From: Bacilli bacterium
Lineage (GTDB): Bacteria > Bacillota_I > Bacilli_A > ML615J-28 > CAG-698
NCBI GenBank assembly: GCA_017962745.1
Contig: JAGCUR010000006.1
Span: forward strand, 1 to 64,000
Direction of reading: 5' to 3'
Length of the DNA: 64,000 nt
Shown here: one piece after another, positions 1 through 64,000 of the stretch
Layout: each line of letters starts with the position of its first letter
Numbering within the stretch: position 1 is the first letter of the stretch
Translations under genes and position numbers: made by a program
The notes under the pieces: generated by a model
Database searches by the model: none
Seen by the model: only the letters and a program-made list of their open reading frames with translations
What the model was told of the DNA's origin: nothing

Positions 1-70
1 GTTTGCTATTAATACAGATACACCAATTATAAATCCAAAATAAACCATAAAACTATTTAATAGTACAGTC

Positions 71-98
71 AAAAAGGGACTCTATAGGAGTCCCTTTT
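71..98. terminator. Bidirectional intrinsic terminator
   Basis: An 11-bp stem (AAAAGGGACTC with GAGTCCCTTTT) around a short loop, with A/T tracts on both sides. It lies beyond the 3' end of the leftward Fic-like gene and can end transcription from either direction. Confidence 0.75.
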
Positions 99-125
99 CC
101 ATTGTTAATTAAACCACATTTTACT

Positions 126-197
126 TTATAGGTGATTTGACAACAAGTTATTTTATAGGTGATTTTTTCAAAACCACAAGTTATTTTAAATCACCCT
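126..197. repeat. Short direct and inverted repeats downstream of the Fic-like gene
   Basis: The motif TTTATAGGTGATTT occurs almost identically twice (about 126-138 and 153-166). ACAAGTTATTTTA occurs at about 143 and 177, and the second copy is followed by AAATCACCC, the reverse complement of the first motif's core. A related TTTATAGGTAAATTT lies on the other side of the gene near 1311. No transposase remains, so a decayed mobile element is possible but unproven. Confidence 0.4.
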
Positions 198-215
198 TTA
201 TATTCTTCTTATATT

Positions 216-1217
216 CTATAACATTCCTGTTTTAACCCATTTAGCAGATCTTCCTTTACCTAGTGGCTTAATATTATTCTCATCTTTTAACTTAGCTAAA
301 GCACGGTTAATCGTTGATTCAGATACATATGGATGATATGCTCTGATATCATCTTTTGTAAATGTCCTAGGTAGGTTAGATATTGTATTTTCAATATTAT
401 CGCCTTTGTGGAGAGATTTATCAGTAACATATTCCTTAATTACCTTTTCTGCTCTCTTATAGGCATCTATAACAAGGTCAGTCATGAACTTCACAAATGG
501 TAATGTTTTTGGATATCCTTCTTTCCAGTTAAATGATGCGTTATTTAATACTTCTTTATAACCATTTAGATTATTGTATAGAATCTCAAATAAGCTTATA
601 TATTTAAAAGCATCAATTTCGCATTTACGTAATATTAATAATAAACTTAGATAATTTAATACTTCGTTATCAATCGTAAATGGCTCGATATTACATAAAT
701 CGATGAAATAATGTAAATATAAATATATTCTTTCAATATCATTCTTAATTAAATGGTCATTTAAAAGCTTATATTCTTCATCTACTACTATTCTCTTACT
801 CGTAACACTAGATGATGATTTATCATAACGTTCATAATCGTATTTAATCGTTTTTGTTGGAAAAAGGAAATTAATTGTATTTATTAAGCTTGAACTATCA
901 AATGTAATCTCTTCTGAAAATTTTTGATAGGATGATAATACTTCTTTTAGGTTATAAAGTGTCTTTTCATCTAATGATCTCGGATTAGAATCTTTTGTAA
1001 TAATTAATCTCATTCTATTATCAGTTAAGTCAAGCTTTAAAATCTTAGCTAGAAAGTAGCAATCTCTTTCGACAGTTTGACTAACTATACGATCTAGGTC
1101 TGTATCAACACTTTTTCTAAAAGAATCATTCTTACCGATGAATCTATAGATTACTGTAAGGTTATTAATAATCTCATTAGAGATTAAGAAACGATCAATA
1201 TTTGATATACAGCTCAT
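216..1217 (-). CDS. Degenerate Fic-domain protein with C-terminal winged helix
   Basis: A 333-residue soluble protein whose architecture matches Fic/DOC proteins: an N-terminal helical part, a Fic-like core around residues 165-265, and a winged-helix domain near 290-330. At the place of the catalytic HPFxDGNGR loop it reads EPFTIDNEVL (178-187). The catalytic His is Glu, and the Gly and Arg of GNGR are gone, while the flanking KYISLFEILYN and the W-x-EG-x(4)-PFVKF-like segment are kept. Fic enzymes AMPylate proteins; this one should be unable to do so and may act as a DNA-binding regulator or pseudoenzyme. The start is the ATG after a GGAGAAG-like ribosome site. It stands alone downstream of parC, between repeats. 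The fold assignment is by eye. Confidence 0.6.
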   Translation of the reverse strand: MSCISNIDRFLISNEIINNLTVIYRFIGKNDSFRKSVDTDLDRIVSQTVERDCYFLAKILKLDLTDNRMRLIITKDSNPRSLDEKTLYNLKEVLSSYQKFSEEITFDSSSLINTINFLFPTKTIKYDYERYDKSSSSVTSKRIVVDEEYKLLNDHLIKNDIERIYLYLHYFIDLCNIEPFTIDNEVLNYLSLLLILRKCEIDAFKYISLFEILYNNLNGYKEVLNNASFNWKEGYPKTLPFVKFMTDLVIDAYKRAEKVIKEYVTDKSLHKGDNIENTISNLPRTFTKDDIRAYHPYVSESTINRALAKLKDENNIKPLGKGRSAKWVKTGML

Positions 1218-1236
1218 ATTCTTCTCCTTTCTTCTT

Positions 1237-1315
1237 TATAAACCCCGTTTTAAACAATGCGAATTGTTAATTACCCACGTTTTAATAAATAATCGCGCCA
1301 CAAACGGGGTTTATA
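1237..1315. repeat. 14-bp perfect inverted repeat upstream of the Fic-like gene
   Basis: TATAAACCCCGTTT (1237-1250) is repeated inverted as AAACGGGGTTTATA (1302-1315), 51 bp apart. The pair lies between parC and the Fic-like start codon, where that gene's promoter must be. It could be a pair of operator half-sites for the winged-helix protein or the end of a decayed element. The G/C block is unusual for this AT-rich intergenic DNA. Confidence 0.55.
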
Positions 1316-1332
1316 GGTAAATTTTAGTATTT

Positions 1333-3810
1333 TTAATTAAAATCATTATCATTACGAGTAATTAATAGCTTAACTGGTTGACCAATGTTACTTGCATTGA
1401 TCTTCTTTCCTTGAGCAGCATTAGCACTACGTAACATTTCAAATTCCATTTCGGCGTATCCTTTATCACCAAATAGATAACATTTAGGAATGTAATCTTC
1501 ATTCTTCTTGCTACCATGAATAATTGTAGAGTTGATGATAAATGTCTTAGGTCCAGCAGGTTGGAATAACTGTTTACCAACATTATTTTTATGACCTTTA
1601 TAAATCTCATTAGGTTTAACTCGCTTAATTGAACCTTTATTAGTTAATAAGACAATTATATCTTTACTATTAACATAATGTGCACCAATTACTTCATCAT
1701 TAGGTCTACCTTTTAATTCAAGAGCTTTTACACCAAATGATGGTGGAGCCATAACACTAATTTCATTAGAATCATATCTATTAAAGAATCCTTCTTTTGT
1801 CACTACAACAACTTCAGATGAAGATCCGGAGCATATATCAATGCTTACTAACTCATCATCATCTCTAATCTTAGTAGCTTTTAATGCTTTAGAATAACGC
1901 GTCGCTACAAAATCTTTAATGTGAGTTCTCTTTGTTAGACCAAGTTTTGTTGTAAATAAGACATATTTTTCTGCCTCAAAATCACTAATTGGTACTACAA
2001 AGATTATTTTTTCATCATGTTCAATTGATGCTAATGTAGATACATTTTCACCAAAATCTTTATGTTTAACTTCTGGAATATTTTGAACAGGTAAATATAC
2101 GTAATTACCTTTATTAGTAAATAATAATAATGTATCTAGTGTTGTAGCATTATAAACACCTGTTACAACGTCTTCATCTTTAACTTTCTCTTCTTCCTCC
2201 GCATTGAAGTTTCTAGGAGTCATTCTCTTAATGTATCCATCATGTGTAACAACTAGCACTACATCTTCCTTAGGAATTAGTTTCTTAACTTCTACTTGTA
2301 ATTCAGCTACTTCATTTTCAATTGTAGTCTTACGAGTTGTAGTTAATTCATTTAAAGTTTGAAGTAATTCTTTCTTAATTAAGTTAAGCAATGCTTTTTC
2401 ATTAGATAATACTTCTTCTAATTCTTTAATTTGTTCAGCTAAACTAGCTTGTTCATTTTGTAATGCCACAATATCAGTATTAGTTAATTTATATAATTGT
2501 AACATTACGATTGCTTCAGCTTGTTCTTCAGTAAATGAATATAAAGAAACCAAGTTTTCTTTGGCATCTTTTTTATTTGCTGAATTTCTAATCGTATGAA
2601 TAACTGAATCTAAAATAGAAACCATTGCTATTAAGCCTTCTACAATATGTAGTCTCTTTTTAGCAGTTTTTAATTCGAAATTACTTCTATTTGTTAATAC
2701 TTCTTTTTGATGGGCAATATAGCAATCAAGTAAGTCTAATAATCCCATTTGCATTGGTCGTTTATTAGAAATTGCGACCATATTGAATGAATAGTTAATT
2801 TGTAATTCTGTTGTTTTAAAGAAGAAATCTCTAATGTATTCCGCATTCGCATCTTTCTTCATATCAACTACAATTCTCAAGCCTTCGCGGTCAGTTTCAT
2901 CACGAATTTCAATAATACCATCTACATTTTTAGATGTGTACATTTCATTCATTTTCTTAACTAATTGGGCTTTATTAACTTCATATGGGATTTCAGTAAT
3001 GATTAATTGATTGATCTTAGCATCGCCAGTATAAATTTCGGTCTTAGCCTTAACAACAATTTTACCTAAACCAGTTTTATATGCTTCTTTAATACCATCT
3101 ACACCTTGAATAATACCACCAGTTGGGAAATCTGGACCTTGAATTATTTCCATGATTTCTTCTAAACTACAATCTGGATGATTAATTCTATGAATTGAAG
3201 CGGTAATTAATTCATCGATATTGTGAGGTGGAATGTTTGTGGCATAACCGGCTGAAATTCCGGTAGCACCATTAGCAAGTAATGCCGGGAATTTTGCAGG
3301 TAGTACAGTCGGCTCTATTTCTTCATCGTCAAAGTTAGGAACAAAGCCAACTGTTTTCTTATTTAAATCTTTTAATAAGAATTCAGCGTATTTCGATAAT
3401 CTTGCTTCTGTATAACGCATGGCGGCAGCGCCATCACCATCGATACTACCATTATTACCGTGCATATCGATTAAAGGAAGTAACATCTTGAAGTCTTGGC
3501 TCATTCTAACCATAGCGTCATATACTGATGTATCTCCATGAGGATGATATTTACCAATTACTTCACCGACAATTCTTGCAGATTTCTTATATGGCTTATT
3601 AGGAAACATGCCAAGACGATACATTGCATAAAGTATTCTTCTTTGAACTGGTTTTAAGCCATCTCTTGCATCAGGTAGAGCTCTATCTTGAATGATATAT
3701 TTAGAGTAACGTCCAAATCGATCACCAAATATATCTTCCATGTTTTCTTCAAGAATCTTCTCGTTAGCAAACTTATTGATTAAATCAATTGGATTCTTAT
3801 TCTTCGCCAT
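1333..3810 (-). CDS. parC: DNA topoisomerase IV subunit A
   Basis: ParC cleaves and rejoins DNA in topoisomerase IV, which decatenates daughter chromosomes; it works as a ParC2-ParE2 complex. The breakage-reunion domain holds the active-site Tyr133 in [11 protein letters not shown]. The quinolone-region segment reads [12 protein letters not shown] (89-100), with Thr where many ParC have Ser. The C-terminal half has the repeated beta-pinwheel blades. The [20 protein letters not shown] wording favours ParC over GyrA. An in-frame TTG and ATG lie upstream, but GGAGG sits 9 nt before the ATG at 3810, giving 825 residues. It overlaps the end of parE, so the two are translationally coupled. Confidence 0.95.
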
Positions 3811-5749
3811 CGACATCAACCTCCTCTAAAGTAAAGTTATCATCGTTTTCAAAAACAACATTATTATCGATCCATTCACGACGAGGACCTACTTCATCAC
3901 CCATTAGTACGCTAACTCTTTCATCAGCTTCACTAAAATCTTCAATATTTACTCTAACTAAGATTCTAGTTTCAGGATTCATTGTTGTTTCCCATAATTG
4001 ATCAGGATTCATTTCACCTAATCCTTTAAATCTTTGAATTGTATAATTCTTAATACGCATAGTCTTTACTTTTAATTCTTCATCATCCCATGCATATTCA
4101 ATTTGATTTTTATTAGCAATTTTATATAGAGGTGGTAAAGCGATATAAACCATACCTCTTTTAATTAAAGATGGCATAAATCTAAAGAAAAATGTCAATA
4201 ATAATATTTGAATGTGACATCCATCATCATCGGCATCGGTCATAATTATAATTTTCTTATAATTAGAATGAGCTGGATTAAATGATGTACCATATCCGGC
4301 ACCAATTGCATGGATTAGTGATACGATTTCTTCGTTTTTAAGCATCTCTTCTGCTCTAGTTCGTTCTGCATTTAATACTTTACCTCTTAAAGGTAAGATT
4401 GCTTGGAATCTTCTATCTCTTCCTGTCTTTGCTGATCCACCAGCCGAGTCACCTTCCACAATAAATAATTCATTTAATTCATTATTTCTTGCTTGAGGAG
4501 GGCAAAGTTTACCATTTAAGTTAGCAGGTTTAGTAACTTTAGCTTTAACAGTTCTAGCTTCATCTCTCGCTTGTCTCATTGCATCTCTAACTTTAAATGC
4601 TCTAATGGCATTATTGATTAGATTTGTTGCAATTTCACCTTTTTCATTTAGATAAAAGCCTAATTTCTCAGTTACAACAGCTTCTACTGCACTCTTAGCT
4701 TCTGGAGAACCTAATTTATTTTTAGTTTGACCTTCGAATTGAAGTAAACCTTCAGGAATACGAACTGAAAGTATTGCAGTCATTCCTTCTCTAATATCAA
4801 CGCCTTCTAAGTTAGGGTCTTTGTCTTTAATTAAATTCTTTTTACGAGCATATTCATTAAAAGCTTTAGTAAATGCTACTTTAAAACCAGTTTCATGAGT
4901 ACCACCATCGTGTGTACGAATGTTATTTACAAATGAATACAAAGTTTCATTATAAGTTTCTTTAGTATATTGAAAAGCAACTTCAACGCTAATTCCTTGA
5001 TTGCTTCCTTCAAAAATAACTGGTTCGTTAATACCAACTTTACCTTCATTTAGGCTTCTAATGTATTCGGCGATACCTTCCTGATAACAGAATGAATCAG
5101 ATTGACCAGTTCTCTCATCAATTAAATCGATTCTTAAGCCTTTAATTAAGAATGCTGCTTCTTTAAATCTAGTAACACATTGCTTATAATCGATAATTGT
5201 TGTAGAGAAGATTGATGGATCTGGTTTAAACCTAACAGTTGTACCCGTCTTTTTTGAATTAGATGGGTTAATTGAAGGTTTACCAATCTTTTTACCACCA
5301 TCAGAATATTTTTGAATGTAAACTTTCTTATCACGATTGATTTCTACTTCAAGCCATTCACTTAAAGCATTAACTACGCTTGAACCAACACCGTGTAAAC
5401 CACCACTTACTTTATATGCTCCATTTTCATCAAACTTACCACCAGCATGAAGTGAGCAATATACAACTTGAGGAGTAGGAACACCAGTCTTGTGCATTCC
5501 AATTGGAATACCACGGCCATTATCCATAACTTCGACTGTATTACCTTTATGGATAATAACTCTAATTTGATTAGCCTCGCCTGCTAATACTTCGTCAATA
5601 CTGTTATCAACAATTTCCCAGATCAAATGGTGTAAACCTTTTGAATCAGTTGACCCAATATACATACCAGGTCTTTTTCTAACAGCTTCTAATCCTTGTA
5701 AGACTTGAATGGAATCTTCACTATAAGTTGGTTTTTTAACTTCAGCCAT
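3797..5749 (-). CDS. parE: DNA topoisomerase IV subunit B
   Basis: The ATPase subunit of topoisomerase IV. The GHKL ATPase motifs are visible in order: [16 protein letters not shown] and GGLHGVG. They are followed by the transducer domain and the TOPRIM domain with EGDSAGG and DADDDG, which carry the acidic and metal-binding residues. Length (650 residues) is normal for ParE of low-GC Gram-positives. The start ATG follows AAGGAG. It is first in the parE-parC operon and has a good promoter (TTGTAT-17-TATAAT) upstream. Confidence 0.96.
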
Positions 5750-5803
5750 AATTATGCTCCTTTTTTATAATAATTGAATAATTATTAATTTACTCATAAT
5801 TAC

Positions 5804-5832
5804 ATTATAGCACATTTTTAAAAAGTATACAA
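5804..5832 (-). promoter_or_regulatory. Promoter of parE-parC
   Basis: On the minus strand TTGTAT (5832-5827) and TATAAT (5809-5804) are separated by 17 bp, about 60 bp before the parE start codon. The rest of the 5750-6018 gap is AT-rich and otherwise holds only the divergent plsY promoter. Confidence 0.75.
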
Positions 5833-5967
5833 TTTATTTAAAAAATAATTAAATATACCCATTTGCTCAAAATGAATATATTTAATGCAATTTATAAATT
5901 ATTAAATTATTTTATTATTATTTCCTATTATCGATGCTTCTTTTAACTAAATTTAAAACCATTTATC

Positions 5968-5996
5968 TTGATTAATTACTTCTATTAGCCTATAAT
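5968..5996 (+). promoter_or_regulatory. Promoter of plsY
   Basis: TTGATT and a perfect TATAAT with a 17-bp spacer, ending 22 bp before the plsY start codon. Confidence 0.78.
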
Positions 5997-6018
5997 GTTA
6001 CTATAAACGAGGTTATTT

Positions 6019-6681
6019 ATGACTATAGCATTAAAGATCTTCTTTGTAATAATAACTTACCTTGTTGGTAGTATTCCTTTTGGCTTACTAATAGGCTTTT
6101 TTAAAGGCGTAGATATTAGAGAATATGGATCTCATAATATCGGTACTACTAATACTGGTAGAGTTTTAGGGCAAAAATATGCTATCCTAACATATGCTTT
6201 AGATATGGGAAAGGGCGCATTATTTGTAGCACTATTTAGATTTGGAATTATCCCTTCTGAATATATGATCTTAAGCCCGCTTCTATATGGTGTAATTGCC
6301 TGCCTTGGCCACACGTTTTCAATTTATTTGAAATTTAAAGGTGGCAAAGCAGTAGCAACAGGATCAGGAATGATTTTAGGCTATGCACCACTATTATTCT
6401 TAGTATGTTTTGCCTTCTTCTTCTTGATTATGTTTATTACAAAGCGAGTATCAGTAGGTTCATTATCAGCTAGTTTACTAGCTTCAATTCTAGCATTTGC
6501 TTTAGTCATTTATCATAACGGTTTTGAATGGAATAATTTCCATACACCATATAATATGTATTTATTAATTGGTATATGCTTAATCACATGCGTTGTATGG
6601 TGGAAACATATTAAAAATATTGAAAGATTATTTATGGGAACCGAATCAAAAGTTGGCTTCTTAACAAAAAAATCTCGCTAA
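6019..6681 (+). CDS. plsY: Acyl-phosphate:glycerol-3-phosphate acyltransferase
   Basis: An integral membrane enzyme that transfers an acyl group from acyl-phosphate to glycerol-3-phosphate, the first step of phosphatidic acid synthesis in Gram-positives. The family motifs are present: GSIPFG near residue 17, GSHNIGTTNTGR (37-48) and GHTFSIYLKFKGGKAVATGSG (spanning about 97-117). Several hydrophobic spans of the usual PlsY layout follow. The length of 220 residues is slightly above the typical 195-215. It is a single-gene unit with its own promoter and terminator; plsY next to parE/parC is a common Firmicutes arrangement. Confidence 0.95.
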   Translation: MTIALKIFFVIITYLVGSIPFGLLIGFFKGVDIREYGSHNIGTTNTGRVLGQKYAILTYALDMGKGALFVALFRFGIIPSEYMILSPLLYGVIACLGHTFSIYLKFKGGKAVATGSGMILGYAPLLFLVCFAFFFLIMFITKRVSVGSLSASLLASILAFALVIYHNGFEWNNFHTPYNMYLLIGICLITCVVWWKHIKNIERLFMGTESKVGFLTKKSR

Positions 6682-6698
6682 CATCTAGCGAGATTTTT
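6668..6698. terminator. Bidirectional terminator between plsY and the YneF-like gene
   Basis: A 13-bp stem (AAAAATCTCGCTA / TAGCGAGATTTTT) with a 5-nt loop. The plsY stop codon lies inside the left arm, and the convergent gene ends just beyond the right arm. Confidence 0.85.
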
Positions 6699-6701
6699 AA
6701 A

Positions 6702-6920
6702 TTATTGTTTGTTTTGTTGCATAGAAGCCATGATTTGACGAACTTGTTTTTCAGAAGGTGTTCTTCCCATTTGTTGCATCATAGCTCTAATCATTTTTTC
6801 ATTTACTGGAGGGTGTTTTTCTAAGTAGTTTTGGAATACTTTTCTTGAAACAAAGAATCCTACTACTGCACCAACAATTAGTGCTCCAACACCGATAAGT
6901 AATACTCCCCACCATGGCAT
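6702..6920 (-). CDS. YneF family (UPF0154) small membrane protein
   Basis: A 72-residue protein with one N-terminal transmembrane helix (about residues 4-26, ending GFFVSRK) and a soluble tail. The tail has NEKMIRAMMQQMGRTPSEKQVRQIM, shown here only as the recognisable UPF0154 pattern in two pieces: EKMIRAMMQQMG and PSEKQVRQIM. The family is widespread in Firmicutes and its role is not established. It has its own promoter and an AGAGGTG ribosome site. Confidence 0.85.
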   Translation of the reverse strand: MPWWGVLLIGVGALIVGAVVGFFVSRKVFQNYLEKHPPVNEKMIRAMMQQMGRTPSEKQVRQIMASMQQNKQ

Positions 6921-6943
6921 AATTATTCACCTCTTCTATAAAC

Positions 6944-6972
6944 ATTATACAATAAATTAGTTATTTAGACAA
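6944..6972 (-). promoter_or_regulatory. Promoter of the YneF-like gene
   Basis: On the minus strand TTGTCT (6972-6967) and TATAAT (6949-6944), spacer 17 bp, just upstream of the ribosome site. Confidence 0.72.
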
Positions 6973-6995
6973 CTTAAACAATTATTTTTTAAATG

Positions 6996-7024
6996 TTTAC
7001 AATTTATCTTAATAATGATAAAAT
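6996..7024 (+). promoter_or_regulatory. Promoter of the ferredoxin gene
   Basis: TTTACA (6996-7001) and TAAAAT (7019-7024), spacer 17 bp, followed by a strong GGAGG ribosome site before the ATG at 7056. Confidence 0.7.
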
Positions 7025-7055
7025 GGATATGTAAATAATTCTAGGAGGAAAAATT

Positions 7056-7226
7056 ATGCCAAGAAAAATTACTGATCGTTGCATCGGATGCTGCACTTGC
7101 AAAGGTGAATGCCCTGTAGAAGCTATTTCTGAAAACGGTGATGTATGCGTTATCGATCCAGATGTATGTATCGATTGTGGTGCATGCGAAGCTGCTTGCC
7201 CAGCTGACGCTATTGAAGAAGAATAA
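7056..7226 (+). CDS. 2[4Fe-4S] ferredoxin, clostridial type
   Basis: A 56-residue electron carrier. Two complete cluster motifs are visible: C9-x2-C12-x2-C15-x3-C19-P and C38-x2-C41-x2-C44-x3-C48-P, the exact pattern of small bacterial ferredoxins holding two [4Fe-4S] clusters. The protein is acidic, as expected for docking to redox enzymes such as pyruvate:ferredoxin oxidoreductase or hydrogenase, neither of which is in this window. It is monocistronic, with a near-consensus promoter, a CTAGGAGGA ribosome site and two stacked terminators, which suggests high expression. It points to an anaerobic or fermentative host. Confidence 0.96.
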   Translation: MPRKITDRCIGCCTCKGECPVEAISENGDVCVIDPDVCIDCGACEAACPADAIEEE

Positions 7227-7235
7227 TTAAAAATT

Positions 7236-7262
7236 AAAATCTCGCTCAGTAAGCGAGATTTT
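7236..7262 (+). terminator. First ferredoxin terminator
   Basis: An 11-bp stem AAAATCTCGCT / AGCGAGATTTT with loop CAGTA, followed by T-rich sequence. Confidence 0.82.
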
Positions 7263-7267
7263 TATTT

Positions 7268-7291
7268 AAAGCCCTCGTGTGAGGGCTTTTT
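7268..7291. terminator. Second terminator, shared with the P-type ATPase gene
   Basis: A 9-bp stem AAAGCCCTC / GAGGGCTTT with loop GTGT and T runs outward on both sides. It lies between the convergent ferredoxin and ATPase genes and can serve both. Confidence 0.82.
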
Positions 7292-7293
7292 CT

Positions 7294-9753
7294 TTATTTT
7301 TGATGTTTTTTAAACTTCATTATCCTTAAAACGTTTAATATAGCTAGTAAGCATACACCAACGTCTGCAAATATAGCAAAGATCATTCCAAACTTACCTA
7401 AGCTTAAACTAGGTATAGATCCTACAAGTAGTGCTGCTACTTTAATTAATAAAATGAATGTTACATTTTCAATAATTATCTTTCTAGTAAACTTAGATAT
7501 ATCCATTGATGTATTAATCTTAGATAAATCATCATTCATAATAACGATATCAGCACATTCTTTAGCGCTATCGCTACCTACTCCACCCATTGCGATACCA
7601 ACATCCGCAATACTTAATGATGGTGTATCATTAATTCCATCACCTACATAGACTACATTACCATCTTTTCTATCAATTAATTCTTTTAAGTAGTTATATT
7701 TATCTTCAGGAAGTAGTTTAGCTTTGTATTCACTAAAGCCAACACTGCTAGCTACACTACTTGCTACTTCTTCTTTATCACCTGTTAACATAACAGTTAA
7801 TATGTTTTTCGCATTCAAATAATTAATAACTTTACAAGATTCGCTCTTTATCTCATCAGATATAACGATATATCCATAATATAAATTATCAATTGCTAAA
7901 TAAAGAATTGTACCAATAGCATCAGATTTATCAAAATTAATATTAAATTGGTTCATTAAGTTTTCATTACCAACTAATATTACTTTTTCTTCAATCTTAA
8001 CTTTAACGCCAGCGCCTGAGAATTCTTCAGCCACTAAGTTTTTATCTTCAATTTGTTTACCATAACATTCTTCAATCGATTTAGCGATTGGATGAAGTGA
8101 ATACTGTTCGGCCTTAGCAATTATTTCAATCATTTCATCCTTAGATAAGCCATTTAATGGGTTCACTTCACTAACTTTGAAATTACCTTTAGTAATAGTA
8201 CCTGTTTTATCAAAGACGAAATATTTGGCCTTATTGATTGCTTCTAAGTAGTTTCCACCTTTAACTAATATTCCATTAGCACTACATGCTCCAATTCCCG
8301 CAAAATATGCTAAAGGAATAGATATTACTAATGCACATGGACAAGATATTACTAGTATTGTAAATACATTATTCAAAGTATCTACAATAGTTTCTTTTAA
8401 AATCAAGAATTGTACTAAAAAGACAATTACGGCAATTAATAAGATAACTGGTGTATAGATTCTAGCAAATTTAGTAATAAACTGTTCGGTTTTACTTTTC
8501 TTATTATTCGCTTCTTCTACAAGCTTCCTAACTTTTGTTAATGTAGATTCATTATCTTTCTTAGTAACTTCAACTTCAATTACTTTACTTAAGTTTATTG
8601 AACCTGATAAGATCTCTTCTCCTTCACTAACATAAGTTGGCATTGATTCACCAGTTAAAGTTTTCATATCAAGGCTTGTATCACTAGTTTTAAGTACTCC
8701 ATCAAGTGGAATTCTTTCGCCTACTCTAATTGATATAATTTCCCCTATATTTACATCCTTAACATTCTTGATAATGCCATTAGAAAGTCTAACCGTATCT
8801 ACTTTAATTTCCATTAATTCCTTAATCGCATTTTTAGAATTCTCAGTAGCTTTATCTTGGAAATATTCACCTATTTTATATAGTAATAAAACCATTGTGC
8901 CTTCAAAAAATTCAGAGATTGATAAAGCACCAATACTTGCGATTAACATTAAAGTATTTTCATTGAATATATCACCATGAATAATTGACATAATCGCTTT
9001 AATAATAATATCGTAGCCAATTAAAACATAACCAACTAAAGCAAATACTACTCGCAATATTTCTGTATTAGCTACATCAAACTGTTCTAAGATATGAGCA
9101 GTTAAGAAAAAGCTAAAACCAATTATTAATAATATTACTTTAATAATATTACTTATTTTTTTGTTTTTTACGATATCAAAATCATCATGATGATGATCAT
9201 GTGAATGATGATTACATTCTTCACAACTACATTGATGTTCTTCATGATCATGATGATGGTGTTCGTGATGAACGTGATCATGATGATCATCATCGTCATC
9301 AATTTTAGAAATTGTAGCACCATGTTCGACTCTACCAACGATTTTACTTACCACATCATATACTTCTACGTTATTCATATGGGTAATAATAATCTTTTTA
9401 TTGATAAAGTTTACTTTCGCATTGATGATATCTTCATCTTTATTAAGTGCTCTTTCAACTTTTGCAGCACAATTTGCACAATCGATATCTTCAAAATGAT
9501 ATTCTTCCGTTACCACATCTTGCAAATGATTAAAAGTATGTTCTTCACAATGTCCTTTAGCTAAACATGCTTCTAAAACTAGATTTAATTGTTCATCATC
9601 TAGTTCTTCTTTGCTCGTGATAATAATATCTTTTGTATCATAATTGATATTGACTTCTTGAATGAAATCAAAAGCTTCTAAGCTTTCAATTATGATTTCT
9701 GCGCATTTAGGACAATCAAGTTCATTAACATGTAAATGCTTCTTAATTGACAT
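7294..9753 (-). CDS. cadA: P1B-type heavy-metal ATPase (Zn/Cd/Pb class)
   Basis: A metal-exporting ATPase. It has two N-terminal HMA-type metal-binding segments (C14PKC17 and C92ANC95), then a very His/Asp-rich linker at 157-190 with an additional CSCEEC. Membrane helices follow, with TGES in the actuator, the SCPCALV metal-binding motif of helix 6, DKTGT (phosphorylated Asp), the SLHPIA nucleotide-binding motif and GDGINDTP. CPC plus the His-rich tail favours Zn2+/Cd2+ over copper. At 819 residues it is long because of the doubled HMA and His-rich region. No ArsR/CadC regulator is adjacent. The gene sits 17 nt after nif3 and may be cotranscribed with trmK-nif3. Confidence 0.92.
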   Translation of the reverse strand: MSIKKHLHVNELDCPKCAEIIIESLEAFDFIQEVNINYDTKDIIITSKEELDDEQLNLVLEACLAKGHCEEHTFNHLQDVVTEEYHFEDIDCANCAAKVERALNKDEDIINAKVNFINKKIIITHMNNVEVYDVVSKIVGRVEHGATISKIDDDDDHHDHVHHEHHHHDHEEHQCSCEECNHHSHDHHHDDFDIVKNKKISNIIKVILLIIGFSFFLTAHILEQFDVANTEILRVVFALVGYVLIGYDIIIKAIMSIIHGDIFNENTLMLIASIGALSISEFFEGTMVLLLYKIGEYFQDKATENSKNAIKELMEIKVDTVRLSNGIIKNVKDVNIGEIISIRVGERIPLDGVLKTSDTSLDMKTLTGESMPTYVSEGEEILSGSINLSKVIEVEVTKKDNESTLTKVRKLVEEANNKKSKTEQFITKFARIYTPVILLIAVIVFLVQFLILKETIVDTLNNVFTILVISCPCALVISIPLAYFAGIGACSANGILVKGGNYLEAINKAKYFVFDKTGTITKGNFKVSEVNPLNGLSKDEMIEIIAKAEQYSLHPIAKSIEECYGKQIEDKNLVAEEFSGAGVKVKIEEKVILVGNENLMNQFNINFDKSDAIGTILYLAIDNLYYGYIVISDEIKSESCKVINYLNAKNILTVMLTGDKEEVASSVASSVGFSEYKAKLLPEDKYNYLKELIDRKDGNVVYVGDGINDTPSLSIADVGIAMGGVGSDSAKECADIVIMNDDLSKINTSMDISKFTRKIIIENVTFILLIKVAALLVGSIPSLSLGKFGMIFAIFADVGVCLLAILNVLRIMKFKKHQK

Positions 9754-9770
9754 AAATTTATCCCTCTTTT

Positions 9771-10559
9771 CTATTTTTTAATAACAGTTCTTAATGGATC
9801 GGTATTAACTTTTGTAACGATTACTTTTCCCTCTAAATCTAAATCTTCTTCCATTTCTTTTGCTAAATAGTAGAATACAATCTTTTCTACTCCATGATTT
9901 ACTTCCACAATGCATAAATCATTATATTTAGCTAGTTGAGCAGCAGGTAACTTTACTTCGCCGCTTATATAACAATCACAGCCAGCTTTGATGGCATCCA
10001 TTATATCATCTTCTCTACCACCACTTCCGCTACATAAACCAACTTTAGTGATAATCTTTTCATCATCGCCTACTACTCTAGCACCATTTACATCAAATTG
10101 ATCAATTACAAATTGATAAAAGTCGCTAAATTTAGAAGGTTGTATTTCACCAACTCTTAAAAATGACCCTTTTTCATTTTCACCTTGAACATTAGATAAA
10201 CCTAATCTAGTTGCCCAAATATCATCGATTCCATGAAAACCAACATCTAAATTAGTATGCATTGAGAATACATTAATATCTCTTTTCATTAAGATTTCAA
10301 TAATTCTACTCTTTTCGTTATCTAAAACAATCTTATGAGTAGCATTATATATAAATGGATGATGCGTAATTATTAAATTACAACCATTACTTAAAGCATC
10401 CATTAGTACATCCCAAGTTAAATCTAAAGTTAACATTACTTTTGTAACTTCTCGATTTTCATCACCAATGACAAAACCAAGTTTTGGTTGATCATAATCA
10501 ACCGCGCTTTCAAGTGGAAATCTATTAAGTAAATAATTAGTAATTTCTTTAATCTTCAT
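9771..10559 (-). CDS. Nif3-like dinuclear metal protein (YqfO family)
   Basis: A 262-residue member of the Nif3/YbgI/YqfO family, toroidal hexamers that bind two metal ions. GTP cyclohydrolase I type 2 activity is often annotated but is not firmly established. Metal-ligand motifs are seen: ITHHPFIY near residue 64, the SMHTNLD near 100, and VNHGVEK close to the C-terminus. It is the short form, without the PII/CutA-like insert of Bacillus YqfO. It overlaps trmK by 11 bp, the standard Firmicutes pairing. Confidence 0.9.
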   Translation of the reverse strand: MKIKEITNYLLNRFPLESAVDYDQPKLGFVIGDENREVTKVMLTLDLTWDVLMDALSNGCNLIITHHPFIYNATHKIVLDNEKSRIIEILMKRDINVFSMHTNLDVGFHGIDDIWATRLGLSNVQGENEKGSFLRVGEIQPSKFSDFYQFVIDQFDVNGARVVGDDEKIITKVGLCSGSGGREDDIMDAIKAGCDCYISGEVKLPAAQLAKYNDLCIVEVNHGVEKIVFYYLAKEMEEDLDLEGKVIVTKVNTDPLRTVIKK

Positions 10560-11175
10560 AATTTAATACATCCTTTATTTCTTTTATTTCTTTATCTAGT
10601 TTATTTGTTTTTTTATCAATATAAATCGCTAATTGCTTAGTCCATTTTTTGATAAACATGTCATCTTTATCTTTTAGTAGCACTGGACCAAATTTAATTT
10701 CCAAAGGGTTTAGCTGCATTTTTCCCTTTTCTAAGACGATTATTTCATAAAAGATATCCTCTTCTTCAATAATCTTCTCAGAAACGATTGTTAGAGAGTG
10801 TTCTTCCCCAAACTTTCGAACAAGTTCAGAATTACGATTCGCTTCAATAATGATTCTATTTACACTTTCTAGTTTATGAACATTCTTTTCTAAAATCTTA
10901 GTAACTAAAGCACCACCCATTCCAGATAACACAATAACTTCAGTATCTAGAGGTAAGTCATCTAGACCATCGCTTAATAAGAATGTGACATTTTGATAAT
11001 CGCTTAAATTCTTTTTTGCGTTATCTAGTGGTCCAATTTTATTATCAATTGCATAAGCTTTTTCAATTAAGCCTTTATCAAATGCTAGTTTAATTAAATA
11101 ACCATGATCGCATCCAATATCAGCTATAATCTTAAAAGGCGCTATATAATTTGTTAATTCTTCTATTCTTTTCAT
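10549..11175 (-). CDS. trmK: tRNA (adenine(22)-N(1))-methyltransferase
   Basis: A SAM-dependent enzyme that makes m1A22 in tRNA. The Rossmann motif I is ADIGCDHGYL (about 18-27), followed by the family's VLSGMGG motif near 83-89. The length (208 residues) is slightly short for the family (about 225-235). It lies directly upstream of nif3 in the rpoD-trmK-nif3 neighbourhood typical of Firmicutes. A TATAAT lies close upstream, but I could not find a well-spaced -35. Confidence 0.92.
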   Translation of the reverse strand: MKRIEELTNYIAPFKIIADIGCDHGYLIKLAFDKGLIEKAYAIDNKIGPLDNAKKNLSDYQNVTFLLSDGLDDLPLDTEVIVLSGMGGALVTKILEKNVHKLESVNRIIIEANRNSELVRKFGEEHSLTIVSEKIIEEEDIFYEIIVLEKGKMQLNPLEIKFGPVLLKDKDDMFIKKWTKQLAIYIDKKTNKLDKEIKEIKDVLNYED

Positions 11176-11296
11176 ATTATTCCTCTAGAAGATTATATCA
11201 TATTTAATCTTTCAAAAGAATAAATTGTTTTAGTTGCCCTATGCTAACTACATTTTATATTCTTATTATATAATTGTAAAGCAATAAGACTTATAA

Positions 11297-11327
11297 AAAA
11301 GTGAAATAGATTTTCTATTTCACTTTT
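11297..11327 (-). terminator. Terminator of the LURP-one-like gene
   Basis: A 14-bp perfect stem (AAAAGTGAAATAGA / TCTATTTCACTTTT) with a 3-nt loop, followed on the minus strand by T residues. Confidence 0.85.
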
Positions 11328-11331
11328 AATA

Positions 11332-11853
11332 TTAATCATTATCGTTAACGCTAATCCATGAAGATGAGCGATCAGAATCACGCTGATCAGTAATATTATC
11401 AATAGCAATTACCATCGCTACAAACAACATATAATCAAAATTATCATCTATTGTTAACACATATGAATCTCTCAAAGATATCTTTCTTGCAATATGACCT
11501 ATTTCTTTACCATTTAGAGTAATCTTATAGTTGAACTGGAAAATATTACCAACTATTTCCATTTCGCCTAAATTACTAGTTACAAAATAATGATCATGTA
11601 AAGATAATACTTTTCTAGATAATCTTACTACTTCATTACCATCTGCATCATAGATCATTGATTTTCTTCTAAATAAAAACCAGAATTTATTTCTAACAGT
11701 GTATTTTAAGTTATCATTTAAATCCATAACTAATTTTTTACGTGTAAATGTAAAGAATTTGCCTTGCACTCTTAATACATCATTTCCTTCTAAATCTTGA
11801 ACGACTGATGAACCTCTTAAACTTATCCATTTGTTTCTAATCGATAGTTCCAT
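11332..11853 (-). CDS. LURP-one-related / tubby-C-like protein
   Basis: A 173-residue protein with the repeating beta-strand pattern of the LURP-one-related (YxjI, tubby C-terminal-like) family. Characteristic elements are KWISLRGSSVVQDLEGNDV, the FTFTRKKLVM strand, FRRKSMIYDADGNEVVRLSRK and the closing helix with YMLFVAMVIAID. Bacterial members have no settled function; the fold resembles phospholipid-binding tubby domains. The ATG at 11853 is chosen because GGAGG lies 7 nt before it; an upstream in-frame start lacks a ribosome site. It overlaps the preceding membrane-protein gene by 17 bp, so the two probably work together. Confidence 0.75.
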   Translation of the reverse strand: MELSIRNKWISLRGSSVVQDLEGNDVLRVQGKFFTFTRKKLVMDLNDNLKYTVRNKFWFLFRRKSMIYDADGNEVVRLSRKVLSLHDHYFVTSNLGEMEIVGNIFQFNYKITLNGKEIGHIARKISLRDSYVLTIDDNFDYMLFVAMVIAIDNITDQRDSDRSSSWISVNDND

Positions 11854-12478
11854 TTTTTTCCTCCATTCTATCATTTACTATATCAACAATTATTGAAATC
11901 GCAAAAACAATTACACAAGTAATAAATATTAAATAAATAATTATTGCTAAAACCATATTAGCTATTTCATAATCGATAAATACATAATTAGCAATAAGTG
12001 AAAAGACATATATAATGATCAATACAACATTCATAGTTGTTGAAACGGTAACATTTTTTTCCAATGATGCTATATCTTTAATTAGTGGATTATATACTTT
12101 ATTCACAAAAATATAGAGTAACATTATCACTATAAATGATATAGATAATATATAAAATGTAATTCTAAACAACATTAAAAAATTTGCTCTTGGTAATAAT
12201 ACTAATAATGAATAAGATTCTAATGGAAAAGATAACACAAATAAAGCGGCAAACTTATTTGTGTAATAATCTTTTTCATTTTTTATTATTAAATAACTTA
12301 CTAGATAACATAACACTGCACCTAACGATAAGTCATTTATAATTCCATACATTTTATTATATAGTCTCACAGATCTAGCTAACCAATTATTTAAATTAAA
12401 AAACATTATAGTCAGTATTAAATGGGTTATTATCCCTAATACTAAAAATACAATGCATGCTGTTTTACTTTTACTCAT
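11837..12478 (-). CDS. Multi-pass membrane protein of unknown function
   Basis: A 213-residue, strongly hydrophobic protein with about six predicted membrane spans and a short charged C-terminus. I recognise no family. It is coupled by overlap to the LURP-one-like gene and follows the rpoD terminator. The chosen ATG at 12478 follows AAGAAG; an in-frame GTG at 12511 overlaps a TATAAT and has no ribosome site, so it is less likely to be the start. Confidence 0.6.
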   Translation of the reverse strand: MSKSKTACIVFLVLGIITHLILTIMFFNLNNWLARSVRLYNKMYGIINDLSLGAVLCYLVSYLIIKNEKDYYTNKFAALFVLSFPLESYSLLVLLPRANFLMLFRITFYILSISFIVIMLLYIFVNKVYNPLIKDIASLEKNVTVSTTMNVVLIIIYVFSLIANYVFIDYEIANMVLAIIIYLIFITCVIVFAISIIVDIVNDRMEEKNGTID

Positions 12479-12502
12479 AATTTTCTTCTTATATTCATAT
12501 AG

Positions 12503-12508
12503 ATTATA
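12503..12508 (-). promoter_or_regulatory. Probable -10 element of the membrane-protein/LURP-one operon
   Basis: A perfect TATAAT on the minus strand 25 bp before the preferred start codon. No good -35 is visible at 17 bp. Confidence 0.4.
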
Positions 12509-12534
12509 CACTAAATATAACCATTTTTAAACTA

Positions 12535-12564
12535 AAAAGGAAAATTGATTTCAATTTCCCTTTT
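12535..12564 (-). terminator. Terminator of rpoD
   Basis: AAAAGG and AAATTGA pair with TCAATTT and CCTTTT around a single A-C mismatch. It lies just after the rpoD stop codon. Confidence 0.75.
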
Positions 12565-12571
12565 CTTATTA

Positions 12572-13846
12572 TTATCTATATTGTTTTAATCTAGATTTTC
12601 TAGTTGGATGGCTTAATCTTCTTAAAGCTTTAGCTTCAATTTGACGAATACGTTCTCTTGTAACATCGAATTCTTTACCAACTTCTTCTAATGTATGTGT
12701 TTTACCATCGATAAAACCATATCTTAATCTGATAATTCTTTCTTCTTTAGGAGTTAATGTCTTTAAGACAGCATCAACTTCTTCTTTATACATTTCTTGA
12801 ATAGTATATTCAAGTGGACTAGGTGAATCATTAGCCGCTACGAAATCTAAAAGAGTAGAATCTTCTTCATCACCTACAGGGTTTTCTAGTGATACTGGTT
12901 CTAGTGCTATCTTTTGAATGTGGTAAACCATCTCAACAGTAATTCCCATTTCTTTAGCTATTTCTTCTGCTTTTGGTTCTCTACGTAATTCTTGAGTAAG
13001 TTTACGCTGTGTTCTAATTAATTTATTAATAGTTTCAACCATGTGAATTGGAATACGAATTGTTCTTGCTTGGTCACCAATTGCTCTAACAATACCTTGA
13101 CGAATCCACCATGTGGCATAAGTTGAGAACTTATAACCACGAGTGTAGTCAAACTTATTAACAGCTCTCATTAGACCGATATTACCTTCTTGAATTAAAT
13201 CTTGGAAAGCAAGTCCACGTCCTGAATACTTTTTAGCAATTGATACTACTAAACGTAAGTTAGAGTTAATAATTGTTTCTCTAGCTTGCATACCGATTTG
13301 AACTGATTCTTCTAATTCTTCGATTTCATCATCATCGTATTCTACTTTTGATTTACCTGATTTTATTAAATTAAGTTTTTCATCAGCAAGTAAACCTTCT
13401 CTAACCTTACGTGATAAATCTAATTCTTGGAATGCAGTTAGTAGAGGTATTTGACCTATCTCTTTTAAATACATTTTGATAGGATCATCAGATGGAGTAG
13501 ATGAGGAAATACTAGATACGATATCATCGATATCTTTTGTATTTAAATCTCTTTCAATCTCTTCATTTAAAGCGATTAATTCTTCATCGTTCTCTAAATC
13601 TTCTTTAAACTCTTCTAAGTCTTCATCAAAATCAGAATCTTCGTCTAATTCTTCTGGTTCATCAGGTTCTTCTTCATTTTTCAGTTCTTCATCGCTTAAA
13701 ATATCAATGCCTTCTTCCTCAATCTCTTTAGCTACTTCATCATATTCTTCTTTAGAAACGATTGAAGCTAACTTAGTTTGAGAAATGCATCCTTTTTCAC
13801 GACCTTCTTGAATTAGTTCTTGTAACATTTGGTTATCAGAGTTCAT
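12572..13846 (-). CDS. rpoD: Primary sigma factor of RNA polymerase
   Basis: The housekeeping sigma-70 factor (SigA/RpoD). Region 1.1 and a long acidic linker occupy residues 1-115. Region 1.2 ([16 protein letters not shown]) begins near 121. Region 2 contains [28 protein letters not shown] and the promoter-melting [11 protein letters not shown]. Region 4.2 has the [30 protein letters not shown] before the end; the pieces [15 protein letters not shown] and EEVGKEF are unmistakable. The length of 424 residues is slightly longer than Bacillus SigA because of the acidic linker. It follows dnaG by 10 bp, the classical dnaG-rpoD operon. Confidence 0.97.
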
Positions 13847-13856
13847 AAAACCTCCA

Positions 13857-15701
13857 TTATCTGATATTTATATCTCTTTTCTTGATTGTATGTGTTTTTT
13901 TACCGTATTTAATTAATTCATCTATATCTTCATGAGTTACATTTGGTTTCGAGGCAATATTCTTTATATATCTATCATAAGAATATTTTCTAACTTGATC
14001 AGTTAAAATATTAATTTCTGCTACCTGAGGCAATACTTCATGACTTTCTAAGATGTTTTGAATTAAGATTAATTCATCTTGTTCAAGTTTATCATTAATT
14101 TCTTCTTCATCAATAGCACGATTATTAATGTACAACTGCTCTAGATGATTAATAATACGTTGATTACCTTCATCTACATATTGATAATCAAGCTTTTTAA
14201 CAATTTCAGGAGCTTTATCAATATGTTGATAAGCGATGATAAGTAATTGTCTTTCAGCTTCTAAATATTTATCTGGAATTGCTCTAACAGCAATTCTTTC
14301 TGGCTCTTTAACACCAACTTTATATCCTTCTTGTGTTGCTACATATGTGCCAGCATCAAGTGAAGATAAGTCAATTGTTAGATTAATTGAATTAGCGAAG
14401 TCTTTATTTAAGCCTTCAAAGCTAACTTGTAAATCTTGAGCTAAGATTTGTAAATATTTTTCCGCTAAAACTTGTGAATGATACATATTAATGTATGCAA
14501 ACATCGAATTTTTGAATTTTTCAATTGAATTTATATCATTTAGATCTAAATTCTTCTTTTCTTGATTATAGAAGAAATCTAGTCCGCTAATTGTATTATT
14601 TAATAAATAATTATTTAAAGCTTCTTTACCATTAGCATTAATGTATTCATCTGGGTCAATGTCATCAGGCATTGATACGACTTTCACATTAATACCCGCT
14701 TGCATAATCATTTGAATCGCACGTTTTGTGGCATTAACGCCTGGTTCATCACCGTCATAGCATACAACGATTGTATCAGCGACCTTACTTAAGACATTGA
14801 TTTGATCAACTGTTAGGTTAGTTCCCATACTAGCAACAGCATTTTCTACTCCAGCACGGTATGCGGCAATGACATCCATAAAGCCTTCAAATAAATAAGC
14901 AGTCTTAGTTTTTCTAATTGCTTCTTTAGCTTCATGATAATTCCATAGAATTAAACCTTTTTTAAATATTACGGTATCAGTTGTATTGTAATATTTAGAT
15001 TCTGGATCATTTGGTAAATACTTTCTACCACTAAAGCCGACTACATTTCCATCTAAATCTTCGATTGGAAACATAATTCTTTTTCTGAAGCAGTCAATAA
15101 ATTTAGAATTACCTACGGATCTAATTAATCCTACTTCTACTAAATCAATTGGTAGATGACCAAAATTATCATCAGTTAATGTCTTATATAAATTATCTTC
15201 ATCGGCACCAGATAAACCAATTCTAAAATGATCAATAATCTCATCATCTAAATGACGATTATGTAAATATTCGATTGCTGGTTTTGCTTCAATTGCTTTC
15301 TTTAAAAAGAATGAATAGAATTCACAAGCATCCTTCATGCAATCATAATATTTTTTATTCTTTTCATATTCTAAATCTTTTTTAGTAGCTTTAATTTTAA
15401 TGTTTACAGTAGCTGCTACTTTACGCAAAGCATCCATAAATGGAATCTTATCGTAATTTTGCACGAATGTAATCGCATTACCGCTGGCATTACAGCTAAA
15501 GCACTTATAGATGTGTTTAGATGGTGAAACAGATAAAGATGGGTTCTTATCATCATGGAATGGACATAGTCCTACATAATTAGAACCCTTTTTTGTAAGG
15601 GGGATTCTTTCTTGAATAATCGCAACGATATCTGCTTTTTCTTTAACTTCATCTACAATCTTATAGAATTCATCATTGTTATTATTATAATTATTATTCA
15701 T
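13857..15701 (-). CDS. dnaG: DNA primase
   Basis: It synthesises RNA primers at the replication fork and partners the DnaB helicase. The CHC2 zinc domain is complete: C47 PFHDDKNPS through [11 protein letters not shown] (about 47-73). The TOPRIM core has [10 protein letters not shown] and VCYDGDEPG. The C-terminal helicase-binding part is weakly conserved, as usual. 614 residues is normal. Start: ATG after AAGGAGG. It lies between glyS and rpoD in one leftward operon. Confidence 0.96.
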
Positions 15702-15727
15702 AAAATCCTCCTTTCAAAAAATTTTAA

Positions 15728-17101
15728 TTAAAATGCAATCTTCTTTTCAATATAATCTTTTAATTCATCGATTTTAATACGTTCTTGTGTCATTGTGTCA
15801 CGGTCTCTAACAGTTACACAACCATCTTCTAAACTATCAAAATCAAATGTTACACAGAATGGTGTACCGATTGCATCTTGACGACGATATCTCTTACCAA
15901 TCTTACCAGATGTATCAAAATCACACATGAAATGTTTAGATAGTTCAGTATAAACTTTCATTGCATCATCTGTAAGTTTATTAATTAATGGTAATACTGC
16001 TACTTTATATGGAGCTAGTGCTGGATGCAAATGTAAAATATCCCTAGAATCGCCATCAGGTAATTCTTCTGTATCAAATGCATCGCTTAATACGGCTAAT
16101 AATAATCTTCCAACACCTAAAGATGGTTCTACTACATATGGAATGTATTTTTCATTAGTTTCTGGATCCATATATTCTAGGTTTTCACCTGAGAACTTTT
16201 GATGCTGAGTTAGGTCATAATTAGTTCTATCTGCAATTCCCCAAAGTTCGCCCCAACCGAATAAGAATAAGAATTCAATATCAGTTGTAGCTTTTGAATA
16301 GAATGCTAATTCTTTTGGATCGTGATCACGATATCTAATATGATCTTCTTTTAATCCTAAACTCTTTAAGAAGTCTAAGCAATACTTCTTCCAGTATGCA
16401 AACCATTCTAAATCGGTATCTGGTTTACAGAAGAATTCTAATTCCATTTGTTCAAATTCTCTTGTTCTAAAGATGAAGTTACCAGGAGTAATTTCATTTC
16501 TAAAACTTTTACCAATTTGGCCAATACCAAATGGAACTTTCTTTCTTGATGTACGTTGTACATTTTTGAAGTTTACAAATAATCCTTGGCAAGTTTCAGG
16601 ACGAAGGTAAACTATTGTTTTTTCATCTTCGATAACGCCTTGATTAGTTTTAAACATTAAATTGAATTTACGAATGTCAGTAAAATTGTGGTTTCCACAA
16701 TCAGGACATGGAATATTATGTTCTTTAATGTAAGCCATTAATTCTTCATTAGACCAGCCATCACCTGTTACTTCACCATTTGTGAAGTCTTCGATTAATT
16801 TATCGGCTCTATGTCTAGTTCCGCAAGACTTACAATCGATTAATGGATCAGAAAATCCACCTACATGACCACTTGCAACCCATACATTTGGATTCATTAA
16901 GATAGCTGAATCCATACCGACATTATATGGTGATTCTTGGATGAACTTCTTCCACCAAGCTTTCTTAATATTGTTTTGCAGTTCTACACCTAGTGGGCCA
17001 TAATCCCATGAATTTGCTAATCCGCCATAGATTTCACTTCCTTGGTAAACAAAGCCATAATGTTTTAAATAAGCGACTAAATCTGCCATTGATTTTTCCA
17101 T
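15728..17101 (-). CDS. glyS: Glycyl-tRNA synthetase, dimeric (alpha2) type
   Basis: A class II aminoacyl-tRNA synthetase charging tRNA-Gly. Visible signatures are [18 protein letters not shown] near the N-terminus, the zinc-like C-x2-C pairs (CKSCGTRH and CPDCGNH), motif 2 [21 protein letters not shown] and motif 3 [14 protein letters not shown] (each quoted only in part). It is the single-chain archaeal/eukaryal-like type, 457 residues, seen in many Bacilli and Mollicutes, not the alpha2beta2 form. It leads the glyS-dnaG-rpoD operon behind a near-consensus promoter. Confidence 0.96.
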
Positions 17102-17133
17102 TGCAAACTCCCCCTTATAACTATCGTATAAAC

Positions 17134-17162
17134 ATTATAATACTTATATATTTTTTTGTAAA
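17134..17162 (-). promoter_or_regulatory. Promoter of glyS-dnaG-rpoD
   Basis: On the minus strand TTTACA (17162-17157) and TATAAT (17139-17134), spacer 17 bp, about 33 bp before the glyS ATG. No T box is visible, unlike many glyS genes. Confidence 0.75.
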
Positions 17163-17175
17163 GAAATAAAATAAT

Positions 17176-17213
17176 AAAAAAACTTCTATGCGAAAATGCA
17201 TAGAAGTTTTTTT
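17176..17213. terminator. Terminator of uraA
   Basis: A 16-bp perfect stem (AAAAAAACTTCTATGC / GCATAGAAGTTTTTTT) with a 6-nt loop just after the uraA stop codon. Confidence 0.88.
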
Positions 17214-17223
17214 GATATTTTAA

Positions 17224-18612
17224 TTATTCTTCTTCATTAGCATCAGCATTAATATCGTCTAATACTTCTTGCTCTGCTTCGTTTTTAGCGGGTTCTTCAT
17301 CTTTCTTTAAGTGGCAGATTAAGTTAATAACTATACCTAAGATTAAAGCAACTGCTACTGCTGTTAATTGAATGCCATTGTCTGAATCGCTTGGATTTGC
17401 TGTTAATCCTAAGAAGAATCCACCAACACCAGCGATTAAGATTGTAGATACAACGAATAAGTTTCTATTATCGCCTAAATCAACTTTTTGGATCATCTTT
17501 AAGCCTGATACAGCGATGAAACCATATAATGCGATACAAACACCACCCATTACACAACTTGGGATTGTAGCAAGTAATGTAGCGAATGGGCCGATGAATG
17601 ATGCAACCATTGCCATAATAGCAGTAACTAAGATTGTGATTGTTGAAGCGTTACCAGAAATGGCAACTGTAGCGATTGATTCACCATATGTAGTATTTGC
17701 TGCACCACCGAAGAATGAACCAACCATTGAACCAACACCATCACCAAGTAATGTGTTATGAAGACCTGGATCTTTAGTTAAATCAGTTCCGATGATTGAA
17801 CTTAAGTTCTTATGGTCTGCTAAATGTTCTGCGAATACAACGAATGCTACAGGAACATAAGCGATAGCGATTTTACCAATGTAAACGCCTAAATTTCCAA
17901 CTGTTCCATAATCAAATTCAGAGAATTTAATTGCTTGTAAGAATGTGAAATGAGGAATCCATTCGATATTTTGGAATTTATCAAAGTTAATGATTGGTTC
18001 TGCACCAGTTACAGTGAAGATTGTAGCAAGTACATAACCAGCACCAATTCCGATTACGAATGGGATCATTCTAACTAATTTTTTACCAAATACTGAGCAA
18101 ATGATAGTTACGAATAATGTTAATAGACCGCATAAGATTCCAAGCCAACCAGCGCTCTTTAAATCACCAATAGCATTCCCAGCTAAGCTTAATCCGATAA
18201 TTGCAACTGTAGGTCCAATAACTACTGCTGGCATGATCTTATCGATCCATGCAGTACCTGCAAATCTAACGATAAATGAGATTAATACATAAACTAATCC
18301 AGCAAATACACAACCTAAGATTAATCCAAAGTATCCAAGTTGCATTGATACGCCACCAGCGAATGCTGCAAACATTGAGCCTAAGAAGGCAAATGAGCTT
18401 CCTAAGAATACAGGGCTTTTGAATCTAGTGAATAATAAGTATACTAGAGTACCAGCACCAGCACCAAATAATGCGGCTGCAGGGCTTAAATCATGTCCTA
18501 CGATTGCAGGAACGGCGATTGTTGCTGCTAAAATTGCTAACAATTGTTGCAATGCAAAAATCAAAATCTTTCCAACTGATGGTCTGTCTTTAACATTGTA
18601 GAATAAATTCAT
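17224..18612 (-). CDS. uraA: Uracil permease, NCS2 family
   Basis: A uracil:proton symporter of the nucleobase-cation-symporter-2 family. The protein opens with FYNVKDRPSVGKILIFALQQLLAILAATIAVP, of which the family-specific QQLLAILAATIAVP is clear. It has 12-14 hydrophobic spans, VFAEHLADHKNLS (the conserved Glu/His helix) and GGAANTTYGE (NTTYGE, substrate site). An acidic tail of about 30 residues follows the last helix. 462 residues is normal. ATG follows AAGGAGG. It is monocistronic behind an unusually long leader with a terminator-like hairpin, so its expression is probably set by transcription attenuation. Confidence 0.94.
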   Translation of the reverse strand: MNLFYNVKDRPSVGKILIFALQQLLAILAATIAVPAIVGHDLSPAAALFGAGAGTLVYLLFTRFKSPVFLGSSFAFLGSMFAAFAGGVSMQLGYFGLILGCVFAGLVYVLISFIVRFAGTAWIDKIMPAVVIGPTVAIIGLSLAGNAIGDLKSAGWLGILCGLLTLFVTIICSVFGKKLVRMIPFVIGIGAGYVLATIFTVTGAEPIINFDKFQNIEWIPHFTFLQAIKFSEFDYGTVGNLGVYIGKIAIAYVPVAFVVFAEHLADHKNLSSIIGTDLTKDPGLHNTLLGDGVGSMVGSFFGGAANTTYGESIATVAISGNASTITILVTAIMAMVASFIGPFATLLATIPSCVMGGVCIALYGFIAVSGLKMIQKVDLGDNRNLFVVSTILIAGVGGFFLGLTANPSDSDNGIQLTAVAVALILGIVINLICHLKKDEEPAKNEAEQEVLDDINADANEEE

Positions 18613-18652
18613 AATTAACCTCCTTACTACAAATGTGTTTTTCTATACCAAT

Positions 18653-18704
18653 TCAAAAATAAAGACTTGAAATGGCATCTAAATTAGATACCTCTTCCAA
18701 GTCT
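18653..18704 (-). terminator. Leader terminator (attenuator) upstream of uraA
   Basis: On the minus strand AGACTTG and CAAGTCT form the outer 7-bp stem and GGTATCTA/TAGATGCC the inner 8-bp stem, followed by TTTATTTTTG. It precedes the uraA ribosome site by about 40 nt. The preceding short reading frame terminates inside this hairpin, the geometry used by translation-coupled attenuators. Confidence 0.75.
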
Positions 18705-18791
18705 AAAAAATAAATAGTGAGGGTGGGAAAAGAAAGGAGTTATAAGAAATAAAAATAATGTTATTAGAACAATTAAATTTAAAGTTTCCAT
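18684..18791 (-). CDS. Putative uraA leader peptide
   Basis: A 35-codon frame in the uraA leader that starts with ATG 7 nt after GAGG and stops at a TAA inside the attenuator hairpin. The peptide is hydrophobic (starts METLNLIVLITLF; ends YLFFRLGRGI) and its RNA is pyrimidine- and U-rich (TTTCTTTTCCCACCCTCAC, then TTTATTTTTT) just before the hairpin. The layout resembles the E. coli pyrBI leader, where RNA polymerase pausing at U tracts under low UTP lets the ribosome disrupt the terminator. The peptide itself need not have a function. No homologue is recognised. Confidence 0.5.
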   Translation of the reverse strand: METLNLIVLITLFLFLITPFFSHPHYLFFRLGRGI

Positions 18792-18864
18792 AAAGAACCT
18801 CACTATCTATTAACTTATTTGAAAAGTTATTTTGTTTTAAACAACCTAACTTACGATTATTATA
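18705..18864 (-). promoter_or_regulatory. uraA promoter and 5' leader
   Basis: A TATAAT lies at 18864-18859 on the minus strand; the -35 is poor. The first transcribed part can fold AAGTTAGG-TTGTT-TAA-AACAA-AATAACTT. Further on ATAGTGAGG, which contains the leader peptide's ribosome site, is exactly complementary to CCTCACTAT just before the T tract, so the two can pair and hide the site. The 18613-18933 gap holds only this regulatory leader. Confidence 0.5.
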
Positions 18865-18933
18865 ATATATCTTTTTAATAAAAAAATATGAAAATGATTT
18901 CATTTTAAAATAAAAACATTTTCATAAATTTTA

Positions 18934-19650
18934 TCATTTATTTATTTTTTTATAAATCTTCTCTACACTGCTTTCAAATCCTAAAAAATGGCTATAGAAC
19001 ATATTCAAAATTAGATTCATCTCATCATATTGATAATTAATAGCATCTATTTTTTCAATAAGTTTATCTAGCTTTACTAAATATAATAATCTAAAAGTTT
19101 CAAATTCAAAATTAGTTAAATGGTAATCTTTAATATCTTTACAATGATTACACTTCATTCCGCCATCAAATAAAGAAAAATATGCTAATTCTTCTTTTGA
19201 ACCACATCTAACACAACTATTAAAATTAGGAGATAAACCGATTAAATATAAAAACTTAATCCTAAAAATCAATTCTATCAAATTATGATCAATCTTTTGA
19301 TTAATTAAATCTAGACATTGTTTTAAAAATTCATAAGCAGTTTTGGTATCATTAATATGCTCTACAAGCATATTAATAATTTCAAATATTCTTAAAGCAG
19401 ATTTAGTAAGTTTAATATCATTAACAATATTAGTATAATAATTTTCTACTTTACCACCGATTAAGTATTTACCTCTATCTTCGTATTTAAGTAAAATAAA
19501 CTCTTTCGCAAAATTAAAAGTATGACTTGATGGCTTTTGGGCACCTTTAACCGTTAGGCTCTTAAGCCCTGAAATTGTAAAAAGGGTGATAATTTTATTA
19601 CTATCACCATAATCGATTGATTTAATTACAATTCCTTCGTTTTCAATCAT
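18934..19650 (-). CDS. recO: DNA repair protein RecO
   Basis: It loads RecA with RecF/RecR and anneals single strands in recombinational repair. An N-terminal OB fold begins IENEGIVIKSIDYGDSNKIITLFT (short pieces GIVIKSIDYGDSNKI are diagnostic). A helical domain follows, with a C-x2-C...C-x2-C zinc site (CVRCG and CNHCK). 238 residues is normal. It ends the phoH-ybeY-cdd-era-recO run and starts 1 bp after the era stop codon. Confidence 0.93.
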   Translation of the reverse strand: MIENEGIVIKSIDYGDSNKIITLFTISGLKSLTVKGAQKPSSHTFNFAKEFILLKYEDRGKYLIGGKVENYYTNIVNDIKLTKSALRIFEIINMLVEHINDTKTAYEFLKQCLDLINQKIDHNLIELIFRIKFLYLIGLSPNFNSCVRCGSKEELAYFSLFDGGMKCNHCKDIKDYHLTNFEFETFRLLYLVKLDKLIEKIDAINYQYDEMNLILNMFYSHFLGFESSVEKIYKKINK

Positions 19651-19651
19651 A

Positions 19652-20542
19652 TTAATTATCTAAAGTATATCCTAACCTTTTAATTTCTGCTTCACGATCA
19701 CGCCAATCGGGAATCACTTTTACCCATAAATCTAAAAATAGTTTTTCACCAACTACTTTTTCAATATCTTGTCTAGCTAAAGTGCCAATTTCTTTAATCA
19801 TTTTGCCGCCAGCACCAATGATTATTTTCTTTTGGCTCGCTCTTTCCACAATTATATTAGCCCTAACATTAAGTAACCCGTCCACATGCTTAACTTCTTC
19901 TGTTACAACTGCTACGCTGTGTGGTACTTCTTCGCTTGTTTTTAGTAAAATCTTTTCTCTAATAATCTCGGAAATGACAAACTTTTCAGGATGATCAGAT
20001 ACTTGATCTTTAGGATAATACATTGGACCTTCTTCTAAATTATTAATAATCTCTTTTAACAATTCCTCCACATTATCACCATTTAGGGCACTAATATAAA
20101 ATGTGTCAATGAATTCATAGTTTTCATGTAACTTAGCTACATTTTCAAGTAAACGATTCTTATCATTTACTAAATCGATTTTATTTATTACTAAGATTAC
20201 ACTCGCATTAATCTTTTTAAGCATCCTTAAAACGAATTCATCGCCTGTACCAAAGTCAGTAGCTCCATCAAATAGTAATAATACTAAATCGACATCTTTA
20301 ATGCTTCTGAAAACTTGTTTATTCATATATTCGCCTAATTCATGTTTAGGCTTATGAATACCAGGAGTATCGATAAAGATGATTTGTGCATCATCAGTTG
20401 TATAAATTCCTTGAATAACATTTCTAGTAGTTTGTGGTTTAGGACTAATAATTGATACTTTTTGTCCTAAACAATAATTTAGAAATGTGGATTTACCAAC
20501 ATTTGGTCTACCAATTATGGAAACAAACCCGCTCTTAAACAT
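19652..20542 (-). CDS. era: GTPase Era
   Basis: An essential GTPase that binds 16S rRNA and helps 30S maturation. G1 is GRPNVGKST (11-19), G3 is DTPG, G4 is NKID, and G5 lies in the FYISALNG region. The C-terminal KH domain has KIIIGAGGKMIKEIG. 296 residues, full length. It overlaps the cdd stop by 8 bp and is followed immediately by recO. Confidence 0.97.
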   Translation of the reverse strand: MFKSGFVSIIGRPNVGKSTFLNYCLGQKVSIISPKPQTTRNVIQGIYTTDDAQIIFIDTPGIHKPKHELGEYMNKQVFRSIKDVDLVLLLFDGATDFGTGDEFVLRMLKKINASVILVINKIDLVNDKNRLLENVAKLHENYEFIDTFYISALNGDNVEELLKEIINNLEEGPMYYPKDQVSDHPEKFVISEIIREKILLKTSEEVPHSVAVVTEEVKHVDGLLNVRANIIVERASQKKIIIGAGGKMIKEIGTLARQDIEKVVGEKLFLDLWVKVIPDWRDREAEIKRLGYTLDN

Positions 20543-20942
20543 TTAAATCACTTTCTTCAAAAGCATAAGGTAATAATTCTTCTACCGTTTTAACTAAAAC
20601 ATCTTTATTTAAATTAGTTAAATAAACTTTAGCATCTTTATCCATAAGTTCACTCATCACTTGTCTACATGCTCCACAAGGAGATCCAGGTCTAGCTGTA
20701 TCAGTTAATACAAGTAAACTAACGATATCTTCTTTTCTAATTCCCTTAGCAACAGCTTGGAATAATGCATTTCTTTCTGCACATATACATAAACCGTATG
20801 ATGCGTTTTCTACATTGCATCCACCAATCATTTCTCCATTTTTAAGTAAGACGCAAGCTCCTACCCTAAATTTTGAATATGGTGCATAAGCATTATTGAA
20901 ATTAGCTAAAGCAACTTCATACATTTTTTCAAAATCTTTCAT
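20535..20942 (-). CDS. cdd: Cytidine deaminase
   Basis: It deaminates (deoxy)cytidine to (deoxy)uridine in pyrimidine salvage. The zinc site is CAERNALFQA (His replaced by Cys, as in homotetrameric Cdd) and PGSPCGACRQVMSEL (PCGACRQ). 135 residues, homotetrameric class. It lies between ybeY and era, a conserved Firmicutes position. Confidence 0.96.
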   Translation of the reverse strand: MKDFEKMYEVALANFNNAYAPYSKFRVGACVLLKNGEMIGGCNVENASYGLCICAERNALFQAVAKGIRKEDIVSLLVLTDTARPGSPCGACRQVMSELMDKDAKVYLTNLNKDVLVKTVEELLPYAFEESDLNV

Positions 20943-20950
20943 AATTACCT

Positions 20951-21379
20951 CTATCTTTTGATTATATTATCCATTATTTCATCTTGAAGTGAAAACATTA
21001 CTTTTTCATCTTCTTCGTTTAAGTGATCAAATCCATGTAAATGTAATAAGCCATGGCACATTAAAAATGTAAATTCTCTTTGCAAACTATGATTATATTC
21101 ATTAGCTTGCGCGATAGCTTTAGGAATACAAATAAAGATTTCGCCGATATAACCTTTTTCCTCATGTTCTTCAAAACTAATTACATCAGTTACTTTATCA
21201 ATCTTTCGATAGTCACGATTAATCGACTGAATTCTATCTTCATCTACTAAAATAACTGTAGCTTTAGCCCTAGTTTTAAATCGTTTACTAAAAGCTTTGC
21301 ATAAAGCTTTTTTAGCTTGATTAATATCTAAATCAGTTAGACTAGCTACATCATATTCTTCAATAATTCTAATCTTCAT
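20951..21379 (-). CDS. ybeY: Endoribonuclease YbeY (rRNA maturation factor)
   Basis: A zinc-dependent endoribonuclease for 16S rRNA 3'-end processing and ribosome quality control. The metal motif HGLLHLHGFDH (HxxxHxxxxxH) is intact. The ATG at 21379 is preferred, because AAGG lies 9 nt upstream of it but abuts the alternative ATG at 21388; this gives 142 residues. It overlaps the end of phoH by 11 bp. Confidence 0.94.
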   Translation of the reverse strand: MKIRIIEEYDVASLTDLDINQAKKALCKAFSKRFKTRAKATVILVDEDRIQSINRDYRKIDKVTDVISFEEHEEKGYIGEIFICIPKAIAQANEYNHSLQREFTFLMCHGLLHLHGFDHLNEEDEKVMFSLQDEIMDNIIKR

Positions 21380-22385
21380 CGCTTTCATCCTTAAAACTAT
21401 CTAAGAAATTCTTTTCATATTTATTAACTATCTTATAAACTAGTGGATGTCTCATAACATCACTCTTATCAAACTTACACATCGCAATTCCTTTGATGTT
21501 ATTTAACAATTCATATGCCTCTACTAAGCCTGATTTAGTGTTATAAGGTAAGTCAATTTGCGTAATATCACCTGTAATAATCATTTTAGAATTAAAACCT
21601 AGTCTTGTTAAAAACATCTTCATCTGCGATTGCGTCGCATTTTGGGCTTCATCGAGAATAATAACAGAGTTATCTAGTGTTCTACCTCTCATGTAAGCTA
21701 ATGGACATACTTCAATTGCACCTTTTTCCATTAGTTTAGCTGTATGTTCTTTACCAAAACAATCATCTAAGCAATCATATAAAGGTACTAAGTATGGATC
21801 AATCTTTTCTTTTAAGTCACCTGGTAAAAATCCAAGTTTCTCACCAGCTTCTACTACTGGTCTAACTAGTACAATCTTTTTACAAGCACCAGTTTTAAGT
21901 AGTTTAGATGCAAAACATACTCCTAAAAATGTTTTACCCGTTCCCGCAGGGCCAACTGCAAATACGATGTCATTAGTTTCTAGTGCTTTTAGGTAATTAA
22001 TTTGATTAATTGTCTTTGCATAAATCGGTTTACCATTAGATAATGTCGTAACTAATTCTTTTTTTAGATATACATCTTTTAATGTATCTAAATTACCACT
22101 TTTTACCGATTCAAAGATATTAATCATTTCTCTTTCACCAAGAGTTAAATTATTATCTAGTAAATCTTCAGTTACACTTAAAAACTTCATTAAGACATCT
22201 TTCGCATCTTCGCTAGCTCTTTTATCAATTTCAATTTTACCTTCGATTAATAAAATGTCATAGCCAATTAAATCTACTAATAGATTTAAATAGCGATTAT
22301 TAGGCCCTAAGATTGATCTTTCATGTGAAGAGTTATTTAGTTTTCCAATTTGTATTAATTCAATATTTAATTCCAAATATTTCAC
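21369..22385 (-). CDS. phoH: PhoH-like ATPase
   Basis: A predicted RNA-acting P-loop ATPase of the PhoH family, usually linked with ybeY. Walker A is GPAGTGKT near 142-149, Walker B is VIILDEAQNAT, and the family's FLTRLGFNSKMIITGD follows. An N-terminal KH-like part precedes the core. 338 residues. It follows galT by 16 bp. Confidence 0.94.
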   Translation of the reverse strand: MKYLELNIELIQIGKLNNSSHERSILGPNNRYLNLLVDLIGYDILLIEGKIEIDKRASEDAKDVLMKFLSVTEDLLDNNLTLGEREMINIFESVKSGNLDTLKDVYLKKELVTTLSNGKPIYAKTINQINYLKALETNDIVFAVGPAGTGKTFLGVCFASKLLKTGACKKIVLVRPVVEAGEKLGFLPGDLKEKIDPYLVPLYDCLDDCFGKEHTAKLMEKGAIEVCPLAYMRGRTLDNSVIILDEAQNATQSQMKMFLTRLGFNSKMIITGDITQIDLPYNTKSGLVEAYELLNNIKGIAMCKFDKSDVMRHPLVYKIVNKYEKNFLDSFKDESDED

Positions 22386-22401
22386 CTCTTAAAATGGATT
22401 A

Positions 22402-23889
22402 TTACTTATTTAAATATTCAATAAATCTATCAAAGTTTTCTTCTCTATTACCATATCTAAATACAGAACAGCACTCTAAAACTTGCATAAACTTATTAGC
22501 AACTTCGCATTTAACTATACAATCGACTTCATCTTTCTTAACATTATGATACTTATCTTTTAATTCTAAGAACCATTCATAATGTTTAGGATCAATTAAA
22601 TTAGCTTTTGAATTATCAAGTAGTGCTTCTTTAATTGGTTCTAATTCATCTTTTAGTCTACCAGGTAGCACGGCTAAACCTGCTACTTCAATTAAGCCGA
22701 TATTTTCTTTTTTGATGTGATGTAAGCTCCTATTTGGATGGAATATTCCTTCAGGGAACTCATCACTAGTTCTATTATTTCTTAATACTAAATCTAAAAC
22801 ATAGGTGCCATTTTCAAATCTAGCAATTGGTGTAATCGCATTATGTCTTACGCCATTAGTATAAGCATGAATTTCATGTTCGATATCTTCATATTCAGTC
22901 CACATATCCATAATATAAATAGCTAAATCAATTAATTGTTTTCTATTATTAGTTCTAAGTCTAATAACATCCATTGGCCAGTTTACATAAGTAATATGGA
23001 CATCATCAAAATCTTTGATCTTGATTTCCTTTAAATCTTTCGCATCAAACATTGCAAAGCGGTATCTACCACCTTGGAAATGGTCATGCGATAGAATCGA
23101 TCCACCAGCAATTGGAATACCGGCATTTGATCCCATAAAATAATGAGGGAATTGTTCAATGAAATCAATTAGGGCAAGAATCGTCGATGAATTTGCACGC
23201 ATTGGAAAATGATTCTCATTTAAAACAATTGTATGCTCATTATAGTAAGTATATGGAGAATATTGCATATACCAGTTTTCCCCATTTAATTTAAGCGGTA
23301 TTAATCTTAAATTTTGACGAGCAGGATGTGAGCTAGTTCCGGCATATCCCATATTTTCTTTACATAATAAACATTTTGGATAGCCATTTTGGGGAGCTAA
23401 GCGTGCTGCTTCGATTTCTTTTAAGCTCTTTTCAGGTTTAGATAAGTTAATTGTAATATCTAACTTACCGTATTTTGTATCTGCCTTATAGCAGATGTTT
23501 TTATCAATACGATCTTTTCTGATGTAATTAGATTTTAGCGATACATCATAAAAGTAATCAGTCGCATAAACATAACTAATCTTTAGTTGTTCTAAGAAGT
23601 TTTTATAAACAACTGATGGATGCGGAGTAAGAAAGCCCATGATGCGAGTATCAAATAAATCATAATCAGTTATTGTATCTTCTATTAGACCTTTTGCGCA
23701 TGCTATATCGCATAAACCTTTTAAAATAACAGGTAATGCCGGATATGTATGTTTATCTAATCTATCAAACTGTTTTTCTTTAATTAAATCGATTATTAAA
23801 TTACCGATATAAATACTATCAAGTTCAGTAATTAAATGATTATCGATACCATAATCGATTAAATTATTAATTAATTCATTATAATTCAT
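22402..23889 (-). CDS. galT: UTP/UDP-glucose-hexose-1-phosphate uridylyltransferase, class II
   Basis: A Leloir pathway enzyme exchanging UMP between UDP-glucose and galactose-1-phosphate. 495 residues and the N-terminal INNLIDYGIDN segment identify the Gram-positive GalT class II form, not the E. coli type. Recognisable pieces are the CLLCKENMGYAG pair of Cys, SPYTYYNEHTIVLN, ILSHDHFQGGRY (the HxH-type catalytic region) and NRTSDEFPEGIFHPN. It lies between galK and phoH in a leftward run. ATG follows GGAGA. Confidence 0.92.
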   Translation of the reverse strand: MNYNELINNLIDYGIDNHLITELDSIYIGNLIIDLIKEKQFDRLDKHTYPALPVILKGLCDIACAKGLIEDTITDYDLFDTRIMGFLTPHPSVVYKNFLEQLKISYVYATDYFYDVSLKSNYIRKDRIDKNICYKADTKYGKLDITINLSKPEKSLKEIEAARLAPQNGYPKCLLCKENMGYAGTSSHPARQNLRLIPLKLNGENWYMQYSPYTYYNEHTIVLNENHFPMRANSSTILALIDFIEQFPHYFMGSNAGIPIAGGSILSHDHFQGGRYRFAMFDAKDLKEIKIKDFDDVHITYVNWPMDVIRLRTNNRKQLIDLAIYIMDMWTEYEDIEHEIHAYTNGVRHNAITPIARFENGTYVLDLVLRNNRTSDEFPEGIFHPNRSLHHIKKENIGLIEVAGLAVLPGRLKDELEPIKEALLDNSKANLIDPKHYEWFLELKDKYHNVKKDEVDCIVKCEVANKFMQVLECCSVFRYGNREENFDRFIEYLNK

Positions 23890-23974
23890 AATCTTTCTCC
23901 GCTTCTAATATTTTTGTATTTCCAGCTACACTTGCTACATATAATTCGCAAGCATGGCCGATTATTTCTAAATA
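23879..23974 (-). pseudogene. galK: Remnant C-terminal part of galK after an in-frame stop
   Basis: In the same frame as galK, directly after its TAA, the sequence stays open for 31 codons before the next stop at 23881-23879. It encodes YLEIIGHACELYV and then ASVAGNTKILE, which aligns residue for residue with the usual galactokinase C-terminal pattern Y-x4-G-x5-YV-x3-G. The restored protein would be about 393 residues, the normal GalK length. Confidence 0.7.
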
Positions 23975-25060
23975 TTATTCATTTATTTTAGATATAGCGC
24001 TATCTACATCATCTTTATTGATAATGGCGATGGCACAGCCACCAAAGCCGGCACCAGTCATTCTTGCACCCAAACAAGAATTAATGCTTCTAGCCGTATC
24101 AACTAATAAATCAAGTTCTTTACAAGATACTTCATAGTTTTCTTTTAGTGATTCATGGCTTTGATTTAGAAGTTTTCCTACAGTTACTAAATCATTATCA
24201 TTTAAAGCATTATAACAATCTTTTACTCTTGCTATTTCACTAACACAGTGAAGGGCACGCTTGTATATAACTTCATCATCAAATTTATCTTTAATTTTAA
24301 TTAAATCGACTACACTAATGCTACATAAGTCCTTCACATCATAATATTTTTTAACAATTTCTAATGCCTTCATGCACTCAGCTAATCTTTCATTATATTT
24401 ACTAGCTGCCAAATCACGTTTTTTACAGCTATTCATAATTAAGATTACGTAATCGCCTAGCTCAAAATTCGAATAACTATGTTCTAAATTAGCGCAATTA
24501 AGTAGCATAACAGAGTCATCTTTTGCACAAGATATTATAAACTGATCCATTATTCCGCAGTTTACCCCGATATAATCGTGTTCAATTGCTTGACTAAGTA
24601 GGGCAATCTTTTCATCAGTTAAATCTAGATTATAAATATCTTTAAAGATATTAAAGATTGATACTTCTAAACTAGCGCTACTCGATAAGCCAGATGAAGT
24701 TGGGATTGTACCTAAGAATGTTAAATCAAGACCATAAGGTAAGCTAATCCCTAGTTTACCTAACTCAAATACGGCACCCTTTACAAAATCAGCCCAGTTG
24801 TTTGCTTTTTGATAATCATCAATATTAAAACTAATTACGCCTAAGCTTTCAAAATTCTTTGAAAAACAGTTAATAGTTTTATCGCTTCTTGCGGATGCGG
24901 TAACATATGTCCCTTTAGTAATAGCAAAAGGCATAACAAGACCGCCATTATAATCGATATGTTCACCGATTAGGTTAACTCTACCAGGAGTAAATATATT
25001 TAATGATGGTTTAGTTTTATATAATGATTCGTGTAATGCGATTAATTGAAATGATGTCAT
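23975..25060 (-). CDS. galK: Galactokinase, truncated by an in-frame stop
   Basis: A GHMP-family kinase phosphorylating galactose at C1. GRVNLIGEHIDYNGG (motif 1), PTSSGLSSSASLEVS (motif 2, ATP loop) and GARMTGAGFGGCAIA (motif 3) are all present. The frame stops after 361 codons, whereas GalK is usually 385-395 residues, and the missing end is found in the same frame just after the TAA. The protein may thus lack its last strands, or the stop may be a sequencing or assembly error. It lies 85 bp upstream of galT; the gap is accounted for by the lost coding sequence. Confidence 0.88.
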   Translation of the reverse strand: MTSFQLIALHESLYKTKPSLNIFTPGRVNLIGEHIDYNGGLVMPFAITKGTYVTASARSDKTINCFSKNFESLGVISFNIDDYQKANNWADFVKGAVFELGKLGISLPYGLDLTFLGTIPTSSGLSSSASLEVSIFNIFKDIYNLDLTDEKIALLSQAIEHDYIGVNCGIMDQFIISCAKDDSVMLLNCANLEHSYSNFELGDYVILIMNSCKKRDLAASKYNERLAECMKALEIVKKYYDVKDLCSISVVDLIKIKDKFDDEVIYKRALHCVSEIARVKDCYNALNDNDLVTVGKLLNQSHESLKENYEVSCKELDLLVDTARSINSCLGARMTGAGFGGCAIAIINKDDVDSAISKINE

Positions 25061-25151
25061 AAATTCTCCATAGTCTATTTAAATTCTTGAATTTCTTCTG
25101 GAAGCATTCATAAACTAGTCAACTTTTTTTGGTGATTATTTAAATAATCGC

Positions 25152-26066
25152 CTATTCTTCTTTTCTTAATTCTTCAATCTTCTTTTCAAAATAATCCGGA
25201 AGTGGCGCACTAAAACTTAAAAGTTCACCAGTTCTTGGATGATAAAATGATAATTCCTTCGCATGTAAATATTGGCCATGCTCATTATCGATTTCGGCTT
25301 TATATCCATAAATTGGATCGCCAACAATTGGATAACCAATATATTTCATATGAACTCTAATTTGGTGAGTTCTACCAGTCTCTAACAATACTTCAATTAA
25401 AGTATGTTTTTTAAATCTTTCAATTACTTTAAAGTTAGTAATGGCATTCTTGCCACCGACTTGAACGGCCATTTGTTGACGATTCTTAGGATCACGGGCA
25501 AGTGGTGCATCAATTTTACCTAGGTTATGACTAATAACCCCGCTACAAATCGCAATATATTTTTTCGTAACTTGTTTTTCTGAAAACTGAATACTTAAAT
25601 TGCGATGCGCAAAATCGTTTTTACAAGCAACAAGTAATCCTGATGTATCTTTGTCAATTCGATGAACGATACCAGCTCTAATTTCCCCATTAATTCCTGA
25701 TAAATCAGTGCAGTGATACATTAGGGCATTAACTAGCGTATCTTGATAATTACCAGCACCAGGATGGACTACCATACCAGCTGGTTTATTCACTACAATG
25801 ATATCGCTATCTTCATAAACGATATCAAGAGGAATATCTTGAGGAACGATATCGACTTCTTCTAAATCTTTAATCGTAACATCGATGACATCTTTATCTT
25901 TTAAAATATAATTAGCTTTTTCAGCTTTACTATTTACTAATACTAGTCCATCTTTAATTAACATTTGGACATAAGATCTAGTAACATCATCAAGCTCCGC
26001 TGCTAAATATTTATCAAGACGATCATCATCTTGTCCTTTTTTATAAACTAAATTAATTAGTTCCAT
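25152..26066 (-). CDS. rluD: Ribosomal large subunit pseudouridine synthase, RluD type
   Basis: Makes pseudouridines in 23S rRNA. An N-terminal S4 RNA-binding domain (residues about 12-60, with RSYVQMLIKDGLVLVN) precedes the RsuA/RluA catalytic domain with HRIDKDTSGLLV, where the Asp is catalytic, and GRTHQIRVHM. 304 residues. It overlaps lspA by 14 bp, the common lspA-rluD pair of Firmicutes. Confidence 0.94.
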   Translation of the reverse strand: MELINLVYKKGQDDDRLDKYLAAELDDVTRSYVQMLIKDGLVLVNSKAEKANYILKDKDVIDVTIKDLEEVDIVPQDIPLDIVYEDSDIIVVNKPAGMVVHPGAGNYQDTLVNALMYHCTDLSGINGEIRAGIVHRIDKDTSGLLVACKNDFAHRNLSIQFSEKQVTKKYIAICSGVISHNLGKIDAPLARDPKNRQQMAVQVGGKNAITNFKVIERFKKHTLIEVLLETGRTHQIRVHMKYIGYPIVGDPIYGYKAEIDNEHGQYLHAKELSFYHPRTGELLSFSAPLPDYFEKKIEELRKEE

Positions 26067-26667
26067 CAGTTTCTTCTTCCTTTAATTCGTCAGCTGGTAC
26101 TGCTGGTTTATCTTTATCTTTCTTTTGGAATAATTCTTTATCAAAGAATAATAAATAAATTACTAAAGCAATTACACCAATTACTAGTAAGCTATCCGCA
26201 ATATTAAATGTTGGCCATGGATCAAGCGAAATCCAACTAATAAACCAATCATGTCCTTTTCCTAATGGATAAAAAGATAAAAAGTCAGTAACGCCATTCA
26301 AAAATAATCGATCAATAAAATTACCAAGTGTCCCCGCAATAATTAAACATACTGACCAAGAATATAATCTTTTCTTCATAAAGTTTATATCTTTTGCGAA
26401 AAAGCCAAATATTACTAAGGCAATAAGAGTAATTATGATTAGAATAGCTTTATTTCCAGTTAAAATACCATTCATAGCCCCAGTATTAATTGAATAAGTA
26501 ATGTAAAAGAAATTATTGATTACTTTAATACCAGGATATAGGCCTAACTCTACATTTTGCCTTACTACATATTTAGTTATTTGGTCTGCCGCTACAAAAC
26601 AAGCAACAATCCCAAATGCTAAAAAGTAATGTTTATATTTTTTAATGAAATCTAATACTTTTTTCAT
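26053..26667 (-). CDS. lspA: Lipoprotein signal peptidase II
   Basis: A membrane aspartyl protease that cleaves prolipoproteins after lipidation. Four membrane helices. The catalytic Asp pair lies in GNFIDRL and FNIADS, and the N-terminal DQITKYVV is present. The usual NTGAAFG motif reads NTGAMNG. 204 residues, longer than typical (about 150-170) because of an insertion between GKGHDWF and DPWPTFN and a charged C-terminal tail. It is needed to mature the lipoprotein encoded at 42045. Confidence 0.94.
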   Translation of the reverse strand: MKKVLDFIKKYKHYFLAFGIVACFVAADQITKYVVRQNVELGLYPGIKVINNFFYITYSINTGAMNGILTGNKAILIIITLIALVIFGFFAKDINFMKKRLYSWSVCLIIAGTLGNFIDRLFLNGVTDFLSFYPLGKGHDWFISWISLDPWPTFNIADSLLVIGVIALVIYLLFFDKELFQKKDKDKPAVPADELKEEETDGTN

Positions 26668-26669
26668 TT

Positions 26670-27065
26670 TTACCTCACAAATAAAATCAAGAATACAAAT
26701 ATGACTATAAGTGTAAATATAGCAAAGCCAATATTTGTAATTTGATATAAGAATACGGCTCTTGGATTTAATTGTTGGGCTACTTTATTATCATTATAAG
26801 TTGCTTTCGCAAAACAAATTTGTAAAGCATTACTAATTCCATTTAGTAGCATTAATAAAAACCAGCCGATAACTGAAATTATAATTATTGAAATAGTATT
26901 ATGACCGTATATAGTAAATAATTGAATATACATTAAAATGACAGGTAGCATTATTACAATAGTTAGTAAGATACTCTCACCTAGTAATAGCCAATCAGCT
27001 AACTTCTTCATTTTAATTTCATAATATTGTTTCATGTTTTCTTTACCTTGAGAACGTAGACTCAT
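26670..27065 (-). CDS. Three-helix membrane protein of unknown function
   Basis: A 131-residue protein with a charged N-terminus and three long hydrophobic segments (about 28-55, 60-85 and 105-130). No family is recognised. Its ATG overlaps the stop of the Lon/PDZ protease gene (TAATG) and it is followed 2 bp later by lspA, so it is translated as part of that operon. An internal ATG at 27035 with AAGG upstream is an alternative start. Confidence 0.55.
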   Translation of the reverse strand: MSLRSQGKENMKQYYEIKMKKLADWLLLGESILLTIVIMLPVILMYIQLFTIYGHNTISIIIISVIGWFLLMLLNGISNALQICFAKATYNDNKVAQQLNPRAVFLYQITNIGFAIFTLIVIFVFLILFVR

Positions 27066-28168
27066 TATTCCACCCCCGCAAAGTAATTAATAATGTCAGA
27101 AAACTTTTCAACTTTAACTAAATCAAAGCTTCCTTTCGCAAATTCATTATAAGCAGCTAAAGCATCATCATAATCATAACTATCTACAAAGAATACATCG
27201 ATATTATTGATTCTATTGCATTCATATGCAGTTATAATCTTTTGCCTGATTGCGCCAATGGCGCCACCTGTAAATTCTAGTTTATCATCAGTATAAACTA
27301 ACTCGATTGTTCCAGTTCCGACTACTACTTTTCCTTTAGTAATATCTTCACCAAGTAATGAATTATAAATTGATAAAGTTTGAAGTAAGCCACCACTTGG
27401 ACCAATTGTATTAGTTGGCTTAATTGAATAGGCCGGATATGTATTTTCTTGATCGATTATATAATATGCTTCGGTTCTAAAGCCGACATAATAGCCGCCA
27501 TTATCCGAAGAATGCAAATATAAATTTAAATCTTTGTTAATATCGCCTCTTTTAACCGTTACTAATATACGGTTATTTTCGATATTATCACGGCTAAAGA
27601 TTTCCCAAAAATGATTTTCACTTTCAACCTTTACCCCTTTTACGTGGGTAACAATGTCTCCGGCCATCAACTGGCTATCGCCATATGTATGACTAACTGA
27701 CTCGACGATCATTCCTTGGAATGAATAAGTTATTTTTATATCATTATTAATTTTTGACGCTTCAGTATAAGCGGCAATAAGCGACTTTGTGACACTTAAA
27801 TCCATCATAATCTTACCTTGATTTTGTTCTTCTAAATCGGAAAGATCAGTTTTAGGATTATATTCTGAAACATCATATTTTTTGTTTATACTTGATAGCA
27901 TATATCTAAAAATCGATACTTTATTCGAAGAATAGACTGCTAAAGTATATACTTGACCAGTTTTATTATCTTTAAAATCATCATTTTCAATAATGATTCT
28001 CTCACTTGCTTTACTAGCATAACCTGGTGTAACAACCGTATAGTTAACTTTAATTACACACACTAATAATAAAACTAGCCATAAAAGCATACTAAAGATT
28101 ACTAGAGCTTTGCTGACTACTCTAGCGCGTTTAAACCTATTAAGCAAATCTTTAAGAAACGCTATCAT
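27065..28168 (-). CDS. PDZ/Lon-type membrane serine protease (YlbL/SepM family)
   Basis: A membrane-anchored protease with one N-terminal transmembrane helix (about 20-41), a PDZ domain (about 150-215, with MIVESVSHTYGDSQLMAGDIV) and a C-terminal Lon-like proteolytic domain. The Ser-Lys dyad is intact: Ser258 in GPSGG and Lys310 in GAIRQK. Relatives include B. subtilis YlbL and streptococcal SepM, which processes a peptide pheromone; the substrate here is unknown. 367 residues is slightly longer than usual. It is cotranscribed with the dCMP deaminase gene. Confidence 0.88.
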   Translation of the reverse strand: MIAFLKDLLNRFKRARVVSKALVIFSMLLWLVLLLVCVIKVNYTVVTPGYASKASERIIIENDDFKDNKTGQVYTLAVYSSNKVSIFRYMLSSINKKYDVSEYNPKTDLSDLEEQNQGKIMMDLSVTKSLIAAYTEASKINNDIKITYSFQGMIVESVSHTYGDSQLMAGDIVTHVKGVKVESENHFWEIFSRDNIENNRILVTVKRGDINKDLNLYLHSSDNGGYYVGFRTEAYYIIDQENTYPAYSIKPTNTIGPSGGLLQTLSIYNSLLGEDITKGKVVVGTGTIELVYTDDKLEFTGGAIGAIRQKIITAYECNRINNIDVFFVDSYDYDDALAAYNEFAKGSFDLVKVEKFSDIINYFAGVE

Positions 28169-28178
28169 TTTTTACCTT

Positions 28179-28658
28179 TTATTTAATAATAATATCTACT
28201 TTATCAATCTTACGATATTTAATACCAGCGGCATCTAACATCTTTTTAGATGCGATATCTGATGGAGTACAATTATATTTATCATCCATATAAACGATTT
28301 CTTTAATTCCACTTTGGATGATTAATTTAGCGCATTCATTGCAAGGGAATAAGCTAACATATAGTTTACATCCTTCTAGTGATGAACTAGCATTTAAAAT
28401 CGCATTCGGTTCCGCATGTACTACATATGGATACTTGTTATCTAAGAAATCTTCTTCTTTGTTAGCCCATGGAAATTCTTCATCAGAACAGCCATATGGA
28501 AAGCCATTATAACCGATACCAACGATGCGGTTTTTAGTGTTAACGATGCAAGCTCCTACTTGCGTATTAGGATCTTTAGAACGTTTTGCGGAAAGCAATG
28601 CTACTCCCATGAAGTATTGATCCCAACTAATATAATCTTTACGTGCTTGTGTAGGCAT
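28179..28658 (-). CDS. comEB: Deoxycytidylate (dCMP) deaminase
   Basis: It converts dCMP to dUMP for thymidylate synthesis. The zinc motif is H81-A-E-P-N-A, with PCNEC (C106, C109). The N-terminus WDQYFMGVALLSAKRSKDP and the GYNGFP motif are diagnostic. 159 residues. Although often annotated ComEB in Bacillus, its role is nucleotide metabolism. It follows tcdA by 1 bp. Confidence 0.93.
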   Translation of the reverse strand: MPTQARKDYISWDQYFMGVALLSAKRSKDPNTQVGACIVNTKNRIVGIGYNGFPYGCSDEEFPWANKEEDFLDNKYPYVVHAEPNAILNASSSLEGCKLYVSLFPCNECAKLIIQSGIKEIVYMDDKYNCTPSDIASKKMLDAAGIKYRKIDKVDIIIK

Positions 28659-28659
28659 A

Positions 28660-29316
28660 TTATTCTCCTTTATTTAGTAAATATTTAATACAATAATCGC
28701 TTAAAAGTAATGAAAAAGTATTTACAACTGGCATATAAGACCCAAGATCAGTGCAAACCGGTTCTTCAGTTGAAGATACAACTGGAAAATCGAATCCTCT
28801 TAATTTTCCTCTTATAACTTTTGCAACCGGGTCATATGTAGTCTTACTAATTTTAGTAATGGCTACTTTAGATGGTTCTACCTTTTTAGCAGCCCCCATT
28901 GAACTAATAAATTTAATGTTTTTATCTAAACATTTTTTAATTAGTTCTATTTTAGAAGGTAAATCATCAATTGCATCAATTAAGAAATCAAATTGATAAT
29001 TAAACAACTCTTCATCTACTTTTTTAGTAATTTTTATAACTTCACAATCTGGATTAATCTCTTTAATCATCTTTTCTAAACAATCAGTCTTATACATCCC
29101 AATTGTATTAGTATTAGCTACTATTTGGCGGTTAATATTAGTCTCTTCAACTGTATCAAAATCACAAATGATGATTTTACCAACGCCGCATCTTGCAATT
29201 GCAATGGCTGCATCGCCGCCAACTCCACCAATCCCTACAATACAAACTGATGATTTACTTAGTTTATTTAATCCATCTATTCCAAATAGTGGTATTAATC
29301 TAGCAAATTTAGACAT
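28660..29316 (-). CDS. tcdA: tRNA threonylcarbamoyladenosine dehydratase (E1-like, TcdA/YgdL)
   Basis: A ThiF/MoeB-superfamily enzyme that cyclises t6A37 of tRNA to ct6A using ATP. The nucleotide-binding motif is GIGGVGGDAA, and the conserved FDTVEETNINRQI and DDLPSKIELI segments are present. No C-x2-C zinc pair is seen, consistent with TcdA and unlike MoeB/ThiF. The start is uncertain: an in-frame TTG at 29328 lies inside the end of aspS, while the ATG at 29316 follows the aspS stop by 1 bp; I chose the ATG (218 residues). The hisS-aspS-tcdA order links it to tRNA function. Confidence 0.85.
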   Translation of the reverse strand: MSKFARLIPLFGIDGLNKLSKSSVCIVGIGGVGGDAAIAIARCGVGKIIICDFDTVEETNINRQIVANTNTIGMYKTDCLEKMIKEINPDCEVIKITKKVDEELFNYQFDFLIDAIDDLPSKIELIKKCLDKNIKFISSMGAAKKVEPSKVAITKISKTTYDPVAKVIRGKLRGFDFPVVSSTEEPVCTDLGSYMPVVNTFSLLLSDYCIKYLLNKGE

Positions 29317-29317
29317 A

Positions 29318-31057
29318 TTATTTATCAAAATGAATCTTTAATTCTTTTAATTGTCTTTCATCTACGAAGCTTGGAGCTTCACTCATCGGACAAATTGCAT
29401 TTGCACTCTTTGGAAAGGCAATTACTTCTCTTAAAGATGAAGAATGAGTAAGTAACATAGCTAATCTATCTAGGCCAACAGCGATTCCACCATGAGGAGG
29501 TGTACCATATTTTAAGCCTTCTACGAAGAATCCAAATTTAACTTTGATTTCTTCTTCCGTTAAACCGATTGCTTTAAACATCGTTTCTTGTACATCTTGG
29601 TTATGAATTCTAATTGATCCACTACCTAGTTCGTATCCGTTTAAAACGATATCGTAACATTTAGAATAACATTCTTCTGGTTTAGTTAATAATTTATCTA
29701 CACATTCATCTTTAGGCATTGTAAATGGATGATGAGCAGCTACGTATCTATTTTCTTCTTCATCCCATTCAAAGCTTGGCCAATCAGTGATCCAAGTAAA
29801 TTCATATCTGTTTTCATCGATTAAGCCTAAATCTTTACCTAAGAAGTTTCTTAAATATGATAATGATGCATTAACAACATTCTTCTTATCAGCTACGATT
29901 AATACTAAGTTATCTTTTTCTAAACCTAATTCTTTAAATTTAGCTAAAATTTCAGGAGTTATAAACTTAGCAATGCTACCGTTAACTGCCTGGCCATCAA
30001 ATTTAAACCAAGCTAAGCCTTTAGCTTTATATTTCTTAATATCTTCAGTTAATTTATCGATATCTTTACGTGAATATTTAGATGCATTAGGGCTAATTAC
30101 GCATTTAACGATGCCACCATCGTTAATAGCATTATCAAACACCACAAAATTCATCTCTTTAGCAATACCAGTAATATCTTTTAGTTCTAAACCAAATCTT
30201 AAATCTGGTTTATCATTACCATATAATGCCATTGAATCATCAAATCTAATTCTTCTAAATGGAGTGACTAAATCAATATTCATAACATCTTTGAATATTT
30301 TCTTAAACATACCTTCCATTAAAGAATAAATATCTTCTTCATCGATAAAGCTCATTTCGACGTCAATCTGCGTAAATTCCATTTGACGGTCAGCTCTTAA
30401 GTCTTCATCTCTAAAGCATTTAGCGATTTGATAATATCTATCCATTCCCGCAACCATTAATAATTGTTTATAAAGTTGAGGAGATTGAGGTAAAGCATAA
30501 AACTTACCAGGGTGAATACGTGATGGAACTAAATAGTCTCTAGCGCCTTCAGGTGTAGATTTACCAAATGCTGGTGTTTCTACATCAACAAAATCTAAAT
30601 CATCAAAATATCTTCTGGCTGCTTTAGTAATATTGTGTCTTAAGATTAAATTAGACTGCATACAAGGTCTTCTTAAATCTAAATAACGATATTTCATTCT
30701 AAAATCTTCTAAAGCATCGGTCTTATCGGCAACGATCATTGGTGGTTGCATTGCTTTAGATAATATTTCTACAAAACTAGCTTCAACTTCAATATCACCA
30801 GTTGGTAAGTTAGGGTTTTTAGATTCTCTTTCGATTACTTTACCTTTAACTTTTAAAACATATTCGTTACCTACTGTAGCTAGGGTGTCGTATGCAGCGC
30901 TTCCTGCTTTAGCAGCAATTTGCGTAATTCCATATCTATCCCTTAAGTCTACGAATATTAAACTACCAAGATTACGGCTTTTAGCCACCCATCCGCATAA
31001 TACAACTTCTTTATTAATATCACTTATTCTTAACTGTCCGTTAGTATGTGTTCTCAT
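29318..31057 (-). CDS. aspS: Aspartyl-tRNA synthetase
   Basis: A class IIb synthetase. It has an N-terminal OB-fold anticodon domain (about 1-105) and motif 2 FRDEDLRADRQMEFTQID in short (FRDEDLRADRQ). A bacterial GAD insertion domain lies around 280-420, and motif 3 GIAVGLDRLAMLLT follows. 579 residues, the standard bacterial type. It follows hisS by 10 bp and is under the same T box. Confidence 0.97.
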   Translation of the reverse strand: MRTHTNGQLRISDINKEVVLCGWVAKSRNLGSLIFVDLRDRYGITQIAAKAGSAAYDTLATVGNEYVLKVKGKVIERESKNPNLPTGDIEVEASFVEILSKAMQPPMIVADKTDALEDFRMKYRYLDLRRPCMQSNLILRHNITKAARRYFDDLDFVDVETPAFGKSTPEGARDYLVPSRIHPGKFYALPQSPQLYKQLLMVAGMDRYYQIAKCFRDEDLRADRQMEFTQIDVEMSFIDEEDIYSLMEGMFKKIFKDVMNIDLVTPFRRIRFDDSMALYGNDKPDLRFGLELKDITGIAKEMNFVVFDNAINDGGIVKCVISPNASKYSRKDIDKLTEDIKKYKAKGLAWFKFDGQAVNGSIAKFITPEILAKFKELGLEKDNLVLIVADKKNVVNASLSYLRNFLGKDLGLIDENRYEFTWITDWPSFEWDEEENRYVAAHHPFTMPKDECVDKLLTKPEECYSKCYDIVLNGYELGSGSIRIHNQDVQETMFKAIGLTEEEIKVKFGFFVEGLKYGTPPHGGIAVGLDRLAMLLTHSSSLREVIAFPKSANAICPMSEAPSFVDERQLKELKIHFDK

Positions 31058-31067
31058 AACTATACCT

Positions 31068-32324
31068 CTATTTAATATATTTAATTAAGTCATCTTGACT
31101 TATAGTAATTTGTTCTTTTGTTAATGTATTCTTTAAATTAACCTTATTATTAAGGCGTTCTTCTTCACCAATAATGGCGATATATTTAGCATTTAATCTT
31201 TCAGCTGTCTTAAACTGACTCTTCATAGACATTGATGCATAATCTAGTTCGGCTTTAATACCTTTTTCTCTAAGTTTATTAGCAAGATTTAATGTAACAA
31301 CTTTTGATTCTTCATCTAAACCCATTAAAAATACTTCGGTAGAATTATCTAGATTATCAAATAATCCTTCTTTTTCCATTAAAAGCTTAACTCGCTCTAA
31401 GCCAATGGCAAAGCCAATACCAGGAACATCTACTTTTCCCATGTCGTATAACATGTTAGCGTATCTGCCCCCTCCTACAACTGCTAAGCCATTTAATTCA
31501 TCATCAGAATTAATAATGCACTCAAAAACAGTGTCAGTATAATAATCTAGGCCTCTAACCAAGTTTTCATCTACTACATAATCAATTCCTAGATTATCTA
31601 AGTATTTCTTTACTTCATTAAAGTAATCAATTGATTCTTGATTTAAAAAGCTTGACAGTTTTGGTGCATTTAGAATCTCTTCTCTACCCGCATCGACTTT
31701 ACAATCTAGAATTCTTAAAGGATTAGCATTAATCCTTTTTTTACAATCTTCACAGAATGTATCAATACATCCACCAAAATATTCTTTTAACGCTTTAGAA
31801 TAATTATTACGTGATGAGGAATCACCGATTGAATTAATCTTTAAAGTAATATTTTTGATTCCTAAGGATTTACATAAATAATATCCAAATGCGATTAAAT
31901 CAGCGTCTAACATCGGGCCTGCTTTACCATATACTTCTACGCCAAATTGGTTGAATTGACGATAACGACCGGCTTGTTGACGCTCATAGCGAAACATTGG
32001 ACCTACATAATAAAGCTTCTTGATCCCTGCTTCTCCATACATTTTATTTTCTAGATAACTTCTCGCAATGGCTGCAGTTCCTTCTGGTCTTAAAGTAATG
32101 CTACGTCCACCTTTATCTAAGAATGTATACATTTCTTTGGTAACTACATCGGTAGTTTCACCAACACTCTTAACAAATACTTCAGTATTTTCCATAATTG
32201 GCGTAACAATCTCTTCAAAACCATAACATCTAGCAACATTTGCCATTTTATCTTGGATTAGACGCATCTTTTGCGCATCTAAGCCAATGAAGTCTTGAGT
32301 TCCTTTAACTTTTTGATATCCCAT
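31068..32324 (-). CDS. hisS: Histidyl-tRNA synthetase
   Basis: A class II synthetase. Motif 1 lies near VTPIMENTEVF, motif 2 is MFRYERQQAGRYRQFNQFG (core RYERQQAGRYRQF), and the histidine motifs LVRGLDYYTDTVFE and GGGRYANM are present. The C-terminal anticodon domain begins near residue 325. 418 residues. GGAGG lies 6 nt before the ATG. It heads the operon behind the T-box leader. Confidence 0.97.
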   Translation of the reverse strand: MGYQKVKGTQDFIGLDAQKMRLIQDKMANVARCYGFEEIVTPIMENTEVFVKSVGETTDVVTKEMYTFLDKGGRSITLRPEGTAAIARSYLENKMYGEAGIKKLYYVGPMFRYERQQAGRYRQFNQFGVEVYGKAGPMLDADLIAFGYYLCKSLGIKNITLKINSIGDSSSRNNYSKALKEYFGGCIDTFCEDCKKRINANPLRILDCKVDAGREEILNAPKLSSFLNQESIDYFNEVKKYLDNLGIDYVVDENLVRGLDYYTDTVFECIINSDDELNGLAVVGGGRYANMLYDMGKVDVPGIGFAIGLERVKLLMEKEGLFDNLDNSTEVFLMGLDEESKVVTLNLANKLREKGIKAELDYASMSMKSQFKTAERLNAKYIAIIGEEERLNNKVNLKNTLTKEQITISQDDLIKYIK

Positions 32325-32339
32325 AATATCCTCCTATTA

Positions 32340-32582
32340 AAAAAAGTCCATAAGAATCATATAATTCTTAAGGACTAGATAATTATCCAGCGGTGCCACC
32401 TTAATTAAAAGTAAAAAACTAAGCGCTCTTTACTTCTCGCTTCTTTTGTTTTTAACGCAAACCTACGCTTATAGAAGACCTATTCAGGTGTCGGAATAAT
32501 AATTTAATTAATAAGTTTGCACCATCCACTTACTCTCTACGTAAATAAATTATCTTCATCCTGCTTAATCGGCTATTTAACT
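32340..32582 (-). promoter_or_regulatory. T-box riboswitch of hisS-aspS
   Basis: The antisense-strand T-box core AAGGTGGCACCGCTGG lies at 32402-32387, matching AGGGTGGNACCGCG. It is followed by a terminator hairpin (AGTCC...TAAGAAT / ATTCTTA...GGACT) with seven T residues (32376-32338). In stem I, CAGG pairs with CCTG and ATAATTTA with TAAATTAT. The internal loop's 3' side reads TATTCC-GAC-A-C, placing GAC (Asp) as specifier codon followed by the expected purine; the overlapping triplet CAC is a His codon. Uncharged cognate tRNA should favour antitermination. The structure was folded by hand. Confidence 0.85.
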
Positions 32583-32588
32583 AAATTC

Positions 32589-32617
32589 ATTATACTTTTT
32601 TTTGTTATGCTAGTCAA
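32589..32617 (-). promoter_or_regulatory. Promoter of the hisS T-box operon
   Basis: On the minus strand TTGACT (32617-32612) and TATAAT (32594-32589), spacer 17 bp. Transcription would start near 32582, at the foot of the T-box stem I. Confidence 0.85.
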
Positions 32618-32719
32618 TCAATAAAAATATTCGGCATTTTATCTTAAGATATTTTTATAAAAAGTGCCCAAAAGTTATCGATATTTTAGGGATAATTTTT
32701 GAACTTTCCGTTAAATTTT

Positions 32720-32755
32720 ATAACTGTTGACAGTTATATTATAATATGTTATCAT
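32720..32755 (+). promoter_or_regulatory. Promoter and palindromic operator of the HTH-MNT/HEPN-ASCH module
   Basis: TTGACA (32727-32732) and TATCAT (32750-32755) are 17 bp apart. The -35 is embedded in the perfect palindrome ATAACTG-TTGA-CAGTTAT (32720-32737). A dimeric HTH protein bound here would block RNA polymerase, so autoregulation by the first gene's HTH domain is likely. Between this and the hisS promoter (32620-32715) I see only AT-rich DNA with a weak hairpin. Confidence 0.7.
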
Positions 32756-32773
32756 CTAAATAGAGGTGATACT

Positions 32774-33364
32774 ATGTTAATAGATTTAATCAAAGATAAA
32801 GGTATTAGCGTTTATAGTTTAGCTAAAGGGTCAAATGTCCCTTATACAACAGTAAACGAAATTGTTTTAGGGAAGAAAAATATAATGGATTGTAGTATCA
32901 AAACAATTATGGCTATCGCTAATTATCTTGGATATCAAACTGATGAATTTGTTCGCCAAATTACATCTTCTAATTCGGATTTATCTACGAGTTGGCAAGA
33001 TGCGAAATCAAAATCTTACATATTCCCTATTATTTGTAATAATCCTCATTATGAAGTTAGAATGATTCATCCGTTGAAGCAAAAAATGATTAATGAACTA
33101 TTTCAATTATTCAATAATATTCCTGCTATTTCCAAAGTAATATTGTTTGGAAGTAGCATCAATATTAGATGCAAATCAAATAGCGACATCGATTTAGCAA
33201 TACTTTTAAATGAAAATGATTTTAATAATGATACAAAAAACCAAGTATCAGAATTAATTCAAGAAAAAAGCGATTATTGTTGTGACATAATTTGGCTAAA
33301 TGATATTTCTAAAAAGACAAAGCTTTATGAAAACATCAAAATGGGGTTAACAATTTATGAGTAA
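32774..33364 (+). CDS. HTH-nucleotidyltransferase (MNT) antitoxin-like protein
   Basis: A 196-residue fusion. Residues 1-60 form a Cro/C1-type helix-turn-helix (ISVYSLAKGSNVPYTTVNEIV). Residues about 100-196 form a minimal nucleotidyltransferase with G126-S127 of LFGSS, the metal-binding pair D138-x-D140 in SDIDLA and the third carboxylate D171. MNT partners of HEPN toxins are known to neutralise them, in some cases by adding AMP to the toxin. All three catalytic carboxylates are kept, so activity is plausible. The ATG at 32774 is chosen because of GAGGTGAT upstream and because the longer frame would start inside the promoter. It overlaps the HEPN gene by 8 bp. Confidence 0.88.
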   Translation: MLIDLIKDKGISVYSLAKGSNVPYTTVNEIVLGKKNIMDCSIKTIMAIANYLGYQTDEFVRQITSSNSDLSTSWQDAKSKSYIFPIICNNPHYEVRMIHPLKQKMINELFQLFNNIPAISKVILFGSSINIRCKSNSDIDLAILLNENDFNNDTKNQVSELIQEKSDYCCDIIWLNDISKKTKLYENIKMGLTIYE

Positions 33365-34070
33365 ACTATTAGCAAGAGCCAAAGTTAAAAGAGTAAATGC
33401 GGAATACGATTATCAAAATATATCAATTGATGATGCATATATTGATGATTGTTGTTATAACTTAGAACAAGCTATTGAATTCGCCCTTAAATACTTAGTT
33501 GAAATGAATGGTGAGAATTATGTAGAAAACCATGACATCAGAGCACAAATGAATAAACTTAAATCGCTTAATGCTTATATCCCTTGCGAAAAAGAATTAA
33601 GACTACATGCTTCTACTATTAATTCATGGGAAGTTGAAACTAGATATAACGATAATTTTGTCGCACTGATTGAAGATATTAACGATATTAAAGATATAGC
33701 TGATGCAATAATAGATTATTGTGATAGCTTAGTTAAGACACTTCACGATATGAAATTATATGATGATGCATTTAATCTCATTAAGAATAAAACTAAAACA
33801 ATTGAAATGCGCTTAAATGATAAAAAACGAAAACTTCTTAAAAAAGGTGATTTCATTAGATTCACTAATACACTAACAGGCGAAAAGCTCATTTGTGAAA
33901 TAATCGATATTTATAAATATAAAACATTTACTGAACTATATAAGCATCACGATAAAGTATCAATTGGTTATAAAAAAAGTGATAATCCAAACCCAGATGA
34001 TATGTTGGCATATTATTCATATGAAGATATTAATAAATACGGTGTATTAGCAATTAAAATTAAAGTATAA
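33357..34070 (+). CDS. HEPN-ASCH fusion protein, probable toxin of a TA module
   Basis: A 237-residue, two-domain protein. Residues 1-130 match a HEPN domain of the C-terminal-kanamycin-transferase-like kind: NLEQAIEFALKYLVE (35-49), VENHDI (56-61, the THDL position) and ETRYND (94-99, the RYP position). Residues about 145-237 match an ASCH domain: TIEMRLNDKKRKLLKKGD (148-165), FIRF, an aromatic/Gly-rich middle, then YYSYE (219-223) and YGVLAI (228-233). ASCH is an RNA/nucleotide-binding fold with known ribonuclease or amidohydrolase members. The canonical R-x4-6-H RNase motif is not evident in the HEPN half. It is translationally coupled to the HTH-MNT gene. The role is inferred from architecture. 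Confidence 0.8.
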   Translation: MSKLLARAKVKRVNAEYDYQNISIDDAYIDDCCYNLEQAIEFALKYLVEMNGENYVENHDIRAQMNKLKSLNAYIPCEKELRLHASTINSWEVETRYNDNFVALIEDINDIKDIADAIIDYCDSLVKTLHDMKLYDDAFNLIKNKTKTIEMRLNDKKRKLLKKGDFIRFTNTLTGEKLICEIIDIYKYKTFTELYKHHDKVSIGYKKSDNPNPDDMLAYYSYEDINKYGVLAIKIKV

Positions 34071-34074
34071 ATAT

Positions 34075-34100
34075 AAGTCCTCTACTATTGTAGAGGACTT
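34075..34100. terminator. Bidirectional terminator after the HEPN-ASCH gene
   Basis: An 11-bp perfect stem AAGTCCTCTAC / GTAGAGGACTT with loop TATT, between the convergent HEPN-ASCH and aldehyde dehydrogenase genes. Confidence 0.85.
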
Positions 34101-34103
34101 ATT

Positions 34104-35465
34104 TCATTCGTTATTAGAGCCTGTAAATTGCTTTACAGTTTTTAGTTTTTTGTCAGTGTAAGGTGGATATTTTAAATTAATCTCAGCCTTATTCTTTTTT
34201 AAAACACTTTTTTCATGGCTAAATGCTTCAAATGATTTCTTGCCGTGATATGAACCCATTCCACTTCTACCAACTCCACCAAATGGTAAGTTTTCATTAG
34301 TGAGATGCATTATACAATCATTTATACAGCCACCACCAAATGAACAATTAGTCATCACTTTATTTTGAATATCTTTATCAAAAGTAAATAAATATAAAGC
34401 AAGTGGTTTTTCATCTTTTTTGATGTGATCAATTACTTGATTTAAATCACTAAATGGTAATATTGGCATAATTGGGCCAAATATTTCTTCACCCATTATG
34501 GCATCATTATAATCTACGTTATCCATAACAGTTGGTTCGATTAACTTACCACTACTATTTCCCCCAAATACGATTTTTTGAGGATTCATTAACCCTTTAA
34601 GTCTATCCACATGTTTTTCATTGATAATATGAGTAAACTCCGGAGTTATTTTGCCATCCACATAATAATATTCATTGATATAGCGCTTTACTGCATCAAT
34701 AAACGCATCTTTTATCGACTCTTCCACATAAATATGGTCAGGTGCTACACATGTTTGGCCAGCATTTAAATACTTACCCCATGTAATTCTTTTAGCTGCC
34801 ATATCAATATCAGTATCTTTACACACAATTACTGGTGATTTACCACCAAGTTCTAAAACAACTGGAGTTAGGTTATGGCTGGCTTTTTCCATCACTAACC
34901 TACCCACTTTATCTCCACCTGTAAAGAATATGAAATCAAATCTTTGTTCAAGAAGCTCAGTATTCTTCTCTCTACCACCAAGTACTACATAAATATAGTT
35001 TTCATCAAATACCGCTAATACTTCTTTTATGACATTAGATACATTTGGGCAGTAATTAGATGGCTTAACAACGCTCACATTTCCACACGCGATACTAGCT
35101 ACAAGTGGACTTAAGGCTAGTTGTAATGGATAATTCCATGGTGCCATTATTAAGCATACTCCGTAAGGTTCTGGATAAATATAACCTTTAGATGGGAAGT
35201 TAACGATGGATGTAGAGACCTTTTTAGGAGCCATTAATTTCTTTAGATGCTTTAAAAAGTAATTAATCTCACCAATTACCATTGAAAATTCACAAGATAT
35301 AAAATCAAATTCGCATTTGTTTAAATCTTGCATAAAGGCTTCGGCTAATTTTTCTTTATTAACAAATAATGAATGTTTTAATTTCTTCAAAGCATCAATT
35401 CTAAATTTATAATCTAGAGTAGCACCACTATAAAAATAAGATCTTAAATTATCAATATAATCCAT
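34104..35465 (-). CDS. NAD(P)-dependent aldehyde dehydrogenase, class 3-like
   Basis: It oxidises aldehydes to acids. The cofactor site FFTGGDKVGR, the general-base Glu in LELGGKSP and the nucleophile Cys in NAGQTCVAPDHIYV are present, as is the MAPWNYPLQLALSP segment. 453 residues and absence of a targeting sequence fit the fatty-aldehyde/class 3 group (such as YwdH). The C-terminal hydrophobic anchor of some relatives is missing. The substrate cannot be told. It overlaps the upstream membrane-protein gene by 14 bp. Confidence 0.9.
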   Translation of the reverse strand: MDYIDNLRSYFYSGATLDYKFRIDALKKLKHSLFVNKEKLAEAFMQDLNKCEFDFISCEFSMVIGEINYFLKHLKKLMAPKKVSTSIVNFPSKGYIYPEPYGVCLIMAPWNYPLQLALSPLVASIACGNVSVVKPSNYCPNVSNVIKEVLAVFDENYIYVVLGGREKNTELLEQRFDFIFFTGGDKVGRLVMEKASHNLTPVVLELGGKSPVIVCKDTDIDMAAKRITWGKYLNAGQTCVAPDHIYVEESIKDAFIDAVKRYINEYYYVDGKITPEFTHIINEKHVDRLKGLMNPQKIVFGGNSSGKLIEPTVMDNVDYNDAIMGEEIFGPIMPILPFSDLNQVIDHIKKDEKPLALYLFTFDKDIQNKVMTNCSFGGGCINDCIMHLTNENLPFGGVGRSGMGSYHGKKSFEAFSHEKSVLKKNKAEINLKYPPYTDKKLKTVKQFTGSNNE

Positions 35466-36132
35466 TATAATCCTCGTTTTCTTTAGCTTTTACTCTTTCT
35501 TCATCCATTTTAGCTAAGTTTTCGTTAGTGAACTTGTCACGTTTAATACCAATTACTAAACAAATTCCCCAAGCTACACTAATATTGATGAATGTACAAA
35601 TCATCGAGCTAATCCAAAATTCGCCAGTTAAACAACCTAACCATAAATGTGGTGCAAAGAAAGGTAACAATACTACATATATCTCATCGAATGCTTCAGG
35701 CGGATATAAATCATAACTAAATAATGCTTTAAATCCTTCTTTCGAAAAATCTTCTAGATTTAGAAAATAGCAAGCTGCTATCGCAAAGATAATTGGAATA
35801 TAAGTTAAAATCAATGACTTCTTCCAGTTATAAAGCAATGATTCATTCATCTTTCTTCTAAAGATATATACTTGTAGAGCCACAAATACTGTAGCTATAA
35901 AAAATGTTTCGATAAATCCTGTATCAAACTTAACTGGTAATATTATTTTTACTAATGTATCAAGTAATGCCACTACAAAAAAGCCTAAAATACCTGATGC
36001 TATTGTAATACCCGGTATATAAAAGAAATATCTAATCGAATAAAAGAAATAGTATATTCCTTTAAATATCTTAGCGATTACTTTATAAATACCAATTAAT
36101 ATTCGTACAAATAAATTATGTTTCTTTTCCAT
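35452..36132 (-). CDS. Membrane protein of unknown function
   Basis: A 226-residue protein with four to five hydrophobic spans (about 40-65, 70-90, 105-125, 145-165, 170-195) and a highly charged C-terminal tail of about 30 residues. I recognise no family. It lies between cvfB and the aldehyde dehydrogenase in a leftward dinB-cvfB-membrane protein-aldehyde dehydrogenase run with tiny spacings. Confidence 0.55.
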   Translation of the reverse strand: MEKKHNLFVRILIGIYKVIAKIFKGIYYFFYSIRYFFYIPGITIASGILGFFVVALLDTLVKIILPVKFDTGFIETFFIATVFVALQVYIFRRKMNESLLYNWKKSLILTYIPIIFAIAACYFLNLEDFSKEGFKALFSYDLYPPEAFDEIYVVLLPFFAPHLWLGCLTGEFWISSMICTFINISVAWGICLVIGIKRDKFTNENLAKMDEERVKAKENEDYNGLY

Positions 36133-36136
36133 GATT

Positions 36137-36997
36137 TTATCTCTTTAAAATAGTCTTTTTATCTTCCAGTATTACTAAATCATCTTTATATAGTTTTCCT
36201 AAAGCTCTCTTAAATGCCGATTTACTCATTTTAAAGACATGATCAATTACCATTGCATCAGTCTTATCGCCATAATTCATAACTCCATTATGGTCTTTTA
36301 AATAATTTAGAATAACATCCGCATCAGTTAATCTTTCAATTTCCTTTTGTTCAATGGCGGTACCTGTATAATCTGTTTCATTAATCTTAGTAATCTTAAC
36401 TTCAATTGCTTCTCCTAGCTTTGGTCTAGATCTAAGATTAGATTTATGAACAAAAATAACATTAAAATCTTTAGTTACAAAGTTTACACCGCTATCAGAA
36501 ATTCTATAAACATAGGCTACATATTTTTTATCTACTTCTAGCTCATCACCTTTATTTAAAGCAATAATTTCTTCTTTATTTAATAATCTAAAATATAAAT
36601 TATGAGCTCGATATTTTAAATTACCTAAAAGTAGGCCACCAACTTCTGGTTCATGCTTCTCTACATACGAATCTTTTGAGAATAATATATCTTTACTAAT
36701 ACCAATATTGACATAAACTCCTGAATCACTTTTACCAACAACTTCACAAAAAGCGGCCTTTTTAGTAGTAACGAGTGGTTTAAATAAAGTAGCTGCAACT
36801 CTTTTCATCTTATCTACATATAAAAAAGCATCTACCTCATCATTAAAATGAAGGTGTTTTCCATCACATTCATTGTGATGAAGAAAATATTCATTGCCAT
36901 CAATATCTTCTAAGATATAACCTAGGTTAGTTTCTCTTAAAACTCGAAAGCTCGATACTTTACCTATTAAATCATAATTAATCACGTTTTCTTCCAT
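36137..36997 (-). CDS. cvfB: S1-domain RNA-binding protein, CvfB/YitL family
   Basis: A 286-residue protein of tandem S1-like beta-barrels (about 1-70, 75-145 and 150-215) and a C-terminal winged helix (about 225-286, with VMNYGDKTDAMVIDHVFKMSKSAF; core DAMVIDHVFKMSKSAFKR). In staphylococci CvfB binds RNA and affects virulence-gene expression. The final VILEDKKTILKR is typical. Its start overlaps dinB by 20 bp. Confidence 0.88.
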   Translation of the reverse strand: MEENVINYDLIGKVSSFRVLRETNLGYILEDIDGNEYFLHHNECDGKHLHFNDEVDAFLYVDKMKRVAATLFKPLVTTKKAAFCEVVGKSDSGVYVNIGISKDILFSKDSYVEKHEPEVGGLLLGNLKYRAHNLYFRLLNKEEIIALNKGDELEVDKKYVAYVYRISDSGVNFVTKDFNVIFVHKSNLRSRPKLGEAIEVKITKINETDYTGTAIEQKEIERLTDADVILNYLKDHNGVMNYGDKTDAMVIDHVFKMSKSAFKRALGKLYKDDLVILEDKKTILKR

Positions 36998-38186
36998 ATT
37001 TATTACCTTCTATGCCAATTCTTATGGTTTTATCACCATATTCTTTATTTAACATTTTTACTAAATCGTTAACTTTTTTATCTTTTTCTACATTATCCAA
37101 ATCATCAAATAATGAATATTGTCTAACTGAATTAACTTGATCAACTAATCGATTTGTAAATACGCCAACTAATCTAATCTCGCTATATCCATCATATAGA
37201 TCATCAAATAAATCATTAACAATCTCCCACAAATCCAAGGAATCATTTATCGGTCTTGCCACGCTTCTACTTCGAGAAATGGTCGTAAAATTGCTGAACT
37301 TAATTTTAATACCAACCGTTTGGGCTGCCACTTTGTGTCTAACTAGCCTAGCTGATACTTGGTTTGTTAAAAGTTTTAGATTATCTTTAATGAATTTGAT
37401 GTTAGTCATCGATATTTGGAATGTCGTTTCATTGCTAATTGATGATACATCATCTAAGTTTTCATATTCTACTTTAGAATTATCAATCCCAAAGCACCTA
37501 TCATGGATATATTCTAACATTGCCGGGCCAACAACTTCTTTTAACTTATCTTGATCAGGGTAATTTGCTAAATCGCCAATAGTTTTTATACCAAGTGGTT
37601 CTAATCTAGCCCTAGTCTTTTTACCGACTCCAAATAAGTCTTTAACCGGTAGAGGCCACATAATATTAGGTATATCTCTTTTACGTAAGATCGTTATTCC
37701 TAATGGCTTTTTAATGTCTGAAGCCATTTTTGCTAAAAACTTATTAGGACCAATGCCAATACTACAAGGTAAGCCGATGACATTTAGAATATAATCTTGC
37801 ATCTGCTTCGCAAAATCATATGCATTTTCCTTTACCACATCCGTCATATCCAAAAAGCCTTCATCGATACTCATCGGTTCTACTTTTGGAGTAATCGACT
37901 TTAAATAAGCAAAAAACTTATTTGAATATTTATTATATAAATCATAGTGTGGTTCAACCGCCGTTAGTCCGGGGCATAATAATAATGCTTCATTTAATAA
38001 CATCGTTGTATAAATGCCATATCGTCTTGCTTCATATGATGCGGTTAAAATAATCCCCCGTTTTAAAGGATCTTTATGGCATACAACCACCGGTTTACCC
38101 TTTAGAGACGGATTATCTAACACTTCGCAAGCTGCAAAGAAACAATTCAAATCTATATGAAAAATAATACGATAATTTGTTTGCAT
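36978..38186 (-). CDS. dinB: DNA polymerase IV, Y family
   Basis: An error-prone translesion polymerase. The N-terminus IIFHIDLNCFFAACE holds the first catalytic Asp. The second carboxylate pair lies in EPMSIDEGFLDMT. The HhH region VKDLFGVGKKTRARLEPLGIKTIGDLA is short and clear (LFGVGKKTRARL). The little-finger domain follows. 402 residues. There is no obvious SOS box upstream. Confidence 0.94.
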   Translation of the reverse strand: MQTNYRIIFHIDLNCFFAACEVLDNPSLKGKPVVVCHKDPLKRGIILTASYEARRYGIYTTMLLNEALLLCPGLTAVEPHYDLYNKYSNKFFAYLKSITPKVEPMSIDEGFLDMTDVVKENAYDFAKQMQDYILNVIGLPCSIGIGPNKFLAKMASDIKKPLGITILRKRDIPNIMWPLPVKDLFGVGKKTRARLEPLGIKTIGDLANYPDQDKLKEVVGPAMLEYIHDRCFGIDNSKVEYENLDDVSSISNETTFQISMTNIKFIKDNLKLLTNQVSARLVRHKVAAQTVGIKIKFSNFTTISRSRSVARPINDSLDLWEIVNDLFDDLYDGYSEIRLVGVFTNRLVDQVNSVRQYSLFDDLDNVEKDKKVNDLVKMLNKEYGDKTIRIGIEGNKYGRKRD

Positions 38187-38254
38187 ATTACACCTATTAT
38201 ATATTCATTTTACTACAACTTATTCTATTTTTAAAACTATAATTGTTTTTTTTA

Positions 38255-38283
38255 TTGATAAGTTGCATTTGCTATGCTATAAT
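38255..38283 (+). promoter_or_regulatory. Promoter of the 65-residue membrane protein gene
   Basis: TTGATA (38255-38260) and TATAAT (38278-38283), spacer 17 bp, followed by AAAGGTGG before the ATG. Confidence 0.78.
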
Positions 38284-38316
38284 GTTTAAGAAGTTAAATT
38301 ATAAAGGTGGCATATT

Positions 38317-38514
38317 ATGGCAAAGAAATCACAAAAAGATAACAAAAAATTCATTAAAACAAAGAAAAAATTAGATGATTCTGTAGAAATTGAAATTCAA
38401 AAGAATCCATCTAAAACACTAGGTGGTAAAATTTTCATTGCTTTAATCGTAGCAGGAACAATTCTTTTACCATTAGCTGTTGTTATTGCATATATAATTA
38501 TTGCATTTAGATAA
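38317..38514 (+). CDS. Small basic single-span membrane protein
   Basis: A 65-residue protein with a lysine-rich N-terminal half (residues 1-36, many KK pairs) and one C-terminal transmembrane helix (about 38-62). It resembles SecE in outline but lacks convincing SecE motifs. Its own good promoter, ribosome site and terminator show that it is a real, separately expressed gene. Function unknown. Confidence 0.7.
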   Translation: MAKKSQKDNKKFIKTKKKLDDSVEIEIQKNPSKTLGGKIFIALIVAGTILLPLAVVIAYIIIAFR

Positions 38515-38539
38515 AAAAGTCTTCTCACGAAGACTTTTT
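38514..38539. terminator. Bidirectional terminator after the small membrane protein gene
   Basis: An 11-bp stem AAAAAGTCTTC / GAAGACTTTTT with loop TCAC between convergent genes. Confidence 0.85.
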
Positions 38540-39193
38540 TTATTTTGTATTTGATTTTTTAATAGCATCATTTACAATGTTAACAGTCGTATTCTTTATT
38601 AACAATAAAAATAAATTCACTATTACATAGAATAAACCAAATAATAGTGGCTCCATCGTAACTGGAATACTATTTGGATCTAAATTACCAACTGCTACTA
38701 CTATTTTATTAGTTAGGGCATATAGTTGATTAATTAAGAATGCTTCTAGAAAGCCAATTGGAATATTTACAAATATTGTCCATATCTTTTTAGCAGGAAC
38801 AGGTACTAATAACCATTTATGATATTCTTTTTTATCACTTTCAAAATATAAAAAGGCACTAGTAACAAATAAATCATTTATAAAAGCAAATGCTAGACTT
38901 ACTACTACATACATATCAAGACTATTCTTGATATACATACCAAGTCCCCACATAAAGAAAAAGCATATTGCTCCCGCTACCCAAAACTTAACAAAGATTA
39001 CTTTAATCCATGAAGGTATTTTTGCTAATTTATCTTGTTTGTATGGTTGCTGTTCGGTCTTTTTTTGTTCTTCAGAAATCTCTTTTACAGTTCCTTCATT
39101 AATAGCTTTTGTAAGTGTGTCTACAGCTTCCACTTTTAAAGAATAATCTTCTTCTTCATATTTAGTTGGTTCTACGTATTTTTTCTTTTTCAT
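38540..39193 (-). CDS. Membrane protein of unknown function
   Basis: A 217-residue protein with a hydrophilic, Glu/Lys-rich N-terminus (about 1-60) and four hydrophobic spans between about 64 and 205. No family is recognised. It stands alone after the terminator of the transporter operon. The YxxWLLVPVPAKKIW loop is a candidate family signature. Confidence 0.55.
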   Translation of the reverse strand: MKKKKYVEPTKYEEEDYSLKVEAVDTLTKAINEGTVKEISEEQKKTEQQPYKQDKLAKIPSWIKVIFVKFWVAGAICFFFMWGLGMYIKNSLDMYVVVSLAFAFINDLFVTSAFLYFESDKKEYHKWLLVPVPAKKIWTIFVNIPIGFLEAFLINQLYALTNKIVVAVGNLDPNSIPVTMEPLLFGLFYVIVNLFLLLIKNTTVNIVNDAIKKSNTK

Positions 39194-39233
39194 AATTAAA
39201 TTATAAACTAAATGTTGTTATTAAACAATAAAA

Positions 39234-39263
39234 TCTGTAGATACCATATTTGATATCTACAGA
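39234..39263 (-). terminator. Terminator of the ABC transporter operon
   Basis: A 10-bp perfect stem TCTGTAGATA / TATCTACAGA, followed on the minus strand by TTTTATTGTTT. It lies after the last gene of the operon. Confidence 0.8.
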
Positions 39264-39287
39264 CTTTTCATAAGAGGATTTAATGAT

Positions 39288-39836
39288 TTACTCTTCAGTT
39301 ATATCTATTTCTTTTATTTCTTCGATATCTTTTACATCGTCTAATTCAATAGATGTATTAATCTTTTGTAATAACTTCTTATATAAAGGAAGTGTAGCAA
39401 TCATAAATATTGATGCAGCAAGCATTATGATATGAACTAGGCATATTTTATATGCATCGTATACGAATAATTTATCATCAGTGATTGGAACCCCCTTTAC
39501 ATTAATCGCATAATCGATTAAATAACGGATTACAAAATCACAAAAGATTGATAATACTAACATAAACAACGCTACGCCAATTGAAACATATTTAGGCTTT
39601 TGTCTTCTTGGAAAAGCTGTTAAAAATGAAACAACCGACAAAATTGAACACAACATTGTAGCAAATAAACTAATTCCCATCCAAGGTTGGTTTAGAGTTG
39701 AGCATGCATTTGATGTAGTTTCAAGTTTTAAACTAAAATAAAACATTGCTACAATCATAAATACTAAAGCTATATAGTTAGGATGTCTCTTTAATGTTAC
39801 TAATCTTTTACGGAACCATTCTTTAATTTTACTCAT
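39288..39836 (-). CDS. Four-span membrane protein at the end of the transporter operon
   Basis: A 182-residue protein with a basic N-terminus, four hydrophobic helices (about 22-40, 50-75, 85-105, 125-150) and an acidic C-terminal tail rich in Glu, Asp and Ile. No family recognised. The ATG at 39836 lies 6 nt after GGAGG and overlaps the msmX stop by 8 bp, so it is coupled to the ATPase gene. It may belong to the same set as the membrane proteins at 40914 and 41354. Confidence 0.6.
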   Translation of the reverse strand: MSKIKEWFRKRLVTLKRHPNYIALVFMIVAMFYFSLKLETTSNACSTLNQPWMGISLFATMLCSILSVVSFLTAFPRRQKPKYVSIGVALFMLVLSIFCDFVIRYLIDYAINVKGVPITDDKLFVYDAYKICLVHIIMLAASIFMIATLPLYKKLLQKINTSIELDDVKDIEEIKEIDITEE

Positions 39837-40911
39837 TATGTGCCTCCGTAATTGCATTAGTTGTTTCTTTATCAAAGAAATGCATCTTTTCTTCTACAAA
39901 TCCAATCTTAATCATATCGTTTTGTTTATATGCACACCAACGTTTGAATTTACATACTAGTTTTTTCTCTTTAGCTAGACCATGTACTAGAGTTGATTGA
40001 CCTAGATTTTCGTTAATTTTAACTTTGAAGTCAATATCCCCATCTTCTACAATGTCTTCTGGTCTAATACCGAATACAACAGTTTTACCAACATAATCTT
40101 TTAATAATCGTTGATGATCAGCTGATAATTGATATTCAAAACTTGGACATACCATCTTACCATCTTCTGTAATTTGAACATCAATAAAATTCATTGATGG
40201 CAATCCGATAAATCCTGCCACAAACAAATTCTTTGGATGTTCATATAATTCTAGTGGTGTACCAACTTGTTGAACATAACCCATTGACATACATACAATC
40301 TTATCAGCCAAAGTTAACGCTTCAGTTTGGTCATGAGTTACATAAATTATAGTAGCATTAAGTTTTTTGTGAAGTAATAATAATTCTCTACGCATTGAAT
40401 TACGTAGTTTTGCATCTAAATTTGATAATGGTTCATCAAATAAGAATACTTTTGGATTACGAATTATTGCTCTACCGATCGCTACTCTTTGACGCTGTCC
40501 GCCAGATAATTGTTTTGGTTTTTTATTAAGTTGATTAGTTAGGCCAAGAATTTCAGCCGCAGCCATAACTTTAGTATGAATTAAATCACTATTTTCTTTT
40601 CTTAAAGTTAGTGAAAAAGCCATATTTTCATATACAGTCATATGGGCATATAAAGCATAATTTTGAAATACCATCGCTATATCACGATCTTTAGGTGGCA
40701 TTTTAGTGACATCTTTACCATCAATTATTAATTGCCCACTTGTTATATCTTCAAGCCCTGCTATCATTCTAAGAGTTGTACTCTTTCCGCAGCCTGATGG
40801 ACCAACTAGAACAACAAATTCACCATCATTTACATCTAAATTGAAATCATAAACAGCTTGAACGTTATGATCATAAATCTTATTTAAGTTAATTAAATTA
40901 AGTGATGACAT
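39829..40911 (-). CDS. msmX: Sugar ABC transporter ATP-binding protein, MsmX/UgpC type (copy 1)
   Basis: The ATPase that energises carbohydrate importers of the CUT1 family. It has Walker A GPSGCGKSTT, the Q-loop VFQNYALY, the ABC signature LSGGQRQRVAIGRA, Walker B VFLFDEPLSNLDA and the switch VTHDQTEA. The C-terminal TOBE/OB domain (about 240-360) contains the FGIRPEDI regulatory motif. 360 residues. It is the second such ATPase of the operon; copy 2 lies at 46988. One may serve other transporters, as MsmX does in Bacillus. Confidence 0.93.
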   Translation of the reverse strand: MSSLNLINLNKIYDHNVQAVYDFNLDVNDGEFVVLVGPSGCGKSTTLRMIAGLEDITSGQLIIDGKDVTKMPPKDRDIAMVFQNYALYAHMTVYENMAFSLTLRKENSDLIHTKVMAAAEILGLTNQLNKKPKQLSGGQRQRVAIGRAIIRNPKVFLFDEPLSNLDAKLRNSMRRELLLLHKKLNATIIYVTHDQTEALTLADKIVCMSMGYVQQVGTPLELYEHPKNLFVAGFIGLPSMNFIDVQITEDGKMVCPSFEYQLSADHQRLLKDYVGKTVVFGIRPEDIVEDGDIDFKVKINENLGQSTLVHGLAKEKKLVCKFKRWCAYKQNDMIKIGFVEEKMHFFDKETTNAITEAHNE

Positions 40912-40913
40912 AA

Positions 40914-41354
40914 CTATTCTCCCTTGCTAGCTTTATAGTTTTTAAGTTTTGTACTATGAATAAAACTAATTATTGCTCCGCTTATTAATAAAACTGCAGA
41001 TAATGCTAAATAAATAGCAATAAAAATAAAGTTTTTATTGGTAATTGCTTCTTGATGTAAACCATTAAGTGGCAATATAAAAATTCTAGCAACTTGAGCA
41101 ATACCAATTACGAATAGTACAATTGAGAAATTACGATGATAATTCTTAATTTCTTCGGCACTTAAAAACACAAATAGCATAAATAACAAATTATAAAGAA
41201 TTGAAATACCTACATTATATTTAAAGAAAAATGTAGAATTGCTTTTATATAGAGTGAAGAAATAAAAAACATTTAAGGCAAGGCCACCAAGAACTAATAA
41301 GTAAGCTAACTTATCGCGTTTGTAGCACATTTTATCTAATTTAATATTTTCCAT
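40914..41354 (-). CDS. Four-span membrane protein of unknown function
   Basis: A 146-residue protein with four hydrophobic helices (about 16-34, 47-65, 76-95, 110-133) and a short basic tail. No family recognised. Its ATG overlaps the stop of the preceding membrane-protein gene (TAATG) and it ends 2 bp before copy 1 of msmX. Confidence 0.6.
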   Translation of the reverse strand: MENIKLDKMCYKRDKLAYLLVLGGLALNVFYFFTLYKSNSTFFFKYNVGISILYNLLFMLFVFLSAEEIKNYHRNFSIVLFVIGIAQVARIFILPLNGLHQEAITNKNFIFIAIYLALSAVLLISGAIISFIHSTKLKNYKASKGE

Positions 41355-41959
41355 TATTGTGCTCCTTCTACTAAAGTTGTCCCACTTAGTACTTGTTTTT
41401 CATATCTCATCAACATTATTTTCCAAATTAAGTTAAATATCATTCCAGCACAACATAATATATTTAATCCATACATTATTATTGCTATATCAAGCCAGAA
41501 TGTAGAATCTGAATAGATTACAACTGAATAAAGCTCTGCAAATTGTTGCCATGCTTCAAAATCAATTGTTAAGAAATACTCACGCCAATAAAGCAATTCA
41601 TAAATTGCCCAACCAGCAATTGCAACACATCCAATAACTTGCAAACTGGTTGCTACATAATTAGAAATATAATATTTTCTTCTATTATTAGTTCTAACTA
41701 TAAATTGAAGTACGGCTAGTAAAATCATAATGATAGTAATACGTACTAATAATTTATTGAATGGTTGAATTTCATAATATATTTCTGCTCCAGGAACGCC
41801 TTCTAAAATTTCGCCTGCATCAGTAATGATTACGCATCCATTTGCTAAAGTGGCATTATATAGATTAGTTGTAATGCCAAGTGCGAAAACAAAACATAAT
41901 GCACTTGATATTAACATTACAAAGCAGAATATTTTTTGGAATTTCATTTGTTTTTTCAT
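41354..41959 (-). CDS. Membrane protein of unknown function between the binding protein and MsmX
   Basis: A 201-residue protein with a first hydrophobic helix at about 9-31, an exposed loop of about 40 residues, and three further helices (about 70-87, 100-123, 150-180). No family recognised. GAGGTGAATT precedes the ATG. It follows the binding-protein gene after a strong hairpin and lies in the same operon. Confidence 0.6.
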   Translation of the reverse strand: MKKQMKFQKIFCFVMLISSALCFVFALGITTNLYNATLANGCVIITDAGEILEGVPGAEIYYEIQPFNKLLVRITIIMILLAVLQFIVRTNNRRKYYISNYVATSLQVIGCVAIAGWAIYELLYWREYFLTIDFEAWQQFAELYSVVIYSDSTFWLDIAIIMYGLNILCCAGMIFNLIWKIMLMRYEKQVLSGTTLVEGAQ

Positions 41960-41986
41960 AATTCACCTCGTGAACTAAATTTGAGA

Positions 41987-42022
41987 TTTAACTGGAAGGA
42001 AGGAATCTTCCCTCCAGTTAAA
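41987..42022 (-). other. Intercistronic hairpin after the binding-protein gene
   Basis: TTTAACTGGA pairs with TCCAGTTAAA and GGAAG with CTTCC, around one A-C mismatch, with a 4-nt loop. On the minus strand no T run follows it, so it is unlikely to be an efficient terminator. A 3' stabilising structure that keeps binding-protein mRNA abundant relative to downstream genes is more likely. Confidence 0.6.
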
Positions 42023-42044
42023 TATTTATTTTTAATAGAATTAT

Positions 42045-44399
42045 CTATTTAGCGATATTTGTATCGTAATAAGCTTTTAGTTTCATCCAAGCAGCTGTAC
42101 GAACTGTTAAGTATTCGTTTCCACCTAATTGAGACTTGAATTGTTCAACCCATGCTTGTGCTGAAGCCGGAACATTTTCAATCTTAACTTCTGTTCCGCT
42201 TGCAGGTGTCCATGTGAATGCAGTAGTTAAAGCATGTTCAGAACCATATCCATATTTTAGAATATCTGTGTAGATATTATATTTATTCTTTGTAGTTGAG
42301 AATAGTCCACTAGCACCAAGAGCTGCATAGCCACTGATTAAAGTATCTTGTTCTGCAGTTGTAGGTAAAACTGTTGGAACCATTGTATAGAATAAGTTAG
42401 AGCTGATTTCAGGAGAAACGTGTTTAATTGTTCCTGCTGCGATAGCTGCAGATACGATTGCTGCACCTTCTTTTCCACCTTCAGTTGTACATTGATATTC
42501 CATACCTTGATCTTTAACGAATCCGATTGGAAGAGTTGAGCCTAAGAACTTACGTGCATAATCTGTGTAAGAACCTTTACCTAATCTCCATAATTCATCA
42601 AGTGCTGCTGCGCTTAATTCAGGAATTTGGGCACCTTTGTATAAAGTAGTGTTGCCACTTCTCCATGCAGCTGGACCATAAGACATTAATTCTTGACCTT
42701 CTTTGCTATACATGTAATCGAATAATTTTAGAGCAGCTTGTAGTCTATCACCTGTACAAGTTGTAGGGATACACCAACCATTAGTCTTAACTGATCTCCA
42801 AGATTCAGTAAATCTCATATAAACACCATTTGCATCAGAGCCATCATACCATTTAGCAACTGGATTCATAACAGCAGATAATTTGAATTCTGCGCATTTA
42901 GCTTTTGTAGCTGAATCTTCATTGTAAACAGTTTGAGTTTGAACGTAATCATACATCATGAAACCTAAATTGTTTCTGAACATATTAACGTTAATCTTAG
43001 CTTCTGCTTGTGTATCAAATTCATTAAGAATTAAACCTTCTTCGTATAATTGGTTCATCTTAGCAACAGCTTCTGCGTAAGCTACATCGCCACGTGCGTC
43101 AGCTAATTTGCCTTCAGCGTTGAAATATAAGTAATCATTACGAGATTCAACACCTCTTACACCAAACATACTCATCATCTTGAATAAATCAGATGTTCTA
43201 TCTAGAGTCTTTTCACGAGGGAAAATACCTGTAACTTTGTTATCTTCTTGTCCTGTTAGGCCAAATGAGTTAGTAATAACGCAACGAAGTAATGCAACTA
43301 ATTCATCTACATCCCATGCAGCGCTATATCCAGCGAATAAATCAGATCTCTTAGTGCCATATAATCCGTTATATGCTAAGTCGATATATTCTCTTAAAGC
43401 AACAACAAGTTCAGTACCAGTTACAGCACCATGAGTATCGTTGATCTTATTGTTCATCCATTCAGCGATGTTACCATATTTAGTATTATAGTTCTTAGTA
43501 ATTTCAATAACAGTCTTGCCATCAGAAGATAAACCATCAACTTTAACAGTTCCAGTTGTAGGCATATATGGTGTATAAACTGCTGCTTGACCACTTACTT
43601 CTGCAAATGTGTCGTCTTGAGTTGGAGCATAAGTTTCACCATCAAGTAAAGTTTGTAACCAGTCAATACGCATTAAGAAATATTTTTCAATATCATCATA
43701 ACCATCAAAGTAAGGAGCATAATAGATTGCACCAGTTTCTACATCACTTAATAATGATAAGTAAACGATTGGGTTATTCTTTAAGAATCTCTTGAAGTTA
43801 GGCATGTAATCTAACCATTGAGATAAGTCAACGATCTTACCAACTTTACCATCTGCTGCCATATCACTAGCGTTACCAACTACGATATCAACACCTTCAA
43901 AGTTATCTGTTCTCCAAGCTTTGTATTCATTAGCTGCACTTGATGCGCCAGTGTATACATTGTTGAACTTAACCTTTAATAATTTTTCTAATTCTGCCCA
44001 AACTGGCTTTAAGTCATTTTTAACATATGTTTTACCATCTGCTAATAATAAACCATCACCAACAACACTTTCATCTTGGAAAGTAATAGTTGTAGCTGTA
44101 GAGTTATGAGCAACTGCTAATCTTAATTCAGTGTTATCAGCATATTCTAAAACTTTAGCTTCAGGGTCTTTTTCACCACAAACAGTACAAACACCGTCTA
44201 GGTAATCATGACCTTTAGACTTGATAACTTCAGTTTTAGTTTCGCCACATTTTTCACAAGTAAATGTCTTAACGCCATCTTCTGTACATGTAGCTTCTTT
44301 TGTTACTTGACCTTGATCCCATTTATGAACGCATTTTCCGCATCCAACAAGGACTAAAACAAGTAAAAATAATAAAGAATAAGTTAAAAATCTCTTCAT
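42045..44399 (-). CDS. Oligosaccharide-binding lipoprotein with N-terminal Cys/His module
   Basis: The extracellular solute-binding component (LplA-like, family 1) of the pectin-oligosaccharide transporter. It has a lipoprotein signal peptide with lipobox LVGC20. Residues 23-80 then form a compact Cys/His-rich module (C23, H25, C38, C48-x2-C51, H64, C71-x2-C74) of the kind often seen on surface proteins of gut Firmicutes. The large alpha/beta binding domain follows, with KEGQELMSYGPAAWR typical of the family. At 784 residues it is much longer than ordinary binding proteins (about 430-550). The substrate is inferred from the neighbouring genes. Confidence 0.88.
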   Translation of the reverse strand: MKRFLTYSLLFLLVLVLVGCGKCVHKWDQGQVTKEATCTEDGVKTFTCEKCGETKTEVIKSKGHDYLDGVCTVCGEKDPEAKVLEYADNTELRLAVAHNSTATTITFQDESVVGDGLLLADGKTYVKNDLKPVWAELEKLLKVKFNNVYTGASSAANEYKAWRTDNFEGVDIVVGNASDMAADGKVGKIVDLSQWLDYMPNFKRFLKNNPIVYLSLLSDVETGAIYYAPYFDGYDDIEKYFLMRIDWLQTLLDGETYAPTQDDTFAEVSGQAAVYTPYMPTTGTVKVDGLSSDGKTVIEITKNYNTKYGNIAEWMNNKINDTHGAVTGTELVVALREYIDLAYNGLYGTKRSDLFAGYSAAWDVDELVALLRCVITNSFGLTGQEDNKVTGIFPREKTLDRTSDLFKMMSMFGVRGVESRNDYLYFNAEGKLADARGDVAYAEAVAKMNQLYEEGLILNEFDTQAEAKINVNMFRNNLGFMMYDYVQTQTVYNEDSATKAKCAEFKLSAVMNPVAKWYDGSDANGVYMRFTESWRSVKTNGWCIPTTCTGDRLQAALKLFDYMYSKEGQELMSYGPAAWRSGNTTLYKGAQIPELSAAALDELWRLGKGSYTDYARKFLGSTLPIGFVKDQGMEYQCTTEGGKEGAAIVSAAIAAGTIKHVSPEISSNLFYTMVPTVLPTTAEQDTLISGYAALGASGLFSTTKNKYNIYTDILKYGYGSEHALTTAFTWTPASGTEVKIENVPASAQAWVEQFKSQLGGNEYLTVRTAAWMKLKAYYDTNIAK

Positions 44400-44440
44400 T
44401 TAATAATTTCCTCCTCTTTTTTCCTTTATTCTTTTTTATA

Positions 44441-45340
44441 TTATTCCTTTACACCACCCATATTTACGCCTTTTGCAAAATACTTTTGGATATAAGGGTA
44501 AATAATCAATATTGGAATTATCGCACAGATAACCATCGTATAAACAATTGAATTCAAAGAGTAAACTTCTACGTTAATTGCTCCTTGGTCTGAATTCCAA
44601 ATGTTATCTTCTAGATATCTACGGATATAAACTTGTAATGGCCATTCGAACGAATGATTTGCAGGAATCATTCTTTGTGCCCAATAATAACCATTCCACC
44701 TAGAAATACCGAAGAACAAGCCGACAGTTGCAATTGTTGACTTACTCATTGGAACATAAACTTTAGTCAATACTTGAAGCTCAGTAGCTCCATCGACTAT
44801 GGCTGCTTCTTCAATTTCTGAAGGAACACCTTCAAATGCATTTCTCAACAAAATTATGTTCATTGCTGCCATACCCATGGCAATAACAATCATCCACTTA
44901 GTATCTTGAATACCAATACTATTAAATACTGTTAAAGTCTTTTTATAATTTAGGTATTGAGGAACAACACCTGCTGAGAACCACATTGTGAATACTAAAA
45001 TAAAGTTGAAACCTTTTCTAAATAATAATCTCTTCTTACTTAAAGCATATCCACCTAGTATCGCTACAAATAGTGAGAATACTGTTCCATAGAATGTTAA
45101 GAATAATGTGTTTGCATAACTAATCCAGAAAGCATTATTCTTAAAGATTTCGGCAAATGCCGCAAACTGAATATCTTTAGGAAGTAAGATAATTTCATTG
45201 TTATCTACTACATCTCTTCCTGAGATGGCTGATGATATAGCATATACGAATGGATATAAACAGCAAATTGCAAATGCTGTAAGCAATGTATACGCTAAAA
45301 TCTTAAATATTAGTTCTGATACTTCTAATCTACGTTTCAT
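44441..45340 (-). CDS. lplC: ABC transporter permease, LplC/YtcP type
   Basis: One of the two membrane subunits of the CUT1 importer. Six hydrophobic spans. The EAA loop EEAAIVDGATELQVLTKVYVP (core EAAIVDGATELQV) contacts the ATPase. The C-terminus KYFAKGVNMGGVKE is typical of LplC. 299 residues. It lies between the partner permease and the binding protein. Confidence 0.93.
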   Translation of the reverse strand: MKRRLEVSELIFKILAYTLLTAFAICCLYPFVYAISSAISGRDVVDNNEIILLPKDIQFAAFAEIFKNNAFWISYANTLFLTFYGTVFSLFVAILGGYALSKKRLLFRKGFNFILVFTMWFSAGVVPQYLNYKKTLTVFNSIGIQDTKWMIVIAMGMAAMNIILLRNAFEGVPSEIEEAAIVDGATELQVLTKVYVPMSKSTIATVGLFFGISRWNGYYWAQRMIPANHSFEWPLQVYIRRYLEDNIWNSDQGAINVEVYSLNSIVYTMVICAIIPILIIYPYIQKYFAKGVNMGGVKE

Positions 45341-45348
45341 ATTATCAC

Positions 45349-46401
45349 CTAGTATAACGAAGTATCCGTTGCTTTCTTACTAATTAGGTTAGCACCAATT
45401 ACTAGAACCATACTTGTAATGTTATTTACAAATTCTGGAACAGTTGAGAATGCTAAACCACTCTCTTGCCAATCAAGAGCAAGAGTTGATACTACTTGAG
45501 CAGTAACTTCTGTATAAGTAGTTTTCAGTAGAATTACTTGTTCATATCCGATTGATAAAAGTGATCCAATACGAACGATTAACATAATTACAATTGTAGA
45601 TAGCATCGCAGGTAATACTACATATCTCATTTGCGCCATTTTGCCTGCTCCATCTATTTGAGCAGCTTCATAACTTGTAGGATTAATAGCTATAACAGCT
45701 GCAAAATATACAATTGAGCCATAACCAGCACCTTCCCAAATACCAGAAATTATGTAAACTGGTCTAAAATATTGTGCATTATACATCATACCAGCTTCAG
45801 TTACTTCTTTTTCTACTAAACCAAGTTTAGCAAGTAACTGAGCAACTACACCAGCGCTACCACCAACTACAGTATTAGCTCCTGATAATAATAACCATAC
45901 AAGAGTAGTCATAACTACAATTGAGATAAATTTAGGTAAATATGTTAATACTTGTAATACGCTACGATAAGCATTTGATTTAATTTCATTGAAGAATAAA
46001 GCGATTACGATTGGTACAGGAAAGCCAAATAATAATCCATAGAAACTTAAAACAAATGTATTTCTAAAAGCCATCCAAAACTTTGAACTATATCCGCCAA
46101 ATAAAACTGTTTGAAAATTGGCAAAGCCATTAAAGTATTGGTCACTTGCACTAACTGCTGCTCCATTTAAGTTAGACTTAAAGGCAGTAAGCAATTCATA
46201 CATTGGTAGATATCTCCAACAAATAAAGATGAATAGCATTGGGACAAGCATCAAATATAAGCGCCAATCTTTCAAAATTGTTCTTAAAACAATTTTCCAA
46301 TGATCTTTTTCAACGTTATCGCGAACAACTTGTTCTTTATCCATGACATATTGGTTAGTTTCTTGATCTAACTTAATATGTTCATCAAGTTGGAATTTCA
46401 T
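45349..46401 (-). CDS. lplB: ABC transporter permease, LplB/YteP type
   Basis: The second membrane subunit. A charged N-terminus of about 40 residues precedes six hydrophobic spans. The EAA loop is SYEAAQIDGAGKMAQMRYV. 350 residues, with the long N-terminal extension usual for LplB. The ATG at 46401 is favoured because GGAGG is 9 nt upstream; a GTG at 46410 touches that ribosome site. It overlaps the preceding membrane-protein gene by 17 bp. Confidence 0.92.
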   Translation of the reverse strand: MKFQLDEHIKLDQETNQYVMDKEQVVRDNVEKDHWKIVLRTILKDWRLYLMLVPMLFIFICWRYLPMYELLTAFKSNLNGAAVSASDQYFNGFANFQTVLFGGYSSKFWMAFRNTFVLSFYGLLFGFPVPIVIALFFNEIKSNAYRSVLQVLTYLPKFISIVVMTTLVWLLLSGANTVVGGSAGVVAQLLAKLGLVEKEVTEAGMMYNAQYFRPVYIISGIWEGAGYGSIVYFAAVIAINPTSYEAAQIDGAGKMAQMRYVVLPAMLSTIVIMLIVRIGSLLSIGYEQVILLKTTYTEVTAQVVSTLALDWQESGLAFSTVPEFVNNITSMVLVIGANLISKKATDTSLY

Positions 46402-46978
46402 TGCTTTCACCCTCCGTTTCTTCTTTTATTCTTTTAATGTAGGCAATTTGATCTTCAAAAATACCATTTTGAAGTCTAGCAATTAATATAATTACTAATC
46501 CAATCACTACATTTAAGGCATCACTTCCTAAGAATCCAATTAAGATTCTAAAGAAATCTCCACCCAAAAAAATATCTGAAAATATAGTTTTGCCTACTTC
46601 AATTAACAAAAAGGCAGTAACTACATATCCAATTGATATAAATAAATTCTTTTTAACTTTTTCTTTACCTTTAATAAACCATAATATGTTTATTAATATA
46701 AATAGATTACCTAAAATATAAGCTAAATAATTTTTATAAGTTATTCCATCACTATGTAATGATATTGCATACACATATGCAACTGACCCTATTACAACAG
46801 TAATTGAAGCATATAATCCCCATCGCATTAATACAATTAATACAATTGGAATTAATAAAGATATCGTAAATATGTTATTAGTAAAATATGTAGCGAAAAA
46901 TTCAATCAAGAATAAGATTACGCTAAATATACCAATATCAATTGCTCGATATCCATGAATCGATAATCCTTTTTTCAT
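46385..46978 (-). CDS. Multi-pass membrane protein between MsmX and LplB
   Basis: A 197-residue protein with about six hydrophobic spans, a GLSIHGYRAIDIGIFS opening and a charged C-terminus. The size and layout recall S components of energy-coupling-factor transporters, but I see no decisive motif. It is translationally coupled to lplB by overlap and lies 9 bp after copy 2 of msmX, so a role in the transporter or its assembly is likely. Confidence 0.55.
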   Translation of the reverse strand: MKKGLSIHGYRAIDIGIFSVILFLIEFFATYFTNNIFTISLLIPIVLIVLMRWGLYASITVVIGSVAYVYAISLHSDGITYKNYLAYILGNLFILINILWFIKGKEKVKKNLFISIGYVVTAFLLIEVGKTIFSDIFLGGDFFRILIGFLGSDALNVVIGLVIILIARLQNGIFEDQIAYIKRIKEETEGESNEIPT

Positions 46979-46987
46979 AATTTATAA

Positions 46988-48070
46988 TTATTTAATTACC
47001 TTTTCATCTTCTTGATTAAAGAAATACATTGACTTATATGGTATTAAGAAGCGAATAACTTCTCCCATTTCAGGTGTATCATGTGGATCAATTTTAATAA
47101 CTATATTATTGTCACCAATCTTAGCATAAACATTAGTATTATCACCAAGTAATTCACTTACTTCTACTAACGCTTCTATCAAAATGCCTTCTTCATCCTT
47201 AACATGAGCTTCAAGAATTGCTGCTTCTGGTCTAAAGCCAAAGATGACATTTTTATGATTTTTTACTAATTCATAATTATTAAGAGGGATATTAACATCA
47301 GTTTGATTTAATAATAATAAATTATCAATAACTTCGCCCTTAACAAAATTCATTGGTGGTTCACCAATAAATCCAGCTACAAATACATTTACAGGGTTGA
47401 AATATAGTTCATATGGTGTACCAACCTGTTGAATATAGCCATCTTTCATAACAACAATTCGATCTGCCATTGTCATAGCTTCAGTTTGATCGTGAGTTAC
47501 ATAAATTGTAGTAGCACCAATCTTACGATGAATATCAATGATTTCTGATCTCATTGTTACACGTTGTTTAGCATCTAGATTAGATAAAGGTTCATCCATT
47601 AAGAATACATCTACGTGTCTAATAATTGCTCTACCAACTGCTACTCTTTGTCTTTGGCCACCAGAAAGTTCTCTTGGTTTACGATCTAGGTATTCTTCTA
47701 GTCCTAAAATCTTAGCAGTTTTTATTACTTTTTGTTCGATTACTTCTTCATCAATTCCTAGTAATTCTAGTCCAAATCCAATGTTTTCATAAACTGTTAA
47801 GTTAGGATATAAAGCATAACTTTGGAATACCATTGCTACTCCTCTTTGACGAGGTGAAAGCATATTAGCTAACTTTCCATCAATGTAAAATTCACCTTTA
47901 GTAATGTCTTCAAGTCCAGCAATCATTCTTAAAGTCGTACTCTTTCCGCAGCCAGAAGGCCCTACAAGTACGATGAATTCTCCATTATTAATTTCCAAAT
48001 TAAAACCATAAACAGCTTGAAAACCATTTGGATATATTTTATTGATTCCTTTTAAAACTAGATTTGACAT
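46988..48070 (-). CDS. msmX: Sugar ABC transporter ATP-binding protein, MsmX/UgpC type (copy 2)
   Basis: A CUT1-type ATPase with Walker A GPSGCGKSTT, Q-loop VFQSYALYP, signature LSGGQRQRVAVGRA, Walker B VFLMDEPLSNLDA and switch VTHDQTEA. The C-terminal TOBE domain contains FGFRPEAA. 360 residues. It is the first gene of the transporter operon, immediately downstream of the cre-bearing promoter, and is a paralogue of the product of 39829. Confidence 0.93.
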   Translation of the reverse strand: MSNLVLKGINKIYPNGFQAVYGFNLEINNGEFIVLVGPSGCGKSTTLRMIAGLEDITKGEFYIDGKLANMLSPRQRGVAMVFQSYALYPNLTVYENIGFGLELLGIDEEVIEQKVIKTAKILGLEEYLDRKPRELSGGQRQRVAVGRAIIRHVDVFLMDEPLSNLDAKQRVTMRSEIIDIHRKIGATTIYVTHDQTEAMTMADRIVVMKDGYIQQVGTPYELYFNPVNVFVAGFIGEPPMNFVKGEVIDNLLLLNQTDVNIPLNNYELVKNHKNVIFGFRPEAAILEAHVKDEEGILIEALVEVSELLGDNTNVYAKIGDNNIVIKIDPHDTPEMGEVIRFLIPYKSMYFFNQEDEKVIK

Positions 48071-48113
48071 AGATTAATCCTTTCAAGACTTTTTATTCTA
48101 GATAATAAACATT

Positions 48114-48141
48114 CGTTCGTATATACATACTACGTTCGTAT
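48114..48141 (-). promoter_or_regulatory. Tandem ATACGAACG repeats in the transporter operon leader
   Basis: On the minus strand ATACGAACG occurs twice (48141-48133 and 48122-48114), 19 bp apart, about two helical turns, with a GTATATAC element between them. They lie just downstream of the expected transcription start and look like tandem operator sites. The binding protein is unknown; the IclR regulator of the island is one candidate. Confidence 0.5.
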
Positions 48142-48160
48142 TTTTACTTATTTACATACC

Positions 48161-48189
48161 ATTTTAGCACGGCAAGCGTTTACAGTCAA
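48161..48189 (-). promoter_or_regulatory. Promoter of the transporter operon with a cre-like site in its spacer
   Basis: On the minus strand TTGACT (48189-48184) and TAAAAT (48166-48161), spacer 17 bp. The spacer holds TGTAAACGCTTGCC (48184-48171), which matches the CcpA consensus TGNNANCGNTNNCA at all fixed positions but the last. CGTTTTACA upstream mirrors TGTAAACG across the -35. Repression by CcpA in the presence of preferred sugars is likely. Confidence 0.65.
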
Positions 48190-48240
48190 TGTAAAACGTT
48201 AATTTATTTTTTAAATTTTTCTAGATAAATCTTATTTTTT

Positions 48241-49020
48241 TTATTTAGGTTGTTTTCCGATATAAGCTAATATTCCACCATCCACATATAAGATATGACC
48301 ATTAACAAAATTTGATGCATCACTTGCTAAAAAGATAGCCGGGCCCATTAAATCATCAGTTTTGCCCCATCTAGCAGCTGGAGTTTTAGAGATAATAAAA
48401 CTATTGAATGGATGGCCTTCTACTCTTAAAGGAGCAGTTTGAGGAGTCTCAATATAGCCTGGGCCAATACCATTACATTGAATATTATATTCGCCATATT
48501 CTGAAGCTATATTTCTTGTTAACATCTTTAATCCGCCTTTAGCAGCTGCATATGCGGATACAGTTTCTCTACCTAATTCTGACATCATTGAACAAATGTT
48601 AATGATTTTACCATGACCTTTTTTGATCATTGAAGGAATTACAGCTTTTGATACGATAAATGGTGCATTTAAATCTACATCGATTACTTTTCTAAAATCA
48701 GATGCTGCCATTTCAATCATAGGAATACGTTTAATAATGCCCGCATTATTAACTAAAATATCAATAACACCAACTTCTTCTTCAATTTTTTTAACAAGTG
48801 CGTTAACGGCTTCCTCGTTAGTTACATCACAAACATAACCATGAGCTTTAATGCCTACTTCTTCGTAAGCTTTTATTCCTTTATCAACTAATTCTTGATT
48901 AATATCATTAAAACAAATTGTAGCACCAGCTTCGCTAAATCCTTTTGCAATAGCAAAACCAATTCCATAAGATGCACCAGTAATTAATGCAACTTTACCA
49001 TCTAATCTAAAATTAATCAT
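48241..49020 (-). CDS. kduD: SDR reductase acting as KduD (gluconate 5-dehydrogenase-like)
   Basis: A short-chain dehydrogenase of 259 residues that should interconvert 2,5-diketo-3-deoxygluconate and 2-keto-3-deoxygluconate (KDG). The cofactor motif is TGASYGIGFAI, the catalytic Ser/Tyr/Lys lie in CSMMSELGR and YAAAKGG, and the C-terminus VDGGILAYIGKQP is shared by KduD and the gluconate 5-dehydrogenase group. By sequence feel it is closer to the latter, but kduI, eda and kdgK alongside argue for the KduD role. It is last in its operon, and no clear terminator follows. Confidence 0.85.
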   Translation of the reverse strand: MINFRLDGKVALITGASYGIGFAIAKGFSEAGATICFNDINQELVDKGIKAYEEVGIKAHGYVCDVTNEEAVNALVKKIEEEVGVIDILVNNAGIIKRIPMIEMAASDFRKVIDVDLNAPFIVSKAVIPSMIKKGHGKIINICSMMSELGRETVSAYAAAKGGLKMLTRNIASEYGEYNIQCNGIGPGYIETPQTAPLRVEGHPFNSFIISKTPAARWGKTDDLMGPAIFLASDASNFVNGHILYVDGGILAYIGKQPK

Positions 49021-49021
49021 T

Positions 49022-49633
49022 TTATTCTCCTTTAACTATCTTTCTTGCTTGTAAGCATATATTTTTAATTTCTTCACTATTTCCTTTAACTAGCCAACTT
49101 CCTCCGCAAGCCCATACTTTACTATTTGCTACGAAATCGGCTAAATTATTATTATCTACTCCACCAGTAGGCATAAATTTAACTTGAGGGAAAGCAGCGC
49201 CTAGCGCATTAATTGCTTTTAAGCCTCCATATACACCTGCCGGAAAGAATTTAACTACGCTAATTCCATGGTCAATTGCATTCATAATTTCAGTTGGTGT
49301 AACTATTCCTGGTAAGTAAGGAATATTATTTGCAAAACAAGCTAAATACACATCTTCACTAAAACCAGGGGAAACAATAAATTTTACACCTAATTCTATG
49401 GCTTCAATTGCTTGTGTTTTATTAATAACAGTTCCTGCTCCAATTAACATATTTGGATAATTATTAATAGCTAGCTTAATGGCGTCTTTTGCACATTCTG
49501 TTCTAAAACAAATTTCTGCACAGTTTACATCACCAGCTAGCAAAGCATCTAAAGTTGGTGCTACTTCTTCTATATTTTTAAAAGTGACAACTGGAACTAA
49601 TTTAATATCTTTAATTTGCTCTAATACGTCCAT
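49022..49633 (-). CDS. eda: KDPG (2-keto-3-deoxy-6-phosphogluconate) aldolase
   Basis: It splits KDPG to pyruvate and glyceraldehyde-3-phosphate. The class I aldolase features are the Glu/Arg of CAEICFRT, AGTVIN, the Schiff-base Lys in VVKFFPAG and the phosphate loop MPTGGVDNNN. 203 residues. It overlaps kduI by 1 bp and is followed 1 bp later by the kduD gene. Confidence 0.95.
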   Translation of the reverse strand: MDVLEQIKDIKLVPVVTFKNIEEVAPTLDALLAGDVNCAEICFRTECAKDAIKLAINNYPNMLIGAGTVINKTQAIEAIELGVKFIVSPGFSEDVYLACFANNIPYLPGIVTPTEIMNAIDHGISVVKFFPAGVYGGLKAINALGAAFPQVKFMPTGGVDNNNLADFVANSKVWACGGSWLVKGNSEEIKNICLQARKIVKGE

Positions 49634-50469
49634 TATTTTAAATCCTTATTTAAAATATCATCCATATCGGTAAATGTTTGGTTTTCACCACACATTCCCC
49701 AAATAAAGATATAGTTACGAGTTGCACAACCTGAATGAATTGACCAGCTAGGAGAAATTACAGCTTGTTCATTATGTAATAAAATATGTCTTGTTTCATC
49801 TCCTTGGCCCATAAAATGACATACAAAATCATTTTCAGTTAAATTGAAATATAAATATACTTCCATTCTTCTTTCATGTGTGTGGCATGGCATTGTATTC
49901 CATACGCTTCCTGGAGCTAGAATTGTCATTCCCATAACAAGTTGACAGCTTTCGCATACAGCAGGATGAACATATTGATTAATTGTACGTACATTTAAGT
50001 TTTCAGCTTCTCCTAAATGTACTTTTCTAGCTTTTTCTAGTGGAATATGAACAGTAGGGTAGCTTTTATGAGCAGGACTAGAGTTAATATAAAACTTAGC
50101 GGGATTATTAGCATCACATGACACAAATTCTACTTCTTTAATACCACGACCAGCATATAAGCCATCTTGGTAATTCATATCATATTCTTTACCATCTAAA
50201 ATAATCTTACCTTTACCACCAATATTAATTACACCCATTTCTCTTAATTCTAAGAAATAATCACTGGCAAGTTCTTTGCAAGAGCCTAAACTTAACGGTC
50301 TATTAACAGGCATTGCTCCACCAGCAATGATACGATCATTGTGTGAATAAACTAAATTAATTTCATCAGGAATAAAAACTTGTTCGATTAAGAAATGTTC
50401 TCTTAATTCACTTGTTGTGTAATGTTTTACATCATTTGGATGATTTGAATACCTAGTTTCTAGTTTCAT
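49633..50469 (-). CDS. kduI: 5-keto-4-deoxyuronate isomerase
   Basis: It isomerises the spontaneous product of unsaturated galacturonate (DKI) to DKII. The cupin zinc motif is present as [15 protein letters not shown] with a later Gln/His, and the N-terminal [22 protein letters not shown] start is characteristic in short ([15 protein letters not shown]). 278 residues. It acts downstream of GH105. It lies between kdgK and eda. Confidence 0.96.
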
Positions 50470-50478
50470 ATTATTCTC

Positions 50479-51501
50479 CTATCTTTGTACACGACCTGAT
50501 GCGTCGCCTTTTATTAATTTATATACTTCTTCAAGTGATACCATATTGTAATCACCTGGAATAGTTTGCTTTAATGCACTAGCACCAGCTGCAAAATCGA
50601 TAGCTGTTTGGGCATTTTCTCCATTTAACAAGCAATGAATTAAGCCAGCAGCAAAACTATCACCACCACCTACACGGTCTACAATTCTAATTTCATAATG
50701 ACGTGATAAATAAAACTCTTTACCATCATATAGAAGCCCACTCCAACCATTATCACTAGCTGAATGACTAACTCTAAGCGATGTAGCAATATATTTAAAG
50801 CCATATTTATCTTTCATTTGTTTAAAGATAGCTTTATAACCTTCTAGATTAAGTTTACCACTAGTAACACTTGTTCCTTCAGGTTTAAATCCTAAACACT
50901 TATCTGCATCTTCTTCATTACCAATGCATACATCCACATATTTCATTAGCTCACTCATTGTAGCTCTTGCTTCATCGACGCTCCAAAGTTTACCTCGATA
51001 ATTTAGATCACAGCTTACCATTACACCATATTCTTTAGCCTTCTTTAAAGCTGCAAGTGTTAATTGTCTCGCTTCTTTAGATATAGCTGGAGTAATTCCC
51101 GTGAAATGGAACCAGTTGCAATCTTTAAATATTTGATCAAAATCAAAATCTTCAACTTTGGCTTCAGAAATTGCAGAATGTTTGCGGTCATAAATTACTT
51201 TACTAGCGCGTAGTCCAGCACCAGTTTCTAGAAAATAAATACCAAGTCTATCTCCACCTCGTGCAATATAACTAGTATTTACTCCATATCTACGTAAAGA
51301 ATTAATAGCAGCTTGACCTACTTCGTGAGATGGTACTTTAGTTACAAAATAAGCATCTTCACCAAAGGCAGCTAAGTTTACCGCAACATTAGCTTCGCCT
51401 CCACCATATTCCACTGATAATGAATCACTTTGAACAATTCGTTTGTAGTTATCAGGTGAAAGTCTAAGCATTACTTCACCCATTGTTACGACTTTTTTCA
51501 T
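50479..51501 (-). CDS. kdgK: 2-keto-3-deoxygluconate kinase
   Basis: A PfkB/ribokinase-family enzyme phosphorylating KDG to KDPG. N-terminal VVTMGEVMLRLSP, the GGGEANVAVNLAAFG substrate motif and the C-terminal VDRVGGGDSFAAGLIH with catalytic Asp are all present. 340 residues from the ATG at 51501, which follows AAGGAGG; earlier in-frame ATGs lack a ribosome site. It is the second gene of the GH28-kdgK-kduI-eda-kduD operon. Confidence 0.94.
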   Translation of the reverse strand: MKKVVTMGEVMLRLSPDNYKRIVQSDSLSVEYGGGEANVAVNLAAFGEDAYFVTKVPSHEVGQAAINSLRRYGVNTSYIARGGDRLGIYFLETGAGLRASKVIYDRKHSAISEAKVEDFDFDQIFKDCNWFHFTGITPAISKEARQLTLAALKKAKEYGVMVSCDLNYRGKLWSVDEARATMSELMKYVDVCIGNEEDADKCLGFKPEGTSVTSGKLNLEGYKAIFKQMKDKYGFKYIATSLRVSHSASDNGWSGLLYDGKEFYLSRHYEIRIVDRVGGGDSFAAGLIHCLLNGENAQTAIDFAAGASALKQTIPGDYNMVSLEEVYKLIKGDASGRVQR

Positions 51502-51511
51502 AGCTTCCTCC

Positions 51512-53044
51512 TTAATAATTATATTCTTTGCCATTTTGGCCATTTATATCTACATTTTTGATATTTACTTTATCTACATTTCTAAAATAGAATCCACCTT
51601 TTGCTACCTCATCGCAATCTAACATCATAGCCGGTGTTGTTTTATCTACATCTTTATCTGTATATGTAACTATAATATTTTCTAAGTTAATTTCTTCAAT
51701 TTTAGCTTCTGGTAAGCCGTAAAAGTAACCTGCACAAATACGCGTATTAATTAAATACATATTTTTAAACGTGAAACTACCTAAATGTGGAGTTCTATTA
51801 TCTACAGGTAAAGCAATCTTAGACTGTACATAATCGTTTTTACCATCCGCATCGCAATAATAAAACATATTAATAACTAATCCGCTACCTACATTATTCA
51901 TATAAATATTATCAAATACTACATTCTTAATAACGGCTTTATCGCCTCTACCACGTCTAGTTTTAATTCTAAAACCACGATCTGTGCCATCAAAATAGCA
52001 TTTACTTACACTTACATCTTCTATTCCGCAGCTTGCTTCACTACCAAATACAACTCCACCATGGCCATCACCCATATAACAATTTCTAATTGTTACATTA
52101 GTAGTTGGTTTATAATGATCTTTAACCATTTCAATCTTACCTGATTTTATAGCTATACAATCATCACCTGTATTAAATTTAACTCCTAAAATTAATACAT
52201 TATCTGAGCTTTCTGGATCAATTCCATCAGTATTTGGACTATATTTATCAGCTTCTATCTTTAAATCAATAAATCTTAAATGATTAGAATAATATGGATG
52301 AATTGTCCACGATGCACTGTTTCTTACTGTAACGCCTATAATATCAATATTACTCGACTGGTTAATAAAGATATCATGTGGTCTCCATGCCCCTCTCATA
52401 ACTTTATGATTAATCCACCAATCGCTATTTTGAGCATTTCCGTCAATTACTCCTTCTCCTACTAAACTAAAACTCCTAACATTAATAGCAGTAATTAAAC
52501 TAGCATAGTTTGGACTACTTACCCCTTCCCAGCTTCCACCTGGGGCATCATCAATTAGTGATGGAATAATTGGATATTTATTTCGATCAATTTCACCAAG
52601 TAGTATTGCATCTTTTTCCAAATAAATTGTTAGATTAGATTTCACAAATAAAGGTGTAATTAAATAAATACCTTTAGGAAAATATATAACACTATCTGTA
52701 TCAGCTATATTAATCAATTCTTGAATAGCGCTACTTACTAAAGTTTTACCCGAATTATCGATATTATAATCTAAAGCATTATAAATCTTAGATGGAGCGA
52801 TTGTTTTAATGTACACTACATCCATATATTCACAAGTTACTACTTTTACCATGTAGCTAGTATCCGGAATTAAACCAAACAATGTAAATACATTCTTCTT
52901 GTTATCTTTTAAAACTAATTCTTCGCCCAAATAAACATCATATTCACAACTAGAAAAATATGGATGTTCACATATAAGTTCAAATGTAGCACTAAAATAA
53001 CTAACATGAACTGATTTAAAGATATTTCGATTTATTTTTGCCAT
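51512..53044 (-). CDS. GH28 polygalacturonase without signal peptide
   Basis: A right-handed beta-helix glycosidase hydrolysing galacturonan or oligogalacturonide. A short N-terminal fibronectin-like segment (about 8-82) precedes the helix. The catalytic Asp residues lie in NTDGID (from 271) and GDDCIAIKSG (293-302). The conserved GHGG (327-330) and the RIK motif follow. 510 residues from the ATG at 53044, preceded by GGAGG. The N-terminus has no signal sequence, so it should act in the cytoplasm, like exo-acting oligogalacturonate hydrolases. It heads the KDG operon and faces the pectinesterase gene across a palindrome. Confidence 0.92.
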   Translation of the reverse strand: MAKINRNIFKSVHVSYFSATFELICEHPYFSSCEYDVYLGEELVLKDNKKNVFTLFGLIPDTSYMVKVVTCEYMDVVYIKTIAPSKIYNALDYNIDNSGKTLVSSAIQELINIADTDSVIYFPKGIYLITPLFVKSNLTIYLEKDAILLGEIDRNKYPIIPSLIDDAPGGSWEGVSSPNYASLITAINVRSFSLVGEGVIDGNAQNSDWWINHKVMRGAWRPHDIFINQSSNIDIIGVTVRNSASWTIHPYYSNHLRFIDLKIEADKYSPNTDGIDPESSDNVLILGVKFNTGDDCIAIKSGKIEMVKDHYKPTTNVTIRNCYMGDGHGGVVFGSEASCGIEDVSVSKCYFDGTDRGFRIKTRRGRGDKAVIKNVVFDNIYMNNVGSGLVINMFYYCDADGKNDYVQSKIALPVDNRTPHLGSFTFKNMYLINTRICAGYFYGLPEAKIEEINLENIIVTYTDKDVDKTTPAMMLDCDEVAKGGFYFRNVDKVNIKNVDINGQNGKEYNY

Positions 53045-53066
53045 AAAATCCTCCGATCTTATTAAC

Positions 53067-53102
53067 ATTTTAAAATTTAAAAGTCTTTTTAAACTTTAAA
53101 AT
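53067..53102. promoter_or_regulatory. Long palindrome between the GH28 and pectinesterase genes
   Basis: The left half ATTTTAAAATTTAAAAG (53067-53083) and the reverse complement of the right half, ATTTTAAAGTTTAAAAAG, differ at one base and one extra A. It is centred in the 97-bp divergent intergenic region and covers the -35 area of the pectinesterase promoter. It is a likely operator controlling both genes. Confidence 0.6.
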
Positions 53103-53116
53103 ATTAATAAATTTGT

Positions 53117-53122
53117 TATAAT
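53117..53122 (+). promoter_or_regulatory. -10 element of the pectinesterase gene
   Basis: A perfect TATAAT 20 bp before the ATG, with GAGG between them. The -35 (TTTAAA) is weak and lies within the palindrome, which suggests dependence on or control by a regulator. Confidence 0.55.
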
Positions 53123-53141
53123 GCTACTAGTGAGGTAACAA

Positions 53142-54005
53142 ATGGTAATAGTTGTAGATAAGTTAACCAATATTGATACAATTAATAAAGGTATATCTTT
53201 ATTAAAGACAGGAGATACATTAGAAGTCCATGAAGGCCTATATTTAGAAAAAGTAAAAATTACTTTATCTAATATATCTATTAAAGGAATTGGTAATGTT
53301 ATGATTTCTAATAACGATTATGCTCTAAAAATTCATAAAGATGGATTAGAATATAATACTTTTAGAACATATACTTTAGAATTAATTGGGGAAAATATTA
53401 ATTTAAATAATATAAAAGTAATTAATTCTAGTGGCGATGGAAGATTATATGGACAAGCAGTTGCCCTATCAGTTATTGGAAATAATATTAAATTTGAAAA
53501 CTGTATGTTTGATGCTTTCCAAGATACTATCTTTATTGGTCCACTTCCCCTAGATTTAATTGATAGATATGCTAATTTCTTAGAAAAAGATGAATTAGTA
53601 TATCCTAAAGACCATAAAGTTTATTTTAATAATTGTATTATATCTGGAGATGTAGATTTCATCTTTGGCGCCGGTAGTGGAATCTTTACAAAATGTATCA
53701 TTCATTCTAAATCACGTTCAGGCTACGTTTGCGCTCCCGCAACTGAAGCAAATGATTTTGAAGGTTTCTTCTTCGATAAATGCAAATTCACAGGTGAGGC
53801 CAGTTCTAATACATATCTAGCTCGTCCTTGGCGCGACTTTGGTATGGTTACATTTAGAGATTGTTTATATGAAAACCATATAATTAATGAAGGTTTTAAT
53901 AAATGGAATGATTCATCCCGCGATAAAACTGCTAGATTTTATGAATTTAACTGTAAATATATTGATAATCATGATTACAAAAGAGTTGATTGGATTAATA
54001 AATAA
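53142..54005 (+). CDS. Pectin methylesterase, CE8 family, cytoplasmic
   Basis: It removes methyl groups from esterified galacturonic acid. CE8 signatures: GQAVAL (104-109), FQDT with Asp128, the catalytic DVDFIFG (170-176, Asp172) and YLARPWRDFGMVTF (225-238) with Arg228 and Trp230. 287 residues, close to the bare catalytic domain. There is no signal peptide, so it should act on imported oligosaccharides. It is the only rightward gene of the island, divergent from GH28, and ends at a terminator. Confidence 0.93.
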   Translation: MVIVVDKLTNIDTINKGISLLKTGDTLEVHEGLYLEKVKITLSNISIKGIGNVMISNNDYALKIHKDGLEYNTFRTYTLELIGENINLNNIKVINSSGDGRLYGQAVALSVIGNNIKFENCMFDAFQDTIFIGPLPLDLIDRYANFLEKDELVYPKDHKVYFNNCIISGDVDFIFGAGSGIFTKCIIHSKSRSGYVCAPATEANDFEGFFFDKCKFTGEASSNTYLARPWRDFGMVTFRDCLYENHIINEGFNKWNDSSRDKTARFYEFNCKYIDNHDYKRVDWINK

Positions 54006-54030
54006 GGCACAGGCACTCCTGTGCCTTATT
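54001..54030. terminator. Bidirectional terminator between pectinesterase and CE12 genes
   Basis: A 13-bp perfect stem AATAAGGCACAGG / CCTGTGCCTTATT with loop CACT. It overlaps the pectinesterase stop codon and abuts the stop of the convergent CE12 gene. Confidence 0.9.
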
Positions 54031-54726
54031 TTAGTCTTCCTTCATAAATGATGTATCTACTAAATATGCAGCTAATGGGTGATGAATCTTTTTTAATTCA
54101 TCAATAAATATATTAGCCATCATATATGCTCCATCAGCTCTTAGGTGAGTATTATCATACATACCATTAGGATAATGAGGATAAATTCCTTTATCAAAGA
54201 TCATAAAGAATCTTTTAGATTCATCATCTCCAAGTTTCGCATATAAGTCTTTAGTGATAGATGTCATATCGATACATACTAATTTTAATTCTTTAGCTAC
54301 TTGCGTCATAGCCAAAGGATAATCACCATGAACATTTCCTCTAATTACCCCATTATCAAAAAATCTACGATAAATTGATGTGCAAAAAATTGGTCTAGCG
54401 CCTCTAGAAAGCACGTCTTTAGCCATTTTACGTAAATTTTCTTGATAAGAGCCAAAGACTGTTGTATACCTTTCTGGTTTATCTGGCTTTTGATCATTAT
54501 GACCAAACTGTATTACTACATAATCCCCTTCTTTTACTTCATTTAAAGCTTTATCATATATGCCTAAATCAATAAAGCTTTTAGTGCTACATCCGTTTTT
54601 TGCAAAGTTTAAGATTTCCACTTCTTTATTAAAGAATAATGGTAGCATCTGTCCCCATCCCATTTGGGGATAAGTTGATGCATCATTATATTGCATTGTG
54701 GAATCACCAAAAAGGATTATTCTCAT
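54031..54726 (-). CDS. SGNH-fold rhamnogalacturonan acetylesterase, CE12-like
   Basis: It deacetylates galacturonic acid residues of rhamnogalacturonan. SGNH blocks: GDSTMQ (Ser9) at the N-terminus, FGHNDQKP with Asn and the DNTHLR near the C-terminus (Asp-x2-His). 231 residues without a signal peptide, like YesT of Bacillus. It is the last gene of the leftward gnd-to-CE12 run and overlaps uxaC by 4 bp. Confidence 0.88.
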   Translation of the reverse strand: MRIILFGDSTMQYNDASTYPQMGWGQMLPLFFNKEVEILNFAKNGCSTKSFIDLGIYDKALNEVKEGDYVVIQFGHNDQKPDKPERYTTVFGSYQENLRKMAKDVLSRGARPIFCTSIYRRFFDNGVIRGNVHGDYPLAMTQVAKELKLVCIDMTSITKDLYAKLGDDESKRFFMIFDKGIYPHYPNGMYDNTHLRADGAYMMANIFIDELKKIHHPLAAYLVDTSFMKED

Positions 54727-56126
54727 TCATCAACTCCAAAATAATCTTTTGCGTTATTAAAGCAAATATTTTGTACAATTTTGCCAACGAATTCTAAATC
54801 GGCAGGATATTCGTGATTATCAATTAATTCACCTAAGAAGTCACATACAATTCTTCTAAAATAATCATGTCTAGGATATGACAAGAAACTTCTAGAATCT
54901 GTTAACATCCCCACAAAATTACTAATTAATCCCATTGAAGATAAAGCAGCAAGTTGTCGTTTAATGCCATCTTTTTGGTCATTAAACCACCAACCAGATC
55001 CAAGTTGAATCTTACCTTTAGTATTATTTTGGAAACATCCAGCTAAAGCAATTAAAGCTTCATTATCATTAGGGTTTAAAGAATATAAAATAGTTTTAGG
55101 AAGTGAATTTGTAGAATCAAGTTTTGCCATTAATTTTTGTAAAGCATTGATGTCTACACTATTATTAATTGCATCAAATCCAGTATCTGGTCCAATTAAA
55201 CCTAACATTCTTTCACTATTGTTTCTTAAAGCACATAAATGGTATTGTTGGCTCCAGCCTAATCTTGCATATTCTTTCCCAAAGAATACTAACATATAAC
55301 TACGATATTTATTAATTTGATCATCAGTTAATTTTTTACCATTTCTTTTCTCGATAAAAGCTAAATTAACTTCTTCTTCATTTGCATCTAAATATTTGAG
55401 AGTATCTAGGGCATGATCACTAATTCTACAACCCATTTGATTAAAGAACTCTATTCTTTCTTTTAATGCTTTAGTAAATAAGCTTAAATCAGTTAATTTA
55501 TAACCAACTACATCTTCTAATTTATCTACCCATTCATTAAACCAATCGAGTTCAATATTAACTGCTTTATCAGGTCTAAAAGCAGGTAATACTTTTACTT
55601 TAAATGATTTATCTTCTTTTATTAATTTGTGATATTCTAAACTATCTACTGGATCATCAGTTGTACATAACACCTTAACATTATTCATTTCAATCATCTT
55701 ACGAGGTGTTAGGCTCTTTAGTTTTTCATTAGCTAAATCATAAATTTCTTTTGCTGAAGATGGTGATAACTCTTTATTAACACCAAAATATTTAACTAGT
55801 TCCATATGAGTCCAAGTATATAAAGGATTACCAATTGTATAAGGAACTGTTTCAGCCCATTTTAAGAATTTTTCATAGTCACTCTTATTACCGGTAATAT
55901 ATTCTTCACTAACCCCATTCGCTCTCATACTTCTCCATTTGTAGTGATCACCATAATGACCTTCTACTAGCCATGCTTTAGTTAAATTAGCAAATGGTTT
56001 ATTTTCATATATTTCTTTAGGATTTAAATGACAATGATAATCAAAAATAGGCATATCTTTTGCATATTTATTGTATAAAACTAAACCAGTTTTTGATTTA
56101 ATTAAATAATTATCTCCTAGATACAT
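54723..56126 (-). CDS. uxaC: Uronate isomerase
   Basis: It isomerises galacturonate to tagaturonate and glucuronate to fructuronate. An amidohydrolase-fold enzyme with the N-terminal metal motif FDYHCHLNPKEI, followed by VLCTTDDPVDSL and the C-terminal LTDSRSFLSYPRHDYFRR region (LTDSRSFLSYPRHDYFRR quoted once only). 467 residues from the ATG at 56126, which has GGGGG 6 nt upstream. It overlaps the iclR gene by 17 bp. Confidence 0.95.
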   Translation of the reverse strand: MYLGDNYLIKSKTGLVLYNKYAKDMPIFDYHCHLNPKEIYENKPFANLTKAWLVEGHYGDHYKWRSMRANGVSEEYITGNKSDYEKFLKWAETVPYTIGNPLYTWTHMELVKYFGVNKELSPSSAKEIYDLANEKLKSLTPRKMIEMNNVKVLCTTDDPVDSLEYHKLIKEDKSFKVKVLPAFRPDKAVNIELDWFNEWVDKLEDVVGYKLTDLSLFTKALKERIEFFNQMGCRISDHALDTLKYLDANEEEVNLAFIEKRNGKKLTDDQINKYRSYMLVFFGKEYARLGWSQQYHLCALRNNSERMLGLIGPDTGFDAINNSVDINALQKLMAKLDSTNSLPKTILYSLNPNDNEALIALAGCFQNNTKGKIQLGSGWWFNDQKDGIKRQLAALSSMGLISNFVGMLTDSRSFLSYPRHDYFRRIVCDFLGELIDNHEYPADLEFVGKIVQNICFNNAKDYFGVDE

Positions 56127-56892
56127 TTGCATCCCCCTTATAACCTTGTTTAGCACTAACAAATGATGCTATATCTTTAAATTCTTTGATTTCTGCTTCA
56201 ACGATTCTTTCATCTTCATTATCTTTTACTCTACTAAATAATATTGCTCCACTTGCTTTACCTTCATGATTAAATACAGGCATTGTTAACGAATACATAT
56301 AAGATAATGATTTACCATCATCAACGCCATATCCAGCTTCTTTAATATTAGCAATATCATTAAGTAAATCTTCATAATAAATATTCTTAATTCCACCAAA
56401 ATCATTTCTTAAAATACTAGATAGTAATTCTTCTTGACGCTCTGGACTAGCAAACGCTAATAGCGCTCTACCAGCAATATTTTCATAAAGAGGCTGTTGA
56501 AGACCGACATCAGTTGTTTGAATCTTTGTGTTCGGTGCTTCATATTTATAAATAAATACTAATTTATCACCTAGTCTTTTACAAGCAAAGACAGTTACTC
56601 CATATTTATCCGCAAACTTTCTTAAGTAAGGGGAAGCAAAATTGATAAAGTTAGAATTTTTAGTATAAGCCTGACCAATCGCAAATACTTTAGAACCAAT
56701 CACATAATTTTTTTGCCTTGGATCTTTATAATAAATTGCATCTTCTTTATACAATGCTTGCAAAATATCATAAACTGATGCTTTAGGCATATCTAATGCT
56801 TTATAAATTTCAGATAGTGTTATACCTTCAGGATATTTTGCAATTAATTCTAAAATCTTTAATGTTTTTTCTGCTGATTTATTGATTGCCAT
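56110..56892 (-). CDS. IclR-family transcriptional regulator of pectin/uronate genes
   Basis: A 260-residue regulator with a winged helix (about 1-65; ITLSEIYKALDMPKASVYD) and a GAF-like effector-binding domain (about 75-255; NIAGRALLAF, SLTMPVFNHEGKASGAI). It probably senses a uronate or KDG-like metabolite, by analogy with KdgR of the same family in proteobacteria. The ATG at 56892 follows GGAGG. It is embedded between GH105 and uxaC. The palindrome at 53067 and the repeats at 48114 are candidate targets, which is inference. Confidence 0.9.
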   Translation of the reverse strand: MAINKSAEKTLKILELIAKYPEGITLSEIYKALDMPKASVYDILQALYKEDAIYYKDPRQKNYVIGSKVFAIGQAYTKNSNFINFASPYLRKFADKYGVTVFACKRLGDKLVFIYKYEAPNTKIQTTDVGLQQPLYENIAGRALLAFASPERQEELLSSILRNDFGGIKNIYYEDLLNDIANIKEAGYGVDDGKSLSYMYSLTMPVFNHEGKASGAILFSRVKDNEDERIVEAEIKEFKDIASFVSAKQGYKGDANVSRR

Positions 56893-57934
56893 CTTTAGCC
56901 TCCAATTCACTATATGCCATGATAAATGGAGCAACACCCTTTACTTCATCGGCTACTACATCTTCTGACATATAATATTCTATACTTCCATTCCTTCTCG
57001 CATTATCAAGTCCAGCGACTCTACAAATGCCATTTAAATGATTTCCATCAAATTTCTTTTCTAAAATTGTATTAAATATTTTATTACCTAAATCATTATA
57101 ATCAGCCATTTTAATCCTTTTTGCTTTTAAAATTGCATAAGCAAGCATGGCAGATCCTGATGTCTCTAAATAATTACCATTGAAAAAAGCTTTATCTACT
57201 ACTTGATATAACATTCCTTCATCTAAATATTTAGATAATCCATCCACTAATAAGTTTAATACATCTTTAGCTTCATTTAGTTCTAATAGTTCATAAATAT
57301 CAACCATAGCCATTGCCACCCATCCACAAGCTCTACTCCATACATTAGGCGACTTACCAGTTTCCTTATCTGCCCATTGCATTAATCTTGCTTCATCATA
57401 TGCATGGGTAAATAGGTGTCTATCATTATCATATAAACGATTAATTAGATTATTTAGTTGATGTTTGATATCTAGAATATCTTCTCCATCGCCAAAGTAT
57501 TTCGCATATTTTGCATAAAATACTAAGCCCATATAAATTCCATCCATCCATACTTGGTGTGGATAAATTTGTTTATGCCAAAAACTTCCTTCTTTTGTTC
57601 TTGGGTGAAGTCTAAGTTGAGAACAAAGTGTATCAATTGCAGTTCTAAATTTAGATAATTTTGCATCTAGATATAAATCTATAAGTGCATTTCCGCTACA
57701 AATATTATCAATATTATATTCATCTACTTTATAATTTTTAATTGTTCCATCATCTTCAATATGGTTATCATAAAAATTATAAACAAAATCATAATATGTT
57801 TGATTTTTAGTAACTTTATATAAATCGTAAATTGCTGTCATTAAGATTCCATCTTCATAACACCATCTACCATTTTTATAAGGCTTGAAGTTATCTATAT
57901 AGTTATTGATGTAACTGATAATATCTTTATTCAT
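56879..57934 (-). CDS. GH105 unsaturated rhamnogalacturonyl/galacturonyl hydrolase
   Basis: An alpha6/alpha6-barrel enzyme (YteR/YesR family) releasing the unsaturated uronic acid from lyase-generated oligosaccharides. Seen are VWMDGIYMGLVFYAKY with the catalytic Asp, WADKETGKSPNVWSRACGWVAM (core WSRACGWVAM) and ETSGSAMLAYAI. 351 residues and no signal peptide, consistent with cytoplasmic action. AAGGAG is 8 nt before the ATG at 57934. Its presence implies that unsaturated oligosaccharides made by outside lyases are taken up, as no lyase is in this window. Confidence 0.9.
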   Translation of the reverse strand: MNKDIISYINNYIDNFKPYKNGRWCYEDGILMTAIYDLYKVTKNQTYYDFVYNFYDNHIEDDGTIKNYKVDEYNIDNICSGNALIDLYLDAKLSKFRTAIDTLCSQLRLHPRTKEGSFWHKQIYPHQVWMDGIYMGLVFYAKYAKYFGDGEDILDIKHQLNNLINRLYDNDRHLFTHAYDEARLMQWADKETGKSPNVWSRACGWVAMAMVDIYELLELNEAKDVLNLLVDGLSKYLDEGMLYQVVDKAFFNGNYLETSGSAMLAYAILKAKRIKMADYNDLGNKIFNTILEKKFDGNHLNGICRVAGLDNARRNGSIEYYMSEDVVADEVKGVAPFIMAYSELEAKDGNQ

Positions 57935-58751
57935 CTTCATAACTCCTTAAATATTCAATACTTGATTTAATATCTGGCTCTTTTACTCCTTCTAAGATCA
58001 ATATAGCATTTGGAAGGTATTTTTTTATTATTGGCATAAGTTCTTTATAATTCATTAAGCCTTTGCCAATACTAACTTGTACTAATTTATTATCTTCTAC
58101 GATAAAATCTTTAATATGTATAACTTTAATTTTATCACCAAATAAATTGATACATTCTTTAAAGATATTTAGATGGTCATTATAATTATCGATATTTAAA
58201 TAATTATATAAATCAACTGTACAAGCATCCAAACCTAAATCATTTAATAATTCATTAAGTAGCACTGGTTTATAAACCACATGATTCCATGCGCCTTCAA
58301 TTAAAGGATATGATTGATTATTACTATTCTTTAGATCTTTAATTACTTCTTTTACTTTATTAAATGATTCAATTGTATGATTACCATCTACATATATCCA
58401 TTTATCGCCATTTAGAGATCCTGTTTCACTACCTACATATTTAGTATCAAACAAATATGCATACTTCATACATTCTTTAAAATAATCAATGGCTTTTAAT
58501 CTTTTCACCACATTAGGATGAATCATATTAAAATAAGCACCAATCATCGCTACTTTAATATCGCTAGCCTTTAATTTGTTAGCTAGAGTAGTTAAGTTTT
58601 CTTTATTAAATTCAAAATCTTTAAAGGCTTTGCTTATTACAAGTTGTAAATAATCCAAATCATATTGTTTAAATGTCTTAATAAAATCATCTACATCAAA
58701 GAATGGAGCATTAGGTAGATCGTGGCCTCTGATACCGATATTAAAACGCAT
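57927..58751 (-). CDS. TIM-barrel sugar-phosphate isomerase/epimerase-like protein
   Basis: A 274-residue protein of the xylose-isomerase-like/AP endonuclease 2 superfamily: FNIGIRGHDLPN opening, VAMIGAYFNMIHPN, YVGSETGSLNG, LIEGAWNHVV with a metal-binding Glu, and VIHIKDF. Such proteins isomerise or epimerise sugars; the substrate here is probably a uronate-derived acid or ketose, but I cannot say which. It overlaps GH105 by 8 bp. Confidence 0.75.
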   Translation of the reverse strand: MRFNIGIRGHDLPNAPFFDVDDFIKTFKQYDLDYLQLVISKAFKDFEFNKENLTTLANKLKASDIKVAMIGAYFNMIHPNVVKRLKAIDYFKECMKYAYLFDTKYVGSETGSLNGDKWIYVDGNHTIESFNKVKEVIKDLKNSNNQSYPLIEGAWNHVVYKPVLLNELLNDLGLDACTVDLYNYLNIDNYNDHLNIFKECINLFGDKIKVIHIKDFIVEDNKLVQVSIGKGLMNYKELMPIIKKYLPNAILILEGVKEPDIKSSIEYLRSYEDE

Positions 58752-58760
58752 ATTTTACCT

Positions 58761-59753
58761 CTATAAATATCCCAAACTTTTTAGGGTTAATACGATTATA
58801 AATATAGTAACACTTGATACTAAGGTCGACCATACAACTAGTTGACTAGCTAGTAGATGGTCATTATTCATCTCTTTAGCCATAATAGCACTGACCACGG
58901 CTATAGGGCTAGCGAAGATGGCAATTAATGTGGCGAATTCGTAATTTGCAAAATCAAAGCAAAGTGAAGCTAGTAAAAATACTACTACTGGTACAACTAT
59001 CATTCTTACGATTACGCCTGTTATTAATAAACCTTTAGATTCACTACTTACACTAAACTCAAATTGTCCACCTACGATAATTAAAGCTAGAGGGGATGCA
59101 ATCTTAGCTAGTGAATCAAGGGTTTTATATAAAAAGTTAACATTATCTCTAACAACAAATGCACTAGAAGGAATAATTAGTCTAAATATTAATACTAATA
59201 ATCCACCAAATATAGCAATTATTAAAGGGTTTTTAATAATTCCTAATAATACTTTCTTAAAATGATTAGTGTTTTCATCTTTATCTACAAATATAGATAG
59301 CGCGACTACTGATAACATATTAAAAAGTGGAATACAAAAGATACTCATTAAGGCTACCGTCGCTCCGGTTTTTGCAATTAATTCATTATCGCTAAATAAA
59401 GAGGTAGCTAGGGGGATACCAATAAATGCATAATTTGATCGCATAATACCTTGAATCATTACACCTTTTTTAGTGTTATCTTTCACAAACAAGATTACAT
59501 ATATTAGTGCTAATAAAAATATAATAATTATCGCACTTACACTAAAGATAACCAGCCTCCAAGGTAAGCTACCTAAACTTGAATCATATAAATTCTTAAA
59601 AAGTAGTGCGGGTAATGCTACATAAAAGCAAAATTTATTAGCTATTTGGATAAATTCTGGACTAAAGAATTTAATCCTTTTTAAAAAATACCCAAGTGCT
59701 ACGAGTAGTATCAATGGCGCTACCGCATTAAGAGTAAATAATATGTTTTCCAT
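58761..59753 (-). CDS. AEC-family (auxin efflux carrier-like) membrane transporter
   Basis: A 330-residue permease with about ten hydrophobic spans in two halves. The N-terminal PLILLVALGYFLKRI, FCFYVALPALLFKNL and GIMRSNYAFIGIPLA blocks, with the N-terminal LPALLF, are hallmarks. Bacterial AEC members carry organic acids such as malate or lactate. Here a sugar acid or a fermentation acid is plausible. It lies 1 bp after the GH4 gene. Confidence 0.85.
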   Translation of the reverse strand: MENILFTLNAVAPLILLVALGYFLKRIKFFSPEFIQIANKFCFYVALPALLFKNLYDSSLGSLPWRLVIFSVSAIIIIFLLALIYVILFVKDNTKKGVMIQGIMRSNYAFIGIPLATSLFSDNELIAKTGATVALMSIFCIPLFNMLSVVALSIFVDKDENTNHFKKVLLGIIKNPLIIAIFGGLLVLIFRLIIPSSAFVVRDNVNFLYKTLDSLAKIASPLALIIVGGQFEFSVSSESKGLLITGVIVRMIVVPVVVFLLASLCFDFANYEFATLIAIFASPIAVVSAIMAKEMNNDHLLASQLVVWSTLVSSVTIFIIVLTLKSLGYL

Positions 59754-59754
59754 A

Positions 59755-61140
59755 TTAGCCTCTCAAATCATAAAATGGTTCTAAATATGCTTTAGTGTTT
59801 TCAACCATTTCTTTAAATAAAACTTTGGAATCAGCTTCTTTTAAATATTTACAAAGCGGATCAGTTTTAAATACATTAAATATGGCATACATATCGCGAG
59901 ATAGAATTGCTAAATGTAGTTTAATTTGATTTTTCGCATTTAGGTTTATCATTTCTGCTACTTCATCAGGTATGTCAGTTGTTGTTTTATCTGGTTTAAA
60001 TAAGCCTTTAGTGAATAAACAATTAGATTCAACAACGCTACTTGGTGGTAAATATGCTGCTTGGCAACAATTAGGCATATTGATATTTGATTTAACATCG
60101 CCCAGTCCTAGTAGTGCTTTTATTAAATCTACTGCTTCTTCATTTGATTTCTTTAATTCAAATTTAATTTTACCGCTAACAACATCATTTAAGTATTCTA
60201 TTTTTTCATTTGCTTTTTGTATACGATAATCGACACTAGTTAAAGCAAAATGCCAATTATCTACTACTCCAGGAGATGCTAAATACATTTTAGGATCCAT
60301 GAATTCTACTAGGTGTCTATCACCTGCACAAGGTAAGATGCCATATTTTTTAAATAAATCCATCTTTACTAAATTACCATAAGCAAAAGGATTAGTTTTA
60401 TAATCATCTGGATTGCCATGTTCATATAAACCTTCATTATAATGTTTCTTTATAAACTTATTTAATATATTAAAGACATTATAGTGGCCATAATAACATC
60501 TAGTCATCCATGTGAAATGGTTAACTCCTGTTATATTACAACTTAAATCTTTTCTAGAAGGTAATACGCCCATTTCTTTTTGTATTACTTTACATAAGAA
60601 TTCTTGAGTATTAAATACTTCATGGCAGCAGCCAAAAGCTTTTATTCTTGGGTAAACAGAATAAAGAGTTTTAACACAAATAGCAAGTGGGTTAGTTAAG
60701 TTAACTACGATTGCATCTGGGCAAAGTTCTTTAATCTTCTTACCAAAGAATTCAAAAATAGGAACGGTTCTCATAGCTCTTAAGATTCCGCCAGGGCCTG
60801 TTGTATCACCAACTGATTGGTAAATACCATACTTTTCTGGAGTGTGCACATCGCTTGCCATTTCTTTAAATGTGCCAGGTAAAATTGATATTACTACTAC
60901 ATCAGCATTTATTAAGGCACTATCGATATCGCGAGTAACTGTATAACCCCATTTAGTAACTACGTTATCACAATTATTAATGATATTTCCTAATTTTTGA
61001 TTACGAAGGGCAGCATCATAATCAATATCGTATAAACAAATTTCCCCACATAGGTCTTTTTGTAAAGATAGATCGCTCATAAATATATTTGCCCACATTT
61101 TTGAGCCTCCACCAATATAAGCTAATTTGATTTTTTTCAT
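59755..61140 (-). CDS. lplD: GH4 alpha-galacturonidase, LplD-like
   Basis: An NAD- and Mn-dependent family 4 glycosidase. The Rossmann start YIGGGSKMWANIFMSDLSL, GIYQSVGDTTGPGGILRAMR, the NLTNPLAIC motif, GCCHEVF (metal-binding Cys and catalytic-site His/Glu), GVNHFTW and AGDRHLVEF all match B. subtilis LplD closely. 461 residues. LplD frees galacturonic acid from short pectic oligosaccharides. Family 4 enzymes act in the cytoplasm, in keeping with import by the LplABC-type transporter. Confidence 0.9.
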   Translation of the reverse strand: MKKIKLAYIGGGSKMWANIFMSDLSLQKDLCGEICLYDIDYDAALRNQKLGNIINNCDNVVTKWGYTVTRDIDSALINADVVVISILPGTFKEMASDVHTPEKYGIYQSVGDTTGPGGILRAMRTVPIFEFFGKKIKELCPDAIVVNLTNPLAICVKTLYSVYPRIKAFGCCHEVFNTQEFLCKVIQKEMGVLPSRKDLSCNITGVNHFTWMTRCYYGHYNVFNILNKFIKKHYNEGLYEHGNPDDYKTNPFAYGNLVKMDLFKKYGILPCAGDRHLVEFMDPKMYLASPGVVDNWHFALTSVDYRIQKANEKIEYLNDVVSGKIKFELKKSNEEAVDLIKALLGLGDVKSNINMPNCCQAAYLPPSSVVESNCLFTKGLFKPDKTTTDIPDEVAEMINLNAKNQIKLHLAILSRDMYAIFNVFKTDPLCKYLKEADSKVLFKEMVENTKAYLEPFYDLRG

Positions 61141-61158
61141 ATGCTGCCCTCTGCTTCT

Positions 61159-62421
61159 TTAAAATTTTTCTTTATTAATCCATAATCCTAGTGCAGGATT
61201 TGGGATAAAATATATAGTTTCTCCGTTTTCTAATGTGTTATAACCGAATTGAAGTTTATTTGGATCATATAATTTAATTGCTTCATCATAATCCATTGCT
61301 TTAAAATTTACGTATTCAATCTCTTCTTTAGAAATATTCTTTACACAATAAGTAATATTGAATCTACCATCACTTGATCCATGGATTAAGTGAGCAGCAG
61401 CTCCCATATTTTCTTGTAAATCAGCGTTTTCTTTAAATAAGTCTAAAACTTTTATACGGCCTACATAACCATATTTTCTAATTAGTTTATCGACACCTAA
61501 ATCTTCACCAAATTTAGTTACACCTGGGGCTAATATGATTAAATCGCCACCATCAGCTATTGCCATTCTTGTTCTATAGATGGCTTTATTACCAAGCCAT
61601 GTGCTTCTAAATTCTTTAGGTTCTAAGTAAACTACACATTTTTTTATTCCTGTATCCACAAAACTGATGTTTTTCTCTTGAGCTAAAGCAATTGCTTCTT
61701 CTAAGCATTTACGTCCAATACCAATAAATAGGCCGTGAGTATGGATAGCTCCACCTGGATTAGTAGTTACAGTTAATACGTACATTATAGGTCTTTCTTT
61801 TAAAAAGTGTTCACAGCCATAATCAAATACTTTACGTACAGGAGTATGATCTTTCCCCATCATTCTTTCCATTCCGTAAACTGCTCCAATCATATGGCTC
61901 GCATTAATCATTCTTTTTCCCCCACAACCTACAAATAAGTTCTTAGAGTGATTGGCCATACCAATTACTTCATGGGGAACTACTTGACCGATTGATATGA
62001 TTAAATCATATGATTGGTCCATGATTAATTTATTAACTTCTACATCCACAGATTCAGTCCATAATCCATCAGTAATACTAGAGATATATTCACCAGGTAC
62101 TTCACCAATTTTTACAACATCGCTTCTCCAATTATGATAAATGAAAGCATCATACGGAATATCACCAAACATTTCTTCGCATTGCTCTTTACTCATCGCT
62201 TCATGAGTGCCTAAAGCTGGTAAAATATCAACTTTACAATGATTAATTAATGTATGGTAATAATAATTAGTAATTAGGCCTGCATTAGAATAAAATCTAG
62301 TGAAATCAGGAGGTAATAATAATACTTTTTTTAAAGATTTACCTTTAATTGATTTATCTAAAGCATTAATGATTTCTTCTTTAGTTAAGGAATCATTTTT
62401 AGCTTTTACAAAAATATCCAT
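61159..62421 (-). CDS. LarA-family nickel-pincer racemase/epimerase
   Basis: A 420-residue homologue of lactate racemase (DUF2088). The catalytic set is conserved: D39FTR42 (DxTR), LGTH73, VVPH150, the pincer-cofactor Lys169 in GCGGK and His176 in NASH. The segment between PH and GGK is longer than in lactate racemase, and GCGGK replaces SGGRK. Family members racemise or epimerise 2-hydroxy acids; one described group is D-gluconate 2-epimerase (gluconate/mannonate). Flanking uxuB-type and gnd genes make a sugar-acid substrate far more likely than lactate. The cofactor genes larB/C/E are not in this window. Confidence 0.85.
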   Translation of the reverse strand: MDIFVKAKNDSLTKEEIINALDKSIKGKSLKKVLLLPPDFTRFYSNAGLITNYYYHTLINHCKVDILPALGTHEAMSKEQCEEMFGDIPYDAFIYHNWRSDVVKIGEVPGEYISSITDGLWTESVDVEVNKLIMDQSYDLIISIGQVVPHEVIGMANHSKNLFVGCGGKRMINASHMIGAVYGMERMMGKDHTPVRKVFDYGCEHFLKERPIMYVLTVTTNPGGAIHTHGLFIGIGRKCLEEAIALAQEKNISFVDTGIKKCVVYLEPKEFRSTWLGNKAIYRTRMAIADGGDLIILAPGVTKFGEDLGVDKLIRKYGYVGRIKVLDLFKENADLQENMGAAAHLIHGSSDGRFNITYCVKNISKEEIEYVNFKAMDYDEAIKLYDPNKLQFGYNTLENGETIYFIPNPALGLWINKEKF

Positions 62422-62423
62422 TT

Positions 62424-63266
62424 TTATACTCCGCTATATGCACTAAATCCGCCATCAATTGGTAGAACTACGCCAGTTACAAAGCTACTAGCTTTACTAT
62501 CAAGTAACCATAGTACGGCGCCAACTAATTCTTCTGGCTCACCAAATCTACCCATTGGTGTATTATTTAATATCTTTTTAGTTCTTGCTGTTGGGCTTCC
62601 ATCTTCATTCCAAAGTAGTGCTTTGTTTTGAGCAGTTGAGAAAAAGCCAGGAGCAATTGCATTAACTCTAATACCAACTTTTGAAAAATATGTAGCCAAC
62701 CACTTAGTAAAGTTTGATACAGCAGCTTTAGCAGCTGAATATGCTGGAATTTTAGTTAATGGAGTGAAAGCATTCATTGAACTAATATTTAAAATTGTAG
62801 TTCCTTCACGCCCTACCATATCAGGAGCAAATTCTTGAGTAGGAATTAATGTTCCTGAAAAGTTTAAGCCAAATACAAAATTAATACCATCTAAATCTAA
62901 GTCAAAGAAATCTTTTTTATTAGGTAGATCCGCATTAGCTAAATCATAAAATTCATCATTAGTAGTTGCTTTAGGATTATTTCCACCAGCACCATTGATT
63001 AGAATATCAACTTTACCATATTTATCTAATATTTGTTTATGAACTTTTTTAACAACTTCTTTATCTAATACATTACATATAAAACTTGTAGCCTCTCCGC
63101 CATCTGATCTAATTTCAGCTTCTAAGTCAACTAATCTTTTTTCGTCTAGACTTAAAATACAAACTTTAGCTCCACGGCGTGCTAATTCTTTGCAAAAATA
63201 AGAACATAGTACACCAGATCCACCAGTTACTACTACAACTTTATTTTTAAATTCATGTTCAAACAT
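62424..63266 (-). CDS. uxuB: SDR-type D-mannonate oxidoreductase (fructuronate reductase)
   Basis: A 280-residue short-chain dehydrogenase interconverting fructuronate and mannonate. Cofactor motif TGGSGVLCSYF; INGAGGNNPKATT; catalytic SSMNAFTPLTKIPAYSAAK (Ser, Tyr, Lys); APGFFSTAQNKALL; and the C-terminal IDGGFSAYSGV. These match the SDR form of UxuB (YjmF) and not the long-chain E. coli form. The ATG at 63266 follows AAGGAG; the longer frame lacks a ribosome site. It sits 13 bp after gnd. Tagaturonate reduction is an alternative activity. Confidence 0.87.
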   Translation of the reverse strand: MFEHEFKNKVVVVTGGSGVLCSYFCKELARRGAKVCILSLDEKRLVDLEAEIRSDGGEATSFICNVLDKEVVKKVHKQILDKYGKVDILINGAGGNNPKATTNDEFYDLANADLPNKKDFFDLDLDGINFVFGLNFSGTLIPTQEFAPDMVGREGTTILNISSMNAFTPLTKIPAYSAAKAAVSNFTKWLATYFSKVGIRVNAIAPGFFSTAQNKALLWNEDGSPTARTKKILNNTPMGRFGEPEELVGAVLWLLDSKASSFVTGVVLPIDGGFSAYSGV

Positions 63267-63279
63267 AGTTTTTATCTCC

Positions 63280-64000
63280 TTAGGCGTTATATGTGGATGC
63301 GGAAGTCTTACCACCGTGTCCTGTCCAATTTGTATGATGGAAATCACCTCTAGCTCCATCTACTCTTTCATATGTATGAGCTCCAAAATAATCTCTTTGT
63401 GCTTGAAGTAAGTTAGCAGGAAGATTTGCTGATTTATATCCATCAAAATAAGCTAAAGCTGATGACATAGCTGGCACTGGAATACCATTTAGAGCTGCCA
63501 TAGCTACTACTTTTCTAAATGATGCGCTTGCATCTTCTAATGTCTTCTTGAAGTAATCATCTAACATTAAGTTAGCTAAATCAGGGTTCTTATCATATGC
63601 TTCTTTAATCTTACCTAAGAAACGTGATCTAATGATACATCCACCACGCCAAATTAAAGCAATGTTACCATATTCTAAGTTCCAACCATATTCTTTAGCA
63701 GCTGCTCTCATCAATGAATATCCTTGAGCATAAGATATAATCTTTGCGGCATATAAAGCTTTTCTAATGTCTTCAATGAATTCATCTAAATTGCCTTTAA
63801 ATTCAGGTTTAATATGGCTGAAATGCTTGCTTGCTTCTACTCTTTCTTCTTTAATTGCTGATAAGCATCTAGCATAAACAGCTTCACTAATTAAAGTTAG
63901 AGGAACACCTTGATCTAGGGCAGCAATACTAGTCCATTTACCAGTACCTTTTTGACCAGCTGTATCTAAGATTTTTTCTACTAAGAAACTACCATCTTCA
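63280..64000 (-). CDS. gnd: 6-phosphogluconate dehydrogenase, decarboxylating (5' end outside window)
   Basis: The C-terminal 239 codons of Gnd, which oxidises 6-phosphogluconate to ribulose-5-phosphate and CO2. The substrate-binding segment [18 protein letters not shown], the [13 protein letters not shown] block and the C-terminal [16 protein letters not shown] with [11 protein letters not shown] are nearly invariant in the family. The reading frame is open to the window edge, so the start and the Rossmann domain lie beyond position 64000. It is the most upstream visible gene of the uronate operon. Confidence 0.96.

Follow-up and report, generated by a model that had tools for sequence, protein, structure and literature searches.

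How does a bacterium without PyrR control its uptake of uracil? The uraA locus in the window, by which we mean the whole 64,000-nt stretch of DNA analysed here, raises this question. A sequence-only reading had proposed that the gene is preceded by an attenuator of the E. coli pyrBI type. The putative attenuator is located on the minus strand, between recO (18934-19650) and uraA (17224-18612), and consists of the following features, in the direction of transcription:

18859..18864, minus strand: -10 promoter hexamer TATAAT of the leader transcript, from sequence
18798..18806, minus strand: ATAGTGAGG, which holds the leader ribosome-binding site GAGG and is the exact complement of 18714-18722
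18684..18791, minus strand: leader frame of 35 codons, METLNLIVLITLFLFLITPFFSHPHYLFFRLGRGI, with its ATG at 18791 and its TAA ending at 18684
18703..18772, minus strand: U-rich, pyrimidine-rich tract within the frame, the proposed zone of UTP-sensitive pausing, from sequence and from the U enrichment in 29 leaders
18714..18722, minus strand: CCTCACTAT, complement of the leader ribosome site, in this genus only, from sequence and the sister genome
18663..18704, minus strand: intrinsic terminator hairpin (the attenuator), a two-tier stem with the leader stop codon inside, from folding and sister-genome changes
18654..18662, minus strand: U-rich tail of the terminator, TTATTTTTG, from sequence
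18619..18625, minus strand: uraA ribosome site AAGGAGG, from sequence
17224..18612, minus strand: uraA, NCS2 uracil permease, the controlled gene, from family models and a structure-sequence match

Sequence and fold together confirm the 35-codon leader frame with its ribosome site, its U-rich tract and its stop codon inside a two-tier terminator, as originally described, except that the spacer between GAGG and ATG is 6 nt rather than the 7 nt claimed. The exact 9-nt complementarity of ATAGTGAGG and CCTCACTAT ahead of the terminator is likewise as claimed. Transcription is expected to start near 18851, and a leader of about 60 nt separates TATAAT from ATAGTGAGG; TATAAT-type promoters lie 24-80 nt 5' of most leader frames without a riboswitch in the 29-leader set described below. 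The terminator hairpin (18704-18663) has a folding energy of -20.9 kcal/mol and z = -6.6, and its stem ends 50 nt before the uraA start codon. Scanning the window for short frames with a ribosome site that end at a terminator gave one match among 106 terminator-like hairpins, and when the upstream DNA is shuffled a frame with a ribosome site ends at this stem in just 1.2% of cases. At the 5' end of the leader transcript there is a second hairpin (AAGTTAGGTTGTTTAAAACAAAATAACTT, window 18812-18853), unchanged in the sister species, which is possibly an RNA-stabilising 5' structure.

The uraA product matches the NCS2 family, with uracil permease as the best model at 263.8 bits, a score that does not reach the curated NCBIfam cut-off of 477. 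It also matches the solved structures of E. coli UraA by sequence and keeps the positions E241 and Y288-G289-E290 of that protein. In two f11 genomes with the same type of leader (G085 and G165), upp, whose product is the enzyme that uses uracil, lies directly 3' of uraA. Based on the model match, the kept UraA residues and the neighbouring upp, uracil is the likely substrate of the permease. The permease itself (window 17224-18612) is 55-69% identical to clostridial uracil permeases and about 38-45% identical to most of those in its own family, suggesting horizontal transfer or an old paralogue.

We identified 29 distinct leaders with this layout ahead of uracil permease genes; 25 come from seven families of the class and four from named public genomes. 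In distant genomes the peptide is wholly different and the layout recurs: a ribosome site, a frame of 23-45 codons, a stop codon at the base of the stem or inside the terminator (mostly at offset +2), then uraA. Within the order, 13 of 20 uraA loci have the layout. Across 395 sampled genomes of the class, it occurs at every sampled uraA locus of families f7, f11, f18, f20 and f25 and is absent from those of f4, f8, f10, f12, f14, f19, f21 and f22; the short frames at the f19, f21 and f22 loci, which have 14-20 codons or are the ends of genes lying upstream, were left out of the counts. Among 22 loci tested by shuffling the upstream DNA, 16 show the layout where 0.54 would be expected, but these loci were picked partly for showing it, so that the rates per locus, 0-8%, are the safer figure. 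The four cases outside the class set are L098, L103, L126 and L127. Of these, the clostridial L103 and L127 are weak: their ribosome sites are poor, their shuffle rates are 0.08 and 0.05, and their genomes contain PyrR.

The only other genome available for the genus, with a UraA that is 92% identical, carries an identical stretch of 117 nt that runs from the leader ribosome site into the hairpin and is flanked by differing DNA. The DNA of the leader frame is the same in both genomes but for one base, inside the hairpin, and the three changes in the hairpin either keep the base pairs or fall in the loop. No case of the layout was found before the pyrB genes of the order, and one clear case was found among 23 upp genes. 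This is L231 (G298), a frame with a ribosome site (MEKVFVTKVDNSRMSKPISFLIFKLFSGILG) that overlaps a terminator upstream of upp, giving a second pyrimidine salvage gene so arranged. We conclude that the element is real, recurrent and regulatory.

Comparison of the leaders with one another shows which of their properties are retained. Across the well-aligned pairs (L010/L167, L178/L182, L178/L098, L182/L098, L003/L020 and L196/L200), gaps are all multiples of three and columns are all in frame, while the differences are spread about evenly over the three codon positions (for example, 17/15/12). The remaining six pairs (53-63% identity) give mixed-frame alignments that are little informative. The open frame, whose conservation in relatives had been put forward as a check on the proposal, is kept across seven families. 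The leader peptides are unrelated between families, and their amino acids are without visible constraint. A frame that is kept around a peptide that is not is the pattern expected if translation of the leader matters and its product does not. At the nucleotide level, U makes up 0.33 of the first half of the frame and 0.50 of the second (p = 8e-6, 29 leaders). Over the 50 nt that precede the stem, the leaders have an A/T asymmetry of 0.344, compared with 0.018 in 26 control terminator leaders that are somewhat richer in G+C than the uraA leaders (p = 1e-7).

Absence of pyrR had been named as a further check, and it holds for the window's own genome, which has no PyrR and whose family has no PyrR-binding element. 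Neither outcome named beforehand as refuting the proposal was seen: a frame lost in relatives that keep the hairpin, or a PyrR hairpin together with dependence on pyrR. Specifically, no PyrR match reaches cut-off in any of the class's 26 leader genomes, including this one (G000), with controls such as B. subtilis positive, and the PyrR-binding element RF00515 is found in 0 of 28 genomes of the family. By comparison, PyrR occurs in 20 of the 44 other genomes that carry this permease (Fisher p = 1.6e-5 against 0/26, with relatedness not corrected). Same-class genomes without the leader frame have a PyrR-binding RNA before the related permease (L206, L208, L209 and, marginally, L199), and same-class and clostridial relatives have either PyrR elements or pyrR adjoining the gene. 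On our best reading, a ribosome-mediated attenuator stands in for PyrR in the leader genomes.

Other components were searched for in the same genomes. All 26 leader genomes lack Rho (0 of 32 genomes searched have rho, controls positive), and for this reason a Rho site in the U tract was ruled out. Aspartate carbamoyltransferase is above cut-off in one of the 26 (G036); based on this single enzyme, its absence suggests that most leader genomes are without de novo pyrimidine synthesis. Pairing of an antiterminator with the 5' arm of the stem does not exceed chance in the leaders (mean z +0.30, compared with -0.79 in controls, p = 0.006). The stem ends 23-75 nt (median 43) from the uraA start, leaving no space for a second promoter in most loci.

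We propose, with a probability of about 0.7, that the element is a UTP-sensitive, ribosome-mediated transcription attenuator working like that of E. coli pyrBI. The U-rich tract, the position of the terminator and the lack of an antiterminator all fit, and in its main part the original pyrBI-type proposal holds. From the anatomy we infer that UTP is the signal, that a ribosome does the blocking, that leader translation is needed and in which direction the system responds; the case for UTP is built on the U tract, the target gene and the replacement of PyrR. RNA polymerase would start near 18851 and transcribe the leader. With UTP plentiful, it would outpace the ribosome across the U-rich portion of the frame, the terminator hairpin (18704-18663) would form, and transcription would stop before uraA. 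With UTP low, polymerase would slow in the U-rich tract and allow the ribosome on the 35-codon frame to catch up; positioned on the stop codon within the hairpin, or close to it, the ribosome would cover the 5' arm, so that uraA would be transcribed and more uracil taken up. The leader peptide itself would be inert, the act of translation being what counts. Bacillota are classed as runaway transcribers, and Rho has been lost in some Bacilli (PMC13323073). Because of this runaway transcription, ribosome catch-up is not the default, and the model requires strong pausing: the leader would be off by default, and only a strong pause would turn it on.

The main rival has the same anatomy and another signal. 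Here, ribosome-mediated attenuation would sense translation capacity or ribosome loading instead of UTP: a T-rich pause of the NusG type would allow the ribosome time for initiation, and the terminator would be opened by a ribosome that is slow or has stalled close to the stop codon, as proposed for B. subtilis tlrB. T-rich sites do pause B. subtilis RNA polymerase with NusG, and in the tlrB precedent such a pause is combined with a ribosome near the stop codon that interferes with the terminator (PMC6851288). TTNTTT motifs are present in 26 of the 29 leaders, which agrees with this explanation; however, they are expected in any U-rich stretch and do not discriminate it from UTP sensing. Since the layout is bound to uracil permease genes and alternates with PyrR control, we regard a translation-capacity signal as unlikely. 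Attenuation through phenylalanine (or serine) codons is the least probable explanation that we considered. The U tract encodes many phenylalanines and serines, and 19.5% of the residues encoded by the second half of the frames are phenylalanine. Yet TTT and TTC are no commoner in frame (19.5%) than out of frame (19.9%, p = 0.89), so it seems that the nucleotide run was selected rather than the codon. Given that there is no in-frame excess of phenylalanine triplets and no competing antiterminator, sensing of phenylalanine codons was rejected, and the product is moreover a uracil permease.

Two further explanations dispense with a role for leader translation in control of uraA. If the leader RNA were bound as a switch by some protein or small molecule, the frame would be incidental; the usual control of Bacillota pyrimidine genes by PyrR and the presence of other unclassified terminator leaders nearby, before uraA and pyrB, lend this some plausibility. 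However, no RNA sequence or structure common to all leaders is apparent, the leader itself has no Rfam match, there is no antiterminator, and the frame is kept open beyond chance, which together make a binding factor improbable. Alternatively, the frame could encode a small protein, have a terminator of its own and lie upstream of uraA by chance. Under runaway transcription it is normal for terminators to be close to stop codons. Terminators in B. subtilis often follow stop codons by a few nucleotides, so that the short distance from stop to terminator is that of a usual gene end there (PMC7858274). Against this, the peptides are unrelated between families and show no amino-acid constraint, a uraA promoter usually has no space past the terminator, and seven families have the layout ahead of uracil permease genes. 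We therefore consider an independent small gene highly improbable, and retain UTP-sensitive attenuation as the preferred reading.

The complementarity between ATAGTGAGG and CCTCACTAT had been suggested to add a second switch that hides the ribosome site. This 9-nt helix is beyond chance in this genome (p = 0.010 against leader shuffles) and is conserved in the sister species; it was not found in other leaders and is limited to the two genomes of this genus. Thus the complementarity is real, and the switch is at most a local addition. In this genus, pairing of CCTCACTAT with the leader ribosome site may keep out ribosomes still unloaded when polymerase arrives at the U tract, or the helix may serve as a pause hairpin. 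For pyrBI, a hairpin ahead of the U tract is sometimes proposed. We rejected a conserved hairpin at this position among the leaders, where it is plausible by eye in L003, L009, L046 and L050 (mean z -0.30, p = 0.16 against shuffles). This negative result agrees with the report that the pyrL pause seems not to need an RNA hairpin (PMC9291695).

Several of the leaders are preceded by a purine riboswitch (RF00167), which lies before the leader-peptide attenuator at L005 (2124-2225), L006 (1966-2068), L009 (3095-3196), L010 (197-298), L022 (487-588), L046 (1154-1254) and L167 (550-651) and has its own terminator in several of these loci. A single transcript may therefore respond first to a purine signal and further along to a pyrimidine one. 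We suggest a wider reading, with even odds, in which the element is a gauge of the distance between ribosome and polymerase that controls uracil uptake in Bacillota without PyrR and Rho. It would be off by default because the ribosome lags behind polymerase, would turn on only when low UTP holds polymerase in the U tract, and would have replaced PyrR in at least seven families. In several genomes it would act in tandem with a purine riboswitch, and a single leader may then sense purine and pyrimidine status together.

Leaders of other kinds occur nearby. Upstream of pyrB, L141, L142, L145, L147 and L148 are terminator leaders without a leader frame, with stretches common to related genomes. 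In family f2, the two genomes of L037 and L039 have in common an unclassified leader (GAGAACAAGGCCCTTTGGCAAACAAAGTGCTTACATGAATGGAGGATAAAGATTTATTAAATATC), conserved between them, which precedes a terminator and lies some 80-210 nt 5' of uraA; the L037 leader has no Rfam match. In family f22, the uraA leaders L168-L174 have a terminator and no leader frame, just one of these genomes has PyrR, and the two leaders scanned (L168 and L171) have no Rfam match.

A mechanism of the pyrBI design in Bacillota, a phylum classed as transcribing in the runaway mode, would show how such cells still make use of coupling, and the attenuator would provide a natural reporter of the distance between ribosome and polymerase. 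It would further account for the control of uracil uptake in many PyrR-less bacteria that are apparently unable to make pyrimidines from aspartate. In a search of the open-access literature, we found no description of an attenuator of the pyrBI type in Bacillota, or ahead of a uracil permease gene.

Leader peptides are known in Bacillota for amino acids and antibiotics (PMC2965389, PMC6851288). Among these are the his leader peptides of bacilli (PMC2965389) and a leucine-rich leader peptide in S. aureus (PMC5794164); both attenuators use runs of the sensed codon, unlike the leaders here, which have none. The leader of B. subtilis tlrB (yxjB) resembles the leaders here in being a Gram-positive leader frame with a T-rich pause, where a ribosome near the stop interferes with the terminator (PMC6851288), and differs in that it answers tylosin stalling and controls a 23S rRNA methyltransferase. 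The PyrR-binding attenuators of Bacillota (RF00515) likewise place a terminator before pyrimidine uptake genes, including the related permease in same-class genomes, whereas here there is neither PyrR nor RF00515, and a ribosome frame takes the place of the binding loop. The E. coli pyrBI attenuator is the textbook example of nucleotide sensing via ribosome-polymerase coupling. Like the leader described here, it has a leader frame with a ribosome site (44 codons, compared with 35 here), a U-rich tract in the frame, an intrinsic terminator and a pyrimidine gene right behind; the pyrL frame carries its U/C tract (CCGTTTTTCTTCCCG) before the terminator, and coupling across pyrL is required to prevent the terminator in E. 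coli (PMC5021804). The leader peptide has no similarity to E. coli pyrL; the likeness proposed is one of mechanism, and we do not class the two as homologues. The two systems also differ in that the E. coli frame spans the whole terminator and ends beside pyrB, whereas the frame here stops within the stem or at its base; in that the target there is aspartate carbamoyltransferase and here a permease; and in that the setting here is a Bacillota lineage without Rho and PyrR, in some relatives with a purine riboswitch in front.

Follow-up and report, generated by a model that had tools for sequence, protein, structure and literature searches.

An HTH-MNT/HEPN-ASCH gene pair of a Bacilli bacterium as a putative Class II-type HEPN/MNT toxin-antitoxin operon

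Two overlapping genes for an HTH-MNT and a HEPN-ASCH protein reside on the 64,000-nucleotide stretch of DNA analyzed here (the window; contig JAGCUR010000006.1 of Bacilli bacterium assembly GCA_017962745.1, a 1.54-Mb draft genome of 19 contigs that is 97% complete). We consider it rather probable that they make up, on the chromosome, a toxin-antitoxin operon of the Class II HEPN/MNT type, in which one protein would do two antitoxin jobs and ASCH would not be the core toxin. The HEPN/MNT pair as a kind is already known; what sets this one apart is the HTH on the MNT protein, the conserved operator and the ASCH domain on the HEPN protein.

Gene arrangement and domain architecture

The first gene (positions 32774 to 33364, plus strand) encodes a protein of 196 amino acids that is predicted from Pfam and NCBIfam to be an autorepressor and nucleotidyltransferase antitoxin. 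The second (33357 to 34070, plus strand), taken from the ORF list and Pfam, encodes a predicted toxin of 237 amino acids. These coordinates bear out the 8-bp overlap with the MNT gene in first position that the first-pass annotation had described. The best start for the HTH-MNT reading frame is the ATG at 32774 with AGAGGTG five bases upstream, and a mechanical ORF list puts the start earlier, at TTG 32699. Neighboring genes with names are aspS, hisS and an aldehyde dehydrogenase gene. The strong terminator said to follow the pair stands in part: a hairpin of 13 pairs is present between the convergent genes (34073 to 34102), but its T-tract satisfies the scan only on the minus strand, where it is terminator-like; it may thus work chiefly for the convergent gene, or in both directions. 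On the minus strand, a T-box leader of hisS is found at 32367 to 32578 (Rfam RF00230, full length, E 7.6e-18); its score of 80 bits lies just below the gathering score of 93 and would therefore be missed at default settings.

The proposed joining of a Cro-type HTH to a nucleotidyltransferase agrees with Pfam, which places HTH_26 at residues 2-59 (32777 to 32950, plus strand; 32.7 bits, cut-off 22) and Polbeta at residues 108-196 (33095 to 33361, plus strand; 43.2 bits, cut-off 26.9) of the first protein, both above the curated cut-offs; NTP_transf_2 (PF01909) is also found (26.8 bits, cut-off 21). The HTH domain, of the Cro/C1 type, contains a PYTT-NE stretch common to five close relatives. 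All three carboxylates named beforehand are present in the nucleotidyltransferase domain, D138 and D140 as part of a GSX10DXD motif (G126-D140) and D171 as the third Asp. Among seven aligned MNT proteins, the GSX10DXD motif, D138 and D140 occur in every one, as does a motif of the D-x-W type in which D171 lies. The top NCBIfam match is MntA_antitoxin with 34.6 bits, and its falling below the cut-off of 60 counts against the toxin-antitoxin reading. Single-sequence matches to PDB are weak (best 9xbd_E, 7ae2_B and 5yep_A, E 0.004-0.015), and a profile search of PDB finds the Legionella MNT 8xeh_E with an E of 1.1e-5. The structure model is of moderate quality (mean pLDDT 65) with best structural matches that mix HTH repressors and MntA. 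Foldseek returned no match at E 0.001 or less for this model or for that of HEPN-ASCH.

The second protein was likewise confirmed to combine HEPN with a C-terminal ASCH domain, since Pfam finds both above the curated cut-offs, PF05168 at residues 17-123 (44.6 bits, cut-off 22) and PF04266 at residues 132-200 (30.3 bits, cut-off 21.2). The HEPN part as a whole covers residues 1-127 (33357 to 33737, plus strand); it contains H59 and R96-Y97 and belongs to the Class II type. A motif scan finds no R-x4-6-H in it, as had been noted, nor in five relatives, and RX4HXY occurs in none of these six sequences. Invariant in all six are Y97 in a TRY motif, H59 and R96, and also the further tyrosines Y19, Y46, Y55 and Y121. 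The model of the HEPN part has pLDDT blocks of 77-94, but only 58 for residues 91-100 with the TRY motif, and the ASCH half is unreliable (mostly below 50); both count against our main reading. For the modeled HEPN part, VIA-align ranks 1o3u first (Z 14.0, rmsd 2.8, 116 aligned), followed by 1ufb (Z 13.4), 4nqf (12.7) and 2hsb (12.4), while HepT chains (7ae9, 5yep, 7bxo, 8xdj) reach Z 9.2-11.4. Helical bundles commonly give high Z values, and the fold match therefore only supports the sequence result. PDB sequences gave no match to the HEPN alignment profile at E 0.01. Of the structures named, 1o3u and 2hsb have been placed under PF05168 (PMC3710099).

Conservation and distribution of the gene pair and its operator

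A search with the second protein of 60 genomes, the window's own and 59 relatives, matched 16 genomes with two separate kinds of matches, HEPN and ASCH, and only in the window are the two joined. Four other genomes contain stand-alone HEPN genes of about 130 codons, all of them directly behind an HTH-MNT gene, whose products are 70-75% identical to residues 1-130 of the second protein. A fifth pair was the single relative obtained from a scan of genome contigs; it is located in a sheep-rumen Bacillota MAG (L023) that encodes a HEPN protein of 63% identity and in which no ASCH was found. Wider scans with the HEPN alignment matched fifteen genomes in all. The window frame has 239 codons and the 14 other frames have 130-161, too short for ASCH, which is thus an addition. 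As the pairs of the relatives lack ASCH, the conserved unit consists of HTH-MNT plus HEPN; to judge from the sequences, it is the operator, the HTH-MNT gene and a stand-alone HEPN gene.

This HEPN together with a full-length HTH-MNT (E 3e-89 or better) is present in five of 43 order genomes, the window included, and full-length HTH-MNT matches within the order are restricted to these five. Some HTH-MNT match is seen in 29 of the 43, the others being partial, with the HTH or the MNT part only, at E 7e-12 or worse. Both this rarity and the housekeeping-like neighbors of the module count against the toxin-antitoxin reading. HEPN alignment scans matched seven of 395 genomes of the class and eight of 391 genomes of the class to which the genome of L023 belongs; a sample of the phylum yielded five of 392, all among the seven class genomes. 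Seven weak distant matches (L064-L070) stem from the class of L023's genome. In L064, L065, L068 and L070, and also in L028, MNT ORFs of 100-145 amino acids adjoin HEPN and no HTH was found; L069 has an MNT-like ORF, and the filtered ORF listing of L066 and L067 contains neither HEPN nor MNT. The MNT protein in L029 carries another HTH (HTH_3). Two further genomes of the order gave matches to PF05168, G037 with 20.2 bits, below the cut-off, and G023 (L114, 479-1872) with 27.6 bits to a 177-residue protein of another kind without ASCH. The gene for the latter follows ORFs that look AbiE-like by eye.

The first-pass annotation had noted a palindrome containing the -35 box of the promoter, and this is borne out. 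The palindrome TATAACTG-TTGA-CAGTTATA spans 20 bp (32719 to 32738) and includes the -35 box TTGACA at 32727-32732, which is separated by 17 bp from the -10 box TATCAT at 32750-32755 (promoter 32727 to 32755, plus strand). When the window was shuffled 100 times, no match to the palindrome appeared at up to three mismatches. A general scan for promoters in the region did not rise above shuffles (14 found, 14.5 expected), so that the weight of the promoter call rests on conservation. The operator TATAACTGTTGACAGTTATA is identical upstream of the module in all five order members that have it, and the four others share the TTGACA -35 box, the 17-bp spacer and a -10 box that agrees in five or six of six positions. 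Over the same comparison the HTH domains are 47-53% and the HEPN proteins 71-75% identical to those of the window. The more distant L023 features two overlapping near copies of the operator. When a single mismatch is allowed and two bases of the spacer are left free, the operator occurs in six of 43 order genomes, once in each; as a control, the backward pattern is found once in each of two of the 43. Its exact conservation and its tracking of the gene pair support autoregulation, and HTH-MNT probably represses its own promoter through this operator. The earlier proposal of an antitoxin with a DNA-binding domain of its own thus gains support, as HTH_26 is part of the MNT protein and the operator over the -35 box is conserved with the pair.

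The sixth genome with the operator (G001, at one mismatch or less with free spacer) is of the window's genus. Its flanks on the hisS and the aldehyde dehydrogenase side are 88% and 84% identical at the DNA level to those of the window, and a search of the genome found no HEPN, no ASCH and no full-length HTH-MNT. The syntenic site carries TATAACTGCTAACAGTTATA, with intact arms and two changes in the spacer, as an orphan operator-like palindrome on the reverse strand (position 6176 of L055, G001:C16:70000-80000). We rejected the idea of a plain empty site into which the module was inserted in the window lineage, because the changed operator remains at this place. The arrangement suggests that the genes were lost and that only their operator stayed in place.

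These observations also bear on the question whether HTH-MNT and HEPN may constitute a domesticated, non-toxic regulator, i.e. a self-regulated signaling switch. With one operator per genome in six genomes, any regulon would be local, and HEPN domains in which the conserved charged residues are missing may bind without being active (PMC3710099). However, the only site found is the module's own promoter, which leaves little to regulate, and the patchy presence and apparent loss of the whole module fit a selfish or dispensable element better. We regard such a switch as improbable and prefer a toxin-antitoxin operon.

A role in defense, which had also been considered, has little evidence. PADLOC assigns the MNT half to candidate group PDC-S09 with up to 29.6 bits and an E of 1.6e-7; weaker matches of about 15 bits are PDC-M63A for the MNT and PDC-M69A for the HTH part. 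The second protein has no PADLOC match at E 1, so that no known defense system is matched by both proteins. The ten flanking genes scanned give no evidence for a defense island, which does not speak against a defense role as such: at E 0.001, eight are without match and two match partially, to dCTPase and E1-E2 models. We read these two as ordinary deaminase and ThiF-like enzymes that correspond to parts of larger models only.

Mobile elements were likewise searched. Protein and alignment scans of viral contigs revealed no confirmed relative of HEPN-ASCH, HEPN or ASCH. Phage records contain no match for the second protein, and the one phage match to HTH-MNT (24% identity, E 6e-4) was discarded because it is no MNT protein but a repressor with HTH and Peptidase_S24 domains that lies next to a recombinase. 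Plasmid records yielded two ASCH-only matches for the second protein and none for HTH-MNT. Two viral contigs match an 18-bp core of the operator and have no HTH-MNT among the ORFs nearby; these matches were taken as chance.

The ASCH domain and its possible roles

The ASCH part comprises residues 128-237 (33738 to 34067, plus strand), as delimited by Pfam and by ASCH sequences of relatives, and is joined to HEPN by a linker of a few residues (CDSLVKT-LHDMKLYD). Among PDB sequences it matches the archaeal ASCH proteins 1s04 (E 7.4e-7), 2z0t and 1xne. Its identity to 12 ASCH sequences from relatives is 43-60%, and the 22 positions that never vary among those are all preserved. Together with the 56 of 58 positions invariant in the five HEPN relatives that are retained in the HEPN part, this argues against decay. 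In the octapeptide G-x-K-x-x-[ETS]-x-R, the window sequence KTKTIEMR preserves K, E and R and has K in place of the initial G, a position that is occupied by G in eight, K in two, Q in one and H in one of the 12 relatives. That the fusion was found in one genome and one assembly could be put down to an error of the draft assembly, which we consider highly improbable, as the halves are joined by a short linker without frameshift or stop and both flanks are syntenic with the sister genome G001.

ASCH domains of this family are fairly common in the window's class (50 of 296 genomes). Thirty of the matches were taken as loci, 29 of which showed an ORF with the ASCH motif and ten of which were scanned with Pfam; four more loci (L012, L018, L021 and L022) were Pfam-scanned from an earlier search. 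In close relatives ASCH is mostly a separate gene with ORFs of 112-133 amino acids. Fusions are also seen: RNase HII with an in-frame C-terminal ASCH (L021, 895-1833), ASCH with HIT three times (L085, L086, L088; Pfam) and ASCH with GNAT in L091, L092 and L099, twice as ASCH-GNAT and once as GNAT-ASCH (Pfam). In L012, ASCH is joined to a short stretch that resembles a zinc ribbon or membrane segment by eye. The HIT and GNAT fusions suggest a role for the window-type ASCH family that may be related to nucleotide metabolism or RNA. A toxin-antitoxin-like pair is found twice (L089, 684-2374; L022, 1465-3122) and consists of a DUF3990 (ADP-ribosyltransferase-like) protein (99.6 bits in L089, 102 in L022) and a partner of 274-281 amino acids with a C-terminal ASCH that scores below the cut-off in L022. 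The DUF3990 protein has HTH_3 above the cut-off in L022 and below it, with 20.1 bits, in L089. In genome G028, a DUF3990/ASCH pair lies about 1.2 kb from a HEPN gene with one gene between them. Two proteins of 313 amino acids (L096, 1480-2418, and L097) match the ASCH alignment with their N-termini, and for the one in L096 no Pfam family was found at E 0.001.

The kept invariant positions and the frequent fusions of the family indicate that the tail is intact and that the domain travels. Judged on such comparisons, ASCH is a later graft onto HEPN and a mobile add-on in the window's class. The inner forks remain open in the trees of ASCH (8/10) and HTH-MNT (4/4), and the HEPN tree is weakly supported with no starred branch; the trees therefore point to no donor for ASCH.

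The first-pass annotation had tentatively placed the effector activity in ASCH on the grounds that HEPN lacks R-x4-6-H. This argument finds no support, because five relatives with the same operon are without ASCH, because the window HEPN retains 56 of the 58 positions that are invariant in theirs, and because loss of the motif is a recorded trait of PF05168 (Class II) proteins (PMC7641770, PMC3710099). An ASCH protein, ZmASCH, does degrade single-stranded RNA (PMC5615036), and ASCH could by analogy be the effector, either as a ribonuclease or as a nucleoside hydrolase, and HEPN its scaffold. We hold this to be very unlikely, since the five close relatives of the module without ASCH have a highly conserved HEPN. 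Furthermore, the amidohydrolase YqfB uses a Lys-Thr-Glu triad (K21, T24, E74) with Thr as the nucleophile (PMC9599836), and the window ASCH has Glu three positions after the Lys in its octapeptide (KTIEMR), where the triad would need Thr, and thus not a triad of this type.

It is possible, if less than probable, that the tail has no new function in the module at all and that a former stand-alone ASCH gene, which lost its start region through read-through or deletion, simply keeps its usual job, one related to nucleotides or RNA. In favor of such a passive tail, searches of the window genome revealed no second ASCH copy, all 22 invariant positions are kept and members of the family occur in the class as fusions with several unrelated proteins. 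Against it speak the position in frame behind a probably repressed promoter, a poor place for a constitutive gene, and the finding of no ASCH in G001, which makes it probable that the genus can do without the gene.

Relation to known systems and proposed mode of action

By its sequence features the pair is of the kind described as Class II HEPN/MNT modules. In these, HEPN (PF05168) is without RX4HXY and keeps the conserved Tyr, and MNT has GSX10DXD (Yao et al., 2020, PMC7641770); a figure legend of that paper gives 9,583 sequences from Class II modules. The window pair agrees in all of these traits and in having the MNT gene first, and differs by the N-terminal HTH on MNT with its conserved operator and by the C-terminal ASCH on HEPN. 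With HepT/MntA (Class I, type VII; PMC7641770, PMC11586414) it shares the two genes, GSX10DXD and the HEPN fold. Since RX4HXY is absent from its HEPN, it is not filed under type VII, and an HTH is unmentioned in the accessible text of either source. The toxicity and AMPylation results in PMC7641770 concern RX4HXY (Class I) pairs. In the HEPN-T family PF05168, Rx4-6H is lost and an upstream His is conserved, as in the window HEPN, and an alternative active site of His and a basic residue has been proposed (Anantharaman et al., 2013, PMC3710099). The window HEPN differs from this census by its ASCH; neither ASCH nor PUA is named in the text available of it.

PUA-like ASCH domains in toxin-antitoxin-like operons are known from XRE-ASCH and from the EVE/ASCH of GNAT/PIN modules (Bell et al., 2020, PMC7641849), where ASCH in such contexts and in restriction contexts is proposed to read modified bases. 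The partners are others there, and HEPN is unmentioned in the portion of the text at hand. Xress-MNTss of S. suis (PMC8406773) resembles the first protein in that an Xre HTH occurs together with an MNT-type protein and the system is autoregulated; in that case the two are separate proteins and MNT is reported as the toxin. In the largely open-access literature searched, the HEPN-ASCH fusion was not found, in line with the earlier statement that no system of this exact architecture has been characterized. An HTH-MNT fusion with HEPN is likewise not found in the accessible text of PMC2701414 and PMC7641770 or in a literature search on Xre/HEPN, and the text available of PMC8195603 mentions ASCH only in a reference title.

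The S. suis pair is one of several points in favor of an opposite division of labor, in which MNT would be an active, possibly toxic enzyme on RNA or a small molecule and HEPN(-ASCH) its substrate-binding subunit. This direction was proposed by Makarova (2009, PMC2701414), HEPN-fold domains are known to bind the substrate in nucleotidyltransferases (PMC3710099), and HEPN is far better conserved among close relatives (64-75%) than HTH-MNT (36-47%). However, HEPN is the toxin in the characterized HEPN/MNT pairs (PMC7641770, PMC11586414), the MNT gene comes first, as it almost always does in MNT-HEPN dyads (PMC3710099), and an HTH on MNT fits an antitoxin that acts as repressor. We therefore regard these reversed roles as unlikely.

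In the toxin-antitoxin operon that we prefer, HTH-MNT, probably as a dimer and probably bound to HEPN, would sit on the palindrome at the -35 box and keep its own promoter shut. By analogy with HepT/MntA (PMC7641770, PMC11586414), HTH-MNT is expected to modify HEPN: the MNT domain would hold HEPN and inactivate it by nucleotidylation of a conserved tyrosine, most likely with AMP; Y97 is the candidate. Freed or unmodified HEPN may then stop growth by acting on RNA, not via R-x4-6-H and perhaps with the conserved H59 and R96, which would correspond to the alternative His/Arg site suggested for PF05168. In the window lineage, the HEPN gene would have been fused to a pre-existing ASCH gene, and the PUA-like ASCH would most likely enable the HEPN protein to bind RNA or nucleotides in addition. 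More tentatively, the one-protein antitoxin may control a HEPN toxin that is steered by ASCH, as a PUA-like reader, to particular and perhaps modified RNAs, with ASCH as a recurrent targeting module. If this is true, the window's class would graft ASCH onto toxin-antitoxin partners repeatedly, the partner of the HTH-DUF3990 gene included.

Class II HEPN/MNT pairs are numerous; in the text available of PMC7641770, their toxin is without the active RNase motif and the experiments are on Class I. The module described here may serve as a compact test case, with a predicted repressor-modifier of 196 amino acids, a 20-bp operator that is identical across genera and very well conserved stand-alone HEPN relatives. 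HEPN and HEPN-ASCH would provide a natural comparison that isolates the contribution of the extra domain.
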